A stretch of 58,428 bases of DNA from Nitrospinota bacterium (GTDB taxonomy: Bacteria; JADFOP01), in the NCBI GenBank assembly GCA_022562795.1, contig JADFOP010000009.1:1-58428 (forward strand), read 5' to 3'. The number at the start of each line of letters is the position of its first letter. Within the stretch, counting starts at the first letter, position 1. Shown piece after piece: positions 1-58,428 of this stretch. The notes below the pieces were generated by a model. The model was not told the origin of the DNA and did not search any database. It worked only from the letters and a program-made list of their open reading frames with translations. Position numbers and translations under genes: made by a program.

Positions 1-109
1 AAGCCAGGGCGGCATCGAAGTCCTGGATGGCTCGGTCCAGCAGGCCTTGTTGCAGAAGTAACCGGCCTCGAGTCAAATAGTCAAAGGCCGTGGGCTGTTC
101 GGACGACAT
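1..109 (-). CDS. TPR-repeat protein, N-terminal fragment cut by window edge
   Basis: On the minus strand an ATG at 109 opens a frame that runs off the left edge. The 36 visible residues begin MSSEQPTAF and then show the helix pair typical of a tetratricopeptide repeat: a G-R-L-L-L-Q-Q-G helix, then D-R-A-I-Q-D-F-D-A-A-L. TPR proteins are protein-protein scaffolds, so no specific role can be given from one repeat. It lies downstream of the acyl-CoA synthetase on the same strand, 76 bases from its stop, and could be cotranscribed with it. The rest of the gene is outside the window. Confidence 0.6.
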   Translation of the reverse strand, partial: MSSEQPTAFDYLTRGRLLLQQGLLDRAIQDFDAALA

Positions 110-185
110 TCTTCTCTACTCGATCGGCAAATTACGCAAGATGGGCTCCCGAAGCACGCCGGGGACTCTGGACACGAGGGCATAC

Positions 186-1847
186 CTATCCCGGCGAGCC
201 TTCCTGAGCTTTTTCAATCTCGGCCGCCCGAAGCTCCACCCGCCGGATTTTGCCGCTGATGGTCTTGGGCAATTCTGCTACGAACTCGATGGCCCGTGGA
301 TATTTGTAGGGCGCCGTCGCCTGCCGCACGTGGTCCTGGAGGCTGAGAGCCAGCTCATCGGACGCCACGTAGCCCGGGGCCAAAATGACGAAAGCCTTGA
401 CGATATCCCCCCGCACCGGGTCAGGGGAGGCCACCACGGCGGACTCCGCCACCGCCGGATGCTCGATCAAGGCGCTCTCCACCTCGAAGGGGCCGATCCG
501 GTATCCCGAGGAAATGATGACGTCGTCGGCGCGGCCCACGAACCAGAAGTAACCGTCCTCGTCTTTATATGCCTTGTCCCCGGTGAGATACCAATCTCCA
601 TAGAAGGAGGCTTCCATGGCGTCGGGCGCCTTCCAGTACTCCCGGAAAAGCCCCACCGGTCTCTCGGGCTTGACCTTTACAGCGATCTGCCCCTCCTGGT
701 TCTCCGGCAGCTCATTGCCTTCGTCGTCAACGATAGCCACGTTGAACCCCGGCATGGGCTTGCCCATGGACCCCGCCCGCACCGGCAGGCACCGGAAGTT
801 GCCCACCAGCAGCACCGTCTCCGTTTGGCCGTAGCCGTCGTAGATGGTCAGGCCGGTGCCGTCCTCCCAGGTTTTCATCACCTCGGGGTTCAGCGGCTCT
901 CCCGCGCTGGTGCAGTGGCGCAGGTTGCTGAAATCGTACTTGGTCAAGTCCTCCAGCACCAGCATCCGGTAAGCGGTGGGAGGCGCACAAAAGGAAGTGA
1001 CACCGTAGCGTTCGAGAATCTGCAAGGTCAGGGCTGGGTCGAACCGGCCGCGGGCGTCGTGCTGCAACACCGTGGCGCCCTGGGTCCACTGGCCGAAGAG
1101 TTTTCCGTAGGCGGCCTTGGCCCAGCCCGTGTCAGACAGGGTCCACTGCAAGTCGGTGGCGTTGAGGTCCTGCCAGTACTTGGCGGTCAATACGTGGGCC
1201 AAGCCGTATGACGCATGGGTATGCAGCACCATCTTGGGGTAGCCCACGGTGCCCGATGTGAAGTAAATCAGCAAGGGGTCGTCGCTTCGGGTTTTTTCTC
1301 CCTCTTCCAGCCGGGAAGAGGCCCCCGACATCGATTCTTCATAGGAGGTCCAACCTCTCCTCGAGCCGCCTACCAATAGCAATCGCTTGAGGCCCGGGCA
1401 GTTGCCTGCCGCGTCGGCCAACTTGTCCGAGTTTTCCAGGTCGGTGATTGCCAATGTAGCTTCGGCCTCGTTGACCCGGTATTCGATGTCCCGGGCCGTG
1501 CATAGAGTGGTTGCCGGCATGGGCACCGCGCCCAGCTTCATCAGCCCCAGCATCGCCACGTACCATTGGGGTATCCTGGGCAGCATGACGAATGCCCGGT
1601 CTCCTTTGCCGACTCCCAGGCTTTTTAGAACGTTGGCAAAGCGGTCCGACTGGACCTTCAGGTCCCAAAAGGCGTGGTGCTGGGCAATTTCCCCGCTGGG
1701 ATCCAGGGAGATGAGCGCCAGCTTGGTGCGGTCTTCCGCCCACTTGTCCACCACGTCAAAGGCGAAGTTGAAGTACTCCGGCACCTCCAAGGAGCTGTTC
1801 CGGTAGGTCTCCTGGTAGTCCTGCATATTGGGGGACACGTCCCTCAT
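186..1847 (-). CDS. Acyl-CoA synthetase (AMP-forming), medium-chain/acetyl-CoA synthetase-like
   Basis: This 553-residue enzyme should activate a carboxylic acid with ATP and CoA to an acyl-CoA through an acyl-adenylate. It is a cytoplasmic ANL-superfamily enzyme. The ATP-binding motif YFTSGTVGYPK is near residue 195, the adenylate motif YGQTE near 335, the hinge region with LTGDKAYKDEDGYFWFVGR near 415-435, and the C-terminal lysine motif PKTISGKIRR near the end. Length and the N-terminal EYFNFAFDVVD segment fit the ACSM/acetyl-CoA synthetase group more than long-chain FadD. The frame is open to 1895, but the ATG at 1847 is preceded by GGGAGG at good spacing and matches family length. A TAGAAT box on the minus strand at 1888-1883, with only a weak -35, could be its promoter and would exclude the longer start. 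The substrate cannot be decided. Confidence 0.9.
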   Translation of the reverse strand: MRDVSPNMQDYQETYRNSSLEVPEYFNFAFDVVDKWAEDRTKLALISLDPSGEIAQHHAFWDLKVQSDRFANVLKSLGVGKGDRAFVMLPRIPQWYVAMLGLMKLGAVPMPATTLCTARDIEYRVNEAEATLAITDLENSDKLADAAGNCPGLKRLLLVGGSRRGWTSYEESMSGASSRLEEGEKTRSDDPLLIYFTSGTVGYPKMVLHTHASYGLAHVLTAKYWQDLNATDLQWTLSDTGWAKAAYGKLFGQWTQGATVLQHDARGRFDPALTLQILERYGVTSFCAPPTAYRMLVLEDLTKYDFSNLRHCTSAGEPLNPEVMKTWEDGTGLTIYDGYGQTETVLLVGNFRCLPVRAGSMGKPMPGFNVAIVDDEGNELPENQEGQIAVKVKPERPVGLFREYWKAPDAMEASFYGDWYLTGDKAYKDEDGYFWFVGRADDVIISSGYRIGPFEVESALIEHPAVAESAVVASPDPVRGDIVKAFVILAPGYVASDELALSLQDHVRQATAPYKYPRAIEFVAELPKTISGKIRRVELRAAEIEKAQEGSPG

Positions 1848-1988
1848 GGCTGCCTCCCACGCGGGTGTCTGGGAGTAAGGACATTCTACAACCAACCTCG
1901 GTCATGGAAAAGCTGCGCTGGCATTGTGACACCCGACGATTCCAAGACAACGCGTTATATGTGACAATCGGCGCCAACGGAACCGCCC

Positions 1989-2648
1989 ATGAATTACAAC
2001 ATCGAAAAACGGCGCCGCCGTTCGATTCGCCTGCCGGGATACGACTATGCCCAGCCCGGAGGCTATTTCGTGACCATCTGCACCCAGGGTCGAACGTGCC
2101 TCTTGGGGGAAGTGGCTGACGGAAAGGTGCATCTGAACGATGCCGGTCGGATAGTGGATGGCTGGTGGCTAGAGTTGGCTGGGAAGTTCTCGTCAGTACA
2201 GATGGACATCTACGTCGTAATGCCGAATCACTTCCACGGCATCCTCAACATCGTCGAGGCTCATTTTCAGAGAAACTACAACTCCGCCTCAGGCGGATTG
2301 ACTGGGGCGAGCCAAGAGGCCTTCTTAGGCCTGGCCAGGAAGGAGGACTCTGCGTCCAAGGCGAGCTACGGCTCGCGGCCGGCATCCTTCAATCTAGAAT
2401 TTGTACGAGTCCAAACACATGCTGACTCTGTCAGCCAGAGGCTCCTGGATAAGCTGAGGGAGCCGCGCTGGCTTGCCAGGGTGCCTTTGGCCTGGACCAA
2501 GGCGACCCCCCTGGAACGGGGAGATTTAATCGACCTCAACATAGCCCTCTTCTCCACCATGGGGACTCGCCCGAAATTCAAGGTCGTCAACATCTCCAGG
2601 AGCTTCCAGGAGGAGGCCTGGGATGTGGAGGCGGTCGAGGTGAATTGA
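1989..2648 (+). pseudogene. RAYT-type transposase N-terminus fused in frame to phage tail-tip C-terminus (chimeric remnant)
   Basis: The 219-codon frame has two unrelated halves. Residues 1-95 look like a REP-associated tyrosine transposase (Y1/HUH, TnpA_REP): RLPGYDYAQPGGYFVTIC, then VVMPNHFHGIL with the metal-binding HxH pair. The usual downstream part, with the tyrosine helix and a W-Q-R-N-Y-Y-E-H stretch, is missing; only FQRNYN near residue 93 may be a trace of it after an internal deletion. From about residue 137 the sequence (FVRVQTHADSVSQRLLDKL, then ERGDLIDLN and KFKVVNISRSF) resembles the C-terminal end of phage tail-tip/baseplate proteins, where such a segment precedes a G-D-V-V/I motif. 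A REP-like palindrome sits at the junction (2283-2297). I read this as a decayed transposase inserted in, or recombined into, a tail gene. An active fused protein is unlikely because the transposase lacks its nucleophile region. Confidence 0.6.
2283..2297. repeat. REP-like palindrome, copy 1
   Basis: TCCGCCT-C-AGGCGGA, a perfect 7-bp inverted repeat around one base. It lies inside the chimeric frame, at the point where transposase similarity ends. Short palindromes of this kind are the usual substrates of RAYT transposases. Confidence 0.65.
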
Positions 2649-2678
2649 TGGATTGGATGGGCAACAGACCATGTAGCG

Positions 2679-2695
2679 ATCCGCCTCAGGCGGAT
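2679..2695. repeat. REP-like palindrome, copy 2
   Basis: ATCCGCCT-C-AGGCGGAT, an 8-bp perfect inverted repeat with the same core as copy 1. It is intergenic, 31 bases after the chimeric frame ends. Confidence 0.65.
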
Positions 2696-2733
2696 GGCTG
2701 TCCGTAAATAAGGAGGATTAACCCATGGCAATT

Positions 2734-2760
2734 GTCCGCCTAAGGCGGACCTAAGGCGGA
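2734..2760. repeat. REP-like palindrome, copy 3, plus an adjacent half copy
   Basis: GTCCGCCT-A-AGGCGGAC (2734-2750) is an 8-bp perfect inverted repeat. It is followed directly by CTAAGGCGGA (2751-2760), which repeats its right half. It interrupts the duplicated gene start. Confidence 0.65.
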
Positions 2761-2778
2761 ACCTGAAACTCTACGCCA

Positions 2779-2793
2779 TCCGCCTCGAGCGGA
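2779..2793. repeat. REP-like palindrome, copy 4 (degenerate)
   Basis: TCCGCCTCGAGCGGA keeps the outer arms of the other copies, with a changed centre. It replaces a second stretch of the duplicated gene start. Confidence 0.45.
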
Positions 2794-2818
2794 GAGGACG
2801 ACAAAGGAGGAGTAACCC

Positions 2819-3568
2819 ATGGCGATAGCGGCATCGGACCTGAAATTCTACGCAGCAGCAAATATGCCCGAGGACGACACGTCCACCGTCGGGGGCGCGA
2901 TAGACGCGCTCCGCCAAGTCATCTTCACCCAGCTCGCCGCCAACGACGACATCGAGGTCGTCTCCAGCTCCGCCTCGGACACGACCCAGGTGGTGACCGT
3001 CTACGGAAGGGATGCGGGCGGCGCCTACGTCTCGGCCACCGCGACCCTGAACGGCACGACCGCCGTTGTGCTGAGCCCGGCGACGACTTTCGAGCGGGTG
3101 CTCCGGGTCGAGATGAGCGCGACCGCCGTCGGGACCGTCACCGTCCGAAGAAGCCCCGGCGGGGCCACCATCTACACCATCCCCATCGGCGAGCGGGGAG
3201 TCTGGTCCCTATTCTCCAAGTCGGCGAGCGACCCGTCGGCCACCAAGACCCGCTACATGAAGGTGTTCTGTAAGAACACTCATGGGAGCCTAACGCTAAC
3301 CGCTGCGAAAATTGATCTCACCGCCGACCCCGACAGCCGCATCAAGTTCGGCCTGGCGGCGACGAAGGACGACTCGGCCACGGCGGCGAACAGGCTAACG
3401 GCCCCGGGCGGCGTCACCTTCTTCGACGACAACAACGCTCAAAACGTGCCGGGGACAACGCTGGAAGCGGCCGCAGCCATCGGCATCTGGGCGGAGCAGG
3501 CCCTTACAACGGGCGACGCGCCCCACAGAACCACCTTCACCCTCAAGGCCTCAGGGGAGTCGGTTTAA
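2819..3568 (+). CDS. Phage-like structural protein of unknown function
   Basis: A 249-residue protein that I do not recognise as a named family. ATG 2819 follows AGGAGG at eight bases. The composition is Thr/Ala/Ser/Asp-rich with few charged clusters and no signal peptide or membrane segment. The middle part (about residues 40-150) alternates short hydrophobic stretches, as in a beta-sandwich: VVTVYGRDAGG, VLRVEMSATAVGTVTVRR, VWSLFSKSAS. The C-terminal half has FFDDNNAQNVPGT and ends in a strand-like TTFTLKASG. It sits between a tail-tip remnant and a LamG adhesin-like gene on the same strand, so a virion or tail component is the best guess. This rests on context and fold impression, not on a motif. 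Confidence 0.7.
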   Translation: MAIAASDLKFYAAANMPEDDTSTVGGAIDALRQVIFTQLAANDDIEVVSSSASDTTQVVTVYGRDAGGAYVSATATLNGTTAVVLSPATTFERVLRVEMSATAVGTVTVRRSPGGATIYTIPIGERGVWSLFSKSASDPSATKTRYMKVFCKNTHGSLTLTAAKIDLTADPDSRIKFGLAATKDDSATAANRLTAPGGVTFFDDNNAQNVPGTTLEAAAAIGIWAEQALTTGDAPHRTTFTLKASGESV

Positions 3569-3596
3569 TGGGGATGTCGACGCGGGCCATTTTTTA

Positions 3597-3689
3597 TGTA
3601 GGGACAGGGCTCGTCCCTGTCCGTGGACCGAGGGCGCTAAAGGCCGGACACCCACAAGGCCGACCAAGGGTCGCTTGCAACTCCCTACA
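3597..3689. repeat. Small MITE-like element with 8-bp terminal inverted repeats
   Basis: The 93-bp segment starts TGTAGGGA and ends TCCCTACA, an exact inverted pair. Inside, GGACAGGG (3602-3609) pairs with CCCTGTCC (3615-3622) over a 5-base loop. It fills most of the gap between two phage-like genes. TGTAGGG-type inverted repeats are common non-coding mobile repeats in GC-rich bacteria. No second copy is visible in this window. Confidence 0.45.
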
Positions 3690-3714
3690 GTAAGGCGGGG
3701 GAGCGGATTCACTA

Positions 3715-4119
3715 ATGCCTATTCCTTCGGGGCTGAAAGCCAAGATTGACGGGCGGTTGAGCCTTATGCTCACGCACCTTGAGGCGCGTCAGGAGGCTTA
3801 TATCGCCGCGCACGGTCGTTATTTCCAAGGCATTAGAACCCACGCCGTCTTGCCCAAGGGTGAAATTGATGAGGAGACGCCGCCCAATTCAAGGGTGAAA
3901 CCCACCGACCAGGCCGAGGATTGGGACGATGTGGGAATTCTGTTGCCTGCCAAGATGCCCTTCGCCCTCGCCATAGATGTTTACGATGGGCCGAGAGGCG
4001 TTGGCTGGTCTATTAGGGTCGAGATCGAGCACCTCGGCCGCGCTTTCGCTAGGCAGATAGGCTTCGGCCCCGACGCGGCGGGTTATACCTACAGCTGGCA
4101 GGACATGACAGATGATTAG
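3715..4119 (+). CDS. Phage-island hypothetical protein (134 aa)
   Basis: Not recognised as a known family. The protein starts with a basic, helical N-terminus (SGLKAKIDGRLSLMLTHLEARQEAYIAAHGRYFQG). An acidic-polar middle follows, with a proline/threonine segment near residues 54-66, then a strand-rich C-terminal half (FALAIDVYDGPRGVGWSIRV) that ends in WQDMTDD. There is no signal peptide or membrane helix. The ribosome site is a modest GGGGGAGCGG 8 bases before the ATG. It is followed after eleven bases by the LamG gene, whose AGGAG overlaps this gene's stop, so the two are probably one transcript. A small virion or tail-assembly protein is possible from context only. Confidence 0.7.
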   Translation: MPIPSGLKAKIDGRLSLMLTHLEARQEAYIAAHGRYFQGIRTHAVLPKGEIDEETPPNSRVKPTDQAEDWDDVGILLPAKMPFALAIDVYDGPRGVGWSIRVEIEHLGRAFARQIGFGPDAAGYTYSWQDMTDD

Positions 4120-4130
4120 GAGACGGCCTA

Positions 4131-4820
4131 ATGGCCATTGATGACCTAACAAACCTCATCTCTCATTGGCCCCTCAACGAGGTGAGCGGCACCCGCGTAG
4201 ATAGCCACGGCTCGAATGACCTAGATGATGTCAACACCGTAACACAGGCCGCTGGAAAGATAGGTAATGCGGCTGAGTTTGTCAATGATAATGACGAACG
4301 TCTTAGGCACGATGATAATGCCGATTTGTCTGGCGCAGATGTCGATTGGACTTTTGCAATTTGGCTTTATTTTGACTCCAAAACAGCGAGGTGGCCCGCC
4401 ATTGGTAAATATCTTTCGACGGGAAACAACCGAGAATATAGGATTCGTTATCTTACCGCGACGGATAGATTGTCATGGGAGGTATCCTCTGATGGAACAT
4501 CAGGCACGGTTACCATTGTTGAAGCCGACAATTTTGGGAGCCCTCCACTTAACACATGGATATTCGTTGTTGTCTGGCATGACGCAACCGCAAACGAGAT
4601 AGGGATACAAGTTAACAATGGAACCCCTGATACGGCTGCGCATACCGGGGGCATACACAATGGTACTGCCAAGTTTGCGATAGGCACAAGCCATGGAAAC
4701 TCCGGCGGGGACAGTTGGGATGGCCGTCTTGACTCAGCGAGCTTATGGAAGGGTCGCCTCTTGACCTCAGCAGAGCGAACCGCCCTCTGGAACGGCGGGG
4801 CGGGGCTGGATTATCCTTTT
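4131..4820 (+). CDS. LamG/concanavalin A-like domain, 5' part of a frameshifted adhesin-like protein
   Basis: ATG 4131 follows TAGGAGACGG. The first 230 residues form one LamG-type jelly-roll domain: LISHWPLNEVSGTRVDSHG at the start, KIGNAAEFVND, DWTFAIWLYF, WIFVVVWHDA, and the closing SLWKGRLLTSAERTALWNG with GGAGLDYPF. These domains bind carbohydrate or protein ligands and are common in phage tail fibres and surface proteins. In this frame the sequence then turns into a proline/serine/arginine-rich shadow that stops at 5357. The real continuation, with perfect 14-residue repeats, is in the -1 frame from about 4808 on. I therefore end the supported part near the TTTT run at 4817-4820. It is either a true mutation, a sequencing error, or recoding. 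Confidence 0.75.
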
Positions 4821-5851
4821 ACGACCACGACCCCGTCTCCAACTCGGTCCTCGTCCCCTACGAAGTTCTCGCAGGCCTGGCCGAGAGCCCGGTCATTTTC
4901 CACGAGGCCATGGCGGGCTTCTCCGCCGCCGCCGCCTCCCCTTATGAAGGTATCTTTGGATTGGCCCGATCCGCCGTCGTGCCGATGGAGGCCAAAAATG
5001 GTTTGGCCCAACCCGTCTCCGTTCCGATGGAATCCTTGGAGGGGGTCAATCAGCCTGGGAACGTCGCCTTTGAATCCCTTAAGGCGGCCGACAGCTCAGC
5101 CCCCCACTCATATGAATCGCTCTTCGCTCTCTCCGCCTCCGCCCCGCCCCCATATGAGTCCCTCCTCGGTCTCGCTGCCGCCGGCCTCATGCCTTACGAG
5201 GCCCATGGGACGGTGGCTCAAGCCGTCCAGGCATTCTGGGAAGCCATTGGCCAGGTCTCCTCGATCAAGGTCATCCCGTGGGAGTCAACTTCCGGCCTGG
5301 TCGCTGCTGCCATCGTCCCCTGGGAAGCGCCGGCAGGCGTCGCCGCAGTTGGGATAATTTCCTGGGAGGCTCTTGCCCGCCTCACAGCCGATGGAGCGGT
5401 CTCCTGGGAGACTCTCCAATCTGTTCTGACGTCGGGCCTTGTCCCCTGGGAAGGTCTCGTCGTCGTCGTCAAGGCCGACTCGCCCGCCTACGAGGCCATG
5501 GCGGGCCTTACCTCTACCGGGGGGATCCCCTGGGAGGCTCTTGCCCGCCTCGCAGCCGATGGGGCGGCCTTCTGGGAGGCTCTCGTGCCGGTTATGACGT
5601 CGACCCTTGTCCCCTGGGAAGGTCTCGTCGTCGCCGTCAATGCCAGCTCGCCCGCCTACGAGGCCATGGCGGGCCTTACTTCTCCGGGGGCGGTCCCCTG
5701 GGAGGCTCTTGCTATAGGCGAGCGGCCGATAATCTCTCAAACGCTTCGTCTCATCGTCCTCGTGTCAGATTCGTTGAGCGTCGCCGAGGCGGTCTCACGT
5801 GACCTCGAGGTGACCCAAGCGGTCTCGGGGAACATGGAGATTCCATCATGA
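4817..5851 (+). CDS. 14-residue tandem-repeat region, 3' part of the frameshifted LamG protein
   Basis: This is the continuation of the LamG protein in the -1 frame. A separate start at 4745 in this frame is unlikely, because it would translate LamG-coding DNA out of phase. From the Glu codon at 4862 to that at 5702 there are exactly twenty 14-residue units. Each ends in Glu, usually after Pro and an aromatic or hydrophobic residue (PWE, PYE, PME, AFE), and usually opens with x-L-x-G-L/V. The last eight units form two 56-residue blocks that are close copies. The remaining ~48 residues (LRLIVLVSDSLSVAEAV) are non-repeated and end at 5851. No signal peptide or anchor is seen. A fibrous spacer or stalk carrying the LamG head is a reasonable inference. 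Confidence 0.7.
   Translation, partial: FYDHDPVSNSVLVPYEVLAGLAESPVIFHEAMAGFSAAAASPYEGIFGLARSAVVPMEAKNGLAQPVSVPMESLEGVNQPGNVAFESLKAADSSAPHSYESLFALSASAPPPYESLLGLAAAGLMPYEAHGTVAQAVQAFWEAIGQVSSIKVIPWESTSGLVAAAIVPWEAPAGVAAVGIISWEALARLTADGAVSWETLQSVLTSGLVPWEGLVVVVKADSPAYEAMAGLTSTGGIPWEALARLAADGAAFWEALVPVMTSTLVPWEGLVVAVNASSPAYEAMAGLTSPGAVPWEALAIGERPIISQTLRLIVLVSDSLSVAEAVSRDLEVTQAVSGNMEIPS
4865..5704 (+). repeat. Twenty tandem 42-bp units encoding 14-residue repeats
   Basis: Glu codons recur every 42 bp from 4862 to 5702 without a single insertion or deletion. Units 13-16 (5369-5536) and 17-20 (5537-5704) form a 168-bp higher-order duplication with strong DNA identity, for example around CCCTGGGAAGGTCTCGTCG. 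Older units have diverged in DNA while keeping the protein pattern, which points to selection on the protein. Confidence 0.85.
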
Positions 5852-6177
5852 GCCCATCCCAAGCAATTGTGTTAGGAGATATTGGAGTCGAGATCGGAGG
5901 GCCCGTCGAGTGGCATACCCGAAGTGGGGTCGAAAAGCGGGACCTCAACATCTACACGGTGACCATCGAGTACCAGAAGCCCGCCGACCAGGCGGCCGGG
6001 ACGGTCCGTGAGTGGACCGTGAACCTCATCACCGGCTCCTCTAACCACGAGGCCTACCACATCACCGCTTCCGGCGATATCGACGCGAAGCAACGCTGGC
6101 GATACCGGGTCAGGGTCCGGTTCGGCGCCACCCTCGATCTGCGCTCCCCCTGGCGAAGCTTCGAGGTGATTGATTAG
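5848..6177 (+). CDS. Phage-island hypothetical protein (109 aa)
   Basis: The start ATG overlaps the stop of the repeat protein (ATGA), so the two are translationally coupled. The 109 residues have no signal peptide or membrane helix. The pattern is strand-rich: VTIEYQKPADQAAG, REWTVNLITG, then RWRYRVRVRFGATLDLRSPW and a closing FEVID. It resembles a small fibronectin-III-like or tail-accessory beta domain, but I cannot assign a family. It is the last gene of the island and ends 13 bases before the convergent AsmA-like gene. Confidence 0.7.
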   Translation: MSPSQAIVLGDIGVEIGGPVEWHTRSGVEKRDLNIYTVTIEYQKPADQAAGTVREWTVNLITGSSNHEAYHITASGDIDAKQRWRYRVRVRFGATLDLRSPWRSFEVID

Positions 6178-6190
6178 GTGGGCGGGTTAG

Positions 6191-9100
6191 TTATTGGAGG
6201 ATCTTTAAGAGGTCCTCGAGGCCGCCCGGCAGGGGGGGTATTTGAGAACCGGGCTGGCTTGGCTGGGTGGGCTGCTGGCCCGGCTGGCCGGGAGGTGGCT
6301 GAGGCGAGCCGCCGCCTAGCACTTCACCCAGGATGCCCCCAATTCCCCCTCCCTTCCCCTTAAAGAGCTTTTGCGACGCCAATCGAAGGCCGGCGTCCAG
6401 AAGGTACCGCTCGTCGGGCCGGCACTTCGGGCGGCGGCCGCCCCGGAAGGAGCCTCTGCAGGTGAAGGGGAAGGTCATCCGGCCCGCCGAGTCGGTCAGC
6501 ACCGGCTTGGCGTCGGCGCCGAGGCACTGGTCGGTGAGCTCGGGGCTGAAGACGGCCCAGATGTCGCGGAAATCGATCTCCTGGCGCGGCAGGTCGATCA
6601 CGCCGGGATTGGCGCCCGTCACGATGTCGATATCGTCGGAGTCGAGCATCAGGGTCGAAGGGGCAACGGCGGCGACACCCCGGTTGATGGTAACGGGCAT
6701 GGTCAGGATCCGGAAGGGGGTCGTCTCCTGACGGGTGAATTGGGTTTTGCAGGTGCCGAGCTTCTGGAAGCCGGGAATAAAACCGGCGAGCTTAAAGATA
6801 GGCATATTATCGAGCAGATCCCGCACGATGGCCATGTTGATTTGGCCGTCGGTCACGGTCGCTTGTCCCCGGCCCGACAGCGTCGGCAGGAGCGAGGCGG
6901 CCGTGAGGCCTCGGCCCCTGATGTCGAGGGTCGCCTGAAGGCGCCCCCAGATGGTATTGGGAAGCTTGGCGTGAGCCGTCAACAATTTGTTAACATCCAC
7001 CCCGACGAGCGATGATCGGAAGCTGAACCGCGCCGAGGCGGGGTCGAGGTCTACCACCGCAGAGCCGTCGTATCTGCCGCCGTGAAGACCGAAGGTTAAA
7101 TTGTTGAGGATGAAGACGCCTTGACGGAGAGAGGTTTTGGCCTGAAGGTTCTCTAAAAGCAGATCATTGTATACGGCCTGCCGCACCCGCACGTCTCCCG
7201 AGGCTGAGACCTTCTTGAACCAACTTAGCCAGTCGTACGGGCGCTCCTGGGCTTTCACAAGCAGAATTCGGGCGGGGGGTGGTTGGCCGTAAGGTTCGGT
7301 GAGGTGCGTCCGGCTACTGGGGGCCTTTTTCTTCTCCGCGGCCTTCCACTGGTGGAGAACGAGTCGCGGAGCATCCAGATTAAAGGAGACCTGGGGGGCG
7401 TCAAACCCTCGTACGGTGGCTGAGAGCGAAAGGATGCTGTCTCCGTAAGCCACCGTGAACTTCTTGAGTATCGCCTCCTGGCCCTTTAGCTCGATCGTCC
7501 CCGTCATATTCTCCAAAGGGGCGGCGAGTTGTGGCAAGCGGGCCTTCAGGTCTCTGACCTCTACGATACCCTTTGCCTGGGCGTCCTTCAGCCGCGCCGT
7601 GTCGCCCTGGACGTGGATGTCCACGCTGACGGTGCCTGCCAGGCCGTAGCCTTTCAGGAAGGGGAGGCTCTCAGTGAGCCGCTCGAGCCTAATGGGGGAG
7701 GAGGCCACCGTAAGGCTCCCCCGAGGCTGGTCGAGGTCGGCCACATGGGCCGCCCCCCGTATCCAGTCCTTCCCGAGGATGGCTTCGAAGGTCTTCAGGG
7801 TGAAAGATTTTCCGGTGTGTCGGCCCTCGACTGCGACGCGGGCGGGCTGACCCAAAGGCTTAATAATCCAGTCGGGGTGGTGGAGGCCCACCTTGGTGAG
7901 GTCAACCACCGCCCGGCCGGATAGCTTCGGGAAAGAACCCGAAAAGGAAACCGATGCATCGGCCTTCCCGTTTATCTTGAATCCAGGCGGCAAGGCGGCC
8001 CGTAGGGCGGGGAGGGTCTCAAGCACCGTCTCTAGCGGTCCGATGCCGGATGCCGTGATATCCGACTGGGTGAAAACCAGGGTCTCGGGCTTGGAAACCC
8101 GTCCCTTGACCCCTACGGCCAGGCTCACCTGGCCGGTTAGCTTCTTGCCCGCCGGAACCCATCGGGCCAGGTCCACTCGGTTGGTGCGAAGGGTGAGATC
8201 GATAACCGGGTCTTTCAGGTTCTTGACCGAGCCCCGGCCGCTTGCCTCCAGGTCTTTGATCGCCAGGGAGACCTGCTCGATTGTCACATCGCCGCCTCGA
8301 TAGCGGCCACTGAATGTCAGGTTGGCCCGCTCCCCCCTGGGTTTCTTCAGCAGCTCACCGTACCGAAAGTCGCCTTCCTTGAGGTCTACTTTCCCGGTGA
8401 TATCGAAGGACTGCATTGTGCCTTGGATGGTCACCTCAGCCGTCGCGGTTCCCGCCAGGGCGAGGTCTTTCGGCCAGTAAGACTTGAGCGGCGGGGCGAG
8501 GGTAAATATCTTCTCAACAGGCCCCACCTTCGAGAGGACGAGTCGTCCGGAGACCCGGCTCTTGGCAGGCTCCGCCGTTGGGCCGGCCACCTCTCCGGTG
8601 AAGGAGAACTGGCCGTGGAGAGGGTTTCCCTTGAGGGCGGGCAGGACCCGCTCCCAGCCTGCCAGGCTCACGGTGTTCGTCGCGAGCTTCAAATCGACGA
8701 TGGGTTGTGTGAGGTTGGTTACGCTGCCGCTCGCGTCGAGCTTCAAGGTGTGAAGGTCGAGATGGGTTTTTCGTAGGGTCAGGCGTCGGCCGTCGTAGCG
8801 GCCGTCGAACCGCAGCGCGCCCGCCACCCCGGCCTCCTTGTCAAGAAGACCCTTCCAGGCGAGCTTAGTTCGTTTGGCGTCCACGAAGCCACGGGCTGTG
8901 AAGTCCGAAAGGGTTCCCCCGACGTTGACTTCAATGGCCAAGGGGCCCGAGAGCGTCATACCGGGAGGCAGCCGGTCGGGAAGTGACGGGTCGAGCTTCG
9001 CTAGATCTTCAAGTGAGGCCCCGTCGGTTGCCACCTTGATGTCGATCTCTGGTTCGGTACTGGCCTTGGCAACGGCGCCCGAGGCGGCGATGGTGGAGTT

Positions 9101-10111
9101 GCCAATGGTGACGCGGAAGCGCTCGACCTTGATGGTGTCGGCCTTAAAGTCCACCTGGATGGACTGGTCAACCGATAGCGTCAAGGGCTTGGGGGGCCGG
9201 TAATCGTAAGCCGGTGCAGTGAAATCCAAATCCACAAATTCCACCGATCCATCCACCGCCAGCCGCTCTGGATTCTCCTGGGTGAACGTTAGATTGGAGG
9301 TGAGCGACCCGGCGAGGTTGGTAACTGGAAGAAAATCACGCACGTAGGGCTGGAGAGGAGCGAGCTCAAGCCCCGTCGAGCGAACCGACACGGTGATGGG
9401 AATCTTGCCTGGCTGAGGGTTTGTCCCTATGGGCCCCACCGTGCCTTTGAGTCGGAACGGCTGGCGGGTCTTACGAACGAGTGTGGCGGCCACATCGAAA
9501 TCTATGGGGCGTTCCAGGGAGACGTCCCGGAGGCGGACCTCAAGGTCCTCAAACCTGTGGGTAAGGGTTGACCCTGGCATGGCGTGTTGATCGATGATGG
9601 TCAGCGTGCCGTCCTGAATGTCTAGGCGCGAGATCGATAGGCCCGCAATAGAGCTCGGAGCACTCGGGGGTGGAGGAGTTTCGCCCGGTGGGGGGAGGGC
9701 TTTGAGCCTGCCGGGGGAAGGGGCCCCGGTGAGATCGGAGAAGTTGGTGCGGCCGTCCTTGCTTATCGTCAGGAGGACGGTTGGCCTTCGTAGGGTGAGC
9801 TTGCTGACTTCAACACGCCTGGAAAGGAGGGGCAATAGCTTGAGGCTGACATCGATTCCCTCTATCGTAACCGCCGGTGCTCCACCGGAACGCGCACGGT
9901 CGGCAATCTCCACGTTGGCCAGCCGCACCCGGGGCCCTCCCATAAGACTGAGCCGTATCTCTCCGAGCTTCACCTTGCGGTGGAGCGTTTTCTCGAGGGT
10001 TTCAGCAATTTGGCCCCGGTAGGTGTTGATGTCGATAAACTTAGGGAGAACCACCAGGATGGCCAGGATGACGACGCCTACGGCGGCGGCTATCAGGAGA
10101 GGTCGGCGCAT
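6191..10111 (-). CDS. AsmA-family inner-membrane-anchored periplasmic protein (1306 aa)
   Basis: A very long envelope protein. Residues 5-24 form one N-terminal membrane anchor followed by FIDINTYRGQIAETLEKTL and VKLGEIRLSLMGGPRVRLANVEI, the classic AsmA N-terminus. The body is a long series of beta-rich segments with repeated patterns such as GSVTNLTQPIVDLKLATNTV and GSVKNLKDPVIDLTLRTNRV. The AsmA_2-like C-terminal domain (GRGQATVTDGQINMA) falls near residues 1060-1190. The protein ends in a Pro/Gln/Gly-rich tail. AsmA-like proteins such as TamB and YhdP bridge the periplasm and are linked to phospholipid transport to the outer membrane; that role here is inference. The ATG at 10111 has a GAGG-containing site and lies 12 bases after gshB, so the two are one operon. 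Confidence 0.85.
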   Translation of the reverse strand: MRRPLLIAAAVGVVILAILVVLPKFIDINTYRGQIAETLEKTLHRKVKLGEIRLSLMGGPRVRLANVEIADRARSGGAPAVTIEGIDVSLKLLPLLSRRVEVSKLTLRRPTVLLTISKDGRTNFSDLTGAPSPGRLKALPPPGETPPPPSAPSSIAGLSISRLDIQDGTLTIIDQHAMPGSTLTHRFEDLEVRLRDVSLERPIDFDVAATLVRKTRQPFRLKGTVGPIGTNPQPGKIPITVSVRSTGLELAPLQPYVRDFLPVTNLAGSLTSNLTFTQENPERLAVDGSVEFVDLDFTAPAYDYRPPKPLTLSVDQSIQVDFKADTIKVERFRVTIGNSTIAASGAVAKASTEPEIDIKVATDGASLEDLAKLDPSLPDRLPPGMTLSGPLAIEVNVGGTLSDFTARGFVDAKRTKLAWKGLLDKEAGVAGALRFDGRYDGRRLTLRKTHLDLHTLKLDASGSVTNLTQPIVDLKLATNTVSLAGWERVLPALKGNPLHGQFSFTGEVAGPTAEPAKSRVSGRLVLSKVGPVEKIFTLAPPLKSYWPKDLALAGTATAEVTIQGTMQSFDITGKVDLKEGDFRYGELLKKPRGERANLTFSGRYRGGDVTIEQVSLAIKDLEASGRGSVKNLKDPVIDLTLRTNRVDLARWVPAGKKLTGQVSLAVGVKGRVSKPETLVFTQSDITASGIGPLETVLETLPALRAALPPGFKINGKADASVSFSGSFPKLSGRAVVDLTKVGLHHPDWIIKPLGQPARVAVEGRHTGKSFTLKTFEAILGKDWIRGAAHVADLDQPRGSLTVASSPIRLERLTESLPFLKGYGLAGTVSVDIHVQGDTARLKDAQAKGIVEVRDLKARLPQLAAPLENMTGTIELKGQEAILKKFTVAYGDSILSLSATVRGFDAPQVSFNLDAPRLVLHQWKAAEKKKAPSSRTHLTEPYGQPPPARILLVKAQERPYDWLSWFKKVSASGDVRVRQAVYNDLLLENLQAKTSLRQGVFILNNLTFGLHGGRYDGSAVVDLDPASARFSFRSSLVGVDVNKLLTAHAKLPNTIWGRLQATLDIRGRGLTAASLLPTLSGRGQATVTDGQINMAIVRDLLDNMPIFKLAGFIPGFQKLGTCKTQFTRQETTPFRILTMPVTINRGVAAVAPSTLMLDSDDIDIVTGANPGVIDLPRQEIDFRDIWAVFSPELTDQCLGADAKPVLTDSAGRMTFPFTCRGSFRGGRRPKCRPDERYLLDAGLRLASQKLFKGKGGGIGGILGEVLGGGSPQPPPGQPGQQPTQPSQPGSQIPPLPGGLEDLLKILQ

Positions 10112-10123
10112 GGGCGCCTCACT

Positions 10124-11098
10124 TCAGGCGCTGGAGGGGGAGGCGGCCCTGCGAGCGGCCACCTGCGCCTCACAGAACGCTATTACGGGCTCGGCACTGT
10201 TGACCCCGTTGAACTGGTCAACCTCGTAGACCCCGGCCGGACAGGTAACGTTGATCTCTGTGATTAACCCGCCGATGACGTCGAGGCCCACGAAGTAGAG
10301 TCCGTCGTCGACAAGCCGGCTCGCGATCGATTCGCAGAGAGCCCGGTCGGCCGCCGACACGTCCGCCGGCTCGGCGGTCCCTCCGGCGGAGATGTTGGCC
10401 CGGTGGTCGCCGGGCGAGGGGCGACGAAGAAACGCCCCGATAGGCTCGCCGTCGAGCACCAGGATCCGTTTGTCGCCCTCGGTGGCCACCTCCGGCAGGT
10501 AGCGTTGGGCCAGAATGAGGTTTCGGCCCTTGTCCGTGACGCTGTCCAGGATCACTCCCAGGTTGGTGTCGCCGGTTCGGCAGACGAAGACTTCCTGCCC
10601 GCCGTAGCTGCCCAGGGGCTTGATTACCATCGAGCCCCCCACTCGCTCCATGAACGCCGTTAGCTCGGCCTTTGTGCGAGCCACGAGGCTTTCGGGAATG
10701 AGAGCCGGGAAATGGAGGCTATAGAGCTTCTCGTTTGCGTTCCGAATGCCGCGCGGGTCGTTGATGACGAAGGTTCCGGCTGGAGCCAACTCCAAGACGT
10801 AGGTCGCGTAAATGTACGACATATCGAAGGGCGGCTCCTTGCGCATGAAGACGCAGTCGAAATCCCCTAGGGGCGTGACCGTCGCCGGGCCTTTCGGCAC
10901 CCACCCCCGGGCGGGGTCCATCTCAACCGGAGATGCCCGGCCGGTTGGGGTGGCCTCGTCTACGGCGAGGTCTGCCGCCTCTATGGCGAAGACGGCGTGG
11001 CCCCGGCGCTGGCACTCCGCCATGAGGCAAAACGAGGTGTCGCCAACGAATTCTAGAGCGTCGAAGGGGTCGAGGACGAAGGCAAAGGCTAGGCTCAT
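10124..11098 (-). CDS. gshB: Glutathione synthetase
   Basis: This cytoplasmic ATP-grasp enzyme joins gamma-glutamylcysteine and glycine to make glutathione. The 324 residues match the bacterial family in length. N-terminal substrate domain: FMRKEPPFDMSYIYATYVLE near residues 84-104, then INDPRGIRNANEKLY. ATP-grasp core: MVIKPLGSYGGQEVF near 157-172, LAQRYLPEVATEGDKRI near 196-213, RRPSPGDHRANISAGG near 226-242, and the metal site EINVTCPAGVYE near 282-294. It diverges from gshA across a 171-bp region with promoters on both strands, so both steps of glutathione synthesis sit together. The AsmA-like gene follows 12 bases downstream. Confidence 0.95.
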   Translation of the reverse strand: MSLAFAFVLDPFDALEFVGDTSFCLMAECQRRGHAVFAIEAADLAVDEATPTGRASPVEMDPARGWVPKGPATVTPLGDFDCVFMRKEPPFDMSYIYATYVLELAPAGTFVINDPRGIRNANEKLYSLHFPALIPESLVARTKAELTAFMERVGGSMVIKPLGSYGGQEVFVCRTGDTNLGVILDSVTDKGRNLILAQRYLPEVATEGDKRILVLDGEPIGAFLRRPSPGDHRANISAGGTAEPADVSAADRALCESIASRLVDDGLYFVGLDVIGGLITEINVTCPAGVYEVDQFNGVNSAEPVIAFCEAQVAARRAASPSSA

Positions 11099-11154
11099 TC
11101 GGCAGAGGTCCTCTTTGGGCGGCGTGGATACGGGGGCCTGGGCCAGCCGCGGGC

Positions 11155-11184
11155 ATTTTATCAGAGCGCTTTTCCCCGCGTCAA
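11155..11184 (-). promoter_or_regulatory. Sigma-70-like promoter for gshB
   Basis: On the minus strand TTGACG (11184-11179), 18 bases, then TAAAAT (11160-11155). This would start transcription near 11148, about 50 bases before the gshB ATG. It is back to back with the gshA promoter. Confidence 0.65.
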
Positions 11185-11207
11185 GGAGCGGCGGGGGGCG
11201 TTCCTCG

Positions 11208-11236
11208 TTGACCGGCCCCGGCTGCTTCTGTATGAT
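11208..11236 (+). promoter_or_regulatory. Sigma-70-like promoter for gshA
   Basis: TTGACC (11208-11213), exactly 17 bases, TATGAT (11231-11236). The predicted start near 11243 leaves a short leader that contains AAGGAGA before the GTG start at 11270. Confidence 0.7.
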
Positions 11237-11269
11237 GCTGGCTTACCTTCAAAGGAGACCCGTCGCTCT

Positions 11270-12622
11270 GTGAAGCCCGAAGATATCCCTATCCAAAGCG
11301 CAGATGAGTTGGTTCTCGAATTCACTTCGGGGTGCAAGCCATCGACGGAGTGGCTCACCGGATTGGAGCTTGAGAAGGTTGGTGTCGATCCAGCCACCGC
11401 CGAGGCTATGCCCTTCGGCGGCCCCCGGGGCATTGAAGCCGCCCTCACCTCCATGGCCGAGAAGCACGGCTGGGAGCCCACGGTGGAAGACGGGAGAGTG
11501 GTTGGACTCACGCGGGACGGTTCGGCCATTACCTTGGAGCCCGGCGGGCAGCACGAGTTCGCTAGCCCTCCCTCCCCCGACCTCCATACAATGGAGGCCG
11601 AGCTCGCCCGGCACCAGGAGGAGATCCGCCAGGTGGCCGATCACCTGGGGGTGGCTTTCCTGGGGATCGGCATGCAACCCGTAACCCCCCTGGAGGCCAT
11701 TGAGTGGACTCCCAAAGGTCGATACGCCATCATGGCGCCCTACCTGGGGTCCAAGGGCACCTTGGCCCACGCCATGATGAAGCAGACCACCGCCATCCAA
11801 TGCACCTTCGACTACTCCGACGAGGCCGATTGCTTCTCCAAGATGAGGCTCGCCATGGGGCTCTCTCCCATCGCCACGGCGCTCTTCGCCCACTCCTCAA
11901 TCACCGGGGGGTATATCAACGGCTTCCGGAGCTTTCGTGGCCACATTTGGGTCCATACTGACCCGGATCGCTGCGGGATTGTCAGAGGGGTGTTTGACGA
12001 GGGCTTCGGATTTGAAGCCTACACGGAGTGGTGTTTGGCGGTCCCGGCGATGTTCATCCTCCGCGAGGGTCGGTGGATCGCCCTGGGTGGGATGCCCTTC
12101 GGCCGGTTTCTGGCCGAGGGGTTCGAAGGCCATCGCGCCACCATGGCCGATTGGCAGCTCCACCTGACTACCATCTTCACCGAAGCCCGCTTGAAGACGT
12201 TCATCGAGGTCAGGTGCGCCGATAGCCTGAGGCCCGACGACGTCCTCGTGGTCCCGGCCTTCTGGAAAGGCCTCCTCTACGACGCCGAGGCGCGGGCCGC
12301 CGCCTGGGAGCTAATAGCGGGGTGGCCTTTCGAGGAGCGCCTGGTGCTCTGGCATACCGCTCCCGGCTACGGCCTGGCCACCCCTACGCCCGACGGCCGG
12401 ACCATCTTCGACCTCGCTCGCGACCTTCTCTCCTTGAGTTTGGATGGCCTGACACGTCAGGCCGTCCTTGACCCCCAGGGCCGGGACGAAACGATCTACC
12501 TCGAGACCTTTGCCGACCGGTTGCTTGAGACGGGCCGATGCCCGGCTGATGAGCTCTCCGCCCTCTGGGTTGGCGAATGGGCCGGAGACCCTGCCCGGCT
12601 CGTCGAGTGGTGCAGGTATTAA
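11270..12622 (+). CDS. gshA: Glutamate-cysteine ligase, GCS2/plant-type
   Basis: The first and usually limiting step of glutathione synthesis: ATP-dependent coupling of glutamate and cysteine. The 450-residue length and motifs fit the plant/proteobacterial GCS2 type rather than E. coli GshA: PFGGPRGIEAALTSM near residues 48-62, LEPGGQHEFASPP near 88-100, LGIGMQPVTP near 130, MMKQTTAIQCTFDYSDE near 166-182, and IEVRCADSLRPDD near 312-324. The start is GTG at 11270, with AGGAGA about eleven bases upstream; no better in-frame start is seen nearby. It diverges from gshB. EgtA-type ligases of actinobacteria belong to the same superfamily, but the gshB neighbour argues for true glutathione synthesis. 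Confidence 0.9.
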   Translation: MKPEDIPIQSADELVLEFTSGCKPSTEWLTGLELEKVGVDPATAEAMPFGGPRGIEAALTSMAEKHGWEPTVEDGRVVGLTRDGSAITLEPGGQHEFASPPSPDLHTMEAELARHQEEIRQVADHLGVAFLGIGMQPVTPLEAIEWTPKGRYAIMAPYLGSKGTLAHAMMKQTTAIQCTFDYSDEADCFSKMRLAMGLSPIATALFAHSSITGGYINGFRSFRGHIWVHTDPDRCGIVRGVFDEGFGFEAYTEWCLAVPAMFILREGRWIALGGMPFGRFLAEGFEGHRATMADWQLHLTTIFTEARLKTFIEVRCADSLRPDDVLVVPAFWKGLLYDAEARAAAWELIAGWPFEERLVLWHTAPGYGLATPTPDGRTIFDLARDLLSLSLDGLTRQAVLDPQGRDETIYLETFADRLLETGRCPADELSALWVGEWAGDPARLVEWCRY

Positions 12623-12718
12623 GACAGTCCAGTAAAGGGTAGGCATGGGACATTCACCAGAGACAGTTCGATCGTTGACCCCCTCCCACTTCCCGAATTC
12701 AAGACACCCCGATTAGCC

Positions 12719-12747
12719 TTGACAGCCCAAGGAGGCTCTGTTAGAGT
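12719..12747 (+). promoter_or_regulatory. Promoter upstream of the nuo operon or of a leader RNA
   Basis: A perfect TTGACA (12719-12724), 17 bases, then TAGAGT (12742-12747). The predicted start is near 12754. It is the only strong promoter in the 318-bp gap between gshA and nuoE. Confidence 0.6.
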
Positions 12748-12753
12748 GCCGTT

Positions 12754-12889
12754 TTTGAAATGGCGGCGTGTCGGCGCCCTGTACGCTGTTATCAGACATG
12801 GCGCACGCCTAGACGCTGTCGGCTCTATGTACACCAACGGTGGGGAAGCCGAAGCTTTGGGGTCGCTTTCTTCGGCTAGCCCTTTTTTT
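12754..12889 (+). ncRNA. Candidate small RNA or attenuated leader before nuoE
   Basis: The gap 12623-12940 holds no convincing gene. The predicted transcript from the TTGACA promoter can fold. GGCGTG (12765-12770) pairs with CACGCC (12804-12809), and inside it CGCC (12775-12778) pairs with GGCG (12800-12803). The segment closes with an 8-bp terminator-like stem and a run of seven T. It could be a stand-alone RNA of about 135 nucleotides or a leader that attenuates nuo expression. The family is not recognised. Confidence 0.35.
12847..12889 (+). terminator. Intrinsic terminator-like hairpin 52 bases before nuoE
   Basis: AGCCGAAG (12847-12854) pairs perfectly with CTTCGGCT (12870-12877) over a 15-base loop, followed after five bases by TTTTTTT (12883-12889). 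It lies between the promoter and nuoE. The large loop and five-base gap make it weaker than a classic terminator. Confidence 0.45.
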
Positions 12890-12940
12890 CAACCCTCTCT
12901 TGTTCCCCTTTTCACATGTCAATAGCCGGAGAACTCCCTT

Positions 12941-13450
12941 GTGCTTGATGCCTCCTTCCTCAAGAACCTGAGGACGATAGAGGCCCGCTATCCTGACCGG
13001 CGAAGCGCCATCCTTCCGGCCCTCTACCTGCTCCAGGAACGGGATGGCTACATCACCCCCGAGGGAATGCAGGCCTTGGCCGTCCACTTCGACATCTCTC
13101 CCATGGCCGTCCACGAGGTGGGCAGCTTCTACACCATGCTTAATTTCAGGCCTGTGGGGCGCCATCATATTCAAGTATGTAGGACGCTGCCATGCAAGCT
13201 CCGAGGGTCCGATCAGGTGACCTCCTGCATCGCTAATAAGCTAGGGATTTCGGTCGGTGATGTGACGCCCGACGGGACCTTCTCTCTCTTGACGGTCGAG
13301 TGCCTTGGCAGCTGCGACACGGCCCCCATGATGCAGGTAAACGACCTCTATTATGAAAACCTCACCCGGGCGAGGATCGACGCCGTCCTCGATGAGCTCA
13401 AGGACGAGGACGCGTCCTACACCAAGCGGCCCGGCCCCGACGGGTTCTAG
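12941..13450 (+). CDS. nuoE: NADH-quinone oxidoreductase subunit E (2Fe-2S)
   Basis: Thioredoxin-like peripheral subunit of complex I carrying cluster N1a; it works with NuoF in the NADH-dehydrogenase arm on the cytoplasmic side. The 169 residues contain the N-terminal helical domain (ALYLLQERDGYITPEGM, VHEVGSFYTMLNF). The four cluster ligands are the Cys pair of VCRTLPCKLRG near residues 79-84 and the Cys pair of ECLGSCDTAP near 120-124. The start is GTG 12941 after CCGGAGA. The nuoF start follows three bases after its stop. It leads the nuoEFJKLMN cluster. Confidence 0.93.
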   Translation: MLDASFLKNLRTIEARYPDRRSAILPALYLLQERDGYITPEGMQALAVHFDISPMAVHEVGSFYTMLNFRPVGRHHIQVCRTLPCKLRGSDQVTSCIANKLGISVGDVTPDGTFSLLTVECLGSCDTAPMMQVNDLYYENLTRARIDAVLDELKDEDASYTKRPGPDGF

Positions 13451-13453
13451 CTA

Positions 13454-14779
13454 ATGCTTGACGCTCCCTCCTACGGTGTGGGGACCGACTGGCGGCGGTT
13501 TAAGCCGGTCCTCATGCGCCTCAAAGATATAGAAGGCTCCGAAACCCTGAAGGTCTACCAAGACTACGGCGGCTATGCTGCTTTGGAGAAGACCCTTAAA
13601 GAGCACGAGCCCGAGGAGATCATCGAGATCGTGAAGGACTCGGGCCTTAGGGGTCGGGGCGGGGCTGGGTTCCCGGCGGGCCTCAAGTGGAGCTTCATCC
13701 CCAAAGACCCCAGCGTGCCGAAGTACGTGACGTGCAATGCCGACGAGAGCGAGCCTGGCGCCTTCAAGGATCGCTACCTAATAGAGCGAGAACCTCACCA
13801 GCTCCTCGAGGGGATACTGATAACGAGTTACGCTGTTGAGTCTGAGCTCGCCTTCATATACATCCGGGGGGAGTTCGTCCACGGAGCCCGGGTTCTTGAG
13901 AGAGCAATAGAAGAGGCCCGCCAGGCGGGGCTTATCGGCAAGAATATCCTGGGCACAGGGTTTAATTGCGATGTATACATCCACCGGGGAGCGGGCGCCT
14001 ATATATGCGGCGAAGAGACAGGCATGCTCTCGTCCCTCGAAGGAATGAGGGGTGAGCCGAAGCTCAAACCCCCCTTCCCGGCCAGCAAGGGACTCTACGG
14101 AAAGCCAACAGTCATCAATAACGTCGAGACTCTGGCGTGTGTGCCCCACATTGTCCAGTACGGCCCCGAGTGGTTTAAATCCATCGGCACCGAGAAGTCC
14201 ACGGGACCGAAAATATTCTGCCTGGCGGGGCACGTCGAGCGGCCTGGCCTCTATGAGTATCCGTTGGGGATTCCGCTTAGGGATCTCCTGGAAGAGGTGG
14301 GCGGCGGTGTGCTCGACGGCAGGCGCCTGAAGGGGGTTATCCCCGGGGGCTCCTCAACCGCCGTGCTCGCACCTGATAAGCTCGACACTCCGCTAGACTT
14401 TGAGTCCGTTGCCGAAGCGGGCAGTGCGCTAGGCACGGCTTCCCTCATTGTGTTGGATGAGACCGTCTGCATTGTTGAAGCCGCCGCCAACTTCGCCCAT
14501 TTTTACTCCCACGAGTCCTGCGGCCAGTGTACCCAGTGCCGTGAGGGGACAACCTGGATGGCCAAGATTCTAGACCGCATCGAGGCGGGGCAGGGGCGAA
14601 AAGAGGACCTCGATACCTTGCTCGATATGTGTCAGTCGATGAAGGAAACGACCATTTGCTTCCTTTCCGATTCGGCGGCCATCCCGACCGAGGCGTTCAT
14701 AGCCAACTACCGCGAAGAGTTCGAGCAGCACATCGCCGAGGGCCGATGTCCCTTCGATAAAATAGACCGGCTCGCCTGA
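13454..14779 (+). CDS. nuoF: NADH-quinone oxidoreductase subunit F (FMN, NADH, 4Fe-4S)
   Basis: The NADH-binding flavoprotein of complex I. It accepts a hydride from NADH onto FMN and passes electrons to cluster N3. In 441 residues: GLRGRGGAGFPAGLKWSF (NADH/FMN loop, near 58-76), NADESEPGAFKDR, GAGAYICGEETGMLSSLEG (near 181-199), and the cluster site ESCGQCTQCREGT near 355-367, with the fourth Cys in TTICFLSDS near 400. The start ATG is three bases after nuoE. The next gene is nuoJ; nuoG, which normally follows in this arm, is not present. NuoF homologues also occur in NAD-dependent formate dehydrogenases and hydrogenases, but the membrane subunits downstream support complex I. Confidence 0.93.
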   Translation: MLDAPSYGVGTDWRRFKPVLMRLKDIEGSETLKVYQDYGGYAALEKTLKEHEPEEIIEIVKDSGLRGRGGAGFPAGLKWSFIPKDPSVPKYVTCNADESEPGAFKDRYLIEREPHQLLEGILITSYAVESELAFIYIRGEFVHGARVLERAIEEARQAGLIGKNILGTGFNCDVYIHRGAGAYICGEETGMLSSLEGMRGEPKLKPPFPASKGLYGKPTVINNVETLACVPHIVQYGPEWFKSIGTEKSTGPKIFCLAGHVERPGLYEYPLGIPLRDLLEEVGGGVLDGRRLKGVIPGGSSTAVLAPDKLDTPLDFESVAEAGSALGTASLIVLDETVCIVEAAANFAHFYSHESCGQCTQCREGTTWMAKILDRIEAGQGRKEDLDTLLDMCQSMKETTICFLSDSAAIPTEAFIANYREEFEQHIAEGRCPFDKIDRLA

Positions 14780-14792
14780 GGAGCGACCCACC

Positions 14793-15293
14793 GTGGCTGC
14801 ATTCGCCTTTTACATATTTAGTGCCCTGGCGATCGCATGTGCCGTAATGGTCATCTTCCAGCCTAATGTAATCTATAGCGCGCTCTACCTCATTGGGACG
14901 CTCCTGGCCCTTGCGGGGCTATTCTTGTTGCTCAACGCCCAATTCATCGCCGTAGTCCACATCATCGTGTATGCCGGGGCCATTATGGTCCTCTTTCTCT
15001 TCGTCATCATGCTCCTCGACTTGGGGAGGGACCCGGCCGGGACGGAGCAGTTGAAATACCAGCGCGGCATGGGGATAGGCCTGGCGGTTATCTTTTTGCT
15101 GGAGCTCGCCGTGGCATCCTCCTTTGGAGCACTCGCCGGTGTCGCTGAGGGCCCGCTACCTGCATCATTCGGCTACACCGAGGTGCTGGGGCGGTTATTG
15201 TTCACCAAGTACCTCTTCCCCTTCGAGGCCACGAGCATTTTGCTATTCGTTGCGGCTATCGGGGCCGTGGTCCTGGGGAAGCGGCGCAGCTGA
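14793..15293 (+). CDS. nuoJ: NADH-quinone oxidoreductase subunit J
   Basis: Membrane subunit of complex I with about five helices in 166 residues. Recognisable features are the N-terminal FYIFSALAIACAVMVIFQ, NVIYSALYLIGTLLALAGLFL, and the conserved third-helix region HIIVYAGAIMVLFLFVIMLLD, whose pi-bulge matters for coupling. The start is GTG at 14793 after GAGGAGCGACCC, 13 bases beyond nuoF. The jump from nuoF straight to nuoJ is unusual. Confidence 0.92.
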   Translation: MAAFAFYIFSALAIACAVMVIFQPNVIYSALYLIGTLLALAGLFLLLNAQFIAVVHIIVYAGAIMVLFLFVIMLLDLGRDPAGTEQLKYQRGMGIGLAVIFLLELAVASSFGALAGVAEGPLPASFGYTEVLGRLLFTKYLFPFEATSILLFVAAIGAVVLGKRRS

Positions 15294-15356
15294 GAAGCGG
15301 GCCAGCGATTGCGCGCGCTCTCCATCTTTGAGCGGACGACCGGCTAGGGACGACTC

Positions 15357-15662
15357 ATGACCGTCGGCCTCACTCACTACCTTTTCGTAAGCGCCATTCT
15401 CTTTAGCATCGGGGTGGTGGGGGTCATGGTGCGGCGCAACGCGATCGTTATCTTCATGTCCATCGAGTTGATGCTGAACGCCGTGAACCTGACTTTCATA
15501 GCCCTTAGCCGCTATCTCCACGCTCCCGACGGCCAGCTCTTCGTTTTCTTCGTCATGGTTGTGGCCGCCGCCGAGGCGGTGGTGGGCCTTGCTGTCATCA
15601 TATCCGTCTTCCGGTTCCGCGAGAGCGTTGACGTGGACCGGGTCAACCTCTTCAAGTGGTAA
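15357..15662 (+). CDS. nuoK: NADH-quinone oxidoreductase subunit K
   Basis: Small membrane subunit (101 residues, three helices) related to MrpC. The conserved glutamates of the proton path are in [15 protein letters not shown] near residue 36 and in [14 protein letters not shown] near 69. It starts at ATG 15357, 63 bases after nuoJ, and ends seven bases before nuoL. Confidence 0.92.
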
Positions 15663-15669
15663 CGATTCT

Positions 15670-17586
15670 ATGCAGCCTGATTTTGGCTACGTTTGGCTGA
15701 TTCTCCTCTTTCCGGCCCTTGGCGTCATTATCAACGGCTTCTTTGCCCACTGGGTAGGCCGGCGAGGGGTCTCCTGGGTAGGCCCCGGCGTCGTGGGGCT
15801 CTCTTTCTTAGTAGCTTGCAAGGCCTTCCTTAACCTTAGGGCCCTGCCTGTCAAGAGCAGGGTTGTGGAGGAGGTTCTCTACACGTGGATTGGATCGGGC
15901 CGTTTCGTAATAGAGATGGCTCTCCAGATCGACCCTCTTTCGGTCGTGATGATACTAGTCGTCAGTGGAGTCGGCTTCCTCATCCACGTCTACTCCGTCG
16001 GCTATATGCATGACGATCCCGGCTACTGCCGGTTCTTCACCTACCTCAACCTCTTTACACTGAGCATGCTGCTGCTCGTGCTGGCCAATAACTTCCTCCT
16101 CATGTTCATCGGCTGGGAGGGGGTCGGGCTATGCTCCTACCTTCTCATCGGCTTCTGGTACGAGAAGAAGAGCGCGGCCGATGCTGGCATGAAAGCCTTC
16201 GTGGTCAACCGCATCGGCGACTTCGGCTTCGTGGTCGCCATGATGCTCATCTTCGTGACCTTCGGGAGCCTAGACTTTACGGAGGTATTCCACGCCGCCC
16301 CCCATACCCTTCAGCTCGGTGGGACCACGGCGATGCTCATCGCGCTTTTGCTGTTCGTCGGCGCCGTTGGCAAAAGTGCCCAAATCCCTCTATACGTCTG
16401 GCTCCCGGACGCCATGGAGGGGCCAACCCCCGTGAGCGCCCTCATCCATGCAGCCACCATGGTCACCGCCGGCGTCTACATGGTTGCCCGCTGTAGCGCC
16501 CTCTACCTCATGGCGCCCTTCATCCTTTCTGTGGTGGCTGCCGTAGGGGTCGCCACGGCCCTCCTTGCCGCCACGATCGGCTTGGTACAAAACGACATCA
16601 AGCGGGTCCTGGCCTACTCGACGGTCAGTCAGCTCGGATACATGTTCGCCGCATGCGGAGTTGGCGCATTCGGAGCGGCGATCTTCCATCTTGTGACCCA
16701 CGCCTTCTTCAAGGCTTTGCTTTTCTTGGGAGCCGGAAGCGTTATCCATGGTATGGCCGGCGAGCACGACATCAGGAAGATGGGGGCGCTGAGGCGCCAT
16801 ATGCCCGTCACCTACGTAACCTTCCTCGTGGCGAGCCTAGCCATCGCGGGCATCTTCCCCTTTGCCGGATTCTTCTCCAAAGATGAGATACTCTTCAGCG
16901 CCTTCATCAACGGCAACTATTTGATTTGGGCCCTCGCCGTTTTCACGGCCTTCCTGACCGCCTTTTACATGTTCCGGCTCCTCTTCTTGACGTTCCACGG
17001 ATCATCGAGGGTGGAGAAAGAGGTGGCCAGGAACCTCCACGAATCACCTCGGGTCATGACGATTCCATTGGCCGTCCTGGGGGTGCTTTCCGCGGTTGGC
17101 GGCTTCATAGGCATCCCGATAATTTACGGCGGAAATAAGATTGGCGCGTTCCTCGCTCCGGCCCTCGCCCACGGAGCACCCCACGGCCCCCACGCGAGCC
17201 TGGGGACTGAGCTAGGCCTCATGGTCTTCAGCTTGGGGGTGGTCGCAGCCGGCATCGCATTGTCTTACATCTGGTACCTGAATCGGCCCGAGGTCCCTGC
17301 CCAGTTGGCCGAGCGCTACAAAACGCTATACCAGATGTTGTTGAACAAATATTTCGTGGACGAAATCTACGACGATCTGGTGGTACGCCCGACCATAGCC
17401 GGCTCAGAGAGTGTCTATCGGAGGTTCGATCTCAGGATCATTGATGGGGCGGTCAACGGAGCCGGGGCGCTGGTGCGCTCGTTTGCCGCTACCATCCGGC
17501 TCTACCAGACCGGATACGTGCGTAACTACGCTCTGAGCATCCTGCTGGGCGTGATTTTCGTGGTGGGATATTTCCTGATGGTGTAG
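15670..17586 (+). CDS. nuoL: NADH-quinone oxidoreductase subunit L
   Basis: Distal antiporter-like proton-pumping subunit of complex I, 638 residues, about 15 helices plus the long lateral helix at the C-terminus. Key residues are the Glu in FIGWEGVGLCSYLLIGFWY near residue 145, the Lys in VGAVGKSAQIPLYVWLPDAM near 229, and the following EGPTPVSALIHAATMVTAGV. The frame is open further upstream inside nuoK, but ATG 15670 (MQPDFGYVW) gives the normal N-terminus. The usual C-terminal VDEIYDD motif is present near 560. Confidence 0.94.
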   Translation: MQPDFGYVWLILLFPALGVIINGFFAHWVGRRGVSWVGPGVVGLSFLVACKAFLNLRALPVKSRVVEEVLYTWIGSGRFVIEMALQIDPLSVVMILVVSGVGFLIHVYSVGYMHDDPGYCRFFTYLNLFTLSMLLLVLANNFLLMFIGWEGVGLCSYLLIGFWYEKKSAADAGMKAFVVNRIGDFGFVVAMMLIFVTFGSLDFTEVFHAAPHTLQLGGTTAMLIALLLFVGAVGKSAQIPLYVWLPDAMEGPTPVSALIHAATMVTAGVYMVARCSALYLMAPFILSVVAAVGVATALLAATIGLVQNDIKRVLAYSTVSQLGYMFAACGVGAFGAAIFHLVTHAFFKALLFLGAGSVIHGMAGEHDIRKMGALRRHMPVTYVTFLVASLAIAGIFPFAGFFSKDEILFSAFINGNYLIWALAVFTAFLTAFYMFRLLFLTFHGSSRVEKEVARNLHESPRVMTIPLAVLGVLSAVGGFIGIPIIYGGNKIGAFLAPALAHGAPHGPHASLGTELGLMVFSLGVVAAGIALSYIWYLNRPEVPAQLAERYKTLYQMLLNKYFVDEIYDDLVVRPTIAGSESVYRRFDLRIIDGAVNGAGALVRSFAATIRLYQTGYVRNYALSILLGVIFVVGYFLMV

Positions 17587-17602
17587 AGGAGGTCCGCACC
17601 TA

Positions 17603-19201
17603 ATGAGCACTGGCTTCGGGCTGATTAGCGCCGTTGTCTTCTTGCCGGCCTTCGGGGCGGTGGCCTTGGCCTGCGTGCCCCGACGCCTAGAGCGGGCCTT
17701 CCCTCTGGGCTCGCTCGCAGTCTCGCTGATTACCCTCCTTCTTTCCATACCTCTATTTACCGGTTTCGAGACGGGCACAGCGGCTTTTCAGTTTGTTGAA
17801 CGCATGTCGTGGATCCCCACCTTAGGTGTTGGCTACCACGTGGGAATCGACGGCATAAGCCTCTTTCTCGTCCTCCTCACTACCTTGCTGGGCGTGCTGG
17901 CCATCGCCTCTAGCTTCACTGCCATCACCGACCGTACGAAGGAATTCTACATCTTTTTGCTCCTGCTGGAGACGAGCATGCTCGGGGTCTTCGTCGCCCT
18001 CGATTTCTTTCTCTTTTACGTCTTCTGGGAAGCGATGCTGATACCCATGGCTTTCCTCATAGGGGTTTGGGGCGGGCCACGGAGGATCTACGCTGCGGTG
18101 AAATTCTTCCTCTACACCCTCTTCGGCTCCCTGCTCATGCTGGTGGCGATTATCGTGCTCTATTTCTATCATCAGTCGGTGAACGGGTTCTACACGACCG
18201 ACTTGCTCGCATTCTTCGACCTCCAGATCCCGAGAAGCTACCAGATGTGGCTCTTCGGGGCATTCGCGCTTTCTTTTGCGATCAAGGTGCCCATGTGGCC
18301 TTTTCACACGTGGCTCCCCGATGCTCACGTCGAGGCCCCAACGGCCGGGAGCGTCATTCTGGCGGGCGTGCTCCTGAAGATGGGCACCTATGGCTTCGTT
18401 CGTTTTTGCCTCCCCCTCTTTCCGGCCGCCAGCACCCACTTCATGCCTCTGATTATGGCACTCGCCGTCATCGGCATCATCTACGGAGCGCTTATGGCCA
18501 TGATCCAGCCCAATATGAAAAACCTCGTCGCCTATAGCTCGGTCAGCCACCTGGGGTTCGTCATGATCGGCATCTTCGCCATGAACGTCCAGGGCATCGA
18601 GGGTGGGATCCTCCAGATGATCAACCACGGGCTTTCCACCGGGGCCCTCTTCCTGCTCCTCGGAATGTTATACGAGAGGCGCCACACGATGCTCATCGAC
18701 GACTTCGGTGGCCTTCATGCGGTCATGCCTCTCTTTACCTTCTTCTTCCTCATAACCACGATGAGCTCCATCGGGCTTCCGGGCCTGAACGGCTTCGTTG
18801 GGGAGTTCCTCTGTCTCGTCGGGGCCTTCCAGACGAACCGGCTTGTGGCGGTCCTCGCTACGACCGGGGTCATCCTGGCCGCAGTCTACATGCTCTGGAT
18901 GGTCAAGAGGGTCTTCTACGGCCAGGTGGTCCACGAGGAGAATAGGAAACTAAAAGACCTCAACGGCCGAGAGCTCGCCATCATGATACCAATCGTTGTC
19001 CTCTACCTGGTCATCGGCCTTTACCCGAAACCGCTCTTGAGCCGGATGGAGCCCTCGGTGAACCATCTGCTGGCCCAGATTAGGAGCGCTGAACGCCATA
19101 TGGTAGTGGAAAAAGGAGTCCAGAGACCGGTCGGGGCCTTAACGGAAGGGAGAGTCGTGGTCGAAGGCGGTGAGACAGCCGCCCGGGAGGGTGTGCGGTG
19201 A
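17603..19201 (+). CDS. nuoM: NADH-quinone oxidoreductase subunit M
   Basis: Second antiporter-like proton-pumping subunit, 532 residues, about 14 helices. The conserved Glu is in YVFWEAMLIPMAFLIGVWGG near residue 140, the Lys in FAIKVPMWPFHTWLPDAHVE near 228, and a second Lys in QPNMKNLVAYSSVSHLGFV near 306. ATG 17603 follows GAGGAGGTCC. The last four bases overlap the nuoN start (GTGA). The C-terminal 40 residues are hydrophilic and longer than usual. Confidence 0.94.
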   Translation: MSTGFGLISAVVFLPAFGAVALACVPRRLERAFPLGSLAVSLITLLLSIPLFTGFETGTAAFQFVERMSWIPTLGVGYHVGIDGISLFLVLLTTLLGVLAIASSFTAITDRTKEFYIFLLLLETSMLGVFVALDFFLFYVFWEAMLIPMAFLIGVWGGPRRIYAAVKFFLYTLFGSLLMLVAIIVLYFYHQSVNGFYTTDLLAFFDLQIPRSYQMWLFGAFALSFAIKVPMWPFHTWLPDAHVEAPTAGSVILAGVLLKMGTYGFVRFCLPLFPAASTHFMPLIMALAVIGIIYGALMAMIQPNMKNLVAYSSVSHLGFVMIGIFAMNVQGIEGGILQMINHGLSTGALFLLLGMLYERRHTMLIDDFGGLHAVMPLFTFFFLITTMSSIGLPGLNGFVGEFLCLVGAFQTNRLVAVLATTGVILAAVYMLWMVKRVFYGQVVHEENRKLKDLNGRELAIMIPIVVLYLVIGLYPKPLLSRMEPSVNHLLAQIRSAERHMVVEKGVQRPVGALTEGRVVVEGGETAAREGVR

Positions 19202-20652
19202 ATTTGGAGGCCCTCAACATCTCTGTCGGCGGTGTGGCCCCCCTGCTCATACTCTCAATCACGGCCCTGGTGGTGCTGGGCCTCGATTGCTTCTGGCCCT
19301 CTAATCGGCGCTCAAGCCTCGCGTACGTCACCGTGGCCGGCTGCTTGATGGCCCTCGGGGCGGCTTGGCGCCTTTGGGGGACCCAGGAGGCCATCTTCGG
19401 CCGGATGGTTGTGGTGGACAATTACTCAACCCTCTTCACCATTATTTTCATAGTGGGCACGATCCTTACAACACTGCTCTCGGTCGGGTTTGCCGCCCGC
19501 ATGGGCTTCGATATTGGCGAGTACTACGCACTGTTGCTCTTTACCACCGTCGGCATGATCATGATGGCCCAGGGGCTCAACCTGATTACGATTTTCCTCG
19601 GTCTCGAGATCCTCTCCATTTCCCTCTATATTCTGGCCGGTATGCAACGGCAGCGCTTTGCAAGTATCGAGGCCTCCCTCAAGTACTTCCTCCTGGGGGC
19701 CTTCTCATCGGCGTTCTTTCTCTACGGCGTGGCCCTTACATACGGGGCGACATCCTCCCTGGACTTGGAGGAGATCGCCAGGGCCGTTGGCCAGGCGTCG
19801 CTGACGAGCAAGCCCCTCCTCTTAATCGGGGTGGGCCTGATGCTCATCGGCTTTGGCTTTAAGGTGGCAACGGTGCCCTTCCACGTCTGGACTCCCGACG
19901 TCTACGAGGGAGCTCCGACCTCGGTGGCGGCCTTCATGTCGGTTGGCGCCAAGGCCGCCGGCTTCGCAGCATTCGTTCGGGTCTTCAGCCTCTCCCTTCA
20001 GCCGCTGGCCCCTGATTGGACCCAGCTGCTATGGGTTATCGCGGTGGCGACCATGGTTGTCGGCAACGTCGTCGCCATCGCCCAAAGCAACATCAAGCGG
20101 CTGCTTGCGTACTCCTCCATCGCCCATGCCGGCTACGTGGTTGTAGCGATGGTCGCCTCGAGCGCCATGGGAACCTCGAGCGTGCTCTTCTACCTATTGG
20201 TCTACACTTTTATGAACCTCGGCGCCTTTGGAGTGGTTTTGGCATTGGGGCACCAGGAGGAAGAAGTTCTATTGATCGACGACTTCGCAGGCCTGGGGCG
20301 GCGCGCACCGGCCCTGGCGGCAGCCATGGCCCTTTTCATGTTCGCCTTGGCGGGCATCCCCCCTACGGCCGGATTTGTCGGCAAGTTCTACATTTTCTCT
20401 GCAGCAGTCCAAAGCGGGTTCATCGGCCTCGCAGTCATTGGTGTGATGACGAGTCTCGTCTCCGTCTACTACTATCTTCGGGTGGTGGTGGTCATGTACA
20501 TGAGAGAGCAAGAGGGCGAGATTCCCCTGGCCCCGAAGAGCGTTCCCGCCAACGTTGCCCTCATGATAGCCGCGGCCGCGACCCTTGCTTTAGGGCTATT
20601 TCCCAATGCTTTCATGGCCGCGGCGAGCCACTTTATGGTGGCCATGCCCTAG
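19198..20652 (+). CDS. nuoN: NADH-quinone oxidoreductase subunit N
   Basis: Third antiporter-like proton-pumping subunit, 484 residues, about 14 helices. The conserved acidic residue is in FLGLEILSISLYILAGMQR near residue 140, the Lys in FKVATVPFHVWTPDVYEGAP near 222, and the second lysine in QSNIKRLLAYSSIAHAGYV near 300. It starts at GTG overlapping the nuoM stop. It is the last nuo gene here; the next gene is convergent. Confidence 0.94.
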   Translation: MNLEALNISVGGVAPLLILSITALVVLGLDCFWPSNRRSSLAYVTVAGCLMALGAAWRLWGTQEAIFGRMVVVDNYSTLFTIIFIVGTILTTLLSVGFAARMGFDIGEYYALLLFTTVGMIMMAQGLNLITIFLGLEILSISLYILAGMQRQRFASIEASLKYFLLGAFSSAFFLYGVALTYGATSSLDLEEIARAVGQASLTSKPLLLIGVGLMLIGFGFKVATVPFHVWTPDVYEGAPTSVAAFMSVGAKAAGFAAFVRVFSLSLQPLAPDWTQLLWVIAVATMVVGNVVAIAQSNIKRLLAYSSIAHAGYVVVAMVASSAMGTSSVLFYLLVYTFMNLGAFGVVLALGHQEEEVLLIDDFAGLGRRAPALAAAMALFMFALAGIPPTAGFVGKFYIFSAAVQSGFIGLAVIGVMTSLVSVYYYLRVVVVMYMREQEGEIPLAPKSVPANVALMIAAAATLALGLFPNAFMAAASHFMVAMP

Positions 20653-20680
20653 CGGTCCAATTTCCAGGTACTCCCGATTT

Positions 20681-21427
20681 TCATTCGGGCGCGAAAAGCC
20701 CTTCGGGTAGGCTTGGGTTAGCCTCAACCTCCTCAACCCACTTCTCGGCGATCAAGGTCCGGCCGCTGTAGTAGAGCTGGTGAAAGGGGTAGGCGAGGCC
20801 GGCCACCTTACGGTAATCGTCGAGCACGTGGCTTAGTATCACAGTTTGGCCACCAACGTTGATGTATCCCGCAACCTGGGCTATCCGCTTCGATTCGGAC
20901 TCGAGGAAGACTCGTACCTTGATGGCTTCTGAGTACGTCAGCTCCAGGACGTCGAAGCGTGTACCGCCTCGCTCGAATTGGCCCAGGTGGGCAAGGTCCT
21001 CGTGCCTAGTGGCGAGCTCCAGGGGCAGCCGGTATGTTATGAGGCTGTAGCGCACCACGGGCATCCCATCCGGCGGGACCGGCTCGAACCCTCCCTCTAT
21101 CTTGATCCAGCCCTGGGCGCCGTTGATGATGCGGACCTCTCGGCTCTGCTTATAGGTATGGTCGATGTAGAGTTTGTCGGGGTGCTGGAAGTAGATGGTG
21201 CTGGTGCCCTCGGCGTCCAGCAACGAGTCTGTAAGGCGGCCGACCACCTTGAGGGTGTGGACGGCCCGGAGGGCCTTCCGACCCCCGTGGGCCTCCAAGA
21301 CGGCCTCGATCAGATCGTCGATAGAGTTGGGGCTCGCCCCCTTGGGCTCCACCCCACCCGCGGGTTGTACGATAAAGATAATTAGGAGGGCGACGGCTGC
21401 AATGGAGAGCCTGTGGTATTTCGACAT
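20681..21427 (-). CDS. LolA-like/outer-membrane-lipoprotein-sorting-type periplasmic protein
   Basis: The 248-residue protein starts with a signal peptide (KYHRLSIAAVALLIIFIVQPAGG) with no obvious lipobox Cys. The mature part begins DDLIEAVLEAHGGRKALRAVHTLKVVGRL, a pattern shared by LolA-like and related periplasmic carrier proteins. Long amphipathic strands follow (YFQHPDKLYIDHTY, WIKIEGGFEPVPP, LAYPFHQLYYSG). Such folds bind lipid or lipoprotein acyl chains; the ligand here is unknown. ATG 21427 has AAGGGA upstream. The gene is convergent with nuoN (29 bases between stops) and stands alone on this strand. Confidence 0.65.
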   Translation of the reverse strand: MSKYHRLSIAAVALLIIFIVQPAGGVEPKGASPNSIDDLIEAVLEAHGGRKALRAVHTLKVVGRLTDSLLDAEGTSTIYFQHPDKLYIDHTYKQSREVRIINGAQGWIKIEGGFEPVPPDGMPVVRYSLITYRLPLELATRHEDLAHLGQFERGGTRFDVLELTYSEAIKVRVFLESESKRIAQVAGYINVGGQTVILSHVLDDYRKVAGLAYPFHQLYYSGRTLIAEKWVEEVEANPSLPEGLFAPE

Positions 21428-21510
21428 GGAAGGGTCCCTTCACTTGGCGGTGACATCGCCCATCGTATACCTAGGCTTCGTGGGGAGTCAAAGGTCGTTG
21501 AGTTAAGCCC

Positions 21511-21539
21511 TTGCTTGGAATGGAATTCTGCCGTATATT
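21511..21539 (+). promoter_or_regulatory. Probable promoter of the aldolase gene
   Basis: TTGCTT (21511-21516), 17 bases, TATATT (21534-21539). Behind it is a leader whose bases 21550-21571 can form a CCGGTGCGC/GCGCGCCGG hairpin before the ATG at 21598. Confidence 0.45.
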
Positions 21540-21597
21540 CTAAAAGTAGCCGGTGCGCTCTTGCGCGCCGGTTAGGTATACAAGAAGAGTGTGGGCA

Positions 21598-23004
21598 ATG
21601 ACCTGTGGAAACATAGCCGAGCTTGTCACCTCGCTCGAGGGCGCCTTAAGCCTTTCTCCTGATGGCGTTCGGGTGATCGACGAGCAGGCGCTTCGGAGTA
21701 AGGTGGTGGATTCCCTCATCCACCACGCTGTCTTCCACGCCGACGTCGAGGTTCGACAGGCCTCTCGCTGGCTCATCCGGCAGGCGGCCGCCTCCCTAGG
21801 CATCTTTCCCTCCTCCATCCATCCCCTTTACGTCGCCCGGGGCAAGGGGGAGTGTGTAGGCTTCACCGTCCCGGCGGTGAACATTCGCACAATTACTTAC
21901 GACTGCGCCCGGGCGCTGCTTCGTGCGGCTAGAGGGAGGGACGTGGGAGCCGTTGTCTTCGAGATAGCCCGGAGCGAAATGGGCTACACCGACCAGCGTC
22001 CCAGCGAATTTGCCGCAGCAGTTCTCTCCGCTGCAATAAAGGAAGGATGGACCGGTCCCATTTTTATCCAGGGAGACCACTTTCAGGTAAACGCCAAGCG
22101 CTACGCCACCGACCCCGAGGGCGAGCTGCAAGCCGTGCGCGACCTCATTTCCGAGGCGATGGAGGCGGGCTTCTACAATATCGACATCGACACATCAACA
22201 CTGGTTGACCTTTCACTGCCTACCATGGATGAGCAGCAGAGGCTCAATTACACAATATCGGCTGAGATGACGGCCTACCTGCGGAGCTTGGAGCCGGAGG
22301 GCATAACCGTCTCGGTCGGAGGCGAGATTGGAGAGGTCGGTGGAAAAAACTCCACTGTGGGGGAGCTTCTGGCCTACGTGGATGGCTACCGCCGAGTGCT
22401 GGCTGAGCTTAACGGGGGCCTGGTAGGCCTGTCGAAAATCAGCGTCCAGACGGGCACGACCCACGGCGGGGTGGTGCTACCCGACGGCTCGGTTGCTGAG
22501 GTGGCTCTCGACTTTGAGGCACTGGGGGATCTTTCGCGAGCGGCCCGAGAGAACTACGGCCTTGCAGGGGCTGTTCAGCACGGCGCCTCGACCTTGCCCG
22601 AGGAGGCTTTCCACCACTTTCCTGAGAGGGAGTGTGCGGAGGTCCACCTCGCGACGAACTTTCAAAACATTATTTACGAGCACGAGGAGTTTCCGAGGGA
22701 GCTTCGAGAGGAGATGTACGAGTGGTTGAATCAGAACTGCGCCGAGGAGCGCGGGTCTGACCAGAGCGACGAGCAGTTCCAATACAAGACTCGCAAGAAG
22801 GCTTTCGGGCCGTTTAAGCGAGCTGTCTGGGAGCTGCCCGAGGCCGTTAAATGGGCCATCGGTGAGACGCTCGAGAGTCGGTTCGCCTTCCTCTTTGAGC
22901 AGCTCAACGTGGTCGGCACCGCGTCGTTGGTGACCGAACACGTAAACCCTCTCGATGTTCCGTATCCCGTCCCGGAGGGGCTTGCGGGGTTAGCTGGGCT
23001 TTAA
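21598..23004 (+). CDS. Class II fructose-bisphosphate aldolase-family protein, long form
   Basis: A zinc-dependent class II aldolase fold. The 468 residues are much longer than the usual 300-350. Family marks are FTVPAVNIRT near residue 75, FIQGDHFQVN near 148-157 (the D/H pair of the zinc and catalytic site), DIDTSTLVDLS near 190-200, GGEIGEVGGKNST near 238-252, QTGTTHGGVVLPDGS near 284 (zinc His), and VQHGASTLPEE near 325. The N-terminal ~65 residues and the charged C-terminal ~100 residues (EEMYEWLNQNCAEERGSDQ) are extra. The frame is open from 21553, but the ATG at 21598 fits the first family-like sequence. The substrate could be fructose-bisphosphate or a related ketose phosphate. It stands alone behind its own promoter. 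Confidence 0.8.
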   Translation: MTCGNIAELVTSLEGALSLSPDGVRVIDEQALRSKVVDSLIHHAVFHADVEVRQASRWLIRQAAASLGIFPSSIHPLYVARGKGECVGFTVPAVNIRTITYDCARALLRAARGRDVGAVVFEIARSEMGYTDQRPSEFAAAVLSAAIKEGWTGPIFIQGDHFQVNAKRYATDPEGELQAVRDLISEAMEAGFYNIDIDTSTLVDLSLPTMDEQQRLNYTISAEMTAYLRSLEPEGITVSVGGEIGEVGGKNSTVGELLAYVDGYRRVLAELNGGLVGLSKISVQTGTTHGGVVLPDGSVAEVALDFEALGDLSRAARENYGLAGAVQHGASTLPEEAFHHFPERECAEVHLATNFQNIIYEHEEFPRELREEMYEWLNQNCAEERGSDQSDEQFQYKTRKKAFGPFKRAVWELPEAVKWAIGETLESRFAFLFEQLNVVGTASLVTEHVNPLDVPYPVPEGLAGLAGL

Positions 23005-23051
23005 GCTCACTTGAACAGCCCCCCCAGGGCTAACGATTACCCGGTTATGGG

Positions 23052-23258
23052 ATACCACGGGACTTGGCCATCCAGTTGAGGGGCGCTTATAGCAGCCTAT
23101 CCTGGCAGTCGGTCCTTCGGTACCCGACGAGGTCATGGTGACGCATCGCCACGCAATTGAGGGAGGGCCGCTAAGGGCCCTTCCGAATAACCCCGCCTGT
23201 GGTATGACAGATCGGTCACTCTCCCTGAGAGACGACTATCGGCCGAAGCTATAGGCCG
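23052..23258 (+). ncRNA. Structured leader RNA upstream of the RNase E/G gene
   Basis: The 346 bases between the aldolase and the RNase gene hold no gene but many pairings. ATACCACGG (23052-23060) pairs with CTGTGGTAT (23197-23205), with one G-U, and encloses three hairpins: GTCGG/CCGAC with a C-UUCG-G tetraloop (23108-23128), GGTGA/TCGCC (23137-23150), and GGAGGGCC with GGCCCTTCC-type pairing (23162-23184). Two more hairpins follow: CTCTC/GAGAG (23219-23231) and CGGCC/GGCCG (23240-23258). RNase E of E. coli is autoregulated through its structured 5' UTR, so a similar role is plausible. It does not match RNase P, SRP, tmRNA or a common riboswitch as far as I can see. Just upstream, 23017-23031 is a 5-bp AGCCC/GGGCT hairpin without a T-run. 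Confidence 0.45.
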
Positions 23259-23350
23259 GGGGAAGCCTTCGATCTTACCCGGTCTCGGCTCACGGCTCCA
23301 CCAGCCTTACTGTTCACCGTCTGCGTGGCGACCACCATCAAAACATCCCC

Positions 23351-25087
23351 ATGATTAAAAAGATGCTTATTAATGCAAGGGAAGAGGAAGAGATTCGTGT
23401 GGCTATTATCGAGGATGGAATTTTGCAGGAGCTCGACATTAAATCCACCGCTAAGGAGCAGTTGAAGGGCAACATTTATAAAGCAAAGGTGGTCAATGTC
23501 GAGCAAGGCCTCCAGGCTGCATTTGTTGATTTCTCAGGAGGAAAGCCAGGATTTCTTTCCTTGGGGGAGATTCAGCCGAATTATTTGCCGGAAAAAGAGA
23601 AGGGCAACCGTCGCCGCATCCAAGAAGTCCTCAAACGGGGTCAAGAGCTCCTCGTCCAAGTCACCAAGGATGAGATCGGAGCTAAGGGAGCTGCGCTGAC
23701 CACATATATTAGTTTGCCGGGCCGATATCTCGTCTTAATGCCAGGTTCTGATTCCACAGGGATCAGCCGTAAAATCGAGGACGAGGTAACACGTCAGCGA
23801 CTCAAAAAGATTATGGGACAGCTTGACGTTCCATCAGACATGGGTCTTATCGTGCGAACGGCGGGCCTCGACCGCACCAAAACCGACCTCGGAAAGGACT
23901 TAACATATCTCCTCAAGCTCTGGGAGACCATCGCCCAGAAGGGGGAGGAGGCCAAAGCGACTGCCCTCATATACCAAGATCTCAACGTCATCATCCGGGC
24001 CATTCGGGATTACTTCACGACCGACATCGGCGAGGTACTCATAGACAACCAAGAAGTCTACCAAGAGGCGAAGGAATTCTTTGCCGACGTGATGCCCCGC
24101 TTCGGCCGTCGGGTCAAGCTCTATTCGGATAAGAGACCGCTCTTTTCTAGGTACGATTTGGAGAATCAGATTGAGATGATTTACGAGTGGAAGATACCGC
24201 TGAAAGGAGGCGGTTCCATAATCATCGAGCCTACCGAAGCATTGGTGACGATAGACGTGAACTCTGGCCGAGGCTTACCCAAAAAGGGGATGGAGGAAAC
24301 AGCCTATCAAACCAACCTTGAGGCGGCCCGAGAAGCCGCACGCCAGCTCAGGTTGCGCGACTTGGGCGGGCTTGTCGTCATCGATTTTATCGACATGAGA
24401 GACCGGAAACACAAGGCCGCCGTAGAGAGGGAGTTTCGGGCTGCAGTCAAGCCTGACAAGGCCCGCATACAGACCTCCTCCATATCCCGCTTTGGTCTCA
24501 TGGAGCTTTCCCGTCAAAGGCTCCGCAGTCCACTGATGGACGTGAGCTTTAGCTCCTGCCCAAACTGCCAGGGCCATGGCGTGATAAAATCGACGGAAGC
24601 CAAAAGCATGGAGATTCTCCGCAAAATTCACACTGCTGCCGCTCGCGGAAACGTCCGCGAGGTCCGAGGCATCATGTCGGCGTCCGTGGTCGAGTACCTC
24701 CTGAATCGAAAACGCAGGGAGCTGCTCCAGATCGAGATCGACTACGACGTAAAAGTGGTGCTCTCAGGCACCACCGAGATTCTGGGAACACACTACGAGC
24801 TGGAGTACGTAAGGCGTGACGTGCCAAAGGAAGAAAGGCCGCCCAGGGCCCGGAGACGGCGCCGACGCGCCCCGAAATCCGAGGAGCCGGAGGCAGTGTC
24901 CAAACCGCAGGAGGAGCCGGTTTCAGAAGAAGGCCAAGAGGGGTTGTTGCACGCGGGCCTTCGCCTCATTAGTCGCCTGAGGCCCGCCCCGCTCCGGTGG
25001 CTCCGTGCCGAGGAGGAAGAGCCTTCCCCCGGACCGACAGCCCACTCCCACCCCACCAGGATGCCTTGGAGGAGGTGGCAGAGGTAA
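23351..25087 (+). CDS. rng: Ribonuclease E/G family protein
   Basis: Endoribonuclease for rRNA maturation and mRNA decay; 578 residues in the called frame. The S1-like RNA-binding part is near residues 35-115 (GNIYKAKVVNVEQGLQAAFVDF). The 5'-sensor/RNase H-like region follows, and the DNase I-like active site has Asp residues in VTIDVNSGRG near 305 and VVIDFIDMRD near 347. The Zn-link Cys pair is SSCPNCQGHG near 402. From about 490 the sequence is a basic, low-complexity arginine-rich tail. ATG 23351 lacks a strong Shine-Dalgarno, consistent with leader control. In this frame the last ~25 residues look like a shadow (PTAHSHPTRMPWRRWQR), and the tail seems to continue in the -1 frame to 25254. 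Confidence 0.9.
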   Translation: MIKKMLINAREEEEIRVAIIEDGILQELDIKSTAKEQLKGNIYKAKVVNVEQGLQAAFVDFSGGKPGFLSLGEIQPNYLPEKEKGNRRRIQEVLKRGQELLVQVTKDEIGAKGAALTTYISLPGRYLVLMPGSDSTGISRKIEDEVTRQRLKKIMGQLDVPSDMGLIVRTAGLDRTKTDLGKDLTYLLKLWETIAQKGEEAKATALIYQDLNVIIRAIRDYFTTDIGEVLIDNQEVYQEAKEFFADVMPRFGRRVKLYSDKRPLFSRYDLENQIEMIYEWKIPLKGGGSIIIEPTEALVTIDVNSGRGLPKKGMEETAYQTNLEAAREAARQLRLRDLGGLVVIDFIDMRDRKHKAAVEREFRAAVKPDKARIQTSSISRFGLMELSRQRLRSPLMDVSFSSCPNCQGHGVIKSTEAKSMEILRKIHTAAARGNVREVRGIMSASVVEYLLNRKRRELLQIEIDYDVKVVLSGTTEILGTHYELEYVRRDVPKEERPPRARRRRRRAPKSEEPEAVSKPQEEPVSEEGQEGLLHAGLRLISRLRPAPLRWLRAEEEEPSPGPTAHSHPTRMPWRRWQR

Positions 25088-25254
25088 TTGAGAGGGGTCA
25101 GGCCTCAGGAGGGGGCGAGGATGCACCCGTCTCAACTGAGCAGACCTCATCGGACCGCCGAAGGAGCCGGTCGCGCAGCTCCCGCCGCCGCCGCTCCAGC
25201 CGTTCCCGCACCACCTCACCCTCAAAATCCTCCAGCCCTAAGGAGGACGCATAG
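25020..25254 (+). other. Out-of-frame continuation of the RNase E/G tail
   Basis: In the -1 frame relative to the RNase gene the sequence reads DALEEVAEVIERGQ and then an Arg/Ser-rich stretch (DRRRSRSRSSRRRR) ending SPKEDA before the TAG at 25252. This composition is what an RNase E/G tail should have, and the strong terminator begins only 35 bases later. A one-base error or mutation near the CCCCC run at 25026-25030 would join the two. The start codon in this frame (24997) has no ribosome site. Confidence 0.45.
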
Positions 25255-25289
25255 GTCTAGAGCCCGCAATAGTCAGCGATATGGCGTTG

Positions 25290-25327
25290 CCGGCGGCGTC
25301 CCTTACGGGACGCCGCCGGTTTTTTTT
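25290..25327 (+). terminator. Strong intrinsic terminator after the RNase E/G gene
   Basis: CCGGCGGCGTCCC (25290-25302) pairs perfectly with GGGACGCCGCCGG (25307-25319) over a TTAC loop. Eight T follow (25320-25327). It is one of the clearest terminators in the window. Confidence 0.93.
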
Positions 25328-25407
25328 GCGTCCATCGGTACGGCTAGAAGGCGGAATCGCTCTAGCTATTCCGAAGCTTTGGGCCGGTGCTCTACGTTGG
25401 GGTCTGC

Positions 25408-26361
25408 TCATCCCATGATGAGCCAGGCGACGAACAGTCCGTAACAGGTCAGCAACACTATGCCTTCCCGCCTGCTTAGGGTCGCGTGACTTCTGAATAA
25501 CCACATCAAGAGAAGGTAGAAGGCGAAGGCGACGGGAAATTCCACTCTGAGGGCCGTGGGATTCACGGTGATGGGTTTGAGAATTGCGACGAAGCCCACG
25601 CAGACGAGAATGTTGAAGTTGTTGCTGCCGATAACGTTGGCGAGGCTGATCTCGGGCTCTTTGTGATATGCGCTCGAGACTGAGGCCGCGAGCTCCGGAA
25701 TCGTTGTGCTCAAAGCTACGAGTACAACCCCTAGGGTGAGCCGGCTGATGCCCAGGGTCTCTGCAATTCCGCTGGCGGCTAGCACCACCAAGACCCCGCC
25801 GCCAAAGAGCGCCGCCACGGCCACCAGCACCTGGAGTATGGTTGACCCAACTGCGGGCGTGGTCTCAGCCGTAGGCTTGCCCGATTGGAATGCTCTGATA
25901 TCTCCCGCCGCCGTACGCAGGTGGAGATAGAGGTATCCGCCCATGGCAGCGATCATCACCATCCCCTCGAGCCTCCCGACATGTCGGTTGAGGGCAAATA
26001 GAAAGAAGAGGACGAGGACGCCGAGAGCGAGGGGTAATTCCCGCCGCCGGGCTGTCCGGCTCACCTCAATGGGGGTGATGGTAGTAGAGATACCCAGAAC
26101 GAGGCCTATATTGAGGATGTTGGCCCCAAGAATGGTTCCTAGCGCCAAGTCGTGCTCACCGCTCAGAACCGCTACAAGCACAACACTGAATTCCGGCAGC
26201 GAGGTGGCCATAGCAACCAACGTGGAGCCTAGAACCAGGGATGTTACCCCCCATTTCTTGGTAATGGCCAAACATAGAATCACTAGCCGGTTGGCGGAGA
26301 AGAGGATGAGCGCTACCCCTCCGAGGTATAGGGGCGCCAGCATCCAGGTAGGGACGGGCAT
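25408..26361 (-). CDS. Ca2+/cation antiporter (CaCA family, YrbG-like sodium/calcium exchanger)
   Basis: An inner-membrane exchanger, 317 residues, about ten helices in two inverted halves. The duplicated ion-binding alpha repeats are GSTLVAMATSLPEFSVVL with GANILNIGLVLG (residues ~45-92) and VVLVALSTTIPELAASV with GSNNFNILVCVG (~218-260). Both keep the Glu in the T-S/T-x-P-E motif, so transport function should be intact. Ions are probably Ca2+ against Na+ or H+. It starts at ATG 26361, 33 bases downstream of the transglycosylase gene on the same strand, and probably shares its transcript. Confidence 0.9.
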   Translation of the reverse strand: MPVPTWMLAPLYLGGVALILFSANRLVILCLAITKKWGVTSLVLGSTLVAMATSLPEFSVVLVAVLSGEHDLALGTILGANILNIGLVLGISTTITPIEVSRTARRRELPLALGVLVLFFLFALNRHVGRLEGMVMIAAMGGYLYLHLRTAAGDIRAFQSGKPTAETTPAVGSTILQVLVAVAALFGGGVLVVLAASGIAETLGISRLTLGVVLVALSTTIPELAASVSSAYHKEPEISLANVIGSNNFNILVCVGFVAILKPITVNPTALRVEFPVAFAFYLLLMWLFRSHATLSRREGIVLLTCYGLFVAWLIMG

Positions 26362-26394
26362 GGGCCAACTTCCTCGTGGCCTAAGGGAGTTTGG

Positions 26395-28305
26395 CTACTT
26401 GAATCGGTAGATTTTGAGCTTTTCGTTGACCCGGATCATGTCTCCGGGCGAAAGCCCATTATACCCCATGAGGTAGTCGAGTCTAACCTTGTGGCGGCTG
26501 CTGATTTCGGAGAGCGTGTCTCCCGGCTTCACCAGATAGGTGGTGAGGAAGGGAGCCCTGGTGGTATAGATCGTAAGCTTTTGGCCAGGGAATATCCTGG
26601 CGTTTCTCAAACGGTTCCACCGCATGATGTCGCGGTAGGGAACACCGAAGTATCTGCCGATATCGTAGAGGCTGTTGCCCTTTTGGACGACGTACCTGAA
26701 CCGTTTTCCTTTAGCCGGAGCGGCGGTGGCGGAGGATGGACTCGATGGTGGGGCTTCCCGACCCTGTCCGTCCTTATACATGACAAGGGTTTGACCGGGG
26801 CGGATGAGTCCACCCTTAACGCCGTTCCAATAAGCGATTTTCGCCGGTGCAATTCCGAAGCGCCGGCCAATAGTCCAGAGATTGTCGCCCCGGCGCACCC
26901 GGTAGGAGACGGTGCTAGCCCTGGCGGCACCGGCGCCCGGCCGAAGGGTACGGGCCGCCGCGAGCGCCTGTGCTACGGCGGCGCCTTTCCCCCGAGGGAC
27001 GGCAAGAGGGAAGTTGATCACCCTTGACGGGGTGGAGCGTTCTTTGGGGGTGAGGTCGGGGTTGAGCTTGCGGAGGGCCCCCTCGGTGATCCCAGCGTAT
27101 TTGGCAAGCTTGCTCAGACGAGTCGGCGTCGTGACGATCATCCAGTCCACATCTCCCAGAGGCCTTGGTGCGGTGAAGCCGTAGCGTTCAGGATATTTGG
27201 CAACAATTGCGGCCGCGATAACCCGTGGTATGTATTCCCTCGTCTCACGGCGCAGGCATCCTCGGATGGCCCAAAAGTTTCTTTCCTCGAATGGGTCGTC
27301 AAGCCGCTTGAGGCAGGAGGTGATTTTTCCCTCTCCAGCGTTGTAGCTCGCCATCGCCAGCAAGAAAGATCGGGAGCCGAAGATGGCCACCAGGTCGAGA
27401 AAGTACTCACGGGCGGCGATGGTCGATTTCACTGGGTCGAGCCTCTCGTCCCGCCACTTATCTATGCGGAGTCCGTAGGAGCGGCCCGTCGAGCGGATGA
27501 ATTGCCAAAGTCCGCGGGCTTTGGCTCTGCTTGTTACCGTCGGCGAGTAGCCGCTTTCCACCAGGGCCATGTAGGCCATATCCTCTGGTACCTTCTTTTG
27601 TCTGAATATGACGGTGATGAGCGGAACGTACTTCCCCGATCGCCTCAGTGCTTTTTTGAAGAATTTTTTCCTGGGGCCCTGATAGTCGGTGATGAAGTGC
27701 TGCACGCTCTCTACGAAAACGGGCGGGACGGTGTAAGAATCTTCCCCGAACTTGGCCACAAGCCGGATAATCTCTCTTTCAAGAAACGCTTTCTCGGGGA
27801 GAGTGGATGGATTATGTGCGGAGTAGTGGCTTGGCAGGGAAGGCCCCCAAGAAGACGTCCCCTCGGAGGACTCCTCGGAGGACTCCTCGGCCAGGATCCT
27901 CGACCCACCACGGTGAGCGCCCTGCTTTAAGGGGAAGCCCCTTACTTGGTTGTGGATGGCTGTAAGGTCGAAGTGACGGTAGGCTTGCGGCAGACCCACC
28001 TGAATGAGCTTCAAATCTTTGTAGGGTTCCGGCAGGTCGGCCCGATGGATAATGTCTAGCGCATTATCGAAAGCCCTGCGGGTTTTCTCCCAGTCGTTGG
28101 CCTCATATGCCCTCAAACCCTGGAGCACTTCGGAGCGAGCTTGGAGGATAATGCTCTCGTTGGTGCCTCCGGCGAACCTCGTCCCAGTAGGTGGCGGCGG
28201 CAATTGAGAGTTTGCCGGCGGCACGCAACCAGACAACAGGGTGCTAATTAGGAAAATCGCGGAAAAAATGGGGGTCCGGCAACGAGATTTTGGGGTCGCG
28301 CTCAC
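26395..28305 (-). CDS. mltD: MltD-like membrane-bound lytic murein transglycosylase with three LysM domains (lipoprotein)
   Basis: A lipoprotein that cleaves peptidoglycan glycan strands in the periplasm. The start is GTG 28305: it gives a short signal peptide (IFSAIFLISTLLSGC) with the lipobox L-S-G-C. The longer open frame to 28461 runs upstream of a good promoter (28403-28375) and into the next gene. The SLT catalytic domain is near residues 220-350, with the catalytic Glu in ALVESGYSPTV and the GLWQFIRSTGR motif. Three LysM modules that bind glycan follow in the C-terminal third: YRVRRGDNLWTIGRRFG, YVVQKGNSLYDIGRYFG, YLVKPGDTLSEISSRHK. The region before SLT is Ser/Glu-rich. The exchanger gene follows. 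Confidence 0.9.
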   Translation of the reverse strand: MSATPKSRCRTPIFSAIFLISTLLSGCVPPANSQLPPPPTGTRFAGGTNESIILQARSEVLQGLRAYEANDWEKTRRAFDNALDIIHRADLPEPYKDLKLIQVGLPQAYRHFDLTAIHNQVRGFPLKQGAHRGGSRILAEESSEESSEGTSSWGPSLPSHYSAHNPSTLPEKAFLEREIIRLVAKFGEDSYTVPPVFVESVQHFITDYQGPRKKFFKKALRRSGKYVPLITVIFRQKKVPEDMAYMALVESGYSPTVTSRAKARGLWQFIRSTGRSYGLRIDKWRDERLDPVKSTIAAREYFLDLVAIFGSRSFLLAMASYNAGEGKITSCLKRLDDPFEERNFWAIRGCLRRETREYIPRVIAAAIVAKYPERYGFTAPRPLGDVDWMIVTTPTRLSKLAKYAGITEGALRKLNPDLTPKERSTPSRVINFPLAVPRGKGAAVAQALAAARTLRPGAGAARASTVSYRVRRGDNLWTIGRRFGIAPAKIAYWNGVKGGLIRPGQTLVMYKDGQGREAPPSSPSSATAAPAKGKRFRYVVQKGNSLYDIGRYFGVPYRDIMRWNRLRNARIFPGQKLTIYTTRAPFLTTYLVKPGDTLSEISSRHKVRLDYLMGYNGLSPGDMIRVNEKLKIYRFK

Positions 28306-28374
28306 TATGGCCGAAGTCCCTCGATTATCGCTATAATATTGGAAAGGAACAGATATTATATAACATGATAGAAT

Positions 28375-28403
28375 ATTATACCCGGTTAATGGTGGACTGT
28401 CCA
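28375..28403 (-). promoter_or_regulatory. Promoter of the transglycosylase gene
   Basis: On the minus strand TGGACA (28403-28398), 17 bases, TATAAT (28380-28375), in an AT-rich stretch that is unusual for this DNA. A start near 28368 gives a leader of about 60 bases before GTG 28305. A second TATAAT lies at 28360-28355. Confidence 0.7.
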
Positions 28404-28420
28404 CCCCCCTTTCCCCGCAT

Positions 28421-29542
28421 CTAGAGGGACTCTGGCTCGTAGTCCGGCGGAAGGTTGCCAATCTGTTTTTCGTGGGCTATAAATTCCGCCTGTAGGTGAT
28501 GGACCATTGAGGGTAAACGGTCGTAGAGCCTCTTCGCCTCACGCTCGCCTCCTCGTTCCATCAAGTAGGACGTAAGCAGCGGGATGGCGATGGTGGCGTC
28601 AACATATGCCGTCACCGCGTGGCGAAGCGCGTCCGGGTCGATTTTGCCCCACGAGACCGCCTCTGAAGGCGTGGCGCCCGACAAGCCCCCAGTATCGGGC
28701 CGCGCGTCGGTGAACTGGATGAAGTAGTCGTGGGGCATCTCCTCAAGGCCGAGGATGTCTTCAAGCTGCGGCCCCGTCTGCAGGAGGAAATTCTTAGGGG
28801 CTCCCCCACCAATCGACACTGCACCGCTCTTGCCCTTTTGCTTAGAGTGGTGGACGATGGCCGCCGTTTCGTTGACATCGCGGCTGATGTCGAAGACGAT
28901 GGTCTTGCCTACGAGGGCCCTCTCAGCTACAACGAGGCCTATGGAGCTATCGCCTGGCGAGGCGACGTAGATGGGAACCCCTGCGGCGTAGGCCGCAGCA
29001 AGCATTGTTGCGCCCCCCAGGCCGAGGCGCTTTTCACTCTCGGCTATCTTCTCGCCTAGGCGGTAGTGAAGCTCCGCCGAGCCCATGGTTCGCTGGAAGA
29101 CGGGGTCTTCGAAGACCTTTCGAAGCCACTGGTCGGTGGCCCGCATGGCTTCGAACTCGATGATGACGTCGTAGATGCGAATGAGCTTCCGTTTGCGCAG
29201 CTCCTTGTCGTCAAGGCCGGGGCTGCCTCGATAAAAAGAATAACCGAGGCCCAGGTGTAGGTCGTGGTAGAGGACTGCGCCGGTCGTGACGATCCAGTCC
29301 ACGTAGTTGCGCTGGATCAGGGGCACCAGGCAGGATGTCCCTAGGCCGGCAGGGGTTAGTGCTCCCGAGAGGCTCAGGCCTACGGTTACATCGTCTCGCA
29401 GCAGACTGGTGGCATAGAGTCGGCAGGCCTCCCTGATCCGGGCGGCGTTGAATGCGTGGAAGGCCGAATCAATCAGGTCCGCCGGGCTCATCCCGGCAGT
29501 CAGGGGTGTCAGGTCAAGTTCTGGCAGCTTTGGATCGCTCAT
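28421..29542 (-). CDS. Deoxyhypusine synthase-family protein
   Basis: The 373 residues match the NAD-dependent deoxyhypusine/homospermidine synthase fold. N-terminal LIDSAFHAFNAARIREACRLY, then VTVGLSLSGALTPAG near residue 52, VDWIVTTGAVLYHDL near 80, and the active-site segment SGATPSEAVSWGKI near 298-312, which keeps the lysine that forms the covalent imine intermediate. Eukaryotic and archaeal enzymes modify eIF5A/aIF5A; bacteria lack this substrate, so bacterial members probably make homospermidine or act on another amine acceptor. It is on the minus strand, upstream of the transglycosylase, which has its own promoter. No polyamine gene is next to it. ATG 29542 has a weak ribosome site. 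Confidence 0.85.
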   Translation of the reverse strand: MSDPKLPELDLTPLTAGMSPADLIDSAFHAFNAARIREACRLYATSLLRDDVTVGLSLSGALTPAGLGTSCLVPLIQRNYVDWIVTTGAVLYHDLHLGLGYSFYRGSPGLDDKELRKRKLIRIYDVIIEFEAMRATDQWLRKVFEDPVFQRTMGSAELHYRLGEKIAESEKRLGLGGATMLAAAYAAGVPIYVASPGDSSIGLVVAERALVGKTIVFDISRDVNETAAIVHHSKQKGKSGAVSIGGGAPKNFLLQTGPQLEDILGLEEMPHDYFIQFTDARPDTGGLSGATPSEAVSWGKIDPDALRHAVTAYVDATIAIPLLTSYLMERGGEREAKRLYDRLPSMVHHLQAEFIAHEKQIGNLPPDYEPESL

Positions 29543-29741
29543 GGGTGGGTGCTCGTGAACCGTGAAAGCTAAGCGGGTGGGTCAAAACCATACAATACAC
29601 GTAAAACGCCCGGAGGTTACCACATTCTCCCAGTCTTGACAAGGGTGGGGGGAAAGGGTTTACGCCTCCGGCCCGGCTTATGTTAAGGTCTTCGTCGTTC
29701 TAAGGACGCATTGGCCTTAGGCTCTAATCGATGGAGGTGTG

Positions 29742-31745
29742 ATGGTTCCTGGACCGACCTCTTCTTACACTATTCGCGTAGGCATTGACACCGGTGGCAC
29801 CTTCACCGACTTCATGGTCGCCTCCGATGAGGGGGTTCGCGTCCATAAGGTGCTCTCTACGCCCCATGACCCGGCCGAGGCGGTGCTCCGTGGACTCGAG
29901 CAGCTGGGCCTCGAGCCGGCGGCATGCGAGATAACCTACGGCTCTACGGTTGCAACCAACGCGTTGATTGAACGCAAAGGCGCTCGGACGGCTTTCGTCA
30001 CGACGGCGGGCTTCGAAGACATGCTGGAGATAGGGCGCCAGACCCGACCCCACCTCTACGACCTGATGCCCTCTCGCCCTCCGCCGATGGTGCCCAAGGA
30101 GCTCCGTTTTGGGGTGGACGAGCGGATTCTTTACGACGGGAGCGTCCTTAAGCCATTGAGCCGCAGGGCATTGGCCGACCTTCGGCGCAGTATGCGTGAC
30201 CGGGGAATCGAGTCGGTGGCCGTCTGCCTCCTCTTCAGCTTTGTAAACCCCGCCCACGAGTTGGCCGTCGCCGAGGCCCTCGGGGGTCTTGGGGTGCCTG
30301 TATCTTGCTCGCATCGGGTTCTGCCGGAGCATCGCGAGTACGAGCGGGCCACTACCACCGCCGTCAACGCCTACGTTGCCCCTGTCATGGGCCGCTACTT
30401 AGAGCGGCTCGGCCGCTCCTTGGGCGGCCAGGGGCGCTTCCGCGTCATGCAGTCCAACGGAGGCTCCATCAGCGCCGCGCGGGCCGCCGCCGAGCCGGTC
30501 CATACCATACTTTCCGGGCCTGCCGGCGGGGTGGTGGCTGGCCTTGCCATAGGGCGGCGGGCTGGATTCGAGAAGGTTATCACATTCGATATGGGAGGAA
30601 CCTCCACGGACGTGGCCCTCTGCGACGGCGAGCTCACTTTGGCCTCAGAGGCCTCGGTTGGAGGGTTACCCATCCACGTCCCCATGATCGACATCCACAC
30701 GGTCGGCGCCGGAGGAGGCTCGATAGCCAGGTGCGATGCTGGTGGGGCCCTAGTTGTCGGGCCGGAGAGCGCCGGGGCGGAACCCGGGCCCATCTGCTAC
30801 GGAAAGGGCCGAGAGGTTACGGTCACAGACGCCAACCTCGCCCTCGGCCGAATCGACAGTCGGTGGTTCCTCGGCGGCGCCATGGAGCTCGATGTGGCTG
30901 GGGTGCGTCGTGCAATTAAGCCTCTCGCCCGCGAGCTGGGAGTAAGCCAAACTAGAGCGGCGGAGGGAGTAATAGAGGTGGTGAGCGCCACCATGGAGCG
31001 GGCCATTCGCGTAATAAGCGTTGAAAGGGGCCACGACCCGAGGCGTTTCACTCTTGTCTCATTCGGGGGGGCCGGTGCCCTTCACGCCTGCGGGCTTGCA
31101 GATAGGCTCGCCATCCCCCGCGTGGTTGTGCCGAACCATGCCGGCATAACCTCGGCTCTGGGCATGCTGCTGAGCGACGTTAAAAGGACTTACGTCGCCA
31201 CCGTGATGGAGCGGGTTGAGGCGTTTTCGTCCAGGGCCGCAGAACGAACGTTCCGGCGCCTGGAGAACGAGGGACGCCGGGAGATGACGGCAGAAGGCCT
31301 GGCGCGGGCCGACCTCGCCTTCGAGCGGTTCATCGACTGCCGCTATGTGGGTCAGTCCTACGAGCTCTCCGTCCCCTACAGCCGAGACTACCTGGCGGCG
31401 TTCCACGTGCATCACGAGACGACCTACGGCTACGCCCGGCCGGAGCGGCCTGTGGAGGTTGTGGCTGTCCGGGTGCATGTCACCGGCCGGGTGGCGCCAG
31501 TTGCCTTGCCAAAGGGACGTAAGCCCAAGCGTCCTGCCCGTCCAAAGCCCATCGAGCGCAAGGCGGTAGTCTCCGGGGGGAAGAAGGTTGACGCGTCGGT
31601 GTTCTGGCGGGAGGAGCTGCCGGTTGGGAGCCGGCTTCGTGGGCCGTCCCTCGTGGCCGAATACAGCTCGACGACCTGGGTTCCGCCGGGGTGGGTCGCC
31701 CAGGTCGATCGATTCTTCAACCTTAGGATGGAGCGGGCGCGATGA
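29742..31745 (+). CDS. hyuA: Hydantoinase/oxoprolinase subunit A (HyuA family)
   Basis: ATP-using subunit of the hydantoinase/5-oxoprolinase/acetone carboxylase superfamily, 667 residues. The actin-like N-terminus reads RVGIDTGGTFTDFMV near residues 8-22. Later: YGSTVATNALIERKGARTAF near 68-88, ITFDMGGTSTDVALCDG near 280-297 and GGAGALHACGLADRL near 442-458. GGAGG (29733-29737) favours the ATG at 29742 over the GTG one codon earlier. A TTGACA at 29636-29641 has a poor -10 (TTTACG) 17 bases on, so the promoter is uncertain. Its stop overlaps the subunit B start. Substrate classes include N-methylhydantoin, 5-oxoproline, acetone and acetophenone; none can be chosen from sequence. Confidence 0.92.
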   Translation: MVPGPTSSYTIRVGIDTGGTFTDFMVASDEGVRVHKVLSTPHDPAEAVLRGLEQLGLEPAACEITYGSTVATNALIERKGARTAFVTTAGFEDMLEIGRQTRPHLYDLMPSRPPPMVPKELRFGVDERILYDGSVLKPLSRRALADLRRSMRDRGIESVAVCLLFSFVNPAHELAVAEALGGLGVPVSCSHRVLPEHREYERATTTAVNAYVAPVMGRYLERLGRSLGGQGRFRVMQSNGGSISAARAAAEPVHTILSGPAGGVVAGLAIGRRAGFEKVITFDMGGTSTDVALCDGELTLASEASVGGLPIHVPMIDIHTVGAGGGSIARCDAGGALVVGPESAGAEPGPICYGKGREVTVTDANLALGRIDSRWFLGGAMELDVAGVRRAIKPLARELGVSQTRAAEGVIEVVSATMERAIRVISVERGHDPRRFTLVSFGGAGALHACGLADRLAIPRVVVPNHAGITSALGMLLSDVKRTYVATVMERVEAFSSRAAERTFRRLENEGRREMTAEGLARADLAFERFIDCRYVGQSYELSVPYSRDYLAAFHVHHETTYGYARPERPVEVVAVRVHVTGRVAPVALPKGRKPKRPARPKPIERKAVVSGGKKVDASVFWREELPVGSRLRGPSLVAEYSSTTWVPPGWVAQVDRFFNLRMERAR

Positions 31746-33319
31746 AGATCGATCCTATCGCCCTCGAGGTCTTCAAGAACCTTTTCTCGTCGGTCGCCGA
31801 GGAGATGGGCGTGGCTCTCGGCCGGACGGGATACAGCCCCAACATCAAAGAGCGGCGGGACTACTCCTGCGCCGTCTTCGACGCCCAGGGGAAGCTGGTG
31901 GCCCAGGCGGCCCACATCCCGGTCCACCTGGGGGCGATGCCGCTGTCGGTGGAGGCGACGCTGCCCCTGGCCCCCTTCGCCCCGGGCGACGTGATCATCC
32001 TGAACGACCCCTACCTGGGCGGCACCCACCTGCCGGACATCACCCTGGTCTCGCCGGTCTTCGGGCGGGCAAAGGACCGCAGACCCCTCTTCTATGTGGC
32101 CAACCGGGCCCATCACGCCGATGTGGGGGGGATGACGCCGGGCAGCCTTCCTTTGGCCACGGAGATTTTCCAGGAAGGCTTCCGTATTCCCCCCGTGACC
32201 ATTGTGCGTGGCGGTGTGTTGGAGAGCGATCTGGTCCGCCTCTTGCTGGCCAACGTCCGTACGCCTGAGGAGCGCGAGGGCGACCTGGCGGCTCAGATTG
32301 CCGCCAACCGCCTCGGTGAGATGCGCCTTAAGGAGCTTGTCGCCACCCGCGGCCGGCGCACCGTAGTTGCCGCCATGAGGGCCCTCCAGGACTATGCCGA
32401 GCGGATGACCCGCCGGGCCATCCGGGCCATCCCCAACGGGACGTACCGCTTCGAGGACTACCTGGATGACGACGGCATTTCGGCGAAACCCATCAAGATC
32501 GCTGTGGCCGTGGAGGTCCGGAACGATGAGGTCCGCATCGAGTTTACTGGCACCGACCCCCAGGTCCGTGGCAGCGTGAACGCCGTCGAGCCCATTGTGC
32601 TCTCCGCCGTATTCTACGTCGTTCGCTGCCTGGTCGATCTGGACCTTCCTAGCAATGCGGGCTGCATGAGGCCGATCACCGTCGTGGCTCCCGAGGGCAC
32701 CGTCATCAACGCCCGCTTTCCGGCGGCCGTGGCCGGGGGCAACGTTGAGACCTCCCAGCGGATCGTGGATGTGCTCCTCGGAGCGTTCGCCAAGGCCATG
32801 CCCGATGCCATTCCGGCAGCTTCATCCGGGACGATGAACAATCTCACGCTGGGGGGCTACGACCCCATCCGCGGCCGGCCCTTCGCCTACTACGAGACCA
32901 TCGCCGGCGGTATGGGAGGAGGCTCGAAAGGGCCGGGACTCAACGCCGTCCACACCCACATGACCAACACCCTGAACACCCCGATCGAGGCCATCGAATA
33001 CGCCTATCCCCTCCGGGTGGTGTCATATAGGCTGCGGGACGGAAGCGGGGGTGACGGGCGACACCGGGGCGGAGACGGGGTGGTTCGCGAGTTGGCGTTG
33101 CTCTGCGATGCCTCGCTTACGCTGCTCAGCGATCGGCGCCGCCGGGGGCCTTATGGACTTCGGGGAGGCCAGCCCGGGATGCCGGGCCTCAACCTGCTTC
33201 GCACGGGGAGCAAAGTCGAGGTCTTGGCCGGGAAGGTCAACCGGCCTGTGTCGAAAGGCCAGATCGTCTCCATCCACACCCCGGGCGGAGGAGGCTTCGG
33301 CCGACGTCGCCGTAGGTGA
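31742..33319 (+). CDS. hyuB: Hydantoinase/oxoprolinase subunit B (HyuB family)
   Basis: Partner of subunit A, 525 residues, overlapping it by four bases (ATGA). Family marks are LGRTGYSPNIKERRDYSCAV near residue 26, AQAAHIPVHLGAMPLSV near 54-70, ILNDPYLGGTHLPDITL near 84-100, and VANRAHHADVGGMTPGS near 118-135, with the metal-binding His residues. The C-terminus has HMTNTLNTPIEAIE and GGGGFG. A-B order and spacing match N-methylhydantoinase and 5-oxoprolinase pairs. The first 130 codons use G/C third positions almost exclusively, more than the flanking DNA, which is worth noting but not proof of transfer. Confidence 0.92.
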   Translation: MKIDPIALEVFKNLFSSVAEEMGVALGRTGYSPNIKERRDYSCAVFDAQGKLVAQAAHIPVHLGAMPLSVEATLPLAPFAPGDVIILNDPYLGGTHLPDITLVSPVFGRAKDRRPLFYVANRAHHADVGGMTPGSLPLATEIFQEGFRIPPVTIVRGGVLESDLVRLLLANVRTPEEREGDLAAQIAANRLGEMRLKELVATRGRRTVVAAMRALQDYAERMTRRAIRAIPNGTYRFEDYLDDDGISAKPIKIAVAVEVRNDEVRIEFTGTDPQVRGSVNAVEPIVLSAVFYVVRCLVDLDLPSNAGCMRPITVVAPEGTVINARFPAAVAGGNVETSQRIVDVLLGAFAKAMPDAIPAASSGTMNNLTLGGYDPIRGRPFAYYETIAGGMGGGSKGPGLNAVHTHMTNTLNTPIEAIEYAYPLRVVSYRLRDGSGGDGRHRGGDGVVRELALLCDASLTLLSDRRRRGPYGLRGGQPGMPGLNLLRTGSKVEVLAGKVNRPVSKGQIVSIHTPGGGGFGRRRRR

Positions 33320-33387
33320 GGCCGCCTTGTACCCCCAGCAAAGTCATGCTATGGTAAGTTAAACCCTTCTCATGGACGATATGGCCT

Positions 33388-34779
33388 ATGGCGCGACCCA
33401 CCGTCTTGCTGCTCAACCCGCCTGGCAATCAGCGCATCATGCGGGATTATTTCTGCTCCAAGGTCTCGAAGGGCTCCTATTATTATCATCCAGTGGACCT
33501 TCTGTTTTTGAGCGGATGGCTTGGGGAGCATTACCACGTCCGCGTCCTTGACTCCGTCGTCCAACGTTTGAGTCCGCGCGCTACCCTCGCCTACGTCAAG
33601 ACTCTTCGTCCGGCCGCGGTTGTAGCCCTCACCGCCGCCCCCTCCTTTGTCGAGGACCAGGCCCTCTTTCGGGCCATCAAGGCCAACGGTGCCCCGCGCT
33701 TATTCGTTACCGGGGACATCGTCCTCGACCACGGGACCCACCTCCTGCAGACCCACCGGGAAATCGATGGCCTCCTTCTCGATTTCTCCACTCCCGACAT
33801 CCTCGACCTCTTGGAAGGCCGGCCGAGCCAGAACGCCATCTACCGGGACGGGAACGGAGAGGTCGTATCGACCCCCGTGACCAGGGGTCGTGGCGTATTC
33901 GCCATCCCCCGGCCTCGGCACGAGCTCTTCCCCCTAGAGGCGTATCGCTTCATCCTCGCCCGGCGCCGCCACTTTGCAACCGTACTCAGCGACTTCGGCT
34001 GCCCATTTCCCTGTCAATACTGCATAAGCGGTCACCTGGGCTTCAAACTCCGAGAGCTCGACGGGGTCTTAGAGGAGATCGATCACCTACACCGCCTGGG
34101 CTTGAGAGAGATTTTCTTTCGAGATCAAACGTTCGGAGTCCACAAGAGCCGAACGCTGGAGCTCTGCGCGCGTCTAGCGTCAATTGTCCCTCGGTTCGGG
34201 TGGGTGTGCTTTTCACGGACCGACGTTCTCGACGAAGAGCTGCTAGATGCCATGCAGGAGGCCGGCTGCCATACGATCATCTTCGGCCTGGAGACGGTCA
34301 ACCATGATCTGCTGGCCGGCTATGGCAAGGCCATCCCCAGGGAGACCACCGAGGCGACCCTTCGGGCGTGCGCCCGTCGGGGGGTTCGCACGCTAGGGAC
34401 CTTCATCCTGGGACTGCCGGGGGAGGATGAGGGGGCCGTGCGCCAAACCATCCGGTGGGCTACCGAGCTTCCCTTGGATTTCGCCACCTTCAACATAGCT
34501 ACCCCGCGCATGGGCACCTCCTTTCGTCGGCTCGCCCTCGCGCAGGGCTGGGCCGACCCCAATCGGCTCGACCTCGACAGCTCCCTCGGTGAGCCGGCCA
34601 TCACTACAGAGCGCTTGGACCCCGAGCGATTGGCGGCGCTTCGCATCGAAGCCGTCCGGGCCTTCTACGGCCGGCCCACCTATGTGGCCCGCCGCATAGC
34701 CGGGGCCCGTAGCTGGCACGATCTTTATTCGCTCTGGTCGGAGGGTGCAGGCATGGTCCGGGGCCTTTTGAACCGCTAA
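33388..34779 (+). CDS. B12-binding-domain radical SAM protein
   Basis: A cobalamin-binding-type radical SAM enzyme, 463 residues. Residues 5-125 form the N-terminal B12-binding-like domain (PTVLLLNPPGNQRIMRDYF, LFLSGWLGEHYHVRVLD). The classical D-x-H-x-x-G of a base-off site is not evident. The SAM-binding 4Fe-4S site is GCPFPCQYCISGHLGF near 207-222 (C-x3-C-x2-C), followed by RDQTFG and FGLETVNHDLL near 292. Such proteins methylate or rearrange lipids, antibiotics and cofactors. A GT4 glycosyltransferase follows 12 bases downstream, which suggests a lipid or glycolipid substrate. Upstream is only a weak promoter-like pair, TTGTAC-17-TATGGT (33327-33355). Exact reaction unknown. Confidence 0.88.
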   Translation: MARPTVLLLNPPGNQRIMRDYFCSKVSKGSYYYHPVDLLFLSGWLGEHYHVRVLDSVVQRLSPRATLAYVKTLRPAAVVALTAAPSFVEDQALFRAIKANGAPRLFVTGDIVLDHGTHLLQTHREIDGLLLDFSTPDILDLLEGRPSQNAIYRDGNGEVVSTPVTRGRGVFAIPRPRHELFPLEAYRFILARRRHFATVLSDFGCPFPCQYCISGHLGFKLRELDGVLEEIDHLHRLGLREIFFRDQTFGVHKSRTLELCARLASIVPRFGWVCFSRTDVLDEELLDAMQEAGCHTIIFGLETVNHDLLAGYGKAIPRETTEATLRACARRGVRTLGTFILGLPGEDEGAVRQTIRWATELPLDFATFNIATPRMGTSFRRLALAQGWADPNRLDLDSSLGEPAITTERLDPERLAALRIEAVRAFYGRPTYVARRIAGARSWHDLYSLWSEGAGMVRGLLNR

Positions 34780-34791
34780 GGGAGAAGGTAT

Positions 34792-35940
34792 ATGCGAGTG
34801 GCTATCTTTCGGGAGCTTCCCTACGATTTCCCTGGTGGGGTCTCAAACGTCCTGACCGTTTTGTTGGACTATCTCGAAAGGCAGGGCCATGAGGCCCGGG
34901 TATTTATCGCCGACAATGGGACTGCCGGAGCTGCGCAAGCGCCGTTCGTGGGTTTTCCTACGGTGACGACCAGGACATGGGCGCGCTCCCGGTTCTGCCT
35001 GCCGGTGCCCCAGGCGGCCCGGATGAGACGTGAGCTTGAAGCCTTTCGGCCCGATGTGATGCACTTCCTGCATCCACTCGTTTTGGGTCCACTGGGCAGT
35101 TATTGCGCCCGCCGGCTCAAGGTCGCCCGGGTCGCCTCCTTCCATACCCTCTACCACGACTACGTTGCCTACCATGGGGTGGGCTTTCTCCGCAGGGCCC
35201 TCCGCTGGTGGGTCCAGAGGGCGTTCGGGGAGTGTGAGATGACATTGGCCCCTTCAACGTCGGTGGCAGACATGCTGCGTGAGTGGGGATTAAAACGGGT
35301 TGTGGTTTGGCCCCGAGGGGTGTCCGGTGAGCGGTTTCATCCCCGAAAACGAAGCGAAGACTTCCGCTTAGCCGTTCGCGGTGGCCAAGGCGATGCTCTT
35401 CCATTGGTCCTCTACGTAGGTCGCCTGGGGAAGGAAAAGAACCTGGAGACTCTCGTAGCCATTGCCCGTCTCTTGGACGGAGTCCACTGGGTCATTGTTG
35501 GAGACGGCCCTGAGAGGGGAGCCCTGTCCGAGGCGCTACGTGGCGTCCGTCACACCTTCACCGGCTATCTAACCGGCGAGGACCTTGCAACGGCCTACGC
35601 CTCCTCGGACCTCTTCTTCATGCCTTCCCCCACCGAAGGGTGTCCCAACACGGTCATGGAGGCATTCGCCAGCGGCCTTCCGGTGGTGGGGGTCGCGGCC
35701 TATGGGACTGGAGACCTCATTGCCGAGAGCGGCGCTGGGCTCACCTATCCCCCGGACGATATCGCCGAGGCCTTACACAAGGTTAAGGCGCTCCTCGATG
35801 ATCCCTCCTTGACCGCAACCCTTGCTGCGCGGGGCCGGGCCTTCGCCGAGAGTCGCTCCTGGGACACTATGATGGCTCAGCTACTGAAACATTACGACAA
35901 GGCTCAGGTCCTCAACGAGTTAGCCGCCTACGCGCCTTGA
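34792..35940 (+). CDS. Glycosyltransferase family 4 (GT-B fold)
   Basis: A nucleotide-sugar dependent retaining glycosyltransferase, 382 residues. The N-terminal domain starts with FRELPYDFPGGVSNVLTVLLD, where the Gly loop is typical of GT4. HTLYHDYVAYHG near residue 122 resembles the GT4 family that includes plant and bacterial diacylglycerol glucosyl/sulfoquinovosyl-transferases. The C-terminal donor domain has VLYVGRLGKEKNLETL near 205-220 and the E-x7-E motif in PSPTEGCPNTVMEAFASG near 281-298. ATG 34792 is 12 bases after the radical SAM gene with GGGAGAAGG in front, so the pair is an operon. Acceptor and donor are not known. Confidence 0.9.
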   Translation: MRVAIFRELPYDFPGGVSNVLTVLLDYLERQGHEARVFIADNGTAGAAQAPFVGFPTVTTRTWARSRFCLPVPQAARMRRELEAFRPDVMHFLHPLVLGPLGSYCARRLKVARVASFHTLYHDYVAYHGVGFLRRALRWWVQRAFGECEMTLAPSTSVADMLREWGLKRVVVWPRGVSGERFHPRKRSEDFRLAVRGGQGDALPLVLYVGRLGKEKNLETLVAIARLLDGVHWVIVGDGPERGALSEALRGVRHTFTGYLTGEDLATAYASSDLFFMPSPTEGCPNTVMEAFASGLPVVGVAAYGTGDLIAESGAGLTYPPDDIAEALHKVKALLDDPSLTATLAARGRAFAESRSWDTMMAQLLKHYDKAQVLNELAAYAP

Positions 35941-35965
35941 CAGGTTGAGGGCGCCGTCCTACACT
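35937..35965 (+). promoter_or_regulatory. Promoter of cysE-desulfurase operon
   Basis: A perfect TTGACA (35937-35942) overlaps the stop of the glycosyltransferase gene. After 17 bases follows TACACT (35960-35965). The predicted start near 35972 leaves about 50 bases before the cysE GTG. Confidence 0.6.
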
Positions 35966-36024
35966 TCATGAAGACGCCCCCTCGTACGTAGAAACTATTG
36001 GCGGGTCTGTAGGGAGATAGGGCT

Positions 36025-36726
36025 GTGGGCTGGTGGACAACCATTAAGCGCGACATTGATGTGGTATTCGAACGGGATCCGGCTGCCCGGTCTGCCATCG
36101 AGGTCATCTTCTGCTACCCGGGCTTTCACGCAATCCTCCTTCACCGACTCTCTAACGGGCTTTGGGGCCGCCGGCTCTATTTTGTCGCCCGCCTGGTCTC
36201 TCACATCAATCGGTTCCTTACTGGTATTGAGATTCACCCCGGGGCCCAGATAGGCCCGGGCTTCTTCATCGACCATGGGATGGGCGTCGTGATCGGCGAG
36301 ACGGCCGAGATCGGCGAGAACTGCACCATCTACCACGGGGTGACCCTCGGAGGCACGAGCCTCAAGAAGGAAAAGCGCCACCCGACCCTGTGCAACAACG
36401 TGGTCGTGGGGGCCGGGGCGAAGATTCTCGGGCCCTTCACGGTGGGCGACAACGCGATCGTGGGGGCGGGGAGCCTGGTCATCCGCTCCGTACCCCCCTA
36501 TAGCACCGTGGTGGGGGTGCCCGCCAAGGTGGTGTTCCAGAAAGGCCGGAAGCGGGACACAAAGAAGGTCGACCTCGACCACCATCTCCTCCCCGACCCC
36601 TCCGGGTTAGCCATCGAAGAGCTCCTTAAGCGGGTCGAAGCCCTGGAGGCAGAGATCGAGAAGCTCAAGGCCGAGGAGACGGAGGCACCGACGCCCGCGG
36701 GCCACCCCTCGGCAAGCCAGGGATAG
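36025..36726 (+). CDS. cysE: Serine O-acetyltransferase
   Basis: Makes O-acetylserine from serine and acetyl-CoA, the committed step of cysteine synthesis. The 233 residues show the short N-terminal helical domain ([35 protein letters not shown]) and the left-handed beta-helix: [18 protein letters not shown] near residues 71-89, with the catalytic His, [33 protein letters not shown], and [17 protein letters not shown]. The start is GTG 36025 after GGGAGATAGGG. The C-terminus carries an extra coiled-coil-like segment ([20 protein letters not shown]). A cysteine desulfurase starts 22 bases downstream. Confidence 0.93.
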
Positions 36727-36748
36727 GGCGGCTTACCAAGACCCAACA

Positions 36749-37894
36749 ATGCGTACAGTATACCTTGATCATAACGCCACGACGCCGGTGGACCCGGCTG
36801 TCCGGGATGCCATGCTGCCGTACCTGGAGGAGGGCTTTGGGAACCCCTCGAGCCTTCACTCCTTTGGCCGGACGGCCCGGGTGGCCCTTGACGAGGCCAG
36901 AGACTCGGTGGCCGCCTTGGTCGGGGGGGACCCGCTGTCAGTCATCTTTGTAAGCAGCGGCACCGAGGCCAACAACCTTGCCATTAGGGGGACCGCCGCG
37001 GCCCACCGCGACCGCGCTCGCCATTTGGTGGTGAGCGCCGTAGAGCACAATTCAGTCATGGAGACCTGTAGGGCTATGGAGGCCGACGGTTTCCGCACGA
37101 CCATCGTCCCCGTGGATGAAACGGGCCGGGTGGAGCCAGAGGCCGTTGCTGAGGCAATCTCCGACGAGACGCTCCTGGTCGCTCTTATGCATGCCAACAA
37201 CGAGATGGGGACCATCCAGCCCGTCGAGAAGGTCGCCGAGCTGGCCCGCGAGCGGGGTGTCCCTGTGCTTGTCGACGCGGTCCAAACCGTGGGCAAGATA
37301 CCCTTGGATGTTCTTGCCATGGGGTGTGACATGGTGAGCCTCTCCTCGCACAAGCTTTACGGGCCTAAGGGCGCGGGGGCTCTATACGTCCGTAAGGGAT
37401 TGGAGCTCAAAGCCCTCATCACCGGGGGCGCCCACGAGCTTAGCCGCCGGGCGGGCACCGAGAACGTCCCTTGCATCGTCGGGTTCGGGGCGGCCTGCCG
37501 TTTGGCGACCGAGCGGCGGGAAGCTGACGAGAAGCGGACGCTGCGCTTACGGGACCGTCTCTGGAAGGGCGTCGCCGAGCGCATTCCAGGAGTGTTTCTC
37601 AACGGTGACCCCGTCAGCCGCCTGCCCAATACCCTCAACGTAAGCTTCGAAGCCGTGGAAGGCGAGTCGGTCGTGATCAACCTCGATCTTAAGGGGATAG
37701 CTGTCTCGACCGGGAGCGCCTGCTCCTCTGGTAAGGTGACTCTCTCCCCAGTGCTGTTAGCCATGGGTCTTGATGAGGCGCGGACACGGGGCAGCGTCAG
37801 GTTCAGCCTGGGGCGGGGGACCACGGAGGACGACATCGACCACGTTCTCGATGTTCTTCCCCCCGTCATTGAGCGGCTGCGGAACCTGGGCTGA
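36749..37894 (+). CDS. Cysteine desulfurase (NifS/IscS family)
   Basis: A PLP enzyme that removes sulfur from cysteine as a persulfide, for Fe-S clusters and thio-modified tRNA. The 381 residues contain YLDHNATTPVDPAVRDAM at the start, EHNSVMETCRAME near 95, LVDAVQTVGKIPLD near 171-184, the PLP lysine in LSSHKLYGPKGAGALYVRKG near 201, and the active-site Cys loop STGSACSSGKVTLSP near 321. It is cotranscribed with cysE, coupling cysteine supply to sulfur transfer. No iscU or iscR follows. The next gene, 74 bases on, is an ABC transporter. Confidence 0.93.
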   Translation: MRTVYLDHNATTPVDPAVRDAMLPYLEEGFGNPSSLHSFGRTARVALDEARDSVAALVGGDPLSVIFVSSGTEANNLAIRGTAAAHRDRARHLVVSAVEHNSVMETCRAMEADGFRTTIVPVDETGRVEPEAVAEAISDETLLVALMHANNEMGTIQPVEKVAELARERGVPVLVDAVQTVGKIPLDVLAMGCDMVSLSSHKLYGPKGAGALYVRKGLELKALITGGAHELSRRAGTENVPCIVGFGAACRLATERREADEKRTLRLRDRLWKGVAERIPGVFLNGDPVSRLPNTLNVSFEAVEGESVVINLDLKGIAVSTGSACSSGKVTLSPVLLAMGLDEARTRGSVRFSLGRGTTEDDIDHVLDVLPPVIERLRNLG

Positions 37895-37968
37895 GCGATA
37901 GAGAGATAGCCCAAAGACGGACCCTTCATTTTTCCCAAGGCTTAGTAACGGTTCATGGAGGATGAGGC

Positions 37969-38763
37969 ATGGCGGCGCCTATCCTTGTCGTTAAGGACTT
38001 AGTGAAAGAGTTCAACGGGTTTCGGGCGGTTGATGGCGTCTCGTTGGAACTCTACCCCGGAGAGGTTTTCGCTTTCCTGGGGCCTAACGGGGCGGGTAAG
38101 ACCACGACCATCGCGATGATGACCACACTGCTAAAGCCCACAAGTGGCGCCATCACTTTGGGCGATGTTGATGTGGTCAGAAGTTCCACGGCGGCGAAGT
38201 CTATTTTCGGGGTCGTTTTCCAAGAGGCTGCTGTGGACAAAGACCTCACAGCCTTCGAGAACTTGTGGCTTTACGGCGTCCTATATGGGCTGTCCCGGGC
38301 CGAGAGATCTGCTCGAATCGAAGAGATGCTTGAGCTCGTCGAGCTTACCGACCGGCGCGACGACTTCGTAAGAACCTTCTCCGGTGGAATGCGGCGGAGG
38401 CTTGAGTTCGCCCGCGGCCTCATGACCCGTCCCCGTGTCCTTTTCCTCGATGAGCCGACCTTGGGCCTCGACGTACAAAGCCGTGAGCGCATCTGGTCCT
38501 ACATAGAGAGAATTCGCAGCGATTACGGGATCGCCATCTTTCTAACCACCCACTACCTGGAGGAGGCCGAGCGGGCCGACCGGGTAGCAATCATCGATCA
38601 CGGTCGACTGATCGCCCTCGATTCCCCGGAAGGCCTTAAGGCCGCTTATGGTGCGGCAAGTTTAGACGAGGCCTTCTTGAGCCTAACCGGCCACGGAATT
38701 CGTGACGACCAGCTCGACGCTGCAAGCCACCAGAGGGTCTTACGCCATAGGAGAAAGCAGTGA
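37969..38763 (+). CDS. ABC transporter ATP-binding protein (ABC-2/DrrA-like)
   Basis: Cytoplasmic ATPase of a two-component exporter, 264 residues. Walker A is GPNGAGKTTTIAM near residue 44, the Q-loop is VFQEAAVDKDLTAFENL near 85, the signature is TFSGGMRRRLEFARGL near 143, Walker B is RVLFLDEPTLGLD near 163, and the switch His is in FLTTHYLEEAERADR near 197. ATG 37969 is preceded by GGAGGATGAGGC. The permease start overlaps its stop (GTGA). This class exports drugs, polysaccharide or lipid; the substrate is open. Confidence 0.93.
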   Translation: MAAPILVVKDLVKEFNGFRAVDGVSLELYPGEVFAFLGPNGAGKTTTIAMMTTLLKPTSGAITLGDVDVVRSSTAAKSIFGVVFQEAAVDKDLTAFENLWLYGVLYGLSRAERSARIEEMLELVELTDRRDDFVRTFSGGMRRRLEFARGLMTRPRVLFLDEPTLGLDVQSRERIWSYIERIRSDYGIAIFLTTHYLEEAERADRVAIIDHGRLIALDSPEGLKAAYGAASLDEAFLSLTGHGIRDDQLDAASHQRVLRHRRKQ

Positions 38764-39587
38764 CGAACGGCCTCTCCCTCGAGCTGGCCGCCGTCGGGGC
38801 CATCTGGTGGCGGGACGTCATTCAGTTTCTTCGCAACAAAGGTCGCTCGGCCTCTCATCTAGCCATGCCCATAATGTGGCTGCTCTTGTTCGGGGTGGGC
38901 ATGAATCGCGCCTTCCAGCCCGGCGCCCTAGGCGGTGGTGTTAGCTACATCCAGTTCGTGTATCCCGGCATAGTGGGGATGACGATCCTCTTCAGCGGCC
39001 TATTCTCAGCATTCGGGATCGTGGCCGATCAGGAGTTCGGCTACCTTAAAGCCTTCCTCGTGGCCCCCATTCGTCCTTCCAGCATGGTCCTGGGACGGAT
39101 ACTCTCGGGGGTGACCCTTACGGTCGTCCAAGCCCTCGTGATGGTGGTGATGGCCCCTCTCGTGGGCATTTCCCTTACAATACCAATGTTGTTGCAGATG
39201 GTCCCGATCATCGTGCTCTTTGCCTTTACCACGACGGCGGCCAGCGTGGCATTGGCCGGGCTGATCAGATCTCACGTCGGGTTTATCGTCGCCAATCAGT
39301 TCATTACTCTGCCGCTCTTCTTCACGTGTGGAGCGGTCTTCCCGATGGTTAACCTCCCTGTCTGGATGGACTTCCTCGTCAAGATCAACCCCGCCACCTA
39401 CGCCGTGGACGCTCTTCGCTTGGTGGCCCTGACGGGCCAGGGCGTGGGCTTGCCCGCCGTGGCTCGGTTGGGCCCGTTCCTCTTCGGCCGGCCCGTGGGA
39501 CTAGCCGCCGACCTTGCCATCACTGTGGGTTTCACCACCCTCTTTTTCGCATTGGCGGTGCGTTCCTTCTCAAGGCCCCTGTCGTGA
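38760..39587 (+). CDS. ABC-2 type transporter permease
   Basis: Membrane half of the exporter encoded with the preceding ATPase. The 275 residues hold about six helices, starting after a cytoplasmic amphipathic segment (IWWRDVIQFLRNKGRSASHL). The family-typical F-S-A/G region is MTILFSGLFSAFGIVADQEFG. Near the end are FFTCGAVFPMVNLPVWMDFLVKINPATYAVDALR, characteristic of DrrB-like permeases. The start is GTG 38760, translationally coupled to the ATPase. Confidence 0.92.
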   Translation: MTNGLSLELAAVGAIWWRDVIQFLRNKGRSASHLAMPIMWLLLFGVGMNRAFQPGALGGGVSYIQFVYPGIVGMTILFSGLFSAFGIVADQEFGYLKAFLVAPIRPSSMVLGRILSGVTLTVVQALVMVVMAPLVGISLTIPMLLQMVPIIVLFAFTTTAASVALAGLIRSHVGFIVANQFITLPLFFTCGAVFPMVNLPVWMDFLVKINPATYAVDALRLVALTGQGVGLPAVARLGPFLFGRPVGLAADLAITVGFTTLFFALAVRSFSRPLS

Positions 39588-39647
39588 TTTAACGAGCCCT
39601 GAGTTGTATCAAATCAAGGTTGCGTTGTCTTGGCCGTTAGGTACGGC

Positions 39648-40637
39648 TCAGCGGATAGACTCGAAAATTATGCGCTGTCGGCCTTTCTTTTCGGCTGCCT
39701 GAGAAGGAGTAACGGGCTCTATCGGCTGAGGTTTCCTGGAAGCCACCGGGGCGGTGGCCGGTCTAGAGGCAGGGGAGAGGGGGCTACTCACGCCAGGAAA
39801 CGAGGCCAGGACTCTAGCCATGCCGATGCGGGCCAAGGTATCGTGGGTCTGCCACACACCCCCTCCCTTGAGGAAACGGTCCATCAGCATGATGTTCTCA
39901 AATAGCGGCACTTGGGTTTCGTCGAAAGAGGCCTGCCAGAGGACCGCTCCGTCTATAGTGGAAAGGAGATAGACGTCGTAAGCAACGCTGGCCGAATCGC
40001 GAACCGTGAGAGAATTGCCCTGGCGGTTACGATAGCGGCCTATGACGCCCACCACGAGGCCGTCTGCGAGCCGGTCCCCAACCCACAAACGATCCGGAAC
40101 CTCGGCCTTCTCGGCTTCCGTCAAGCGAATTTCCCGTGGAATGATGAAGGCGTCCAGTCCTGAGCCAGAGGCGACTTGACCCTCTGAAGGGGCCATCCGG
40201 CCCTCGGCGGCGATGGCCTCACGCAGGGCTGGCTCCAACTGCTCCAGGATGCCTTCGATCGCCTTCGGGCTCACCTCGGGGGGAGGCAGCCGTCCACCGA
40301 CCCGGTGGCCCAATGGTATCTCCAGGTTGAGCTTCGAATAGTCGGCCGGCATGGGTGGCAAGACACTCTTGGTGGTCCGGTTCTTAAGCTCCTCATAGAA
40401 GAACTCGGAGATGGTCTCGCCGGCGTCCGGTGAAGGGGTTCTGTTATCGAAGTGGAGGACGACGATGCGACGTAGGGGATAATCGGCCAGCTTGGGATGG
40501 GTGAACGAGACAACGTTGCTCGGTGGCGCGAATCCTGAAACCTTAATAGGGGGGGCGCACCCTACGGCCAGTGCCGCGACCGCCGTCAGTGCGCTGAGGC
40601 CTACCAAGAGGCACCAGCGGCGCGACCCAGAAGGCAT
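39648..40637 (-). CDS. Putative outer-membrane lipoprotein (TolB/CsgG-like N-terminal fold)
   Basis: The signal peptide (RRWCLLVGLSALTAVAALAVGC) ends in the lipobox A-V-G-C, so the 329-residue precursor should be a lipoprotein. The mature region starts with IVVLHFDNRTPSPDAGETISEFFYEEL, similar in style to CsgG/FlgO/LpoB-type lipoproteins. The C-terminal half has SASVAYDVYLLSTIDGAVLWQASFDE and WQTHDTLARIGMARVLASFP. A Pro/Ala-rich tail follows. I cannot name the family. It lies nine bases after the BFN-PDZ gene, so both are one operon and both act outside the inner membrane. An exported assembly or pore-accessory role is only a guess. Confidence 0.7.
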   Translation of the reverse strand: MPSGSRRWCLLVGLSALTAVAALAVGCAPPIKVSGFAPPSNVVSFTHPKLADYPLRRIVVLHFDNRTPSPDAGETISEFFYEELKNRTTKSVLPPMPADYSKLNLEIPLGHRVGGRLPPPEVSPKAIEGILEQLEPALREAIAAEGRMAPSEGQVASGSGLDAFIIPREIRLTEAEKAEVPDRLWVGDRLADGLVVGVIGRYRNRQGNSLTVRDSASVAYDVYLLSTIDGAVLWQASFDETQVPLFENIMLMDRFLKGGGVWQTHDTLARIGMARVLASFPGVSSPLSPASRPATAPVASRKPQPIEPVTPSQAAEKKGRQRIIFESIR

Positions 40638-40646
40638 GGCGCGATG

Positions 40647-41462
40647 TCACTCGTTAGTGGAGTTTAGTTTGAGGATGAGGTCGTGACGGCCGTCGCCCCG
40701 ATGGAGCCGGAGGTCCACCTCGGTTTGACCGCTCGCTGCCTCAATTGCCTCCTGAAATGCTTGGATGGAATCTGTTGAGTGGTCCCCGATGGCTGTAATG
40801 ATGTCGCCTCGTCGAATTCCTGCGGAGGCCGCCTCGCTATTGCTCTGGACGTGGGAGACTAGAACGCCAACTTTCTCACCCAAGCTGAAGTGCTCTGCAA
40901 TGGCAGGGGTGAGCGCCTGAACGGTTATGCCTAAGGCGTTCTGGGCCAGGTTGGGCTCTTGGCCTTCGTGCGTCTCGATGGTCTTGGCATCCTTGAGGAC
41001 CTGCTCGGTGGCGTAGATGGGGGCATTAACCCGTAGGGCCACGGCTATGGCGTCGCTCGGCCTGCTATCCACCGTGATCTCCCGGCCGTCTACCTCCAGA
41101 CGGATGACGGCGTAGAAAATATTCTTCTCCAGCTTCGTAATGATGATCCTCTCTACCTTCGCATCCACCCCCTTGAGGATGTTCTTGATCAGATCGTGGG
41201 TCAGGGGACGGACCGTGGGGACCTCGTCCATTTGCATGGTGATGGCGTTGGCTTCAAAGGGGCCGATCCAAATAGGCAGCAGGCGAGCGGTCTCCTCGGT
41301 GGTCTCGAGCACAGCGATGGGCTTCGAATTTCTGGGGTCAACTGTAATGCCCTTGATCTTCACGGGTACCAACGTGCCATACGGGCTTGTATCGGCAGCC
41401 CATCCGGCTGCGGCCAATACCGCAATGGTGAAGGTAACAACTAGGATTCTGGCGAACGACAT
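40647..41462 (-). CDS. Secreted bifunctional-nuclease-family (DUF151) domain fused to a PDZ domain
   Basis: The 271-residue protein has a signal peptide (ARILVVTFTIAVLAAAGWAAD). Residues 30-160 form a BFN/DUF151 domain: VKIKGITVDPRNSKPIAVLE, LLPIWIGPFEANAITM, RPLTHDLIKNILKGVDAKVERIIITKL, and EITVDSRPSDAIAVALRVNAPIYA. A PDZ domain follows: GITVQALTPAIAEHFSL, VLVSHVQSNSEAASAGIRRGDIITAIGD, ending with a strand L-R-L-H-R-G-D. BFN domains are usually cytoplasmic and alone; export with a PDZ suggests a periplasmic substrate or peptide-binding partner. ATG 41462 has GGAGG upstream and a promoter with an internal palindrome. The lipoprotein gene follows. Confidence 0.85.
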   Translation of the reverse strand: MSFARILVVTFTIAVLAAAGWAADTSPYGTLVPVKIKGITVDPRNSKPIAVLETTEETARLLPIWIGPFEANAITMQMDEVPTVRPLTHDLIKNILKGVDAKVERIIITKLEKNIFYAVIRLEVDGREITVDSRPSDAIAVALRVNAPIYATEQVLKDAKTIETHEGQEPNLAQNALGITVQALTPAIAEHFSLGEKVGVLVSHVQSNSEAASAGIRRGDIITAIGDHSTDSIQAFQEAIEAASGQTEVDLRLHRGDGRHDLILKLNSTNE

Positions 41463-41494
41463 ACGACCTCCACGTCAGACCAATAAGGGCTGTT

Positions 41495-41524
41495 ATTATA
41501 ACACGGCTGAGCCTCAGCCGTCCA
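41495..41524 (-). promoter_or_regulatory. Promoter with an operator-like palindrome, for the BFN-PDZ gene
   Basis: On the minus strand TGGACG (41524-41519), 18 bases, TATAAT (41500-41495). The spacer contains the perfect inverted repeat ACGGCTGA-3-TCAGCCGT (41503-41521). It could be a repressor site, or the end-hairpin of the upstream gene; no T-run supports a terminator. Confidence 0.5.
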
Positions 41525-41552
41525 TGAAAAGGGCGTCCGGGTGAAGGGTCAC

Positions 41553-41867
41553 TTAACCGCTTTCCTTTGAACGCCGCCGGACAGCTTCCACGCGCTTTTC
41601 CATCTTGCTCATAAGGGAAGCCTTCTCTGAGGCAATACGAGCCTCGATATCGGCCACAGGCACACTCCCCTCCTCGTCGGTTTGAGACTCCTTGATGGCC
41701 GACTGCATCATGATATTCAGCTCGGCTACCTTAGCGTCGAATTCCCTCCGTATCTCGCCGATTTCGTGCTTTTGTTCGTCGGTCAGGGTAGTATCGGCCG
41801 GCTCCAGGCCCTTTTCCTTGAGACGTTCCATGGCTCTCTCATAGGCGCTCTTTAACCCATCGCCCAT
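41553..41867 (-). CDS. Small coiled-coil protein of unknown function (104 aa)
   Basis: A highly charged, helical protein (GLKSAYERAMERLKEKG at the start; EQKHEIGEIRREFDAKVAEL and MSKMEKRVEAVRRRSKE later) with no signal peptide, membrane helix or Cys. Heptad-like spacing of hydrophobic residues suggests a coiled coil. No family recognised. It lies 41 bases after the EamA exporter on the same strand. The next gene downstream has its own promoter. Confidence 0.75.
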   Translation of the reverse strand: MGDGLKSAYERAMERLKEKGLEPADTTLTDEQKHEIGEIRREFDAKVAELNIMMQSAIKESQTDEEGSVPVADIEARIASEKASLMSKMEKRVEAVRRRSKESG

Positions 41868-41908
41868 GATGGCTCTCCTCCCCTGGGGGCTGGCTTTGCC
41901 GTGTGTCC

Positions 41909-42856
41909 CTAATGATAGTGGTCGGATGTAGAAATTTCCACCTTTTTTTCGGCGATACCAGGCCGGGCGGATGTAGGCTTGTGGACCAAGGCAATGCCCA
42001 GGGCCACGAAGGCGGAGCTAAGCAAGAGGTTTCGGGTCAGGGGGTCGCCCAGAAGGAGGTGGCTCAGCGTGACCCCCGAAAGCGGGATGAGGAAGGAGAA
42101 GGCCGAGAGGGTCGATGGGTTATGGCGCTGGAGGAGAATGGTGGCGGCCAAGAAACAGAAAGCCCCCACGACTATGCCTTGAAAGAGCAGGGCGGCCGTG
42201 ACCGAAGGTGAAAAATGCCAGGCCCTCCCCGCCTCGGTCAGCCTGCTCGCCCAGAGGAAGAGGGGTACGCCTACGACCATCTGCCAGAAGACCACCTGGG
42301 AAGGCTCTATGGTCGATATGAGGCGCTTTACGTAGACGATCCGGGCCCCGAGGAGCGCCGCGCTAGCAAAGACGAGGGCGTTGCCAAGCAAATTGCCGCT
42401 CCCAATCTGATCGATGAAGATGAAGGCCACGCCGATGAAGGCAAGGGTGAGGCCAAACACCTTCTGGCCGGTTAGACGGTCGCCCTCCACGAAGAAGTGG
42501 GCCAGGAGAAGGACGAAGAACGGGTTCGAGTTAATGAGGAGCGAGGCGTGGCTCGCTGAGGTGTGGGCTACGCCTAAGTAAAACAAGCCGATCTGGGCAG
42601 CGAATGAGAGGCCGTTGATAATGTGATGGAAAACCTCCCTGCGTGCAGGCCGGAAGGGGATATCTTGGGCGCGCATCCAGGCGGCCAGGCTGAGCCCGGC
42701 TAGAACGAAGCGCAGGGCGGCCATTCCGAAAGGCGGCAACCCTTCAAGGCCCACTTTTATGGCCACAACGTTGCCGCCCCAAAGTAGGAATAGAAAAACT
42801 ATGAAGATGAGGGTCCCATGGCTCAAAAAGTCGTCCTGAGCGGGGTAATCTTGCAC
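41909..42856 (-). CDS. EamA/DMT-family transporter
   Basis: An inner-membrane drug/metabolite transporter, 315 residues, ten helices as two EamA repeats. Helix 1 is LIFIVFLFLLWGGNVVAIKVGL; the first repeat ends near LTLAFIGVAFIFIDQ and the second covers LLGNALVFASAALLGARIVYV to LSSAFVALGIALV. The open frame reaches 43111, but GTG 42856 has GGGAGG at good spacing and directly precedes the membrane domain; the upstream part is basic filler. Substrates of this family are amino acids and other metabolites, mostly exported. The LysR gene diverges from it, so LysR may control it. Confidence 0.85.
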   Translation of the reverse strand: MQDYPAQDDFLSHGTLIFIVFLFLLWGGNVVAIKVGLEGLPPFGMAALRFVLAGLSLAAWMRAQDIPFRPARREVFHHIINGLSFAAQIGLFYLGVAHTSASHASLLINSNPFFVLLLAHFFVEGDRLTGQKVFGLTLAFIGVAFIFIDQIGSGNLLGNALVFASAALLGARIVYVKRLISTIEPSQVVFWQMVVGVPLFLWASRLTEAGRAWHFSPSVTAALLFQGIVVGAFCFLAATILLQRHNPSTLSAFSFLIPLSGVTLSHLLLGDPLTRNLLLSSAFVALGIALVHKPTSARPGIAEKKVEISTSDHYH

Positions 42857-43025
42857 GAGGAATCCTCCCGGAAGCGGGACAATCCGTGGATTATATCGCA
42901 GCAGCGTTGCTAAGGCCACCGCTCTGGAGAGATGACTTGCCAGCGGCCGTGCTCTTTCATACAATGCTTCGAGAGACCTTAGCGGGCCTGCTTCTCCGTG
43001 CCAAAATGGCCTTATCGCCTTACGG

Positions 43026-43054
43026 TTGGCACAGGAATGGCGCTGTGATATACT
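43026..43054 (+). promoter_or_regulatory. Promoter of the LysR gene
   Basis: TTGGCA (43026-43031), 17 bases, TATACT (43049-43054). The predicted start near 43061 gives a leader of about 25 bases before the ATG at 43087. The rest of the 230-bp divergent gap (42857-43086) holds no gene I can support. Confidence 0.65.
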
Positions 43055-43086
43055 TTTGTCTCTTGGACCCGGGGTATTGATAACGA

Positions 43087-43992
43087 ATGGATTTGGAACG
43101 CCTGAATACATTTTGCCTGGTGGTGGAGAAAGAGAGCTTCTCGCAGGCGGCGGAACTCGTCTCGCGCTCTCAGCCCGCCATCAGCCAGCAGATGACCGCC
43201 CTTGAGGAATACTACGGGGTTCGGCTCTTCGACCGCGGGGCCAGAGGAGTCGCGCTCACCGAGGCAGGGCAAATCCTCTACAAGTACGCCAGGCAGCTCT
43301 TAAGGCTTCACGGGGAGGCCCAGGAGGCCCTCGATGGCTTCAAGGGCCTCAAGCGAGGCCAGCTCACCGTCGGGGCGGCCGGCACCATTGCCCAATACTT
43401 CCTGCCTCGCCCCTTGGGGGCCTTCCGCCAGCGCCACCCCCACGTGGTCATCTCCCTAATCGAAGCCGACACCGATGAGCTATGCCAGCTGCTTCGGGAC
43501 CGGAAAATTCACCTTGCTTTCGTCGAGGAAGAGCTGACCTCCGAGGGGCTCATCGTAACCCCCTTCTTCACCGATGAGCTCGTCCTCGCCGTGAACAAAA
43601 AGCATCCTTGGACCATGCGGCCTTCGGTTCCGCTGGCCGAAGTGGCCAAGGAACCGTTCATTTGCCACGACCCGGAGAACCCCCTCCAACGGTTCATCGA
43701 GGAGGCGTTCGACGCCGCAGGCATCGATCACATCAACCGCTTCCTCACCTTCGGCTCCACCGAGGCCGTCAAGGCTGGCGTGGAGAGCGGCCTAGGGGTC
43801 TCTATCCTCTCGCTTTACACCATCGCAAAGGAACGGGGGGCTATGGGGACCATCGCCGTGGTCCCCATCGAGGAAGGAGCCATCAGCAGGGAGCTGACCA
43901 TGCTCTCGGTTCCCGGCCGTTACCAGAGCCCCGCCACCCAGGAGCTCACCAAGCTGGTGACAACCTGGTCGGACGACGATCTCATCCTCTAA
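43087..43992 (+). CDS. LysR-family transcriptional regulator
   Basis: 301 residues. The N-terminal winged helix-turn-helix reads LNTFCLVVEKESFSQAAELVSRSQPAISQQM near residues 6-36, then LTEAGQILYKYARQLL. The periplasmic-binding-protein-like effector domain begins near 90 (QLTVGAAGTIAQYFLP) and includes IHLAFVEEELTSEG. It diverges from the EamA transporter and is followed by a CoA-binding protein gene after five bases. The inducer is unknown. LysR regulators usually act on the divergent neighbour. Confidence 0.92.
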   Translation: MDLERLNTFCLVVEKESFSQAAELVSRSQPAISQQMTALEEYYGVRLFDRGARGVALTEAGQILYKYARQLLRLHGEAQEALDGFKGLKRGQLTVGAAGTIAQYFLPRPLGAFRQRHPHVVISLIEADTDELCQLLRDRKIHLAFVEEELTSEGLIVTPFFTDELVLAVNKKHPWTMRPSVPLAEVAKEPFICHDPENPLQRFIEEAFDAAGIDHINRFLTFGSTEAVKAGVESGLGVSILSLYTIAKERGAMGTIAVVPIEEGAISRELTMLSVPGRYQSPATQELTKLVTTWSDDDLIL

Positions 43993-43997
43993 GACTC

Positions 43998-44447
43998 ATG
44001 TCCCCCGATTCATTCGCCAGGGACGAGGACATCCTCTTCATCCTGCAGACCTACCGCACTGTGGCCGTGGTCGGTTGTTCGCCGAACTCGAATCGGGACG
44101 GCCACATAGTGCCCCGCTTTCTCCAGGCAAGGGGATACCGGATCATTCCCGTGAACCCGAGTGCGGAGAATATCTTGGGCGAGCCTTGCTATCCAGACCT
44201 TGATGCGGTGCCCGAACCAGTGGATGTGGTGGACGTATTTCGCCGCCCCGAGCACGTGCCCCCGATTGTGGATGGGGCCGTTCGGGTCGGTGCATCGGCG
44301 TTGTGGCTTCAAGAAGGCGTGGTGAACGTCGAGGAGGCCCGGCGGGCACGCGAAGCGGGCCTTACGGTCGTTATGGACCGGTGCATGCTCAAGGAATGGC
44401 TCCGCTTCGAGAAGCGGCTCTCCGCCGCCCAAGCCCTTAAACCCTAA
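43998..44447 (+). CDS. CoA-binding domain protein (YccU-like)
   Basis: A small Rossmann-type CoA-binding protein, 149 residues. Residues 12-40 read ILFILQTYRTVAVVGCSPNSNR with the nucleotide-binding glycine region, then FLQARGYRIIPVNPSAENILGE and LDAVPEPVDVVDVFRRPEHVPP. The C-terminus has ALWLQEGVVNVEEARRAREAGLTVVMDRCMLKEW, typical of the family. ATG 43998 sits five bases after the LysR stop. A longer open frame upstream only crosses the LysR gene. Physiological role unknown. Confidence 0.88.
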   Translation: MSPDSFARDEDILFILQTYRTVAVVGCSPNSNRDGHIVPRFLQARGYRIIPVNPSAENILGEPCYPDLDAVPEPVDVVDVFRRPEHVPPIVDGAVRVGASALWLQEGVVNVEEARRAREAGLTVVMDRCMLKEWLRFEKRLSAAQALKP

Positions 44448-44512
44448 ATCAGCAGACTCATTGCTCGCCCAAGAAGCCCGCTTGCGGGTCTAGGTTTGAA
44501 AAGGGTCCCGGC

Positions 44513-45352
44513 CTAGGCAGGGTGGTCAGCCGTGTAGGAAAGGGCGGCCTCGTAGCCTTCGGGTAAGCCGAGGTCAAAGCATTCTCCCTCGATCGGGGCG
44601 ACCAGAAACTCCCCTGCGGCCGCCAGGGCTTGGTAGAGAGGGACATCGTCCACCTCACCGTCGGCCGCCGGCTTTCCTTGTTCATCCAAAAGCTCGAAAA
44701 ACCTCGGCGCCAAAACAGAGCGGCCAATTGCCCGTATTGCCTCGCCTTCGGGGCCAACCCTGAAGGACCCCGAACCTTTATCCTGAAGAGTGGTAACGGC
44801 GAGCCGCCCGTCGGTCCGTCGCCAAACCTCCATGCCCCCGCAGTTGGCGAAACGATAAGCATCCTTCGACCGCACGGTGACTACGGCGCAGGTTGTGAGA
44901 CCCGTGGCGTGGTAGCTATCCAGGCAAGCGGCAATGGACGGCCGAGGTGCAAACGCTACGTTATCCGGCATCAGGCAGGCGATCGCCTCCGCCCCTAGGG
45001 CTGAGCGGGCTCGGACGATGGCGTCGGCCACCCCATCGGCCTCGGGTTGCACCACGAAGAGGATCTCCTCAAAGCGCTGCCGGTAGTCGATCGGCGGGCC
45101 GGCGTAGCTCCACTCCCCCAAGGTCGCGGGCCTTTGCCCGGCAATGTACTCCTCGATTAGCGGCTTGTCCGGACGCACCACCACGGCAACGCGACTAAGG
45201 CCCGCATCAAGCGCCTCGACCATAGAGTGTTCTATGGCGGCCAGGCCTCCTACCGGGAGGAGCTCCTTGGGACGCTCTCCACACAGCTTTCGCATGCGTG
45301 TGCCCAGTCCAGCAGCGGGCACGACCGCAGGGATGTCAACGCGACGGCGCAT
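44513..45352 (-). CDS. Nucleotidyltransferase, UTP-glucose-1-phosphate uridylyltransferase-like
   Basis: 279 residues with the sugar-nucleotide transferase fold. The start is ATG 45352, preceded by TGAGGAGTGCG; the upstream open frame to 45496 is not family-like. The signature loop AAGLGTRMRKLCGERPKELLPVGG is near residues 12-35, VVQPEADGVADAIVRARSAL near 103-122 and CLMPDNVAF near 127. This pattern is closest to GalU/RfbA-type enzymes that make UDP- or dTDP-sugars. It has no sugar-pathway neighbour; it diverges from a small translation-factor-like gene. Confidence 0.82.
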   Translation of the reverse strand: MRRRVDIPAVVPAAGLGTRMRKLCGERPKELLPVGGLAAIEHSMVEALDAGLSRVAVVVRPDKPLIEEYIAGQRPATLGEWSYAGPPIDYRQRFEEILFVVQPEADGVADAIVRARSALGAEAIACLMPDNVAFAPRPSIAACLDSYHATGLTTCAVVTVRSKDAYRFANCGGMEVWRRTDGRLAVTTLQDKGSGSFRVGPEGEAIRAIGRSVLAPRFFELLDEQGKPAADGEVDDVPLYQALAAAGEFLVAPIEGECFDLGLPEGYEAALSYTADHPA

Positions 45353-45425
45353 ATGGACGCACTCCTCATCTTTGTCTATGGTACGCTCCCCAGAACGGAG
45401 GCGCAAGGTTCTGATGACCTCACCA

Positions 45426-45454
45426 TTGACGGTTCTTGAAAGCTTTTGTACCAT
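45426..45454 (+). promoter_or_regulatory. Promoter of the EF-Tu-domain-like gene
   Basis: TTGACG (45426-45431), 17 bases, TACCAT (45449-45454). It gives a leader of about 75 bases before ATG 45536. Confidence 0.45.
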
Positions 45455-45535
45455 AGGTTCCACCTCTCTGGTTATTCTGGGAAGGTTCCGGGGCATTGGG
45501 GGGGAGTCCCGGCCGGTTTGGAAGGAGGGAAGGTT

Positions 45536-45796
45536 ATGGGAGAGCGATTAATCGGTAAAGTCAAGGACTACTTCCGGAAGGTCGAGGTCATGACCCTTGA
45601 GCTGGAAGGTCTCATTAAGGTTGGCGACACGATCCACATCAAGGGTCATACGACCGACCTCACCCAGGCGGTCGAATCCATGCAAATCGAGCACGCGGAC
45701 GTCCAGGAGGGGGGCCCAGGCGACTTGGTAGGCATAAAGGTGGCCGAGCGGGTCCGGCCCGGCGACAGCGTATTTGTCGTGGAAGACTCGGGATAG
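45536..45796 (+). CDS. EF-Tu domain 2-like miniprotein
   Basis: Only 86 residues: IGKVKDYFRKVEVMTLELEG, LIKVGDTIHIKGHTTDLTQ, SMQIEHADVQEGGPGDLVGIKV, and RVRPGDSVFVVED. This is the beta-barrel of translation-GTPase domain 2, as in EF-Tu or IF-2, without any GTPase domain. Such small stand-alone barrels occur in several bacteria, often near U32 peptidases; none is next to it here. ATG 45536 has GGAGGGAAGG in front; the longer open frame from 45446 is upstream leader. Its stop abuts the convergent FAD-oxidoreductase gene. Confidence 0.8.
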   Translation: MGERLIGKVKDYFRKVEVMTLELEGLIKVGDTIHIKGHTTDLTQAVESMQIEHADVQEGGPGDLVGIKVAERVRPGDSVFVVEDSG

Positions 45797-47206
45797 CTAA
45801 AGCCCCCGGAGGATGGTCTCGGCCGCCGCCACGCCGAGGGTGAGTGATACGGTCGTTGCGATCCCAGGCAAGGGATGGCGGGCTACCTTCACCAGGCCCC
45901 CTACTGTGGTCGTTGGGTTAAAGTCGTTTTGGTCGCTCTCGGGGATAGGCCGGCGAACCAAAGGGCTACCGGTGGCCTCGTCCTGAGGCACCAGCTCCCA
46001 GCGACCTGGCAGAAATGGCATTAGCCGCTCAAGCCGCTTGGTAAGCTCCTCCGGGAGGGTCAGGGAATCGGCCCCTGGAGCCTCGGCCAGCCAGCCGACC
46101 ATGAGGAATCGCCGAGTCATCTCCTTGAGTTTGTGGCGGCTCGCGGGGTTATGACTGAGGAGGAGGACCGGCTCTCCGGGCGCCGGACAGTAAGCGGCAA
46201 GCGGCGCAAGGGGTTCTGGAATCACCCCTTCCTCCACTACGAGCAGACAGGTTACCAAGTTCCCGGTTGTGCGCCGTGGCTGGGTCCGAAACCGCCCAAG
46301 GGGTAGGAGATGGCTGGGCTCTCCACCGGCCACCACAACCCTCTCCGCGGGCTCTGTAGAACGTCTTCTGCCCTCCCGAATCGAGATTCCACGGACCCGA
46401 CCGCCTCGTGTCTTCAACGCCCTCACCCTTGTTCCCAACCGGAGGCTTCCACCGGCCGCTTCCAACCGCCCGGCGAGCCAGCGAATTAGCCCATCGACCC
46501 CATCCCTTAGAACAGCCACCTCCTGGGCCGTCATCTTCATAGCCCACAGCCCTGCCGGTTGGGTCACCTCTTCGAGGGGTCGCCAGCAAACCGCCTCGAC
46601 GACCCCGTTAAGGTAGTGCCGTATCTCCCGCGGTAGCTCTTTCACCGGCCCGGCTGCGAAGGGCTCTTCCATTGCTTGGCGTTCCTCGCCGCTATCGGGA
46701 GGAGATGTTTCATGCCTCTGGTCCTCTGGCTCCCCGTCCGCCATCGCTTCGGTGGGCCTCTGGCCCGACGTCAGGAAGGAGTGCCCGACACCCTTCCGCC
46801 CGAGAGTCCAAGCCTCCCGGTCCCACTCTTGCGCGCAAGCCGTCCAAGATGCTAGCGCCGCGGGGAACTCCCGGCCTATTTCCTCGGCCAACCGCTCTCC
46901 CCAGTCAAGTCGATGGGGGTGGCCGAGCGCCTGAAGGCCCGTCGGGACAGGTTGGAGGAGGTGGCGCGCCGTCGCGCCGGGGTGGTCTTTCAGGGCGCCG
47001 AAGAGGCGCATGAGGGGTCGAGAGGAACGCCACCCCCATATGAGGTGGTCTCCGGGTAGGCGATTGATGCCCTTTAGGACCGGACCGTCACCAAGCCCCC
47101 CGGGCTGGGCGGCCGCCTCGAAGACGGTCACCTGGCAGCCCCGACGGGCCAGGAGGGCACCGGCGGCGAGGCCCGCCAGACTCGCACCCACTACGGCCAC
47201 CTTCAT
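45797..47206 (-). CDS. NAD(P)/FAD-dependent oxidoreductase (phytoene-desaturase-like)
   Basis: 469 residues. The N-terminal dinucleotide site is VAVVGASLAGLAAGALLARRG near residues 4-24, followed by FEAAAQPGG. The C-terminus has PTTTVGGLVKVARHPLPG, similar to the family's FAD-closing region. Between residues ~148 and 185 is a Glu/Pro/Ser-rich, probably disordered insert. Relatives oxidise carotenoids, retinol or amines; the substrate is unknown. It lies downstream of argG on the same strand, 120 bases apart. Its stop abuts the convergent miniprotein gene. Confidence 0.8.
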   Translation of the reverse strand: MKVAVVGASLAGLAAGALLARRGCQVTVFEAAAQPGGLGDGPVLKGINRLPGDHLIWGWRSSRPLMRLFGALKDHPGATARHLLQPVPTGLQALGHPHRLDWGERLAEEIGREFPAALASWTACAQEWDREAWTLGRKGVGHSFLTSGQRPTEAMADGEPEDQRHETSPPDSGEERQAMEEPFAAGPVKELPREIRHYLNGVVEAVCWRPLEEVTQPAGLWAMKMTAQEVAVLRDGVDGLIRWLAGRLEAAGGSLRLGTRVRALKTRGGRVRGISIREGRRRSTEPAERVVVAGGEPSHLLPLGRFRTQPRRTTGNLVTCLLVVEEGVIPEPLAPLAAYCPAPGEPVLLLSHNPASRHKLKEMTRRFLMVGWLAEAPGADSLTLPEELTKRLERLMPFLPGRWELVPQDEATGSPLVRRPIPESDQNDFNPTTTVGGLVKVARHPLPGIATTVSLTLGVAAAETILRGL

Positions 47207-47326
47207 CCCTTAACCTCTCAGTCGCCTGCCACGGCCTCCAGCCCCTCGATGGAAGGGCGGCCCTCACCGGTGGATGGAAGACTCTTCAGCATTTAGACCG
47301 GTATTCTACCTCGTGGCGCACCCTCA

Positions 47327-48544
47327 TCATTTCCGCCTCTGGAGGGCCTGGATGCGGAGGCGAAGGGCGTTTAGGCGGATGAAGCCGGTGGCGTCGGCCT
47401 GGTCGTAGACCTCATCGGCTTCAAAGGTCGCGAACTCAGGTCGGTAGAGACCTACGGTGCTCGAGCGACCGACAACCGAACAGCTTCCTTTGTAAAGCTT
47501 CAAGCGCGCGGTGCCCGTCACCCCGCGCTGGGCCTCGTCAATGGTGGTTTGGAGCAGGCGCATCTCGGGCGAGAACCAGTAGCCGTAGTAGATGAGCTCG
47601 CTGTAGCGGGGGATGAGGCTATCGCGCAGGTGCATCACCTCCCGGTCCATGGTGATGGACTCTACGGCCTTGTGGGCCGCATGGAGGAGCGTGCCGCCCG
47701 GCGTTTCGTAGACCCCCCGGCTTTTAATCCCTACGTAGCGGTTCTCTACGAGGTCGAGCCGCCCGATACCGTGGGGGGCGGCGATGGCGTTGGCGCGCTC
47801 GAGCAGGGCCACGGGGCTCAGGGCCTCGCCGTCGATGGCCACCGGGTCGCCTTCGCGGTAGTCAACCTCCACGTACTTAGGCTCGTCGGGGGCCATCTCC
47901 GGCGCGGTGGTCACGAGAAACATAGCCTCGTCGGGCTCCCGCCACGGGTCCTCGAGGATGCCCCCCTCGTAGCTCGTATGAAGCATGTTACGGTCGACCG
48001 AGTAAGGCTTCTCCGCGCTCACGGGCACGGGAATTTCTCGCTCCCGGGCGTAGGAGAGGAGCGCCTCTCGGGAGTTGAGGTCCCACTCCCGCCAGGGAGC
48101 GATTATGGTTATATCGGGGTCGAGGGCGTAGTAGGTGAGCTCGAAGCGGACCTGGTCGTTGCCTTTTCCCGTGGCTCCGTGGCTCACGGTGTCCGCTCCC
48201 TCCCGTGCCGCGCATGCCATCTGGCCCTGGGCGATGCAGGGCCTGGCGATTGAGGTCCCCAGGAGGTAGCCCCCTTCGTAGACTGCGTTGCCCCGAAGGG
48301 CCGGCCAGACGAAGTCGCGAACGAAGGTTTCGCGCAGATCATCCGTCACAGCTGAGGTTGCTCCCGTTGCCACGGCCTTAGCCTCAATAGCCGGGAGGTC
48401 CTCTTCCTGGCCCAGGTCAGCGACGTAGGCAATCACATCGGCCTTGTAGGTCTCCTTGAGCCAGGCGAGAATGACGGAGGTGTCTAACCCCCCCGAGTAG
48501 GCCAGGACAATTTTCTCCGGCTTGGGTGCGGAGTGGGTGATCAT
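47327..48544 (-). CDS. argG: Argininosuccinate synthase
   Basis: Condenses citrulline and aspartate with ATP in arginine synthesis. The 405 residues show the ATP-pyrophosphatase loop [20 protein letters not shown] near residues 13-32, [13 protein letters not shown] near 122-134, and [21 protein letters not shown] near 184-204. The start overlaps the argF stop by four bases, so it is the last gene of the argBDFG run. No argH follows. Confidence 0.96.
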
Positions 48545-49479
48545 GCCGGTGCGCCCCTTTCGCCCATGAGAAACCCCAGGAGGGCTTTTTGGAGGTGGAG
48601 GCGGTTTTCGGCCTGCTCGTAGATGATCGAGGCTGGCCCGTCGGCCACATCCGAAGCTATCTCCTCACCCCGGTGGGCCGGAAGGCAGTGCATGACGACG
48701 GCGCCAGGCCGGGCAGTGCTCAGCAAGTCTTCGTCGATGGTGTAGCCGGCGAAGGCGGCCCGGCGTTTGTCGGCATCAACCTCCTGGCCCATGCTCGCCC
48801 AGACGTCGGTGTAGAGAACGTCGGCCCCATCGGCTGCCTCGGCGGGCTTTCGCACAATCTTTATGGTTGCGCCGGTCTCGGCGGCCAGATTCTCGGCCGC
48901 CGTTCGGATGGCGTGATCGGGCTCGTAGCTCTCCGGGCAGGCCAGGACCAAGGTTAGCTTGAGCTTTGCCGCAGCACTGAGCCAGGAGTTGGCGACGTTG
49001 TTGCCGTCGCCTATGTAGGCGATGGTACGGTCCTTAAGGCTTCCGAAGTGCTCCAGAATGGTAAAGCAGTCGGATAGCACCTGACAGGGGTGGAGGAGGT
49101 CTGAGAGACCGTTGATGACGGGCACGGTGGCGTGGCGGGCCAGCTCTTCGACGTCAGCCTGGGCGAAAGCCCGAAAGACTACGCCGTCGAGGTAGCGCGA
49201 AAGGGTCCGGGCTGAGTCCGCGATAGTCTCTCCGCGGCCCATCTGGAGGTCGGAGGCCGATAGAAAAATCGCATGGCCGCCGAGTTGAAACATGCCCACC
49301 TCGAAAGAGACCCGCGTTCGCGTGGAGGGCTTCATGAAGATCATCCCGAGGGTCTTGCCAGCCAATGTCGGGTGGGGGATGCCGGCCTTTTGCTCCTCCT
49401 TTAGGCGGCGGGCCCGACCGAAGAGCCCTTCGATCTCTCCTGCGGTGAGATCCGCGATACTGAGAAAGTCCCGTTTCAT
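48541..49479 (-). CDS. argF: Ornithine carbamoyltransferase
   Basis: Makes citrulline from ornithine and carbamoyl phosphate. The 312 residues have the carbamoyl-phosphate site [12 protein letters not shown] near 51-62, [24 protein letters not shown] with the HPCQ-type segment [11 protein letters not shown] near 128-138, and the ornithine-loop [10 protein letters not shown] near 265-275. It overlaps argD and argG by four bases at each end. Confidence 0.96.
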
Positions 49480-50672
49480 GCCCCGTCCTCTACCAGGAGC
49501 TCGTCCAGAACCCCGACGGCCCGGTCCACATCAGCCTCGGTGATGACCAGTGGAGGCAGAAAGCGCCAGACCGTTTCCCTGGGACAATTGATGATAACCC
49601 CTCGCTCTAGGGCCTTGAGAAGGAAGGGCCGGGCGTCCCGGTCGAGCTCTACACCTATCATGAGACCCAGGCCGCGCACCTCGCGGACTGCCTGGTGGCG
49701 GGCTTGAAGCTCTTCCAGCCGCTGCCGAAAGTAGGCCCCCACTTTTCGAGCGTTGGCCATCAACTGCTCGGTCTCCAGTGTCTCCAGTGCGGCCAGGGCC
49801 GCAGCGCAGACCAGGGGGTTGCCTCCAAAGGTCGAAGCATGCGTTCCTGGGCCCAGGTGCTGGGCGAGATCGTCCGTCGTCAACATCGCTCCAATCGGCA
49901 CTCCACCGCCGAGCGATTTCGCTACGGTCATGATGTGCGGGGGAGCGCCAAACGCCTCGTAGGCGAAGAGGTGGCCTGTGCGCCCGAAGCCGGTCTGAAT
50001 TTCGTCGTAGACAAGCAGAAGGTCTCGGGCATCACAGAGGCGCCGAAGTCCGGGTAGGTAACCCTCGTCGGGGACAATTACCCCTCCCTCGCCCTGGATC
50101 GGCTCCACTAACACTGCGCAGGTCCGCTCCGTCACAGCCGCCTCCAGCGCCGGGAGGTCATTGAAGGGAACGAATCGAAAGCCTTCCAGCAAGGGCTCGA
50201 AGTCCTCGCGCACCTTGGCCTGGCCCGTGGCCGAAAGAGTCGCCATCGTGCGGCCGTGGAAGGAGTTTTCCATGACGAGGATTTCGTGGCGGCCGGGACC
50301 ATAGCGGTCTCGGCCCGCTTTTCGGGCAAGCTTGATGGCCGCCTCGTTGGCTTCGGCGCCCGAGTTGCAAAAGAAGGCCCGCTCGGCGAAGGAGCGCTCG
50401 ACCAACGCTTCGGCCAGGCGCACCTGCTCTTCGATGTGGTAGAGGTTGCTGACGTGGAGCAGCCTGGAGGCTTGGTGGGCGATGGCCTCTACCACCCGGG
50501 GGTGGCAGTGGCCTAGATTGCTGGTGCCGAGCCCCGCGGCGAGGTCGAGATACTCCTTACCGTCGGCGTCCCAGACGGTGGCTCCCTCGCCCCTGACGAT
50601 GGCCACCGGATAACGGCTATAAGTGGGAACGAGAACGCGCGCTGCGCGCTCCATGATCTCTTGGGTATTCAT
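49476..50672 (-). CDS. argD: Acetylornithine aminotransferase
   Basis: A PLP enzyme of class III that converts N-acetylglutamate semialdehyde to N-acetylornithine. In 398 residues: VRGEGATVWDADGKEYLDLAAG near 24-46, FFCNSGAEANEAAIKLAR near 100-117, the PLP Asp in LLVYDEIQTGFGRTGHLFAYE near 220-240, and the Lys in MTVAKSLGGGVPIGAML near 250-267. It may also serve as succinyldiaminopimelate aminotransferase. It starts seven bases after argB. Confidence 0.95.
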   Translation of the reverse strand: MNTQEIMERAARVLVPTYSRYPVAIVRGEGATVWDADGKEYLDLAAGLGTSNLGHCHPRVVEAIAHQASRLLHVSNLYHIEEQVRLAEALVERSFAERAFFCNSGAEANEAAIKLARKAGRDRYGPGRHEILVMENSFHGRTMATLSATGQAKVREDFEPLLEGFRFVPFNDLPALEAAVTERTCAVLVEPIQGEGGVIVPDEGYLPGLRRLCDARDLLLVYDEIQTGFGRTGHLFAYEAFGAPPHIMTVAKSLGGGVPIGAMLTTDDLAQHLGPGTHASTFGGNPLVCAAALAALETLETEQLMANARKVGAYFRQRLEELQARHQAVREVRGLGLMIGVELDRDARPFLLKALERGVIINCPRETVWRFLPPLVITEADVDRAVGVLDELLVEDGA

Positions 50673-50679
50673 GACCTGC

Positions 50680-51582
50680 TCACTGATCGGGAGACTTGTC
50701 GAGGATCTCGGTACCGATACCCGCGTCGGTGAAAAGCTCTAGGACGAGGGAGTGAGGGATCCGCCCGTCGATGATGTGGGTCTTAGGCACCCCGCCTTCG
50801 AGTGCATCGAGGCATGCCTTGACTTTGGGCACCATCCCGGTATTGATGACCCCCTCGGCGATGAGCCGCTCGCTCTCGGCTCGGGTGAGGGTCGAGAGCA
50901 GTGCATCATCGCGGCCGAGGATGCCCTCGACGTCACTGAGTAGGATGAACCGCTCGGCTCCGAGTGCCACGGCAATGGTTGAGGCCACGTGGTCGGCGTT
51001 GATGTTGAAGGCCCCGCCATCCTCGCCCACTCCCACCGGGGCCACGATCGGGATGAACCGAGACCCTTCGAGGTCCTTGAGGACATCGGGGTTGATGGCC
51101 TCGACCTCACCGACCCGTCCCAGGTCGATAATCTCCGGCGGGCCCGGCTCTTCCGTGGGCTTTGTCAAGGCAAGCTTCCGGGCCCGGATGAGCCCTTCGT
51201 CTTTGCCGCTGAGCCCAACGGCGTCGCCTCCGTAGGCGTTGATGCTCTCCACAATTGACTTGTTGACCTGGCCGACGAGCACCATCTCCACAACGTTCAT
51301 CGTCTCGTCATCGGTCACCCGCAGCCCCTCGACGAAGCGGGGCTCCATACCTAGCTGCTCCATGACCTGGCCGATCTGAGGCCCTCCCCCGTGGACGACG
51401 ATTGGGTAAATGCCGACCGCCTGAAGGAGGATGACATCCGTGGCGAAGGACTTCTTCAGCTCCTCTTCCACCATGGCGGCCCCACCGTACTTGATGACCA
51501 TGGTTTTGCCGAAAAACCGGCGGAAGTAGGGAAGTGCCTCGACGAGGATGGCTGCCTTCTGGTGGGCTGATATGCCGGGCAT
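50680..51582 (-). CDS. argB: Acetylglutamate kinase
   Basis: Phosphorylates N-acetylglutamate. The 300-residue protein has KTMVIKYGGAAM near 26-37, VVHGGGPQIGQVM near 62-74, LSGKDEGLIRARKL near 128, and the C-terminal YSV-type end replaced by GIGTEILDKSPDQ. The N-terminus is long enough for the arginine-sensitive hexameric type, so feedback inhibition by arginine is likely. ATG 51582 follows hslU by 17 bases. Confidence 0.95.
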   Translation of the reverse strand: MPGISAHQKAAILVEALPYFRRFFGKTMVIKYGGAAMVEEELKKSFATDVILLQAVGIYPIVVHGGGPQIGQVMEQLGMEPRFVEGLRVTDDETMNVVEMVLVGQVNKSIVESINAYGGDAVGLSGKDEGLIRARKLALTKPTEEPGPPEIIDLGRVGEVEAINPDVLKDLEGSRFIPIVAPVGVGEDGGAFNINADHVASTIAVALGAERFILLSDVEGILGRDDALLSTLTRAESERLIAEGVINTGMVPKVKACLDALEGGVPKTHIIDGRIPHSLVLELFTDAGIGTEILDKSPDQ

Positions 51583-51599
51583 GTCTCTCCCCTTCGACG

Positions 51600-52958
51600 C
51601 TAAAGGATGTAGCGGCTCAGGTCTTCGTCCTTGATTATGGCCTCCAGCTTCTTTCGCACATACGGGGCGTCGATGAGAATCTCCTCTCCCCGCCGCTCGG
51701 GGGCCTCGAAGGAGATCTCTTCGAAGAGCCGTTCCATGATGGTGTGGAGTCGGCGGGCTCCGATGTTCTCGGTGCGTGTGTTTACCAACTCAGCCATACT
51801 GGCGATCTCCTCCACGGCGTCCTCGGTGATCGTCGCCCGCACTCCCTCGGTTCCCATCAGTGCCATGTACTGCTTGGTCAGCGCGTTGGCGGGCTCGGTT
51901 AGAATGCGGATGAACTCGGCCTTATGGAGGCTCTCGAGCTCGACTCGAATTGGAAAGCGTCCCTGGAGTTCGGGCACCAGGTCGCTAGGCTTGGCCGAGT
52001 GGAAGGCCCCGGCGGCGATGAAGAGGATGTGGTCTGTCTTCACGGGGCCGTATTTCGTCATGACCGTGGAGCCTTCGACGATCGGAAGCAGATCCCGCTG
52101 CACACCCTCCCGGGAGACGTCAGGTCCGCCGTAGGTTCCCTCCCGGCCTGCAATTTTATCAATCTCGTCAAGGAAGATGATGCCTGATTGCTCGACCCGC
52201 TCCACGGCCTGGCGGGTGACCTTATCCATGTCGATGAGCTTATCCGCCTCTTCCTGTATGAGAATGTCCCGGGCCTCGGCCACCGTTACCATCCGGGCCT
52301 TCTTGCGTTGTGGCATGAAGCCGCTCAGCATATCTTTTATCTGGTGCTCCATATCTTCCATTCCGGAGCCGGCCAGTGCATGGATGAAGGGGCTCTGTGT
52401 CTCGGTCACTTCGACCTCCACCTCCCGCTCGTCCAGGTGGCCCTCTTTCAGCAATCGTCGGACTTTTTCACGGGTCGAGGACGGGGCCTGCTCGGCTGGT
52501 GGATCGGGCCCGACGCCCGTCTGTTGGGGAGGGGATATGGGAGTAGGCGGCAACAGCATGTCTAAGAGCCGCTCCTCGGCCCTCCGTACCGCATCGGGCT
52601 CGACGGCTTCGATCATCTCCTTGCGAACCATATTTCTGGAAAGCTCGGTTAAGTCCCTTATCATACTCTCGACGTCGCGGCCCACATAGCCTACCTCGGT
52701 GAACTTGCTAGCCTCAACCTTCGTAAACGGGCTCCGGGTAAGCCGCGCCAGGCGCCGGGCGATTTCGGTCTTGCCAACCCCGGTGGGCCCGATCATGATG
52801 ATGTTCTTCGGCGCAACCTCTTCTCTAAGCTCCGGCTCAAGCTGCTGGCGTCGCCACCGGTTTCTAAGCGCAATGGCTACCGCCCGCTTGGCGTCGGCCT
52901 GGCCTATTATGTACTTGTCCAGCTCTTGGACAATCTGTCTCGGTGTGAGTTGATCCAT
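51600..52958 (-). CDS. hslU: HslUV protease ATPase subunit
   Basis: AAA+ unfoldase that feeds substrate into the HslV peptidase. 452 residues: the Walker A motif [18 protein letters not shown] near 54, [18 protein letters not shown] near 77-94, the I-domain from about 110-240 with a proline-rich stretch, Walker [17 protein letters not shown] near 250-265, the pore GYVG motif included above, and the C-terminal I[10 protein letters not shown] tail that docks into HslV. It starts five bases after hslV's stop. Confidence 0.96.
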
Positions 52959-52963
52959 CTTCC

Positions 52964-53497
52964 CTACTCCGCCTTCAGCTCCAGGAGGGTGACGCGATCG
53001 TTGGTGTAAACATCCAGGGTCGCAGCAACAGCCATAGCCTCTTCGACTATCGCCCGGGCCGGAAGGTTCGTGTTGGCGAGAAGCGCTCTTGCCGCGGCGG
53101 TGGCGTACGGTCCACCAGAGCCGATGCCGATGATCCCGTCGTCGGGCTCGATGACGTCCCCCGTCCCAGACAGCAGGAAGCTATTTTTCCTGTCGGCGAC
53201 CGCCAAAAGGGCCTCCAGGCGCCTCAGCACCCGGTCGGTCCGCCACTCCTTGGCGAGCTCCACCGCCGCCCGCGGAAGGTTGCCCCGGAACTCCTCGAGC
53301 TTTGCCTCGAAGCGGCCCAGCAGGGCGAGGGCATCGGCCGCCGTCCCGGCGAACCCCACCAGGACGTTATCCCCGTACATGAGGCGCACCTTGCTGGCGC
53401 CGTGCTTCACGGCCGTCTGGCCGAAGGAGACCTGGCCGTCGCTGGCCATTGCGACCGCCCCGTCGCGGTGCATACAACAGATGGTAGTGGCGCGCAT
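52964..53497 (-). CDS. hslV: HslUV protease peptidase subunit
   Basis: Proteasome-like threonine peptidase, 177 residues. The start ATG 53497 (next to a GTG at 53500) gives [13 protein letters not shown]; the catalytic Thr is residue 4 or 5, exposed by removal of the short leader. The family signature continues [19 protein letters not shown] and [23 protein letters not shown]. It lies between xerC and hslU with short gaps. Confidence 0.95.
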
Positions 53498-53506
53498 CAC
53501 GCCGCC

Positions 53507-54433
53507 TTACTCCTTCCGGGCCCGGGGATGGGCCGAATCGTAGACCGCCATGATGCGGTCGGTGGAGACGTGTGTGTATTGCTGGGTTGTCGCCAAGGAG
53601 GCGTGGCCCAGCAGCTCCTGGATGACCCGGAGGTCCATGCCCGCATCGAGCAGGTGTGTGGCGAAAGCGTGCCGAAGCGTGTGGGGGCTCATGGCACGCG
53701 GAACACCGCTCACCCGGAGGTACTTATTTACGAGAAAAGCAACTCCACGTGAGGTGAGGCGCCCCCCCCTCTGGTTGACGAAGAGGGCATTCTCATCGCC
53801 GAGGCCCCTTCCGGCGAGGAGCGCCTTCCTGCCGGGCAGATAGCGCTCCACCGCTTGGCATGCCTCCCGACCTACGGGCACGATGCGCTCCTTACGCCCC
53901 TTGCCCACCACCTTAACGTAGCGGTGGGATAGGTTTATGTCCTCGACGTCGAGGGACACCAACTCGCTGAGGCGAAGTCCCGACGCGTAAAACAGCTCCA
54001 GCATGGCCACGTCCCGGACGAGAAACCCACTGCCGGCCCTGGGAGAGGCAAGGAGCCGGTCCACATCATCGTAGGTCACCACCGGGGGAAGCAGTTTCGG
54101 CTGCTTCGGGCTCGCCACTTCCAGGGCGGGATTGGTCTTAACCGCCCCCTCCCGCTTGCACCATCGGAAGAAGGTCCTCAGGACAGCAAGTTTGCGGCCC
54201 TGAGAGCTGGCTGCCCGGCCCTCGCGATAGAGCCACCCTAGATACGCCCTGACGACCCGAAGGTCAACGTCTCCCGGAGCGACCCCCGCCGCCTCGTCGG
54301 CCTCAACAAGGGGCGAGGAGACGCAGAAGGCGACGAACTGTCGCAAATCACTGCCGTAGGAACGTCGGGTATGGACCGATGCGTTTCGCTCCACCGCCAG
54401 GTAGCGGTCGAAGTCGGCGAGAAGCTCCTCCAT
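53507..54433 (-). CDS. xerC: Tyrosine recombinase XerC
   Basis: Resolves chromosome dimers at dif together with XerD. 308 residues from the ATG at 54433, which has GAGGG upstream; an in-frame ATG four codons earlier is possible. The N-terminal SAM-like domain is LADFDRYLAVERNASVHTRRSY. The catalytic residues are Arg in YASGLRLSELVSLDVED near 148, Lys in GKGRKERIVPVG near 172, His/Arg in SPHTLRHAFATHLL near 245, His in LLGHASLATTQQYTHVS near 268, and Tyr in the same segment. Its place between trmFO and hslV is the usual order in many bacteria. Confidence 0.94.
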   Translation of the reverse strand: MEELLADFDRYLAVERNASVHTRRSYGSDLRQFVAFCVSSPLVEADEAAGVAPGDVDLRVVRAYLGWLYREGRAASSQGRKLAVLRTFFRWCKREGAVKTNPALEVASPKQPKLLPPVVTYDDVDRLLASPRAGSGFLVRDVAMLELFYASGLRLSELVSLDVEDINLSHRYVKVVGKGRKERIVPVGREACQAVERYLPGRKALLAGRGLGDENALFVNQRGGRLTSRGVAFLVNKYLRVSGVPRAMSPHTLRHAFATHLLDAGMDLRVIQELLGHASLATTQQYTHVSTDRIMAVYDSAHPRARKE

Positions 54434-54476
54434 ACGGGCCCTCATCCCGGGCGAAGGCTGGCGCTAAAGCTTTACT

Positions 54477-55811
54477 CTACAACATTGTAGACTGTTTTCG
54501 AAGGCCCGTCAAGCAACTGTTCCGGAAGGTTTTAGCCACAGCCTCGGCCCTGGCGGCCACCGCCGCCCGGGCAGCCTTCTTTGGCCGAACGCGCTCGCTC
54601 AAAGGGGGGAAGAGGCCGAAGTTGATATTCATCGGCTGGAAGGTCTTGGGTGCTGCTCGGCTAAGGTAGCCCAGTATCGCCCCGAACGCCGTCTCGGGAG
54701 GGAAGACGGCCGGTGGGAGACCATCGTAGAGGCGGGCCGCATTGAGCCCCGCCACGAGCCCCGTGGCCGCGCTCTCCAGGTAGCCCTCCACCCCCGTCAG
54801 CTGGCCGGCGCAGAAGAGGTCGGGCCGGCGACGGAAAGCAAGCCCAGGGCCAAGGACCGCCGGCGCGTTGAGGTAGGTGTTGCGGTGGACCATCCCGTAT
54901 CGGAGGAACTCGGCTTCGCCCAGGCCCGGGATGAGGCGAAATATGCGGGCCTGCTCGCCCCACTTGAGCTTCGTCTGAAAGCCAACCAGGTTGTAGGCGC
55001 TGCCGGGGGCGTCCTCGCGGCGAAGCTGGACGACGGCGTGGGGGGTGCGGCCGTCGCGGACGAGGCCGACGGGTTTCATGGGGCCGTAGCGCAGGGTCTC
55101 TCGACCCCGGCTCGCCATCTCCTCGATGGGCAGGCAGCCCTCGAAGAAGAGAGCCTCCTCGAAGGGGTGGGGGGCGTAGGTCTCCCCGCTCACAAGAGCC
55201 TCGTAAAAGTCGTCGTAGTCGGCTTCGGTGAGGGGGCAGTTGAGGTAGTCGTCCGTGCCACCCTTCCCGTAGCGGGAAGCGAAGTAGGCCACCTCGTAGT
55301 CGATGGACTCCCCGTCCACGATGGGGCTGATGGCGTCGTAGAAGTAGAGGAACTCGTCGCCCGTAAGCTCCGCCAGGGCCTCGCTCATAGCCTGCGATGT
55401 AAGCGGCCCGGTGGCGATGATAACCGGCCCCTCGGAGGGGAGCTCCCGGACCTCCTCGCGGTGAAGTGTGATGAGGGGATGGCCCACAACGGCCTCGGTC
55501 ATTGTTTGAGCGAAGCGCTCCCGGTCGACGGCAAGCGCCTGACCGGCTGGGACGCGGGTTGCATCGGCCGCCGCCATGACAATTGAGCCCCAAAGCCTCA
55601 TCTCCTCCTTAAGAATGCCCGGGGCACTGGTTGGCGAGGCGGATTTCAAGGAGTTGGAGCACACCAACTCGGCGAGCATGTCGGTTGTGTGAGCCGGGGT
55701 TGTCCGGGAAGGCCGCATTTCGTAGAGGGCCACTGGAACGCCCTGGCTCGCGGCCTGCCAGGCAGCCTCGCAGCCGGCGAGACCTCCACCGATAATACGA
55801 ATTGGCTCCAT
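54477..55811 (-). CDS. trmFO: Methylenetetrahydrofolate-tRNA-(uracil-5-)-methyltransferase
   Basis: FAD- and folate-dependent enzyme that makes the T in the tRNA T-loop (position 54). 444 residues from ATG 55811, which overlaps the topA stop (TGATG). It begins IRIIGGGLAGCEAAWQAASQG, the FAD-binding glycine loop, then TDMLAELVCSNSLKSASP near 54-71. The C-terminal YRGLPPAVFPPETAFGAILGYL-like end is also present as YDGLPPAVFPPETAFG. A longer open frame to 55967 runs into topA and is not used. Bacteria with trmFO usually lack trmA. Confidence 0.95.
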   Translation of the reverse strand: MEPIRIIGGGLAGCEAAWQAASQGVPVALYEMRPSRTTPAHTTDMLAELVCSNSLKSASPTSAPGILKEEMRLWGSIVMAAADATRVPAGQALAVDRERFAQTMTEAVVGHPLITLHREEVRELPSEGPVIIATGPLTSQAMSEALAELTGDEFLYFYDAISPIVDGESIDYEVAYFASRYGKGGTDDYLNCPLTEADYDDFYEALVSGETYAPHPFEEALFFEGCLPIEEMASRGRETLRYGPMKPVGLVRDGRTPHAVVQLRREDAPGSAYNLVGFQTKLKWGEQARIFRLIPGLGEAEFLRYGMVHRNTYLNAPAVLGPGLAFRRRPDLFCAGQLTGVEGYLESAATGLVAGLNAARLYDGLPPAVFPPETAFGAILGYLSRAAPKTFQPMNINFGLFPPLSERVRPKKAARAAVAARAEAVAKTFRNSCLTGLRKQSTML

Positions 55812-58060
55812 CAGGCAACGGCTGAGTGCGGCTGGGTGTGGCCGCACCCCTTGGTCGGGCAGCGTGCGGAGGCCTGGCCGGACCGGTTGACCCTCTCGAC
55901 AAGGTAGGGCGACCCGCAATGTGGGCACGCCTCGGGGATGGGACGTTGCCAGGCGGCGAATCGGCAATCAGGATAGTTACTGCACCCGTAGAAGAGCTTG
56001 CCACGGCGGGAGTGCCGCTCGATGAGCTCTCCGCCGCATCCCTCCTCAGGACAAGCCATCCCTATAGTCTTGGGCTTCACGTAGCGACACTCGGGGTAGG
56101 ACGAGCAGGCGATGAAGGGGCCGAACCGGCCCTTGCGCACAGCCAGGGAGGCCCCACACTTGGGGCATGGGCCCTCGTCTGGCGCTATCTCTGGCCCGCC
56201 GCTTTCAGACGGTTTGGCGTCGAGGTCCCGAGTGTTCCGACAATCCGGGTAGTCCGAGCAAGCAAGGAATCGGCCGTACTTGCCCCATCGTTTCACCATG
56301 GGGCTTGAGCATTCCTCGCAGACTTCGTCGGTCGGCTCCACCTCTTCCTTGAGGTTTTTCATCTGGACTTCGGCCTTTTCCAGTCGCTCGGCGAAGGGCA
56401 CGTAGAAGGCTTCCAGGATCTCGACCCAATCCTTTTTCCCCTCCTCAATTTCGTCCAGGGCCTCCTCCATGTTGGCTGTGAACTCCACGTCCAGCAGGTC
56501 GGGAAAGCTCTTCACCAACAGGTCGGTCACCGTGAGGCCAAGCTCCGTTGGCATGAAGCGGCGATTTTCCACCTCCACGTACTCTCGGTCCTTAATGATG
56601 CTGAGGATGGAGGCGTAGGTGCTGGGCCGCCCGATGCCCTTCTCCTCGAGGACCCGCACCAGGGACGCTTCTGAGTAGCGGGGAGGCGGCTGGGTGAAGT
56701 GCTGGTTTGGAGTGAGCTCGCGAAGGGTGAGCCGCTCTCCGGCCTCCAGGGGCGGAAGGGCCTTGTCGGCCTCCTCCTCGCCGTTGTCCCGCCCCTCGGT
56801 GTATATCTTGGTGAAGCCGGGGAACTTGACAGCACGGCCGGTGGCCCGAAAGCCAAGCTCGCGTGCGGTGATCTCGACGGTCGTCTGATCGAACACGGCC
56901 GGGGCCATCTGGCTTGAGACGAACCGCTGCCAGATGAGCTGGTAGAGGCGCCACTCGGGCTCGCCGATGAGACCGCGGAGCCGCTCAGGCGTCCGCTCCA
57001 CATCGGTGGGGCGGATGGCCTCGTGCGCCTCCTGGGCCCTGCGACGGGCCTTGTAGACGGGCGGGCGGGCCGGCAGGTAGTTCTCGCCATAAGTTTGGGT
57101 GATGTAGGCGCGGGCGGCCGCTTGTGCCTCGGCGCTGACCCTGGGGGAATCGGTCCGCATATAGGTAATGAGGCCCACGGCCCCTTCCTCGCCTAGCTCG
57201 AGGCCCTCGTAGAGGCGCTGGGCCAAAGCCATAGTGCGGGCCGCTGAGAACCACAGCTTACGGGCGGCCTCCTGCTGGAGGGAGGCGGTGATGAAGGGTG
57301 CGACGGGATTGCGCCGCCGCTCCTTCTTCTCCACATTGGCCACCACGTAGTCGGCCCCCTCGAGGGCATCGAGAACCGCCCGGGCATCGGCCTCGGTGGC
57401 GAGCGCCGGCTTGTCCTCTCCAACCCTAACGAGCTTGGACGTGAAGGCGGGTGGCTTGGAGCCTTCGAGGGCGGCCTCGATCGTCCAGTACTCCTCGGTG
57501 ACGAAGGCCCGTATCTCGCGCTCTCGGTCGCATACGAGCCGCAGGGCCACCGACTGGACTCGCCCTGCGGAGAGCCCCCTCTTGACTTTGTCCCAAAGCA
57601 ACGGACTTATCTTGTAGCCCACGAGGCGGTCGAGGATTCGCCGGGCCTGCTGGGCGTTAACTTTGTCGAGGTCGATCTGGCCCGGATTGTCGAAGGCCTC
57701 CTTGACGGCCCTCGGGGTGATTTCGTTGAAGAGTACCCGGTGGATAGCCTGGGGGCCTTTGGTCTCTATCTCCTGTAAGACGTGCCAGGCGATGGCCTCG
57801 CCCTCCCGGTCCGGGTCCGGAGCGAGGAAGACCGCCTCGGCTCCCTTGGCCGCCTTCCGGAGCTCAGCAAGCGCCTTGCCTTTTCCCCTGATTACTTGAT
57901 AATGGGGCTTGAATGCGTTTTCAACCTCTACTCCGAGGCTCGATTTCGGCAGGTCCCTTACGTGTCCCATTGAGGCCTTGACCGTGTAGTCCTTGCCCAA
58001 GTACCGCTTCAGAGTCCGGGCCTTGGCCGGTGATTCGACGATGACGAGACGCTTTGCCAT
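55811..58060 (-). CDS. topA: DNA topoisomerase I
   Basis: Type IA topoisomerase that relaxes negative supercoils. 749 residues. The TOPRIM domain begins RLVIVESPAKARTLKRYLG near residue 4 and includes LAPDPDREGEAIAWHVL near 95-110. The active-site Tyr is in VGLITYMRTDSPRVS near 302. From about 580 there are four C-terminal zinc-ribbon modules, each with two Cys pairs: CEECSSPMVKRWGKYG, CPKCGASLAVRKGRFG, CPEEGCGGELIERHSRRG and CPHCGSPYLVERV. It starts nine bases after dprA and is translationally coupled to trmFO. Confidence 0.96.
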   Translation of the reverse strand: MAKRLVIVESPAKARTLKRYLGKDYTVKASMGHVRDLPKSSLGVEVENAFKPHYQVIRGKGKALAELRKAAKGAEAVFLAPDPDREGEAIAWHVLQEIETKGPQAIHRVLFNEITPRAVKEAFDNPGQIDLDKVNAQQARRILDRLVGYKISPLLWDKVKRGLSAGRVQSVALRLVCDREREIRAFVTEEYWTIEAALEGSKPPAFTSKLVRVGEDKPALATEADARAVLDALEGADYVVANVEKKERRRNPVAPFITASLQQEAARKLWFSAARTMALAQRLYEGLELGEEGAVGLITYMRTDSPRVSAEAQAAARAYITQTYGENYLPARPPVYKARRRAQEAHEAIRPTDVERTPERLRGLIGEPEWRLYQLIWQRFVSSQMAPAVFDQTTVEITARELGFRATGRAVKFPGFTKIYTEGRDNGEEEADKALPPLEAGERLTLRELTPNQHFTQPPPRYSEASLVRVLEEKGIGRPSTYASILSIIKDREYVEVENRRFMPTELGLTVTDLLVKSFPDLLDVEFTANMEEALDEIEEGKKDWVEILEAFYVPFAERLEKAEVQMKNLKEEVEPTDEVCEECSSPMVKRWGKYGRFLACSDYPDCRNTRDLDAKPSESGGPEIAPDEGPCPKCGASLAVRKGRFGPFIACSSYPECRYVKPKTIGMACPEEGCGGELIERHSRRGKLFYGCSNYPDCRFAAWQRPIPEACPHCGSPYLVERVNRSGQASARCPTKGCGHTQPHSAVA

Positions 58061-58069
58061 TGGGAGACC

Positions 58070-58428
58070 TCAGTGGTGGGCGCGGGGCAGGGGCGGGGCG
58101 CCTCCGGCAGTCGGGCCCGGGCCGTAGCAGCTGTCGGGCCCTCGGGCCACAAGACCTTTGAGTTCCAGTTGCACTAGAAGCCCTGAGACGGCGCTCGGGG
58201 CCAGTCCACTCTCTTCTATCATCCTATCTATAGGACGAGGCTCTTCTTGAATCAAGGCCAAAAGCGCCCGCTCAGACGCCGAGACCCGTGGAGCGGGTGG
58301 GACGAGGACGCTCGCGGGCTCCGGCTCGGATGTTGAAACTCCCTCAGCCGCCTGGGCCTCTTCGAGCATTGCGCGGAAATGGAGCGGAAGCGCATCGATG
58401 ATGTCTTCGACCCCCTCAACGAGGGTCG
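58070..58428 (-). CDS. dprA: DNA processing protein DprA, C-terminal part (cut by window edge)
   Basis: The frame enters from the right edge with TLVEGVEDIIDALPLHFRAM, the end of the DprA Rossmann core (the usual form is G-A-x-L-V-x-x-x-x-D-I-L). A linker follows, then the C-terminal winged-helix domain: SERALLALIQEEPRPIDRMIEESGLAPSAV and LELKGLVARGPDSCYG. DprA loads RecA on single-stranded DNA in transformation. It is the first visible gene of the operon with topA. Confidence 0.88.
   Translation of the reverse strand, partial: TLVEGVEDIIDALPLHFRAMLEEAQAAEGVSTSEPEPASVLVPPAPRVSASERALLALIQEEPRPIDRMIEESGLAPSAVSGLLVQLELKGLVARGPDSCYGPGPTAGGAPPLPRAHH

Follow-up and report, generated by a model that had tools for sequence, protein, structure and literature searches.

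A 14-residue repeat array beside a LamG domain in a Nitrospinota contig: a candidate phage stalk module

Introduction

What is the long, strictly periodic array that lies behind a LamG domain in a contig of a Nitrospinota bacterium, where did it come from, and could it have formed a stalk? The window analysed here is the whole stretch of 58,428 nucleotides. A preliminary description, made from the letters and their open reading frames, held that a phage-like gene carries twenty perfect 14-residue repeats behind a LamG domain, that the array is growing by duplication, that no described fibre family was known to have this period, and that a regular solenoid or fibrous stalk presenting the LamG head would be a testable idea; it proposed a profile search and structure prediction as checks. 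The features on which the following argument rests are collected in Table 1.

Table 1. Features of the repeat locus and its flanks in the window
Feature	Position	Strand	Basis or remark
AMP-binding enzyme	186-1895	-	flank of phage cluster
REP-associated tyrosine transposase-like ORF	1989-2648		NF047646, weak, below cut-off; only N-terminal part matches; directly upstream of phage cluster
Gene A, 249-aa phage protein, partner of repeat gene	2819..3568	+	homologues beside 14-residue repeat genes; phrog_13135, E=0.0012
Gene B, 134-aa ORF	3715..4119	+	ORF; no family match, no relative found
LamG / concanavalin A-like domain	4131..4821	+	PF13385 Laminin_G_3, E=1e-13; frame mod 3 = 0
Thr/Pro/Ser-rich linker, meeting point of LamG and repeat frames	4822..4852	+	frame translations
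Repeat array	4853..5704	+	20 x 14-residue units, P-[WY]-E-[AS]-L-x-G-[LV]-x6; frame mod 3 = 2
Higher-order tandem duplication	5361..5712	+	Tandem Repeats Finder: 168 bp (56 residues) x 2.1 copies, 88% matches
Array protein C-terminal tail, non-repeat	5705..5851	+	translation; no match in related loci
Gene E, 109 aa	5848..6177	+	overlaps end of repeat ORF
AsmA-family gene	6191-10111	-	flank of phage cluster, other side

The repeat array

The array is exactly periodic. Twenty-one Glu codons stand at 42-bp spacing from 4862 to 5702, in one frame and with no indel, and define 20 complete units whose consensus, counted from Glu, is E-A-L-A-G-L-...-V-P-W (in short form P-[WY]-E-A-L-x-G-[LV]). Residue identity within the array is 0.31 at lag 14 and 0.41 at lag 56, as against a maximum of 0.16 at any lag over 500 shuffles. 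Position by position, E is conserved in 20/20 units, L/M/I at position 3 in 16/20, G at position 5 in 10/20, L/V at position 6 in 17/20, P at position 13 in 11/20, and W/Y at position 14 in 16/20. The period and register first described are therefore borne out, and "perfect" is apt for the period but not for the sequence, adjacent units being on average only 31% identical. The Glu residues are encoded by both codons (12 GAG and 9 GAA) and are therefore maintained at the protein level, and the array ORF runs without a stop over 850 bp.

Growth of the 3′ end by duplication is likewise confirmed: the final eight units consist of two blocks of 168 bp, 87-88% identical (154/177 nt). Between these blocks we count 15 nonsynonymous and 2 synonymous codon changes, which is the record of a duplication with no sign of purifying selection afterwards. 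The changes between the two 56-residue blocks could reflect neutral drift in a remnant, or else diversification.

The LamG domain and the frame break

The LamG domain itself is secure, with a PF13385 score of 52.1 bits against a curated cut-off of 27.6; that the repeats follow it in a single gene is true only in part, as domain and array occupy different frames. The LamG frame (mod 3 = 0) is followed from 4131, the repeats are in mod 3 = 2, and the relation between the two frames is -1. LamG ends with YPF at about 4821, and the frames meet within some 11 bases (4822-4832); by codon usage, frame 0 scores slightly better as far as about 4830, and from there on frame 2 is clearly preferred. The repeat-frame ORF extends from 4745 to 5851, its first 30 or so codons being only a shadow of the LamG frame, and it contains no start codon between 4745 and 4910, whereas the LamG frame does not reach its first stop until 5355-5357, deep inside the array. 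The frame-2 motif that precedes the first unit, PVSNSVLVPYE, resembles the array starts of three related loci: PVSNALGFEFE (L020), PVSASLDIPVE (L017), and PVSQTASVNLE (L067).

Because the frames meet in about 11 bases with no intervening start codon, LamG and the repeats most likely represent a single ancestral gene, lectin plus repeats, in which the frame has been broken, either by a true indel or by an assembly error. With LamG and repeats out of register, the full fusion protein is therefore probably not produced from the Nitrospinota copy, unless the shift is an assembly error. The G+C content of LamG (0.51) and of the array (0.65) is consistent with the joining of two parts by recombination.

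Two other accounts of the frames deserve consideration. i) LamG and the array could be two separate, overlapping genes. In the cassette of a Pyrinomonadaceae metagenome-assembled genome (L035) each has a gene of its own, and a frame-2 ATG is indeed present at 4745. This ATG, however, sits within the LamG coding sequence and lacks a good ribosome-binding site, the coding frames abut almost directly, the frame-2 linker motif begins upstream of any later start, and the LamG frame remains open far into the array; we therefore regard two genes as improbable. ii) Programmed -1 ribosomal shifts are known from phage tail genes, and one such shift could link LamG to the array and place the lectin head on a minor fraction of the protein. 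The frames do differ by -1, and each is intact on its own side of the junction, but no canonical in-frame X XXY YYZ heptamer could be seen when the sequence of 4810-4860 was read by eye, none of the relatives shows the arrangement, and the locus is a remnant; a programmed shift is accordingly the least credible of the accounts considered here. We retain the single ancestral gene with a broken frame.

A phage remnant between bacterial genes

Gene A, gene B, the LamG/array gene, and gene E form a cluster (2819-6177) of four phage genes between bacterial genes, and the remaining contig consists of bacterial housekeeping genes, as judged by reading of the ORFs. No HK97-type capsid gene was found in the genome, and no gp15-type (phrog_227) match was found among the window genes, the T4 gp15 tail terminator core having been tested. 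Gene E matches the TipJ-related model NF040662 at 0.0078, far below the cut-off. Its position is that of the small beta-type or connector gene which follows the array in related phages (PF10651 and phrog_442 in L017 and L020); homology of gene E to these BppU-type neighbours found no support with hhalign, and the likeness shown is one of position. We conclude that the locus is a prophage fragment, a four-gene phage remnant stranded in a bacterial chromosome, and the phage origin first proposed is thus supported.

We wish to stress that the history of this copy is a separate matter from that of the repeat family. We would give even odds that the Nitrospinota copy is a remnant in decay that now serves no function, and that the 56-residue duplication arose in it by neutral slippage; this would be compatible with a stalk, and would apply to this copy and not to the family at large. 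The isolation of just four phage genes among host genes, the lack of a detected HK97-type capsid gene in the genome, the frame break, and the excess of nonsynonymous changes, which makes purifying selection since the duplication not apparent, all argue for decay. Against it, apart from the frame break all ORFs are intact, the whole length of the array is free of stops, and Glu is retained at 21/21 places with mixed codons.

Relatives of the array

No curated family for the repeat could be found in Pfam (E<=0.001) or NCBIfam. Among the PHROGs, family 6079 matches the window array with E=9.7e-8, but over model positions 78-172 of 605 only; the repeat segment alone aligns, and the full-length architecture is absent from the window. 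Its name, "tail protein", is an annotation and not a test. PHROG 6079 also matches the arrays of L035 (2.6e-21), L018 (3.9e-12), and L076, but not those of L080, L082, and L083; a further phrog_6079 match in another genome (L004) was discarded as antisense to a YadA-like repeat.

With native sequences, we were unable to find any cultured-phage relative of the window proteins by tblastn against 50,697 phage records, or any match in exact-peptide scans of IMG/VR. Relatives were reached through a degenerate codon pattern, P-x-E-x-hydrophobic-x-G-hydrophobic at period 14, which retrieved 15 viral contigs from IMG/VR, all with arrays and 11 of them distinct. A second codon pattern added three more (L055, L059, and L060); four of its other matches (L054, L056, L057, and L058) were set aside as not belonging to the P-x-E repeat family. 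All searches taken together, 28 viral contigs carry 14-residue arrays, about 23 of them distinct. Over 84,980 bacterial and archaeal genomes the degenerate pattern gave 22 matches, of which a single one is a genuine array, that of the Pyrinomonadaceae genome L035 mentioned above, and the other 21 are chance repeats with stops or of differing composition. The L035 array protein, 797 aa long, is the closest relative of the window array (phmmer 9e-75).

Twenty 8-unit windows drawn from the family aligned without any gap, with E nearly invariant, and the window array shares the marks of the P-x-E family: the ungapped 14-residue register, the invariant E, the motif P-x-E-x-L-x-G-[LIV], and a gene A within a few kb. 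The number of units across the family ranges from about 5 to 41 by the counting rule applied. Arrays are fused to differing N-terminal domains in L022, L060, L023, L026, and L078 (the last domain having no Pfam family match), and other arrays stand alone. In the literature searched, no 14-residue repeat of phages is described. These comparisons suggest that the repeat family is widespread in phages and has gone unnamed. The codon patterns thus recovered viral relatives in the same 14-residue register, and the remark that no described fibre family of this period is known holds for Pfam and NCBIfam, but has to be qualified in that the repeat is common in viral contigs and is partly covered by PHROG 6079.

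Linkage to gene A

Homologues of gene A adjoin the array in 11 loci (5e-65 to 6e-21): L035, L018, L020, L022, L060, L055, L023, L026, L017, L030, and L027. A search that starts from gene A is a stronger test of this linkage than one that starts from the repeat. When IMG/VR was scanned with gene A alone, 21 loci were found, 16 of them with an array; among contigs found in this way and not earlier picked via the repeat, 10/15 have an array, or 9/14 if L064, a copy of L020, is left out, and several of the array-negative loci are truncated by the end of the contig. Consensus-free analysis of the A-bearing loci placed the best lag at 14 or 28 in 35 of 47 periodic ORFs, a count that includes shadow frames and duplicate contigs; periodic ORFs of unlike sequence were seen in L082 (ADENLxGLAATLAS type), in L092, and in gp15 of Vibrio phage KVP40. 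Gene A is present in 2/386 bacterial genomes searched, the Nitrospinota genome counted.

Two of the A-bearing loci show further periodic proteins. In L092, a distantly related bacterial genome, an A homologue adjoins a 14-residue-repeat protein, the pair lying at 2005-3348 and 1450-1947 (both minus strand); the repeats, DIRxxVYxxVxSNT, come after an apparent beta-helix segment and have the same period but another consensus. The A-bearing phage L073 encodes a second periodic protein (11232-12977) with a period of 22 and an identity of 0.45.

The place of the cassette in the phage genome varies. In L022 and L020 it lies between the major head protein, which it follows, and connector or tail genes, and in L020 it is succeeded by a head-tail adaptor, a tail protein, and the tape measure; the cassettes of L055 and L023 come after the tape measure (and that of L055 after Dit as well); and in L035 the separate LamG gene lies between A and the array. 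Given these varied positions and the separate LamG of L035, the cassette has the look of a module that can move about among the structural genes.

Structure and possible role

AlphaFold2 monomer models built on 20-row alignments have a mean pLDDT of 49 for the window array and 51 for L035. In part of the window-array model, short strands recur at 7-residue steps, which is a hint of two strands per unit and not evidence for a solenoid; Foldseek with this low-confidence model returned nothing at E<0.001. Profile matches in the PDB were to de novo designed repeat proteins and to STAT6, and were judged composition-driven; a heptad coiled coil was rejected on account of the proline at position 13 and the glycines at 5 and 10. 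Structure prediction, then, gave only low-confidence monomers with short strands, and on these models a regular solenoid or fibre is unproven.

We favour, at a probability of roughly 0.55, the reading that the array is a modular virion stalk for the display of a lectin head, and that the locus preserves a fragment of a tailed-phage structural cassette. The main gene would once have encoded a virion surface adhesin composed of an N-terminal LamG head, concanavalin A-like and presumably glycan-binding; a Thr/Pro linker; and a stalk made up of twenty units, each of 14 residues, which belongs to a repeat family that is usually encoded beside a gene A homologue. The array would be a modular spacer, built probably from short beta strands at two per unit, and duplication of whole units would change its length; protein A would help to fix it to the particle, either close to the head-tail junction or on the tail, and the binding would be done by whichever variable domain is fused to it. 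A stalk that presents the LamG head, as first suggested, fits the relatives whose arrays are fused to varied N-terminal domains, but sits less easily with the window itself, in which no single open frame covers both LamG and repeats. Also against it, no in-frame LamG-plus-array fusion turned up in other loci, L035 having the two as separate genes.

The array might instead be a flexible, multivalent tether and not a rigid stalk, which we consider rather unlikely, if less so than the two-gene account of the frames. Each unit would then be a short linear motif (the invariant P-x-E) that docks on a repeating subunit, such as protein A or a lattice protein of the capsid or tail, and the number of units would set the number of copies engaged. 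Few positions are conserved per unit, E being nearly invariant while the others drift; gene A, the partner, shows tight linkage; the monomer models are poor; and unit number varies widely, up to about 41, all of which would suit a tether. Yet the lack of indels in 20 units, and the dominance of period 14/28 despite a changed consensus, point to a geometric constraint that a flexible tether would not need, and the AlphaFold2 strands every 7 residues in one model also weigh against it. On balance we prefer the stalk; in the most general form, the account with the best support is that of a modular stalk or tether on the virion which carries exchangeable binding domains and has protein A as its partner.

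Comparison with known systems

The link to a laboratory phage runs through gene A. Its weak match to phrog_13135 is its sole PHROG match; the homology to the phrog_13135/KVP40.0353 family extends over the C-terminal 156 residues or so, and hhalign scores the alignment of gene A against KVP40.0353 at 95.6%, with E=1.3e-8. KVP40.0353, itself a full-length phrog_13135 member, is the next gene after gp15, the tail sheath stabilizer or tail terminator, whose core shares homology with the T4 tail terminator of solved structure (3j2m) and whose 14-periodic C-terminal repeats are matched by PHROG 6079 (4.7e-8). By these sequence comparisons the pair of array and A occurs in T4-like Vibrio phages as well, with the array apparently anchored to the neck. 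In KVP40 it is gp15, and not a lectin, that carries the repeats, and their consensus is D-x-D-W-x-x-R where the window has P-W-E-A-L. Because direct comparison of the KVP40 repeats with the window profile is not significant, we do not claim common descent, but only a shared period and a shared neighbour. In Vibrio phage 1.081.O (L007, 3101-3294) the DNA repeats that encode the gp15 array bear the annotation of CRISPR spacers, by what looks like an error, since the 42-bp repeat codes for protein.

We put forward, tentatively and as something that may well prove wrong, the broader proposal that very different tailed phages share a two-gene display module consisting of protein A and an array of strict 14-residue period; that the period is conserved while the sequence may change beyond recognition; that the fusion partner of the array may be a lectin, another N-terminal domain, or gp15; and that the period matches a fixed structural repeat, for example one turn of a solenoid or one copy of protein A. 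For many structural genes of phages no function is known, and the rule of a gene A with a period-14 protein nearby marks the same module in many phages that are uncultured as well as in the classic phage KVP40, so that experiments become feasible on a laboratory phage. Should the arrays be stalks or tethers of adjustable length, they would be a common phage means of mounting exchangeable binding domains on the particle, and protein design could also draw on their regularity.

Four other known systems invite comparison: i) the YadA-like or Hep_Hag head repeats (PF05658) are also 14-residue repeats of fibrous surface adhesins, but the window array has no Pfam match and a different consensus; ii) Casjensviridae tail proteins (Aeromonas phages BUCT552 and AVP3) end in 14-residue tandem units P-Y-N-L-R-x-x-x-x-A-E-L-L-x, and the AVP3 array is matched by L035, but these arrays stand on a large phrog_1101 tail protein, with no A homologue in the flanks examined; iii) Oceanospirillum phage vB_OliS_GJ44 (L084, 5890-7530) joins 14-residue TPADAVPVQSSAQA repeats to an annotated discoidin (lectin-type) domain in a gene that follows the tape measure gene, but the consensus is T-P-A-D-A-x-P-x-Q, the discoidin domain has the array on its N-terminal side, and the flank examined has no A homologue; and iv) the PHROG 6079 model matches the arrays of the window, L035, L018, L076, and KVP40 gp15, but only about 95/605 of its positions are matched in the window, and the library gives no repeat, structure, or mechanism. 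The 14-residue repeat itself is absent from Pfam, NCBIfam, and the papers found; tandem-repeat surface fibres of phages are known as a kind, and part of the present family had already been clustered, unexplained, in PHROGs.
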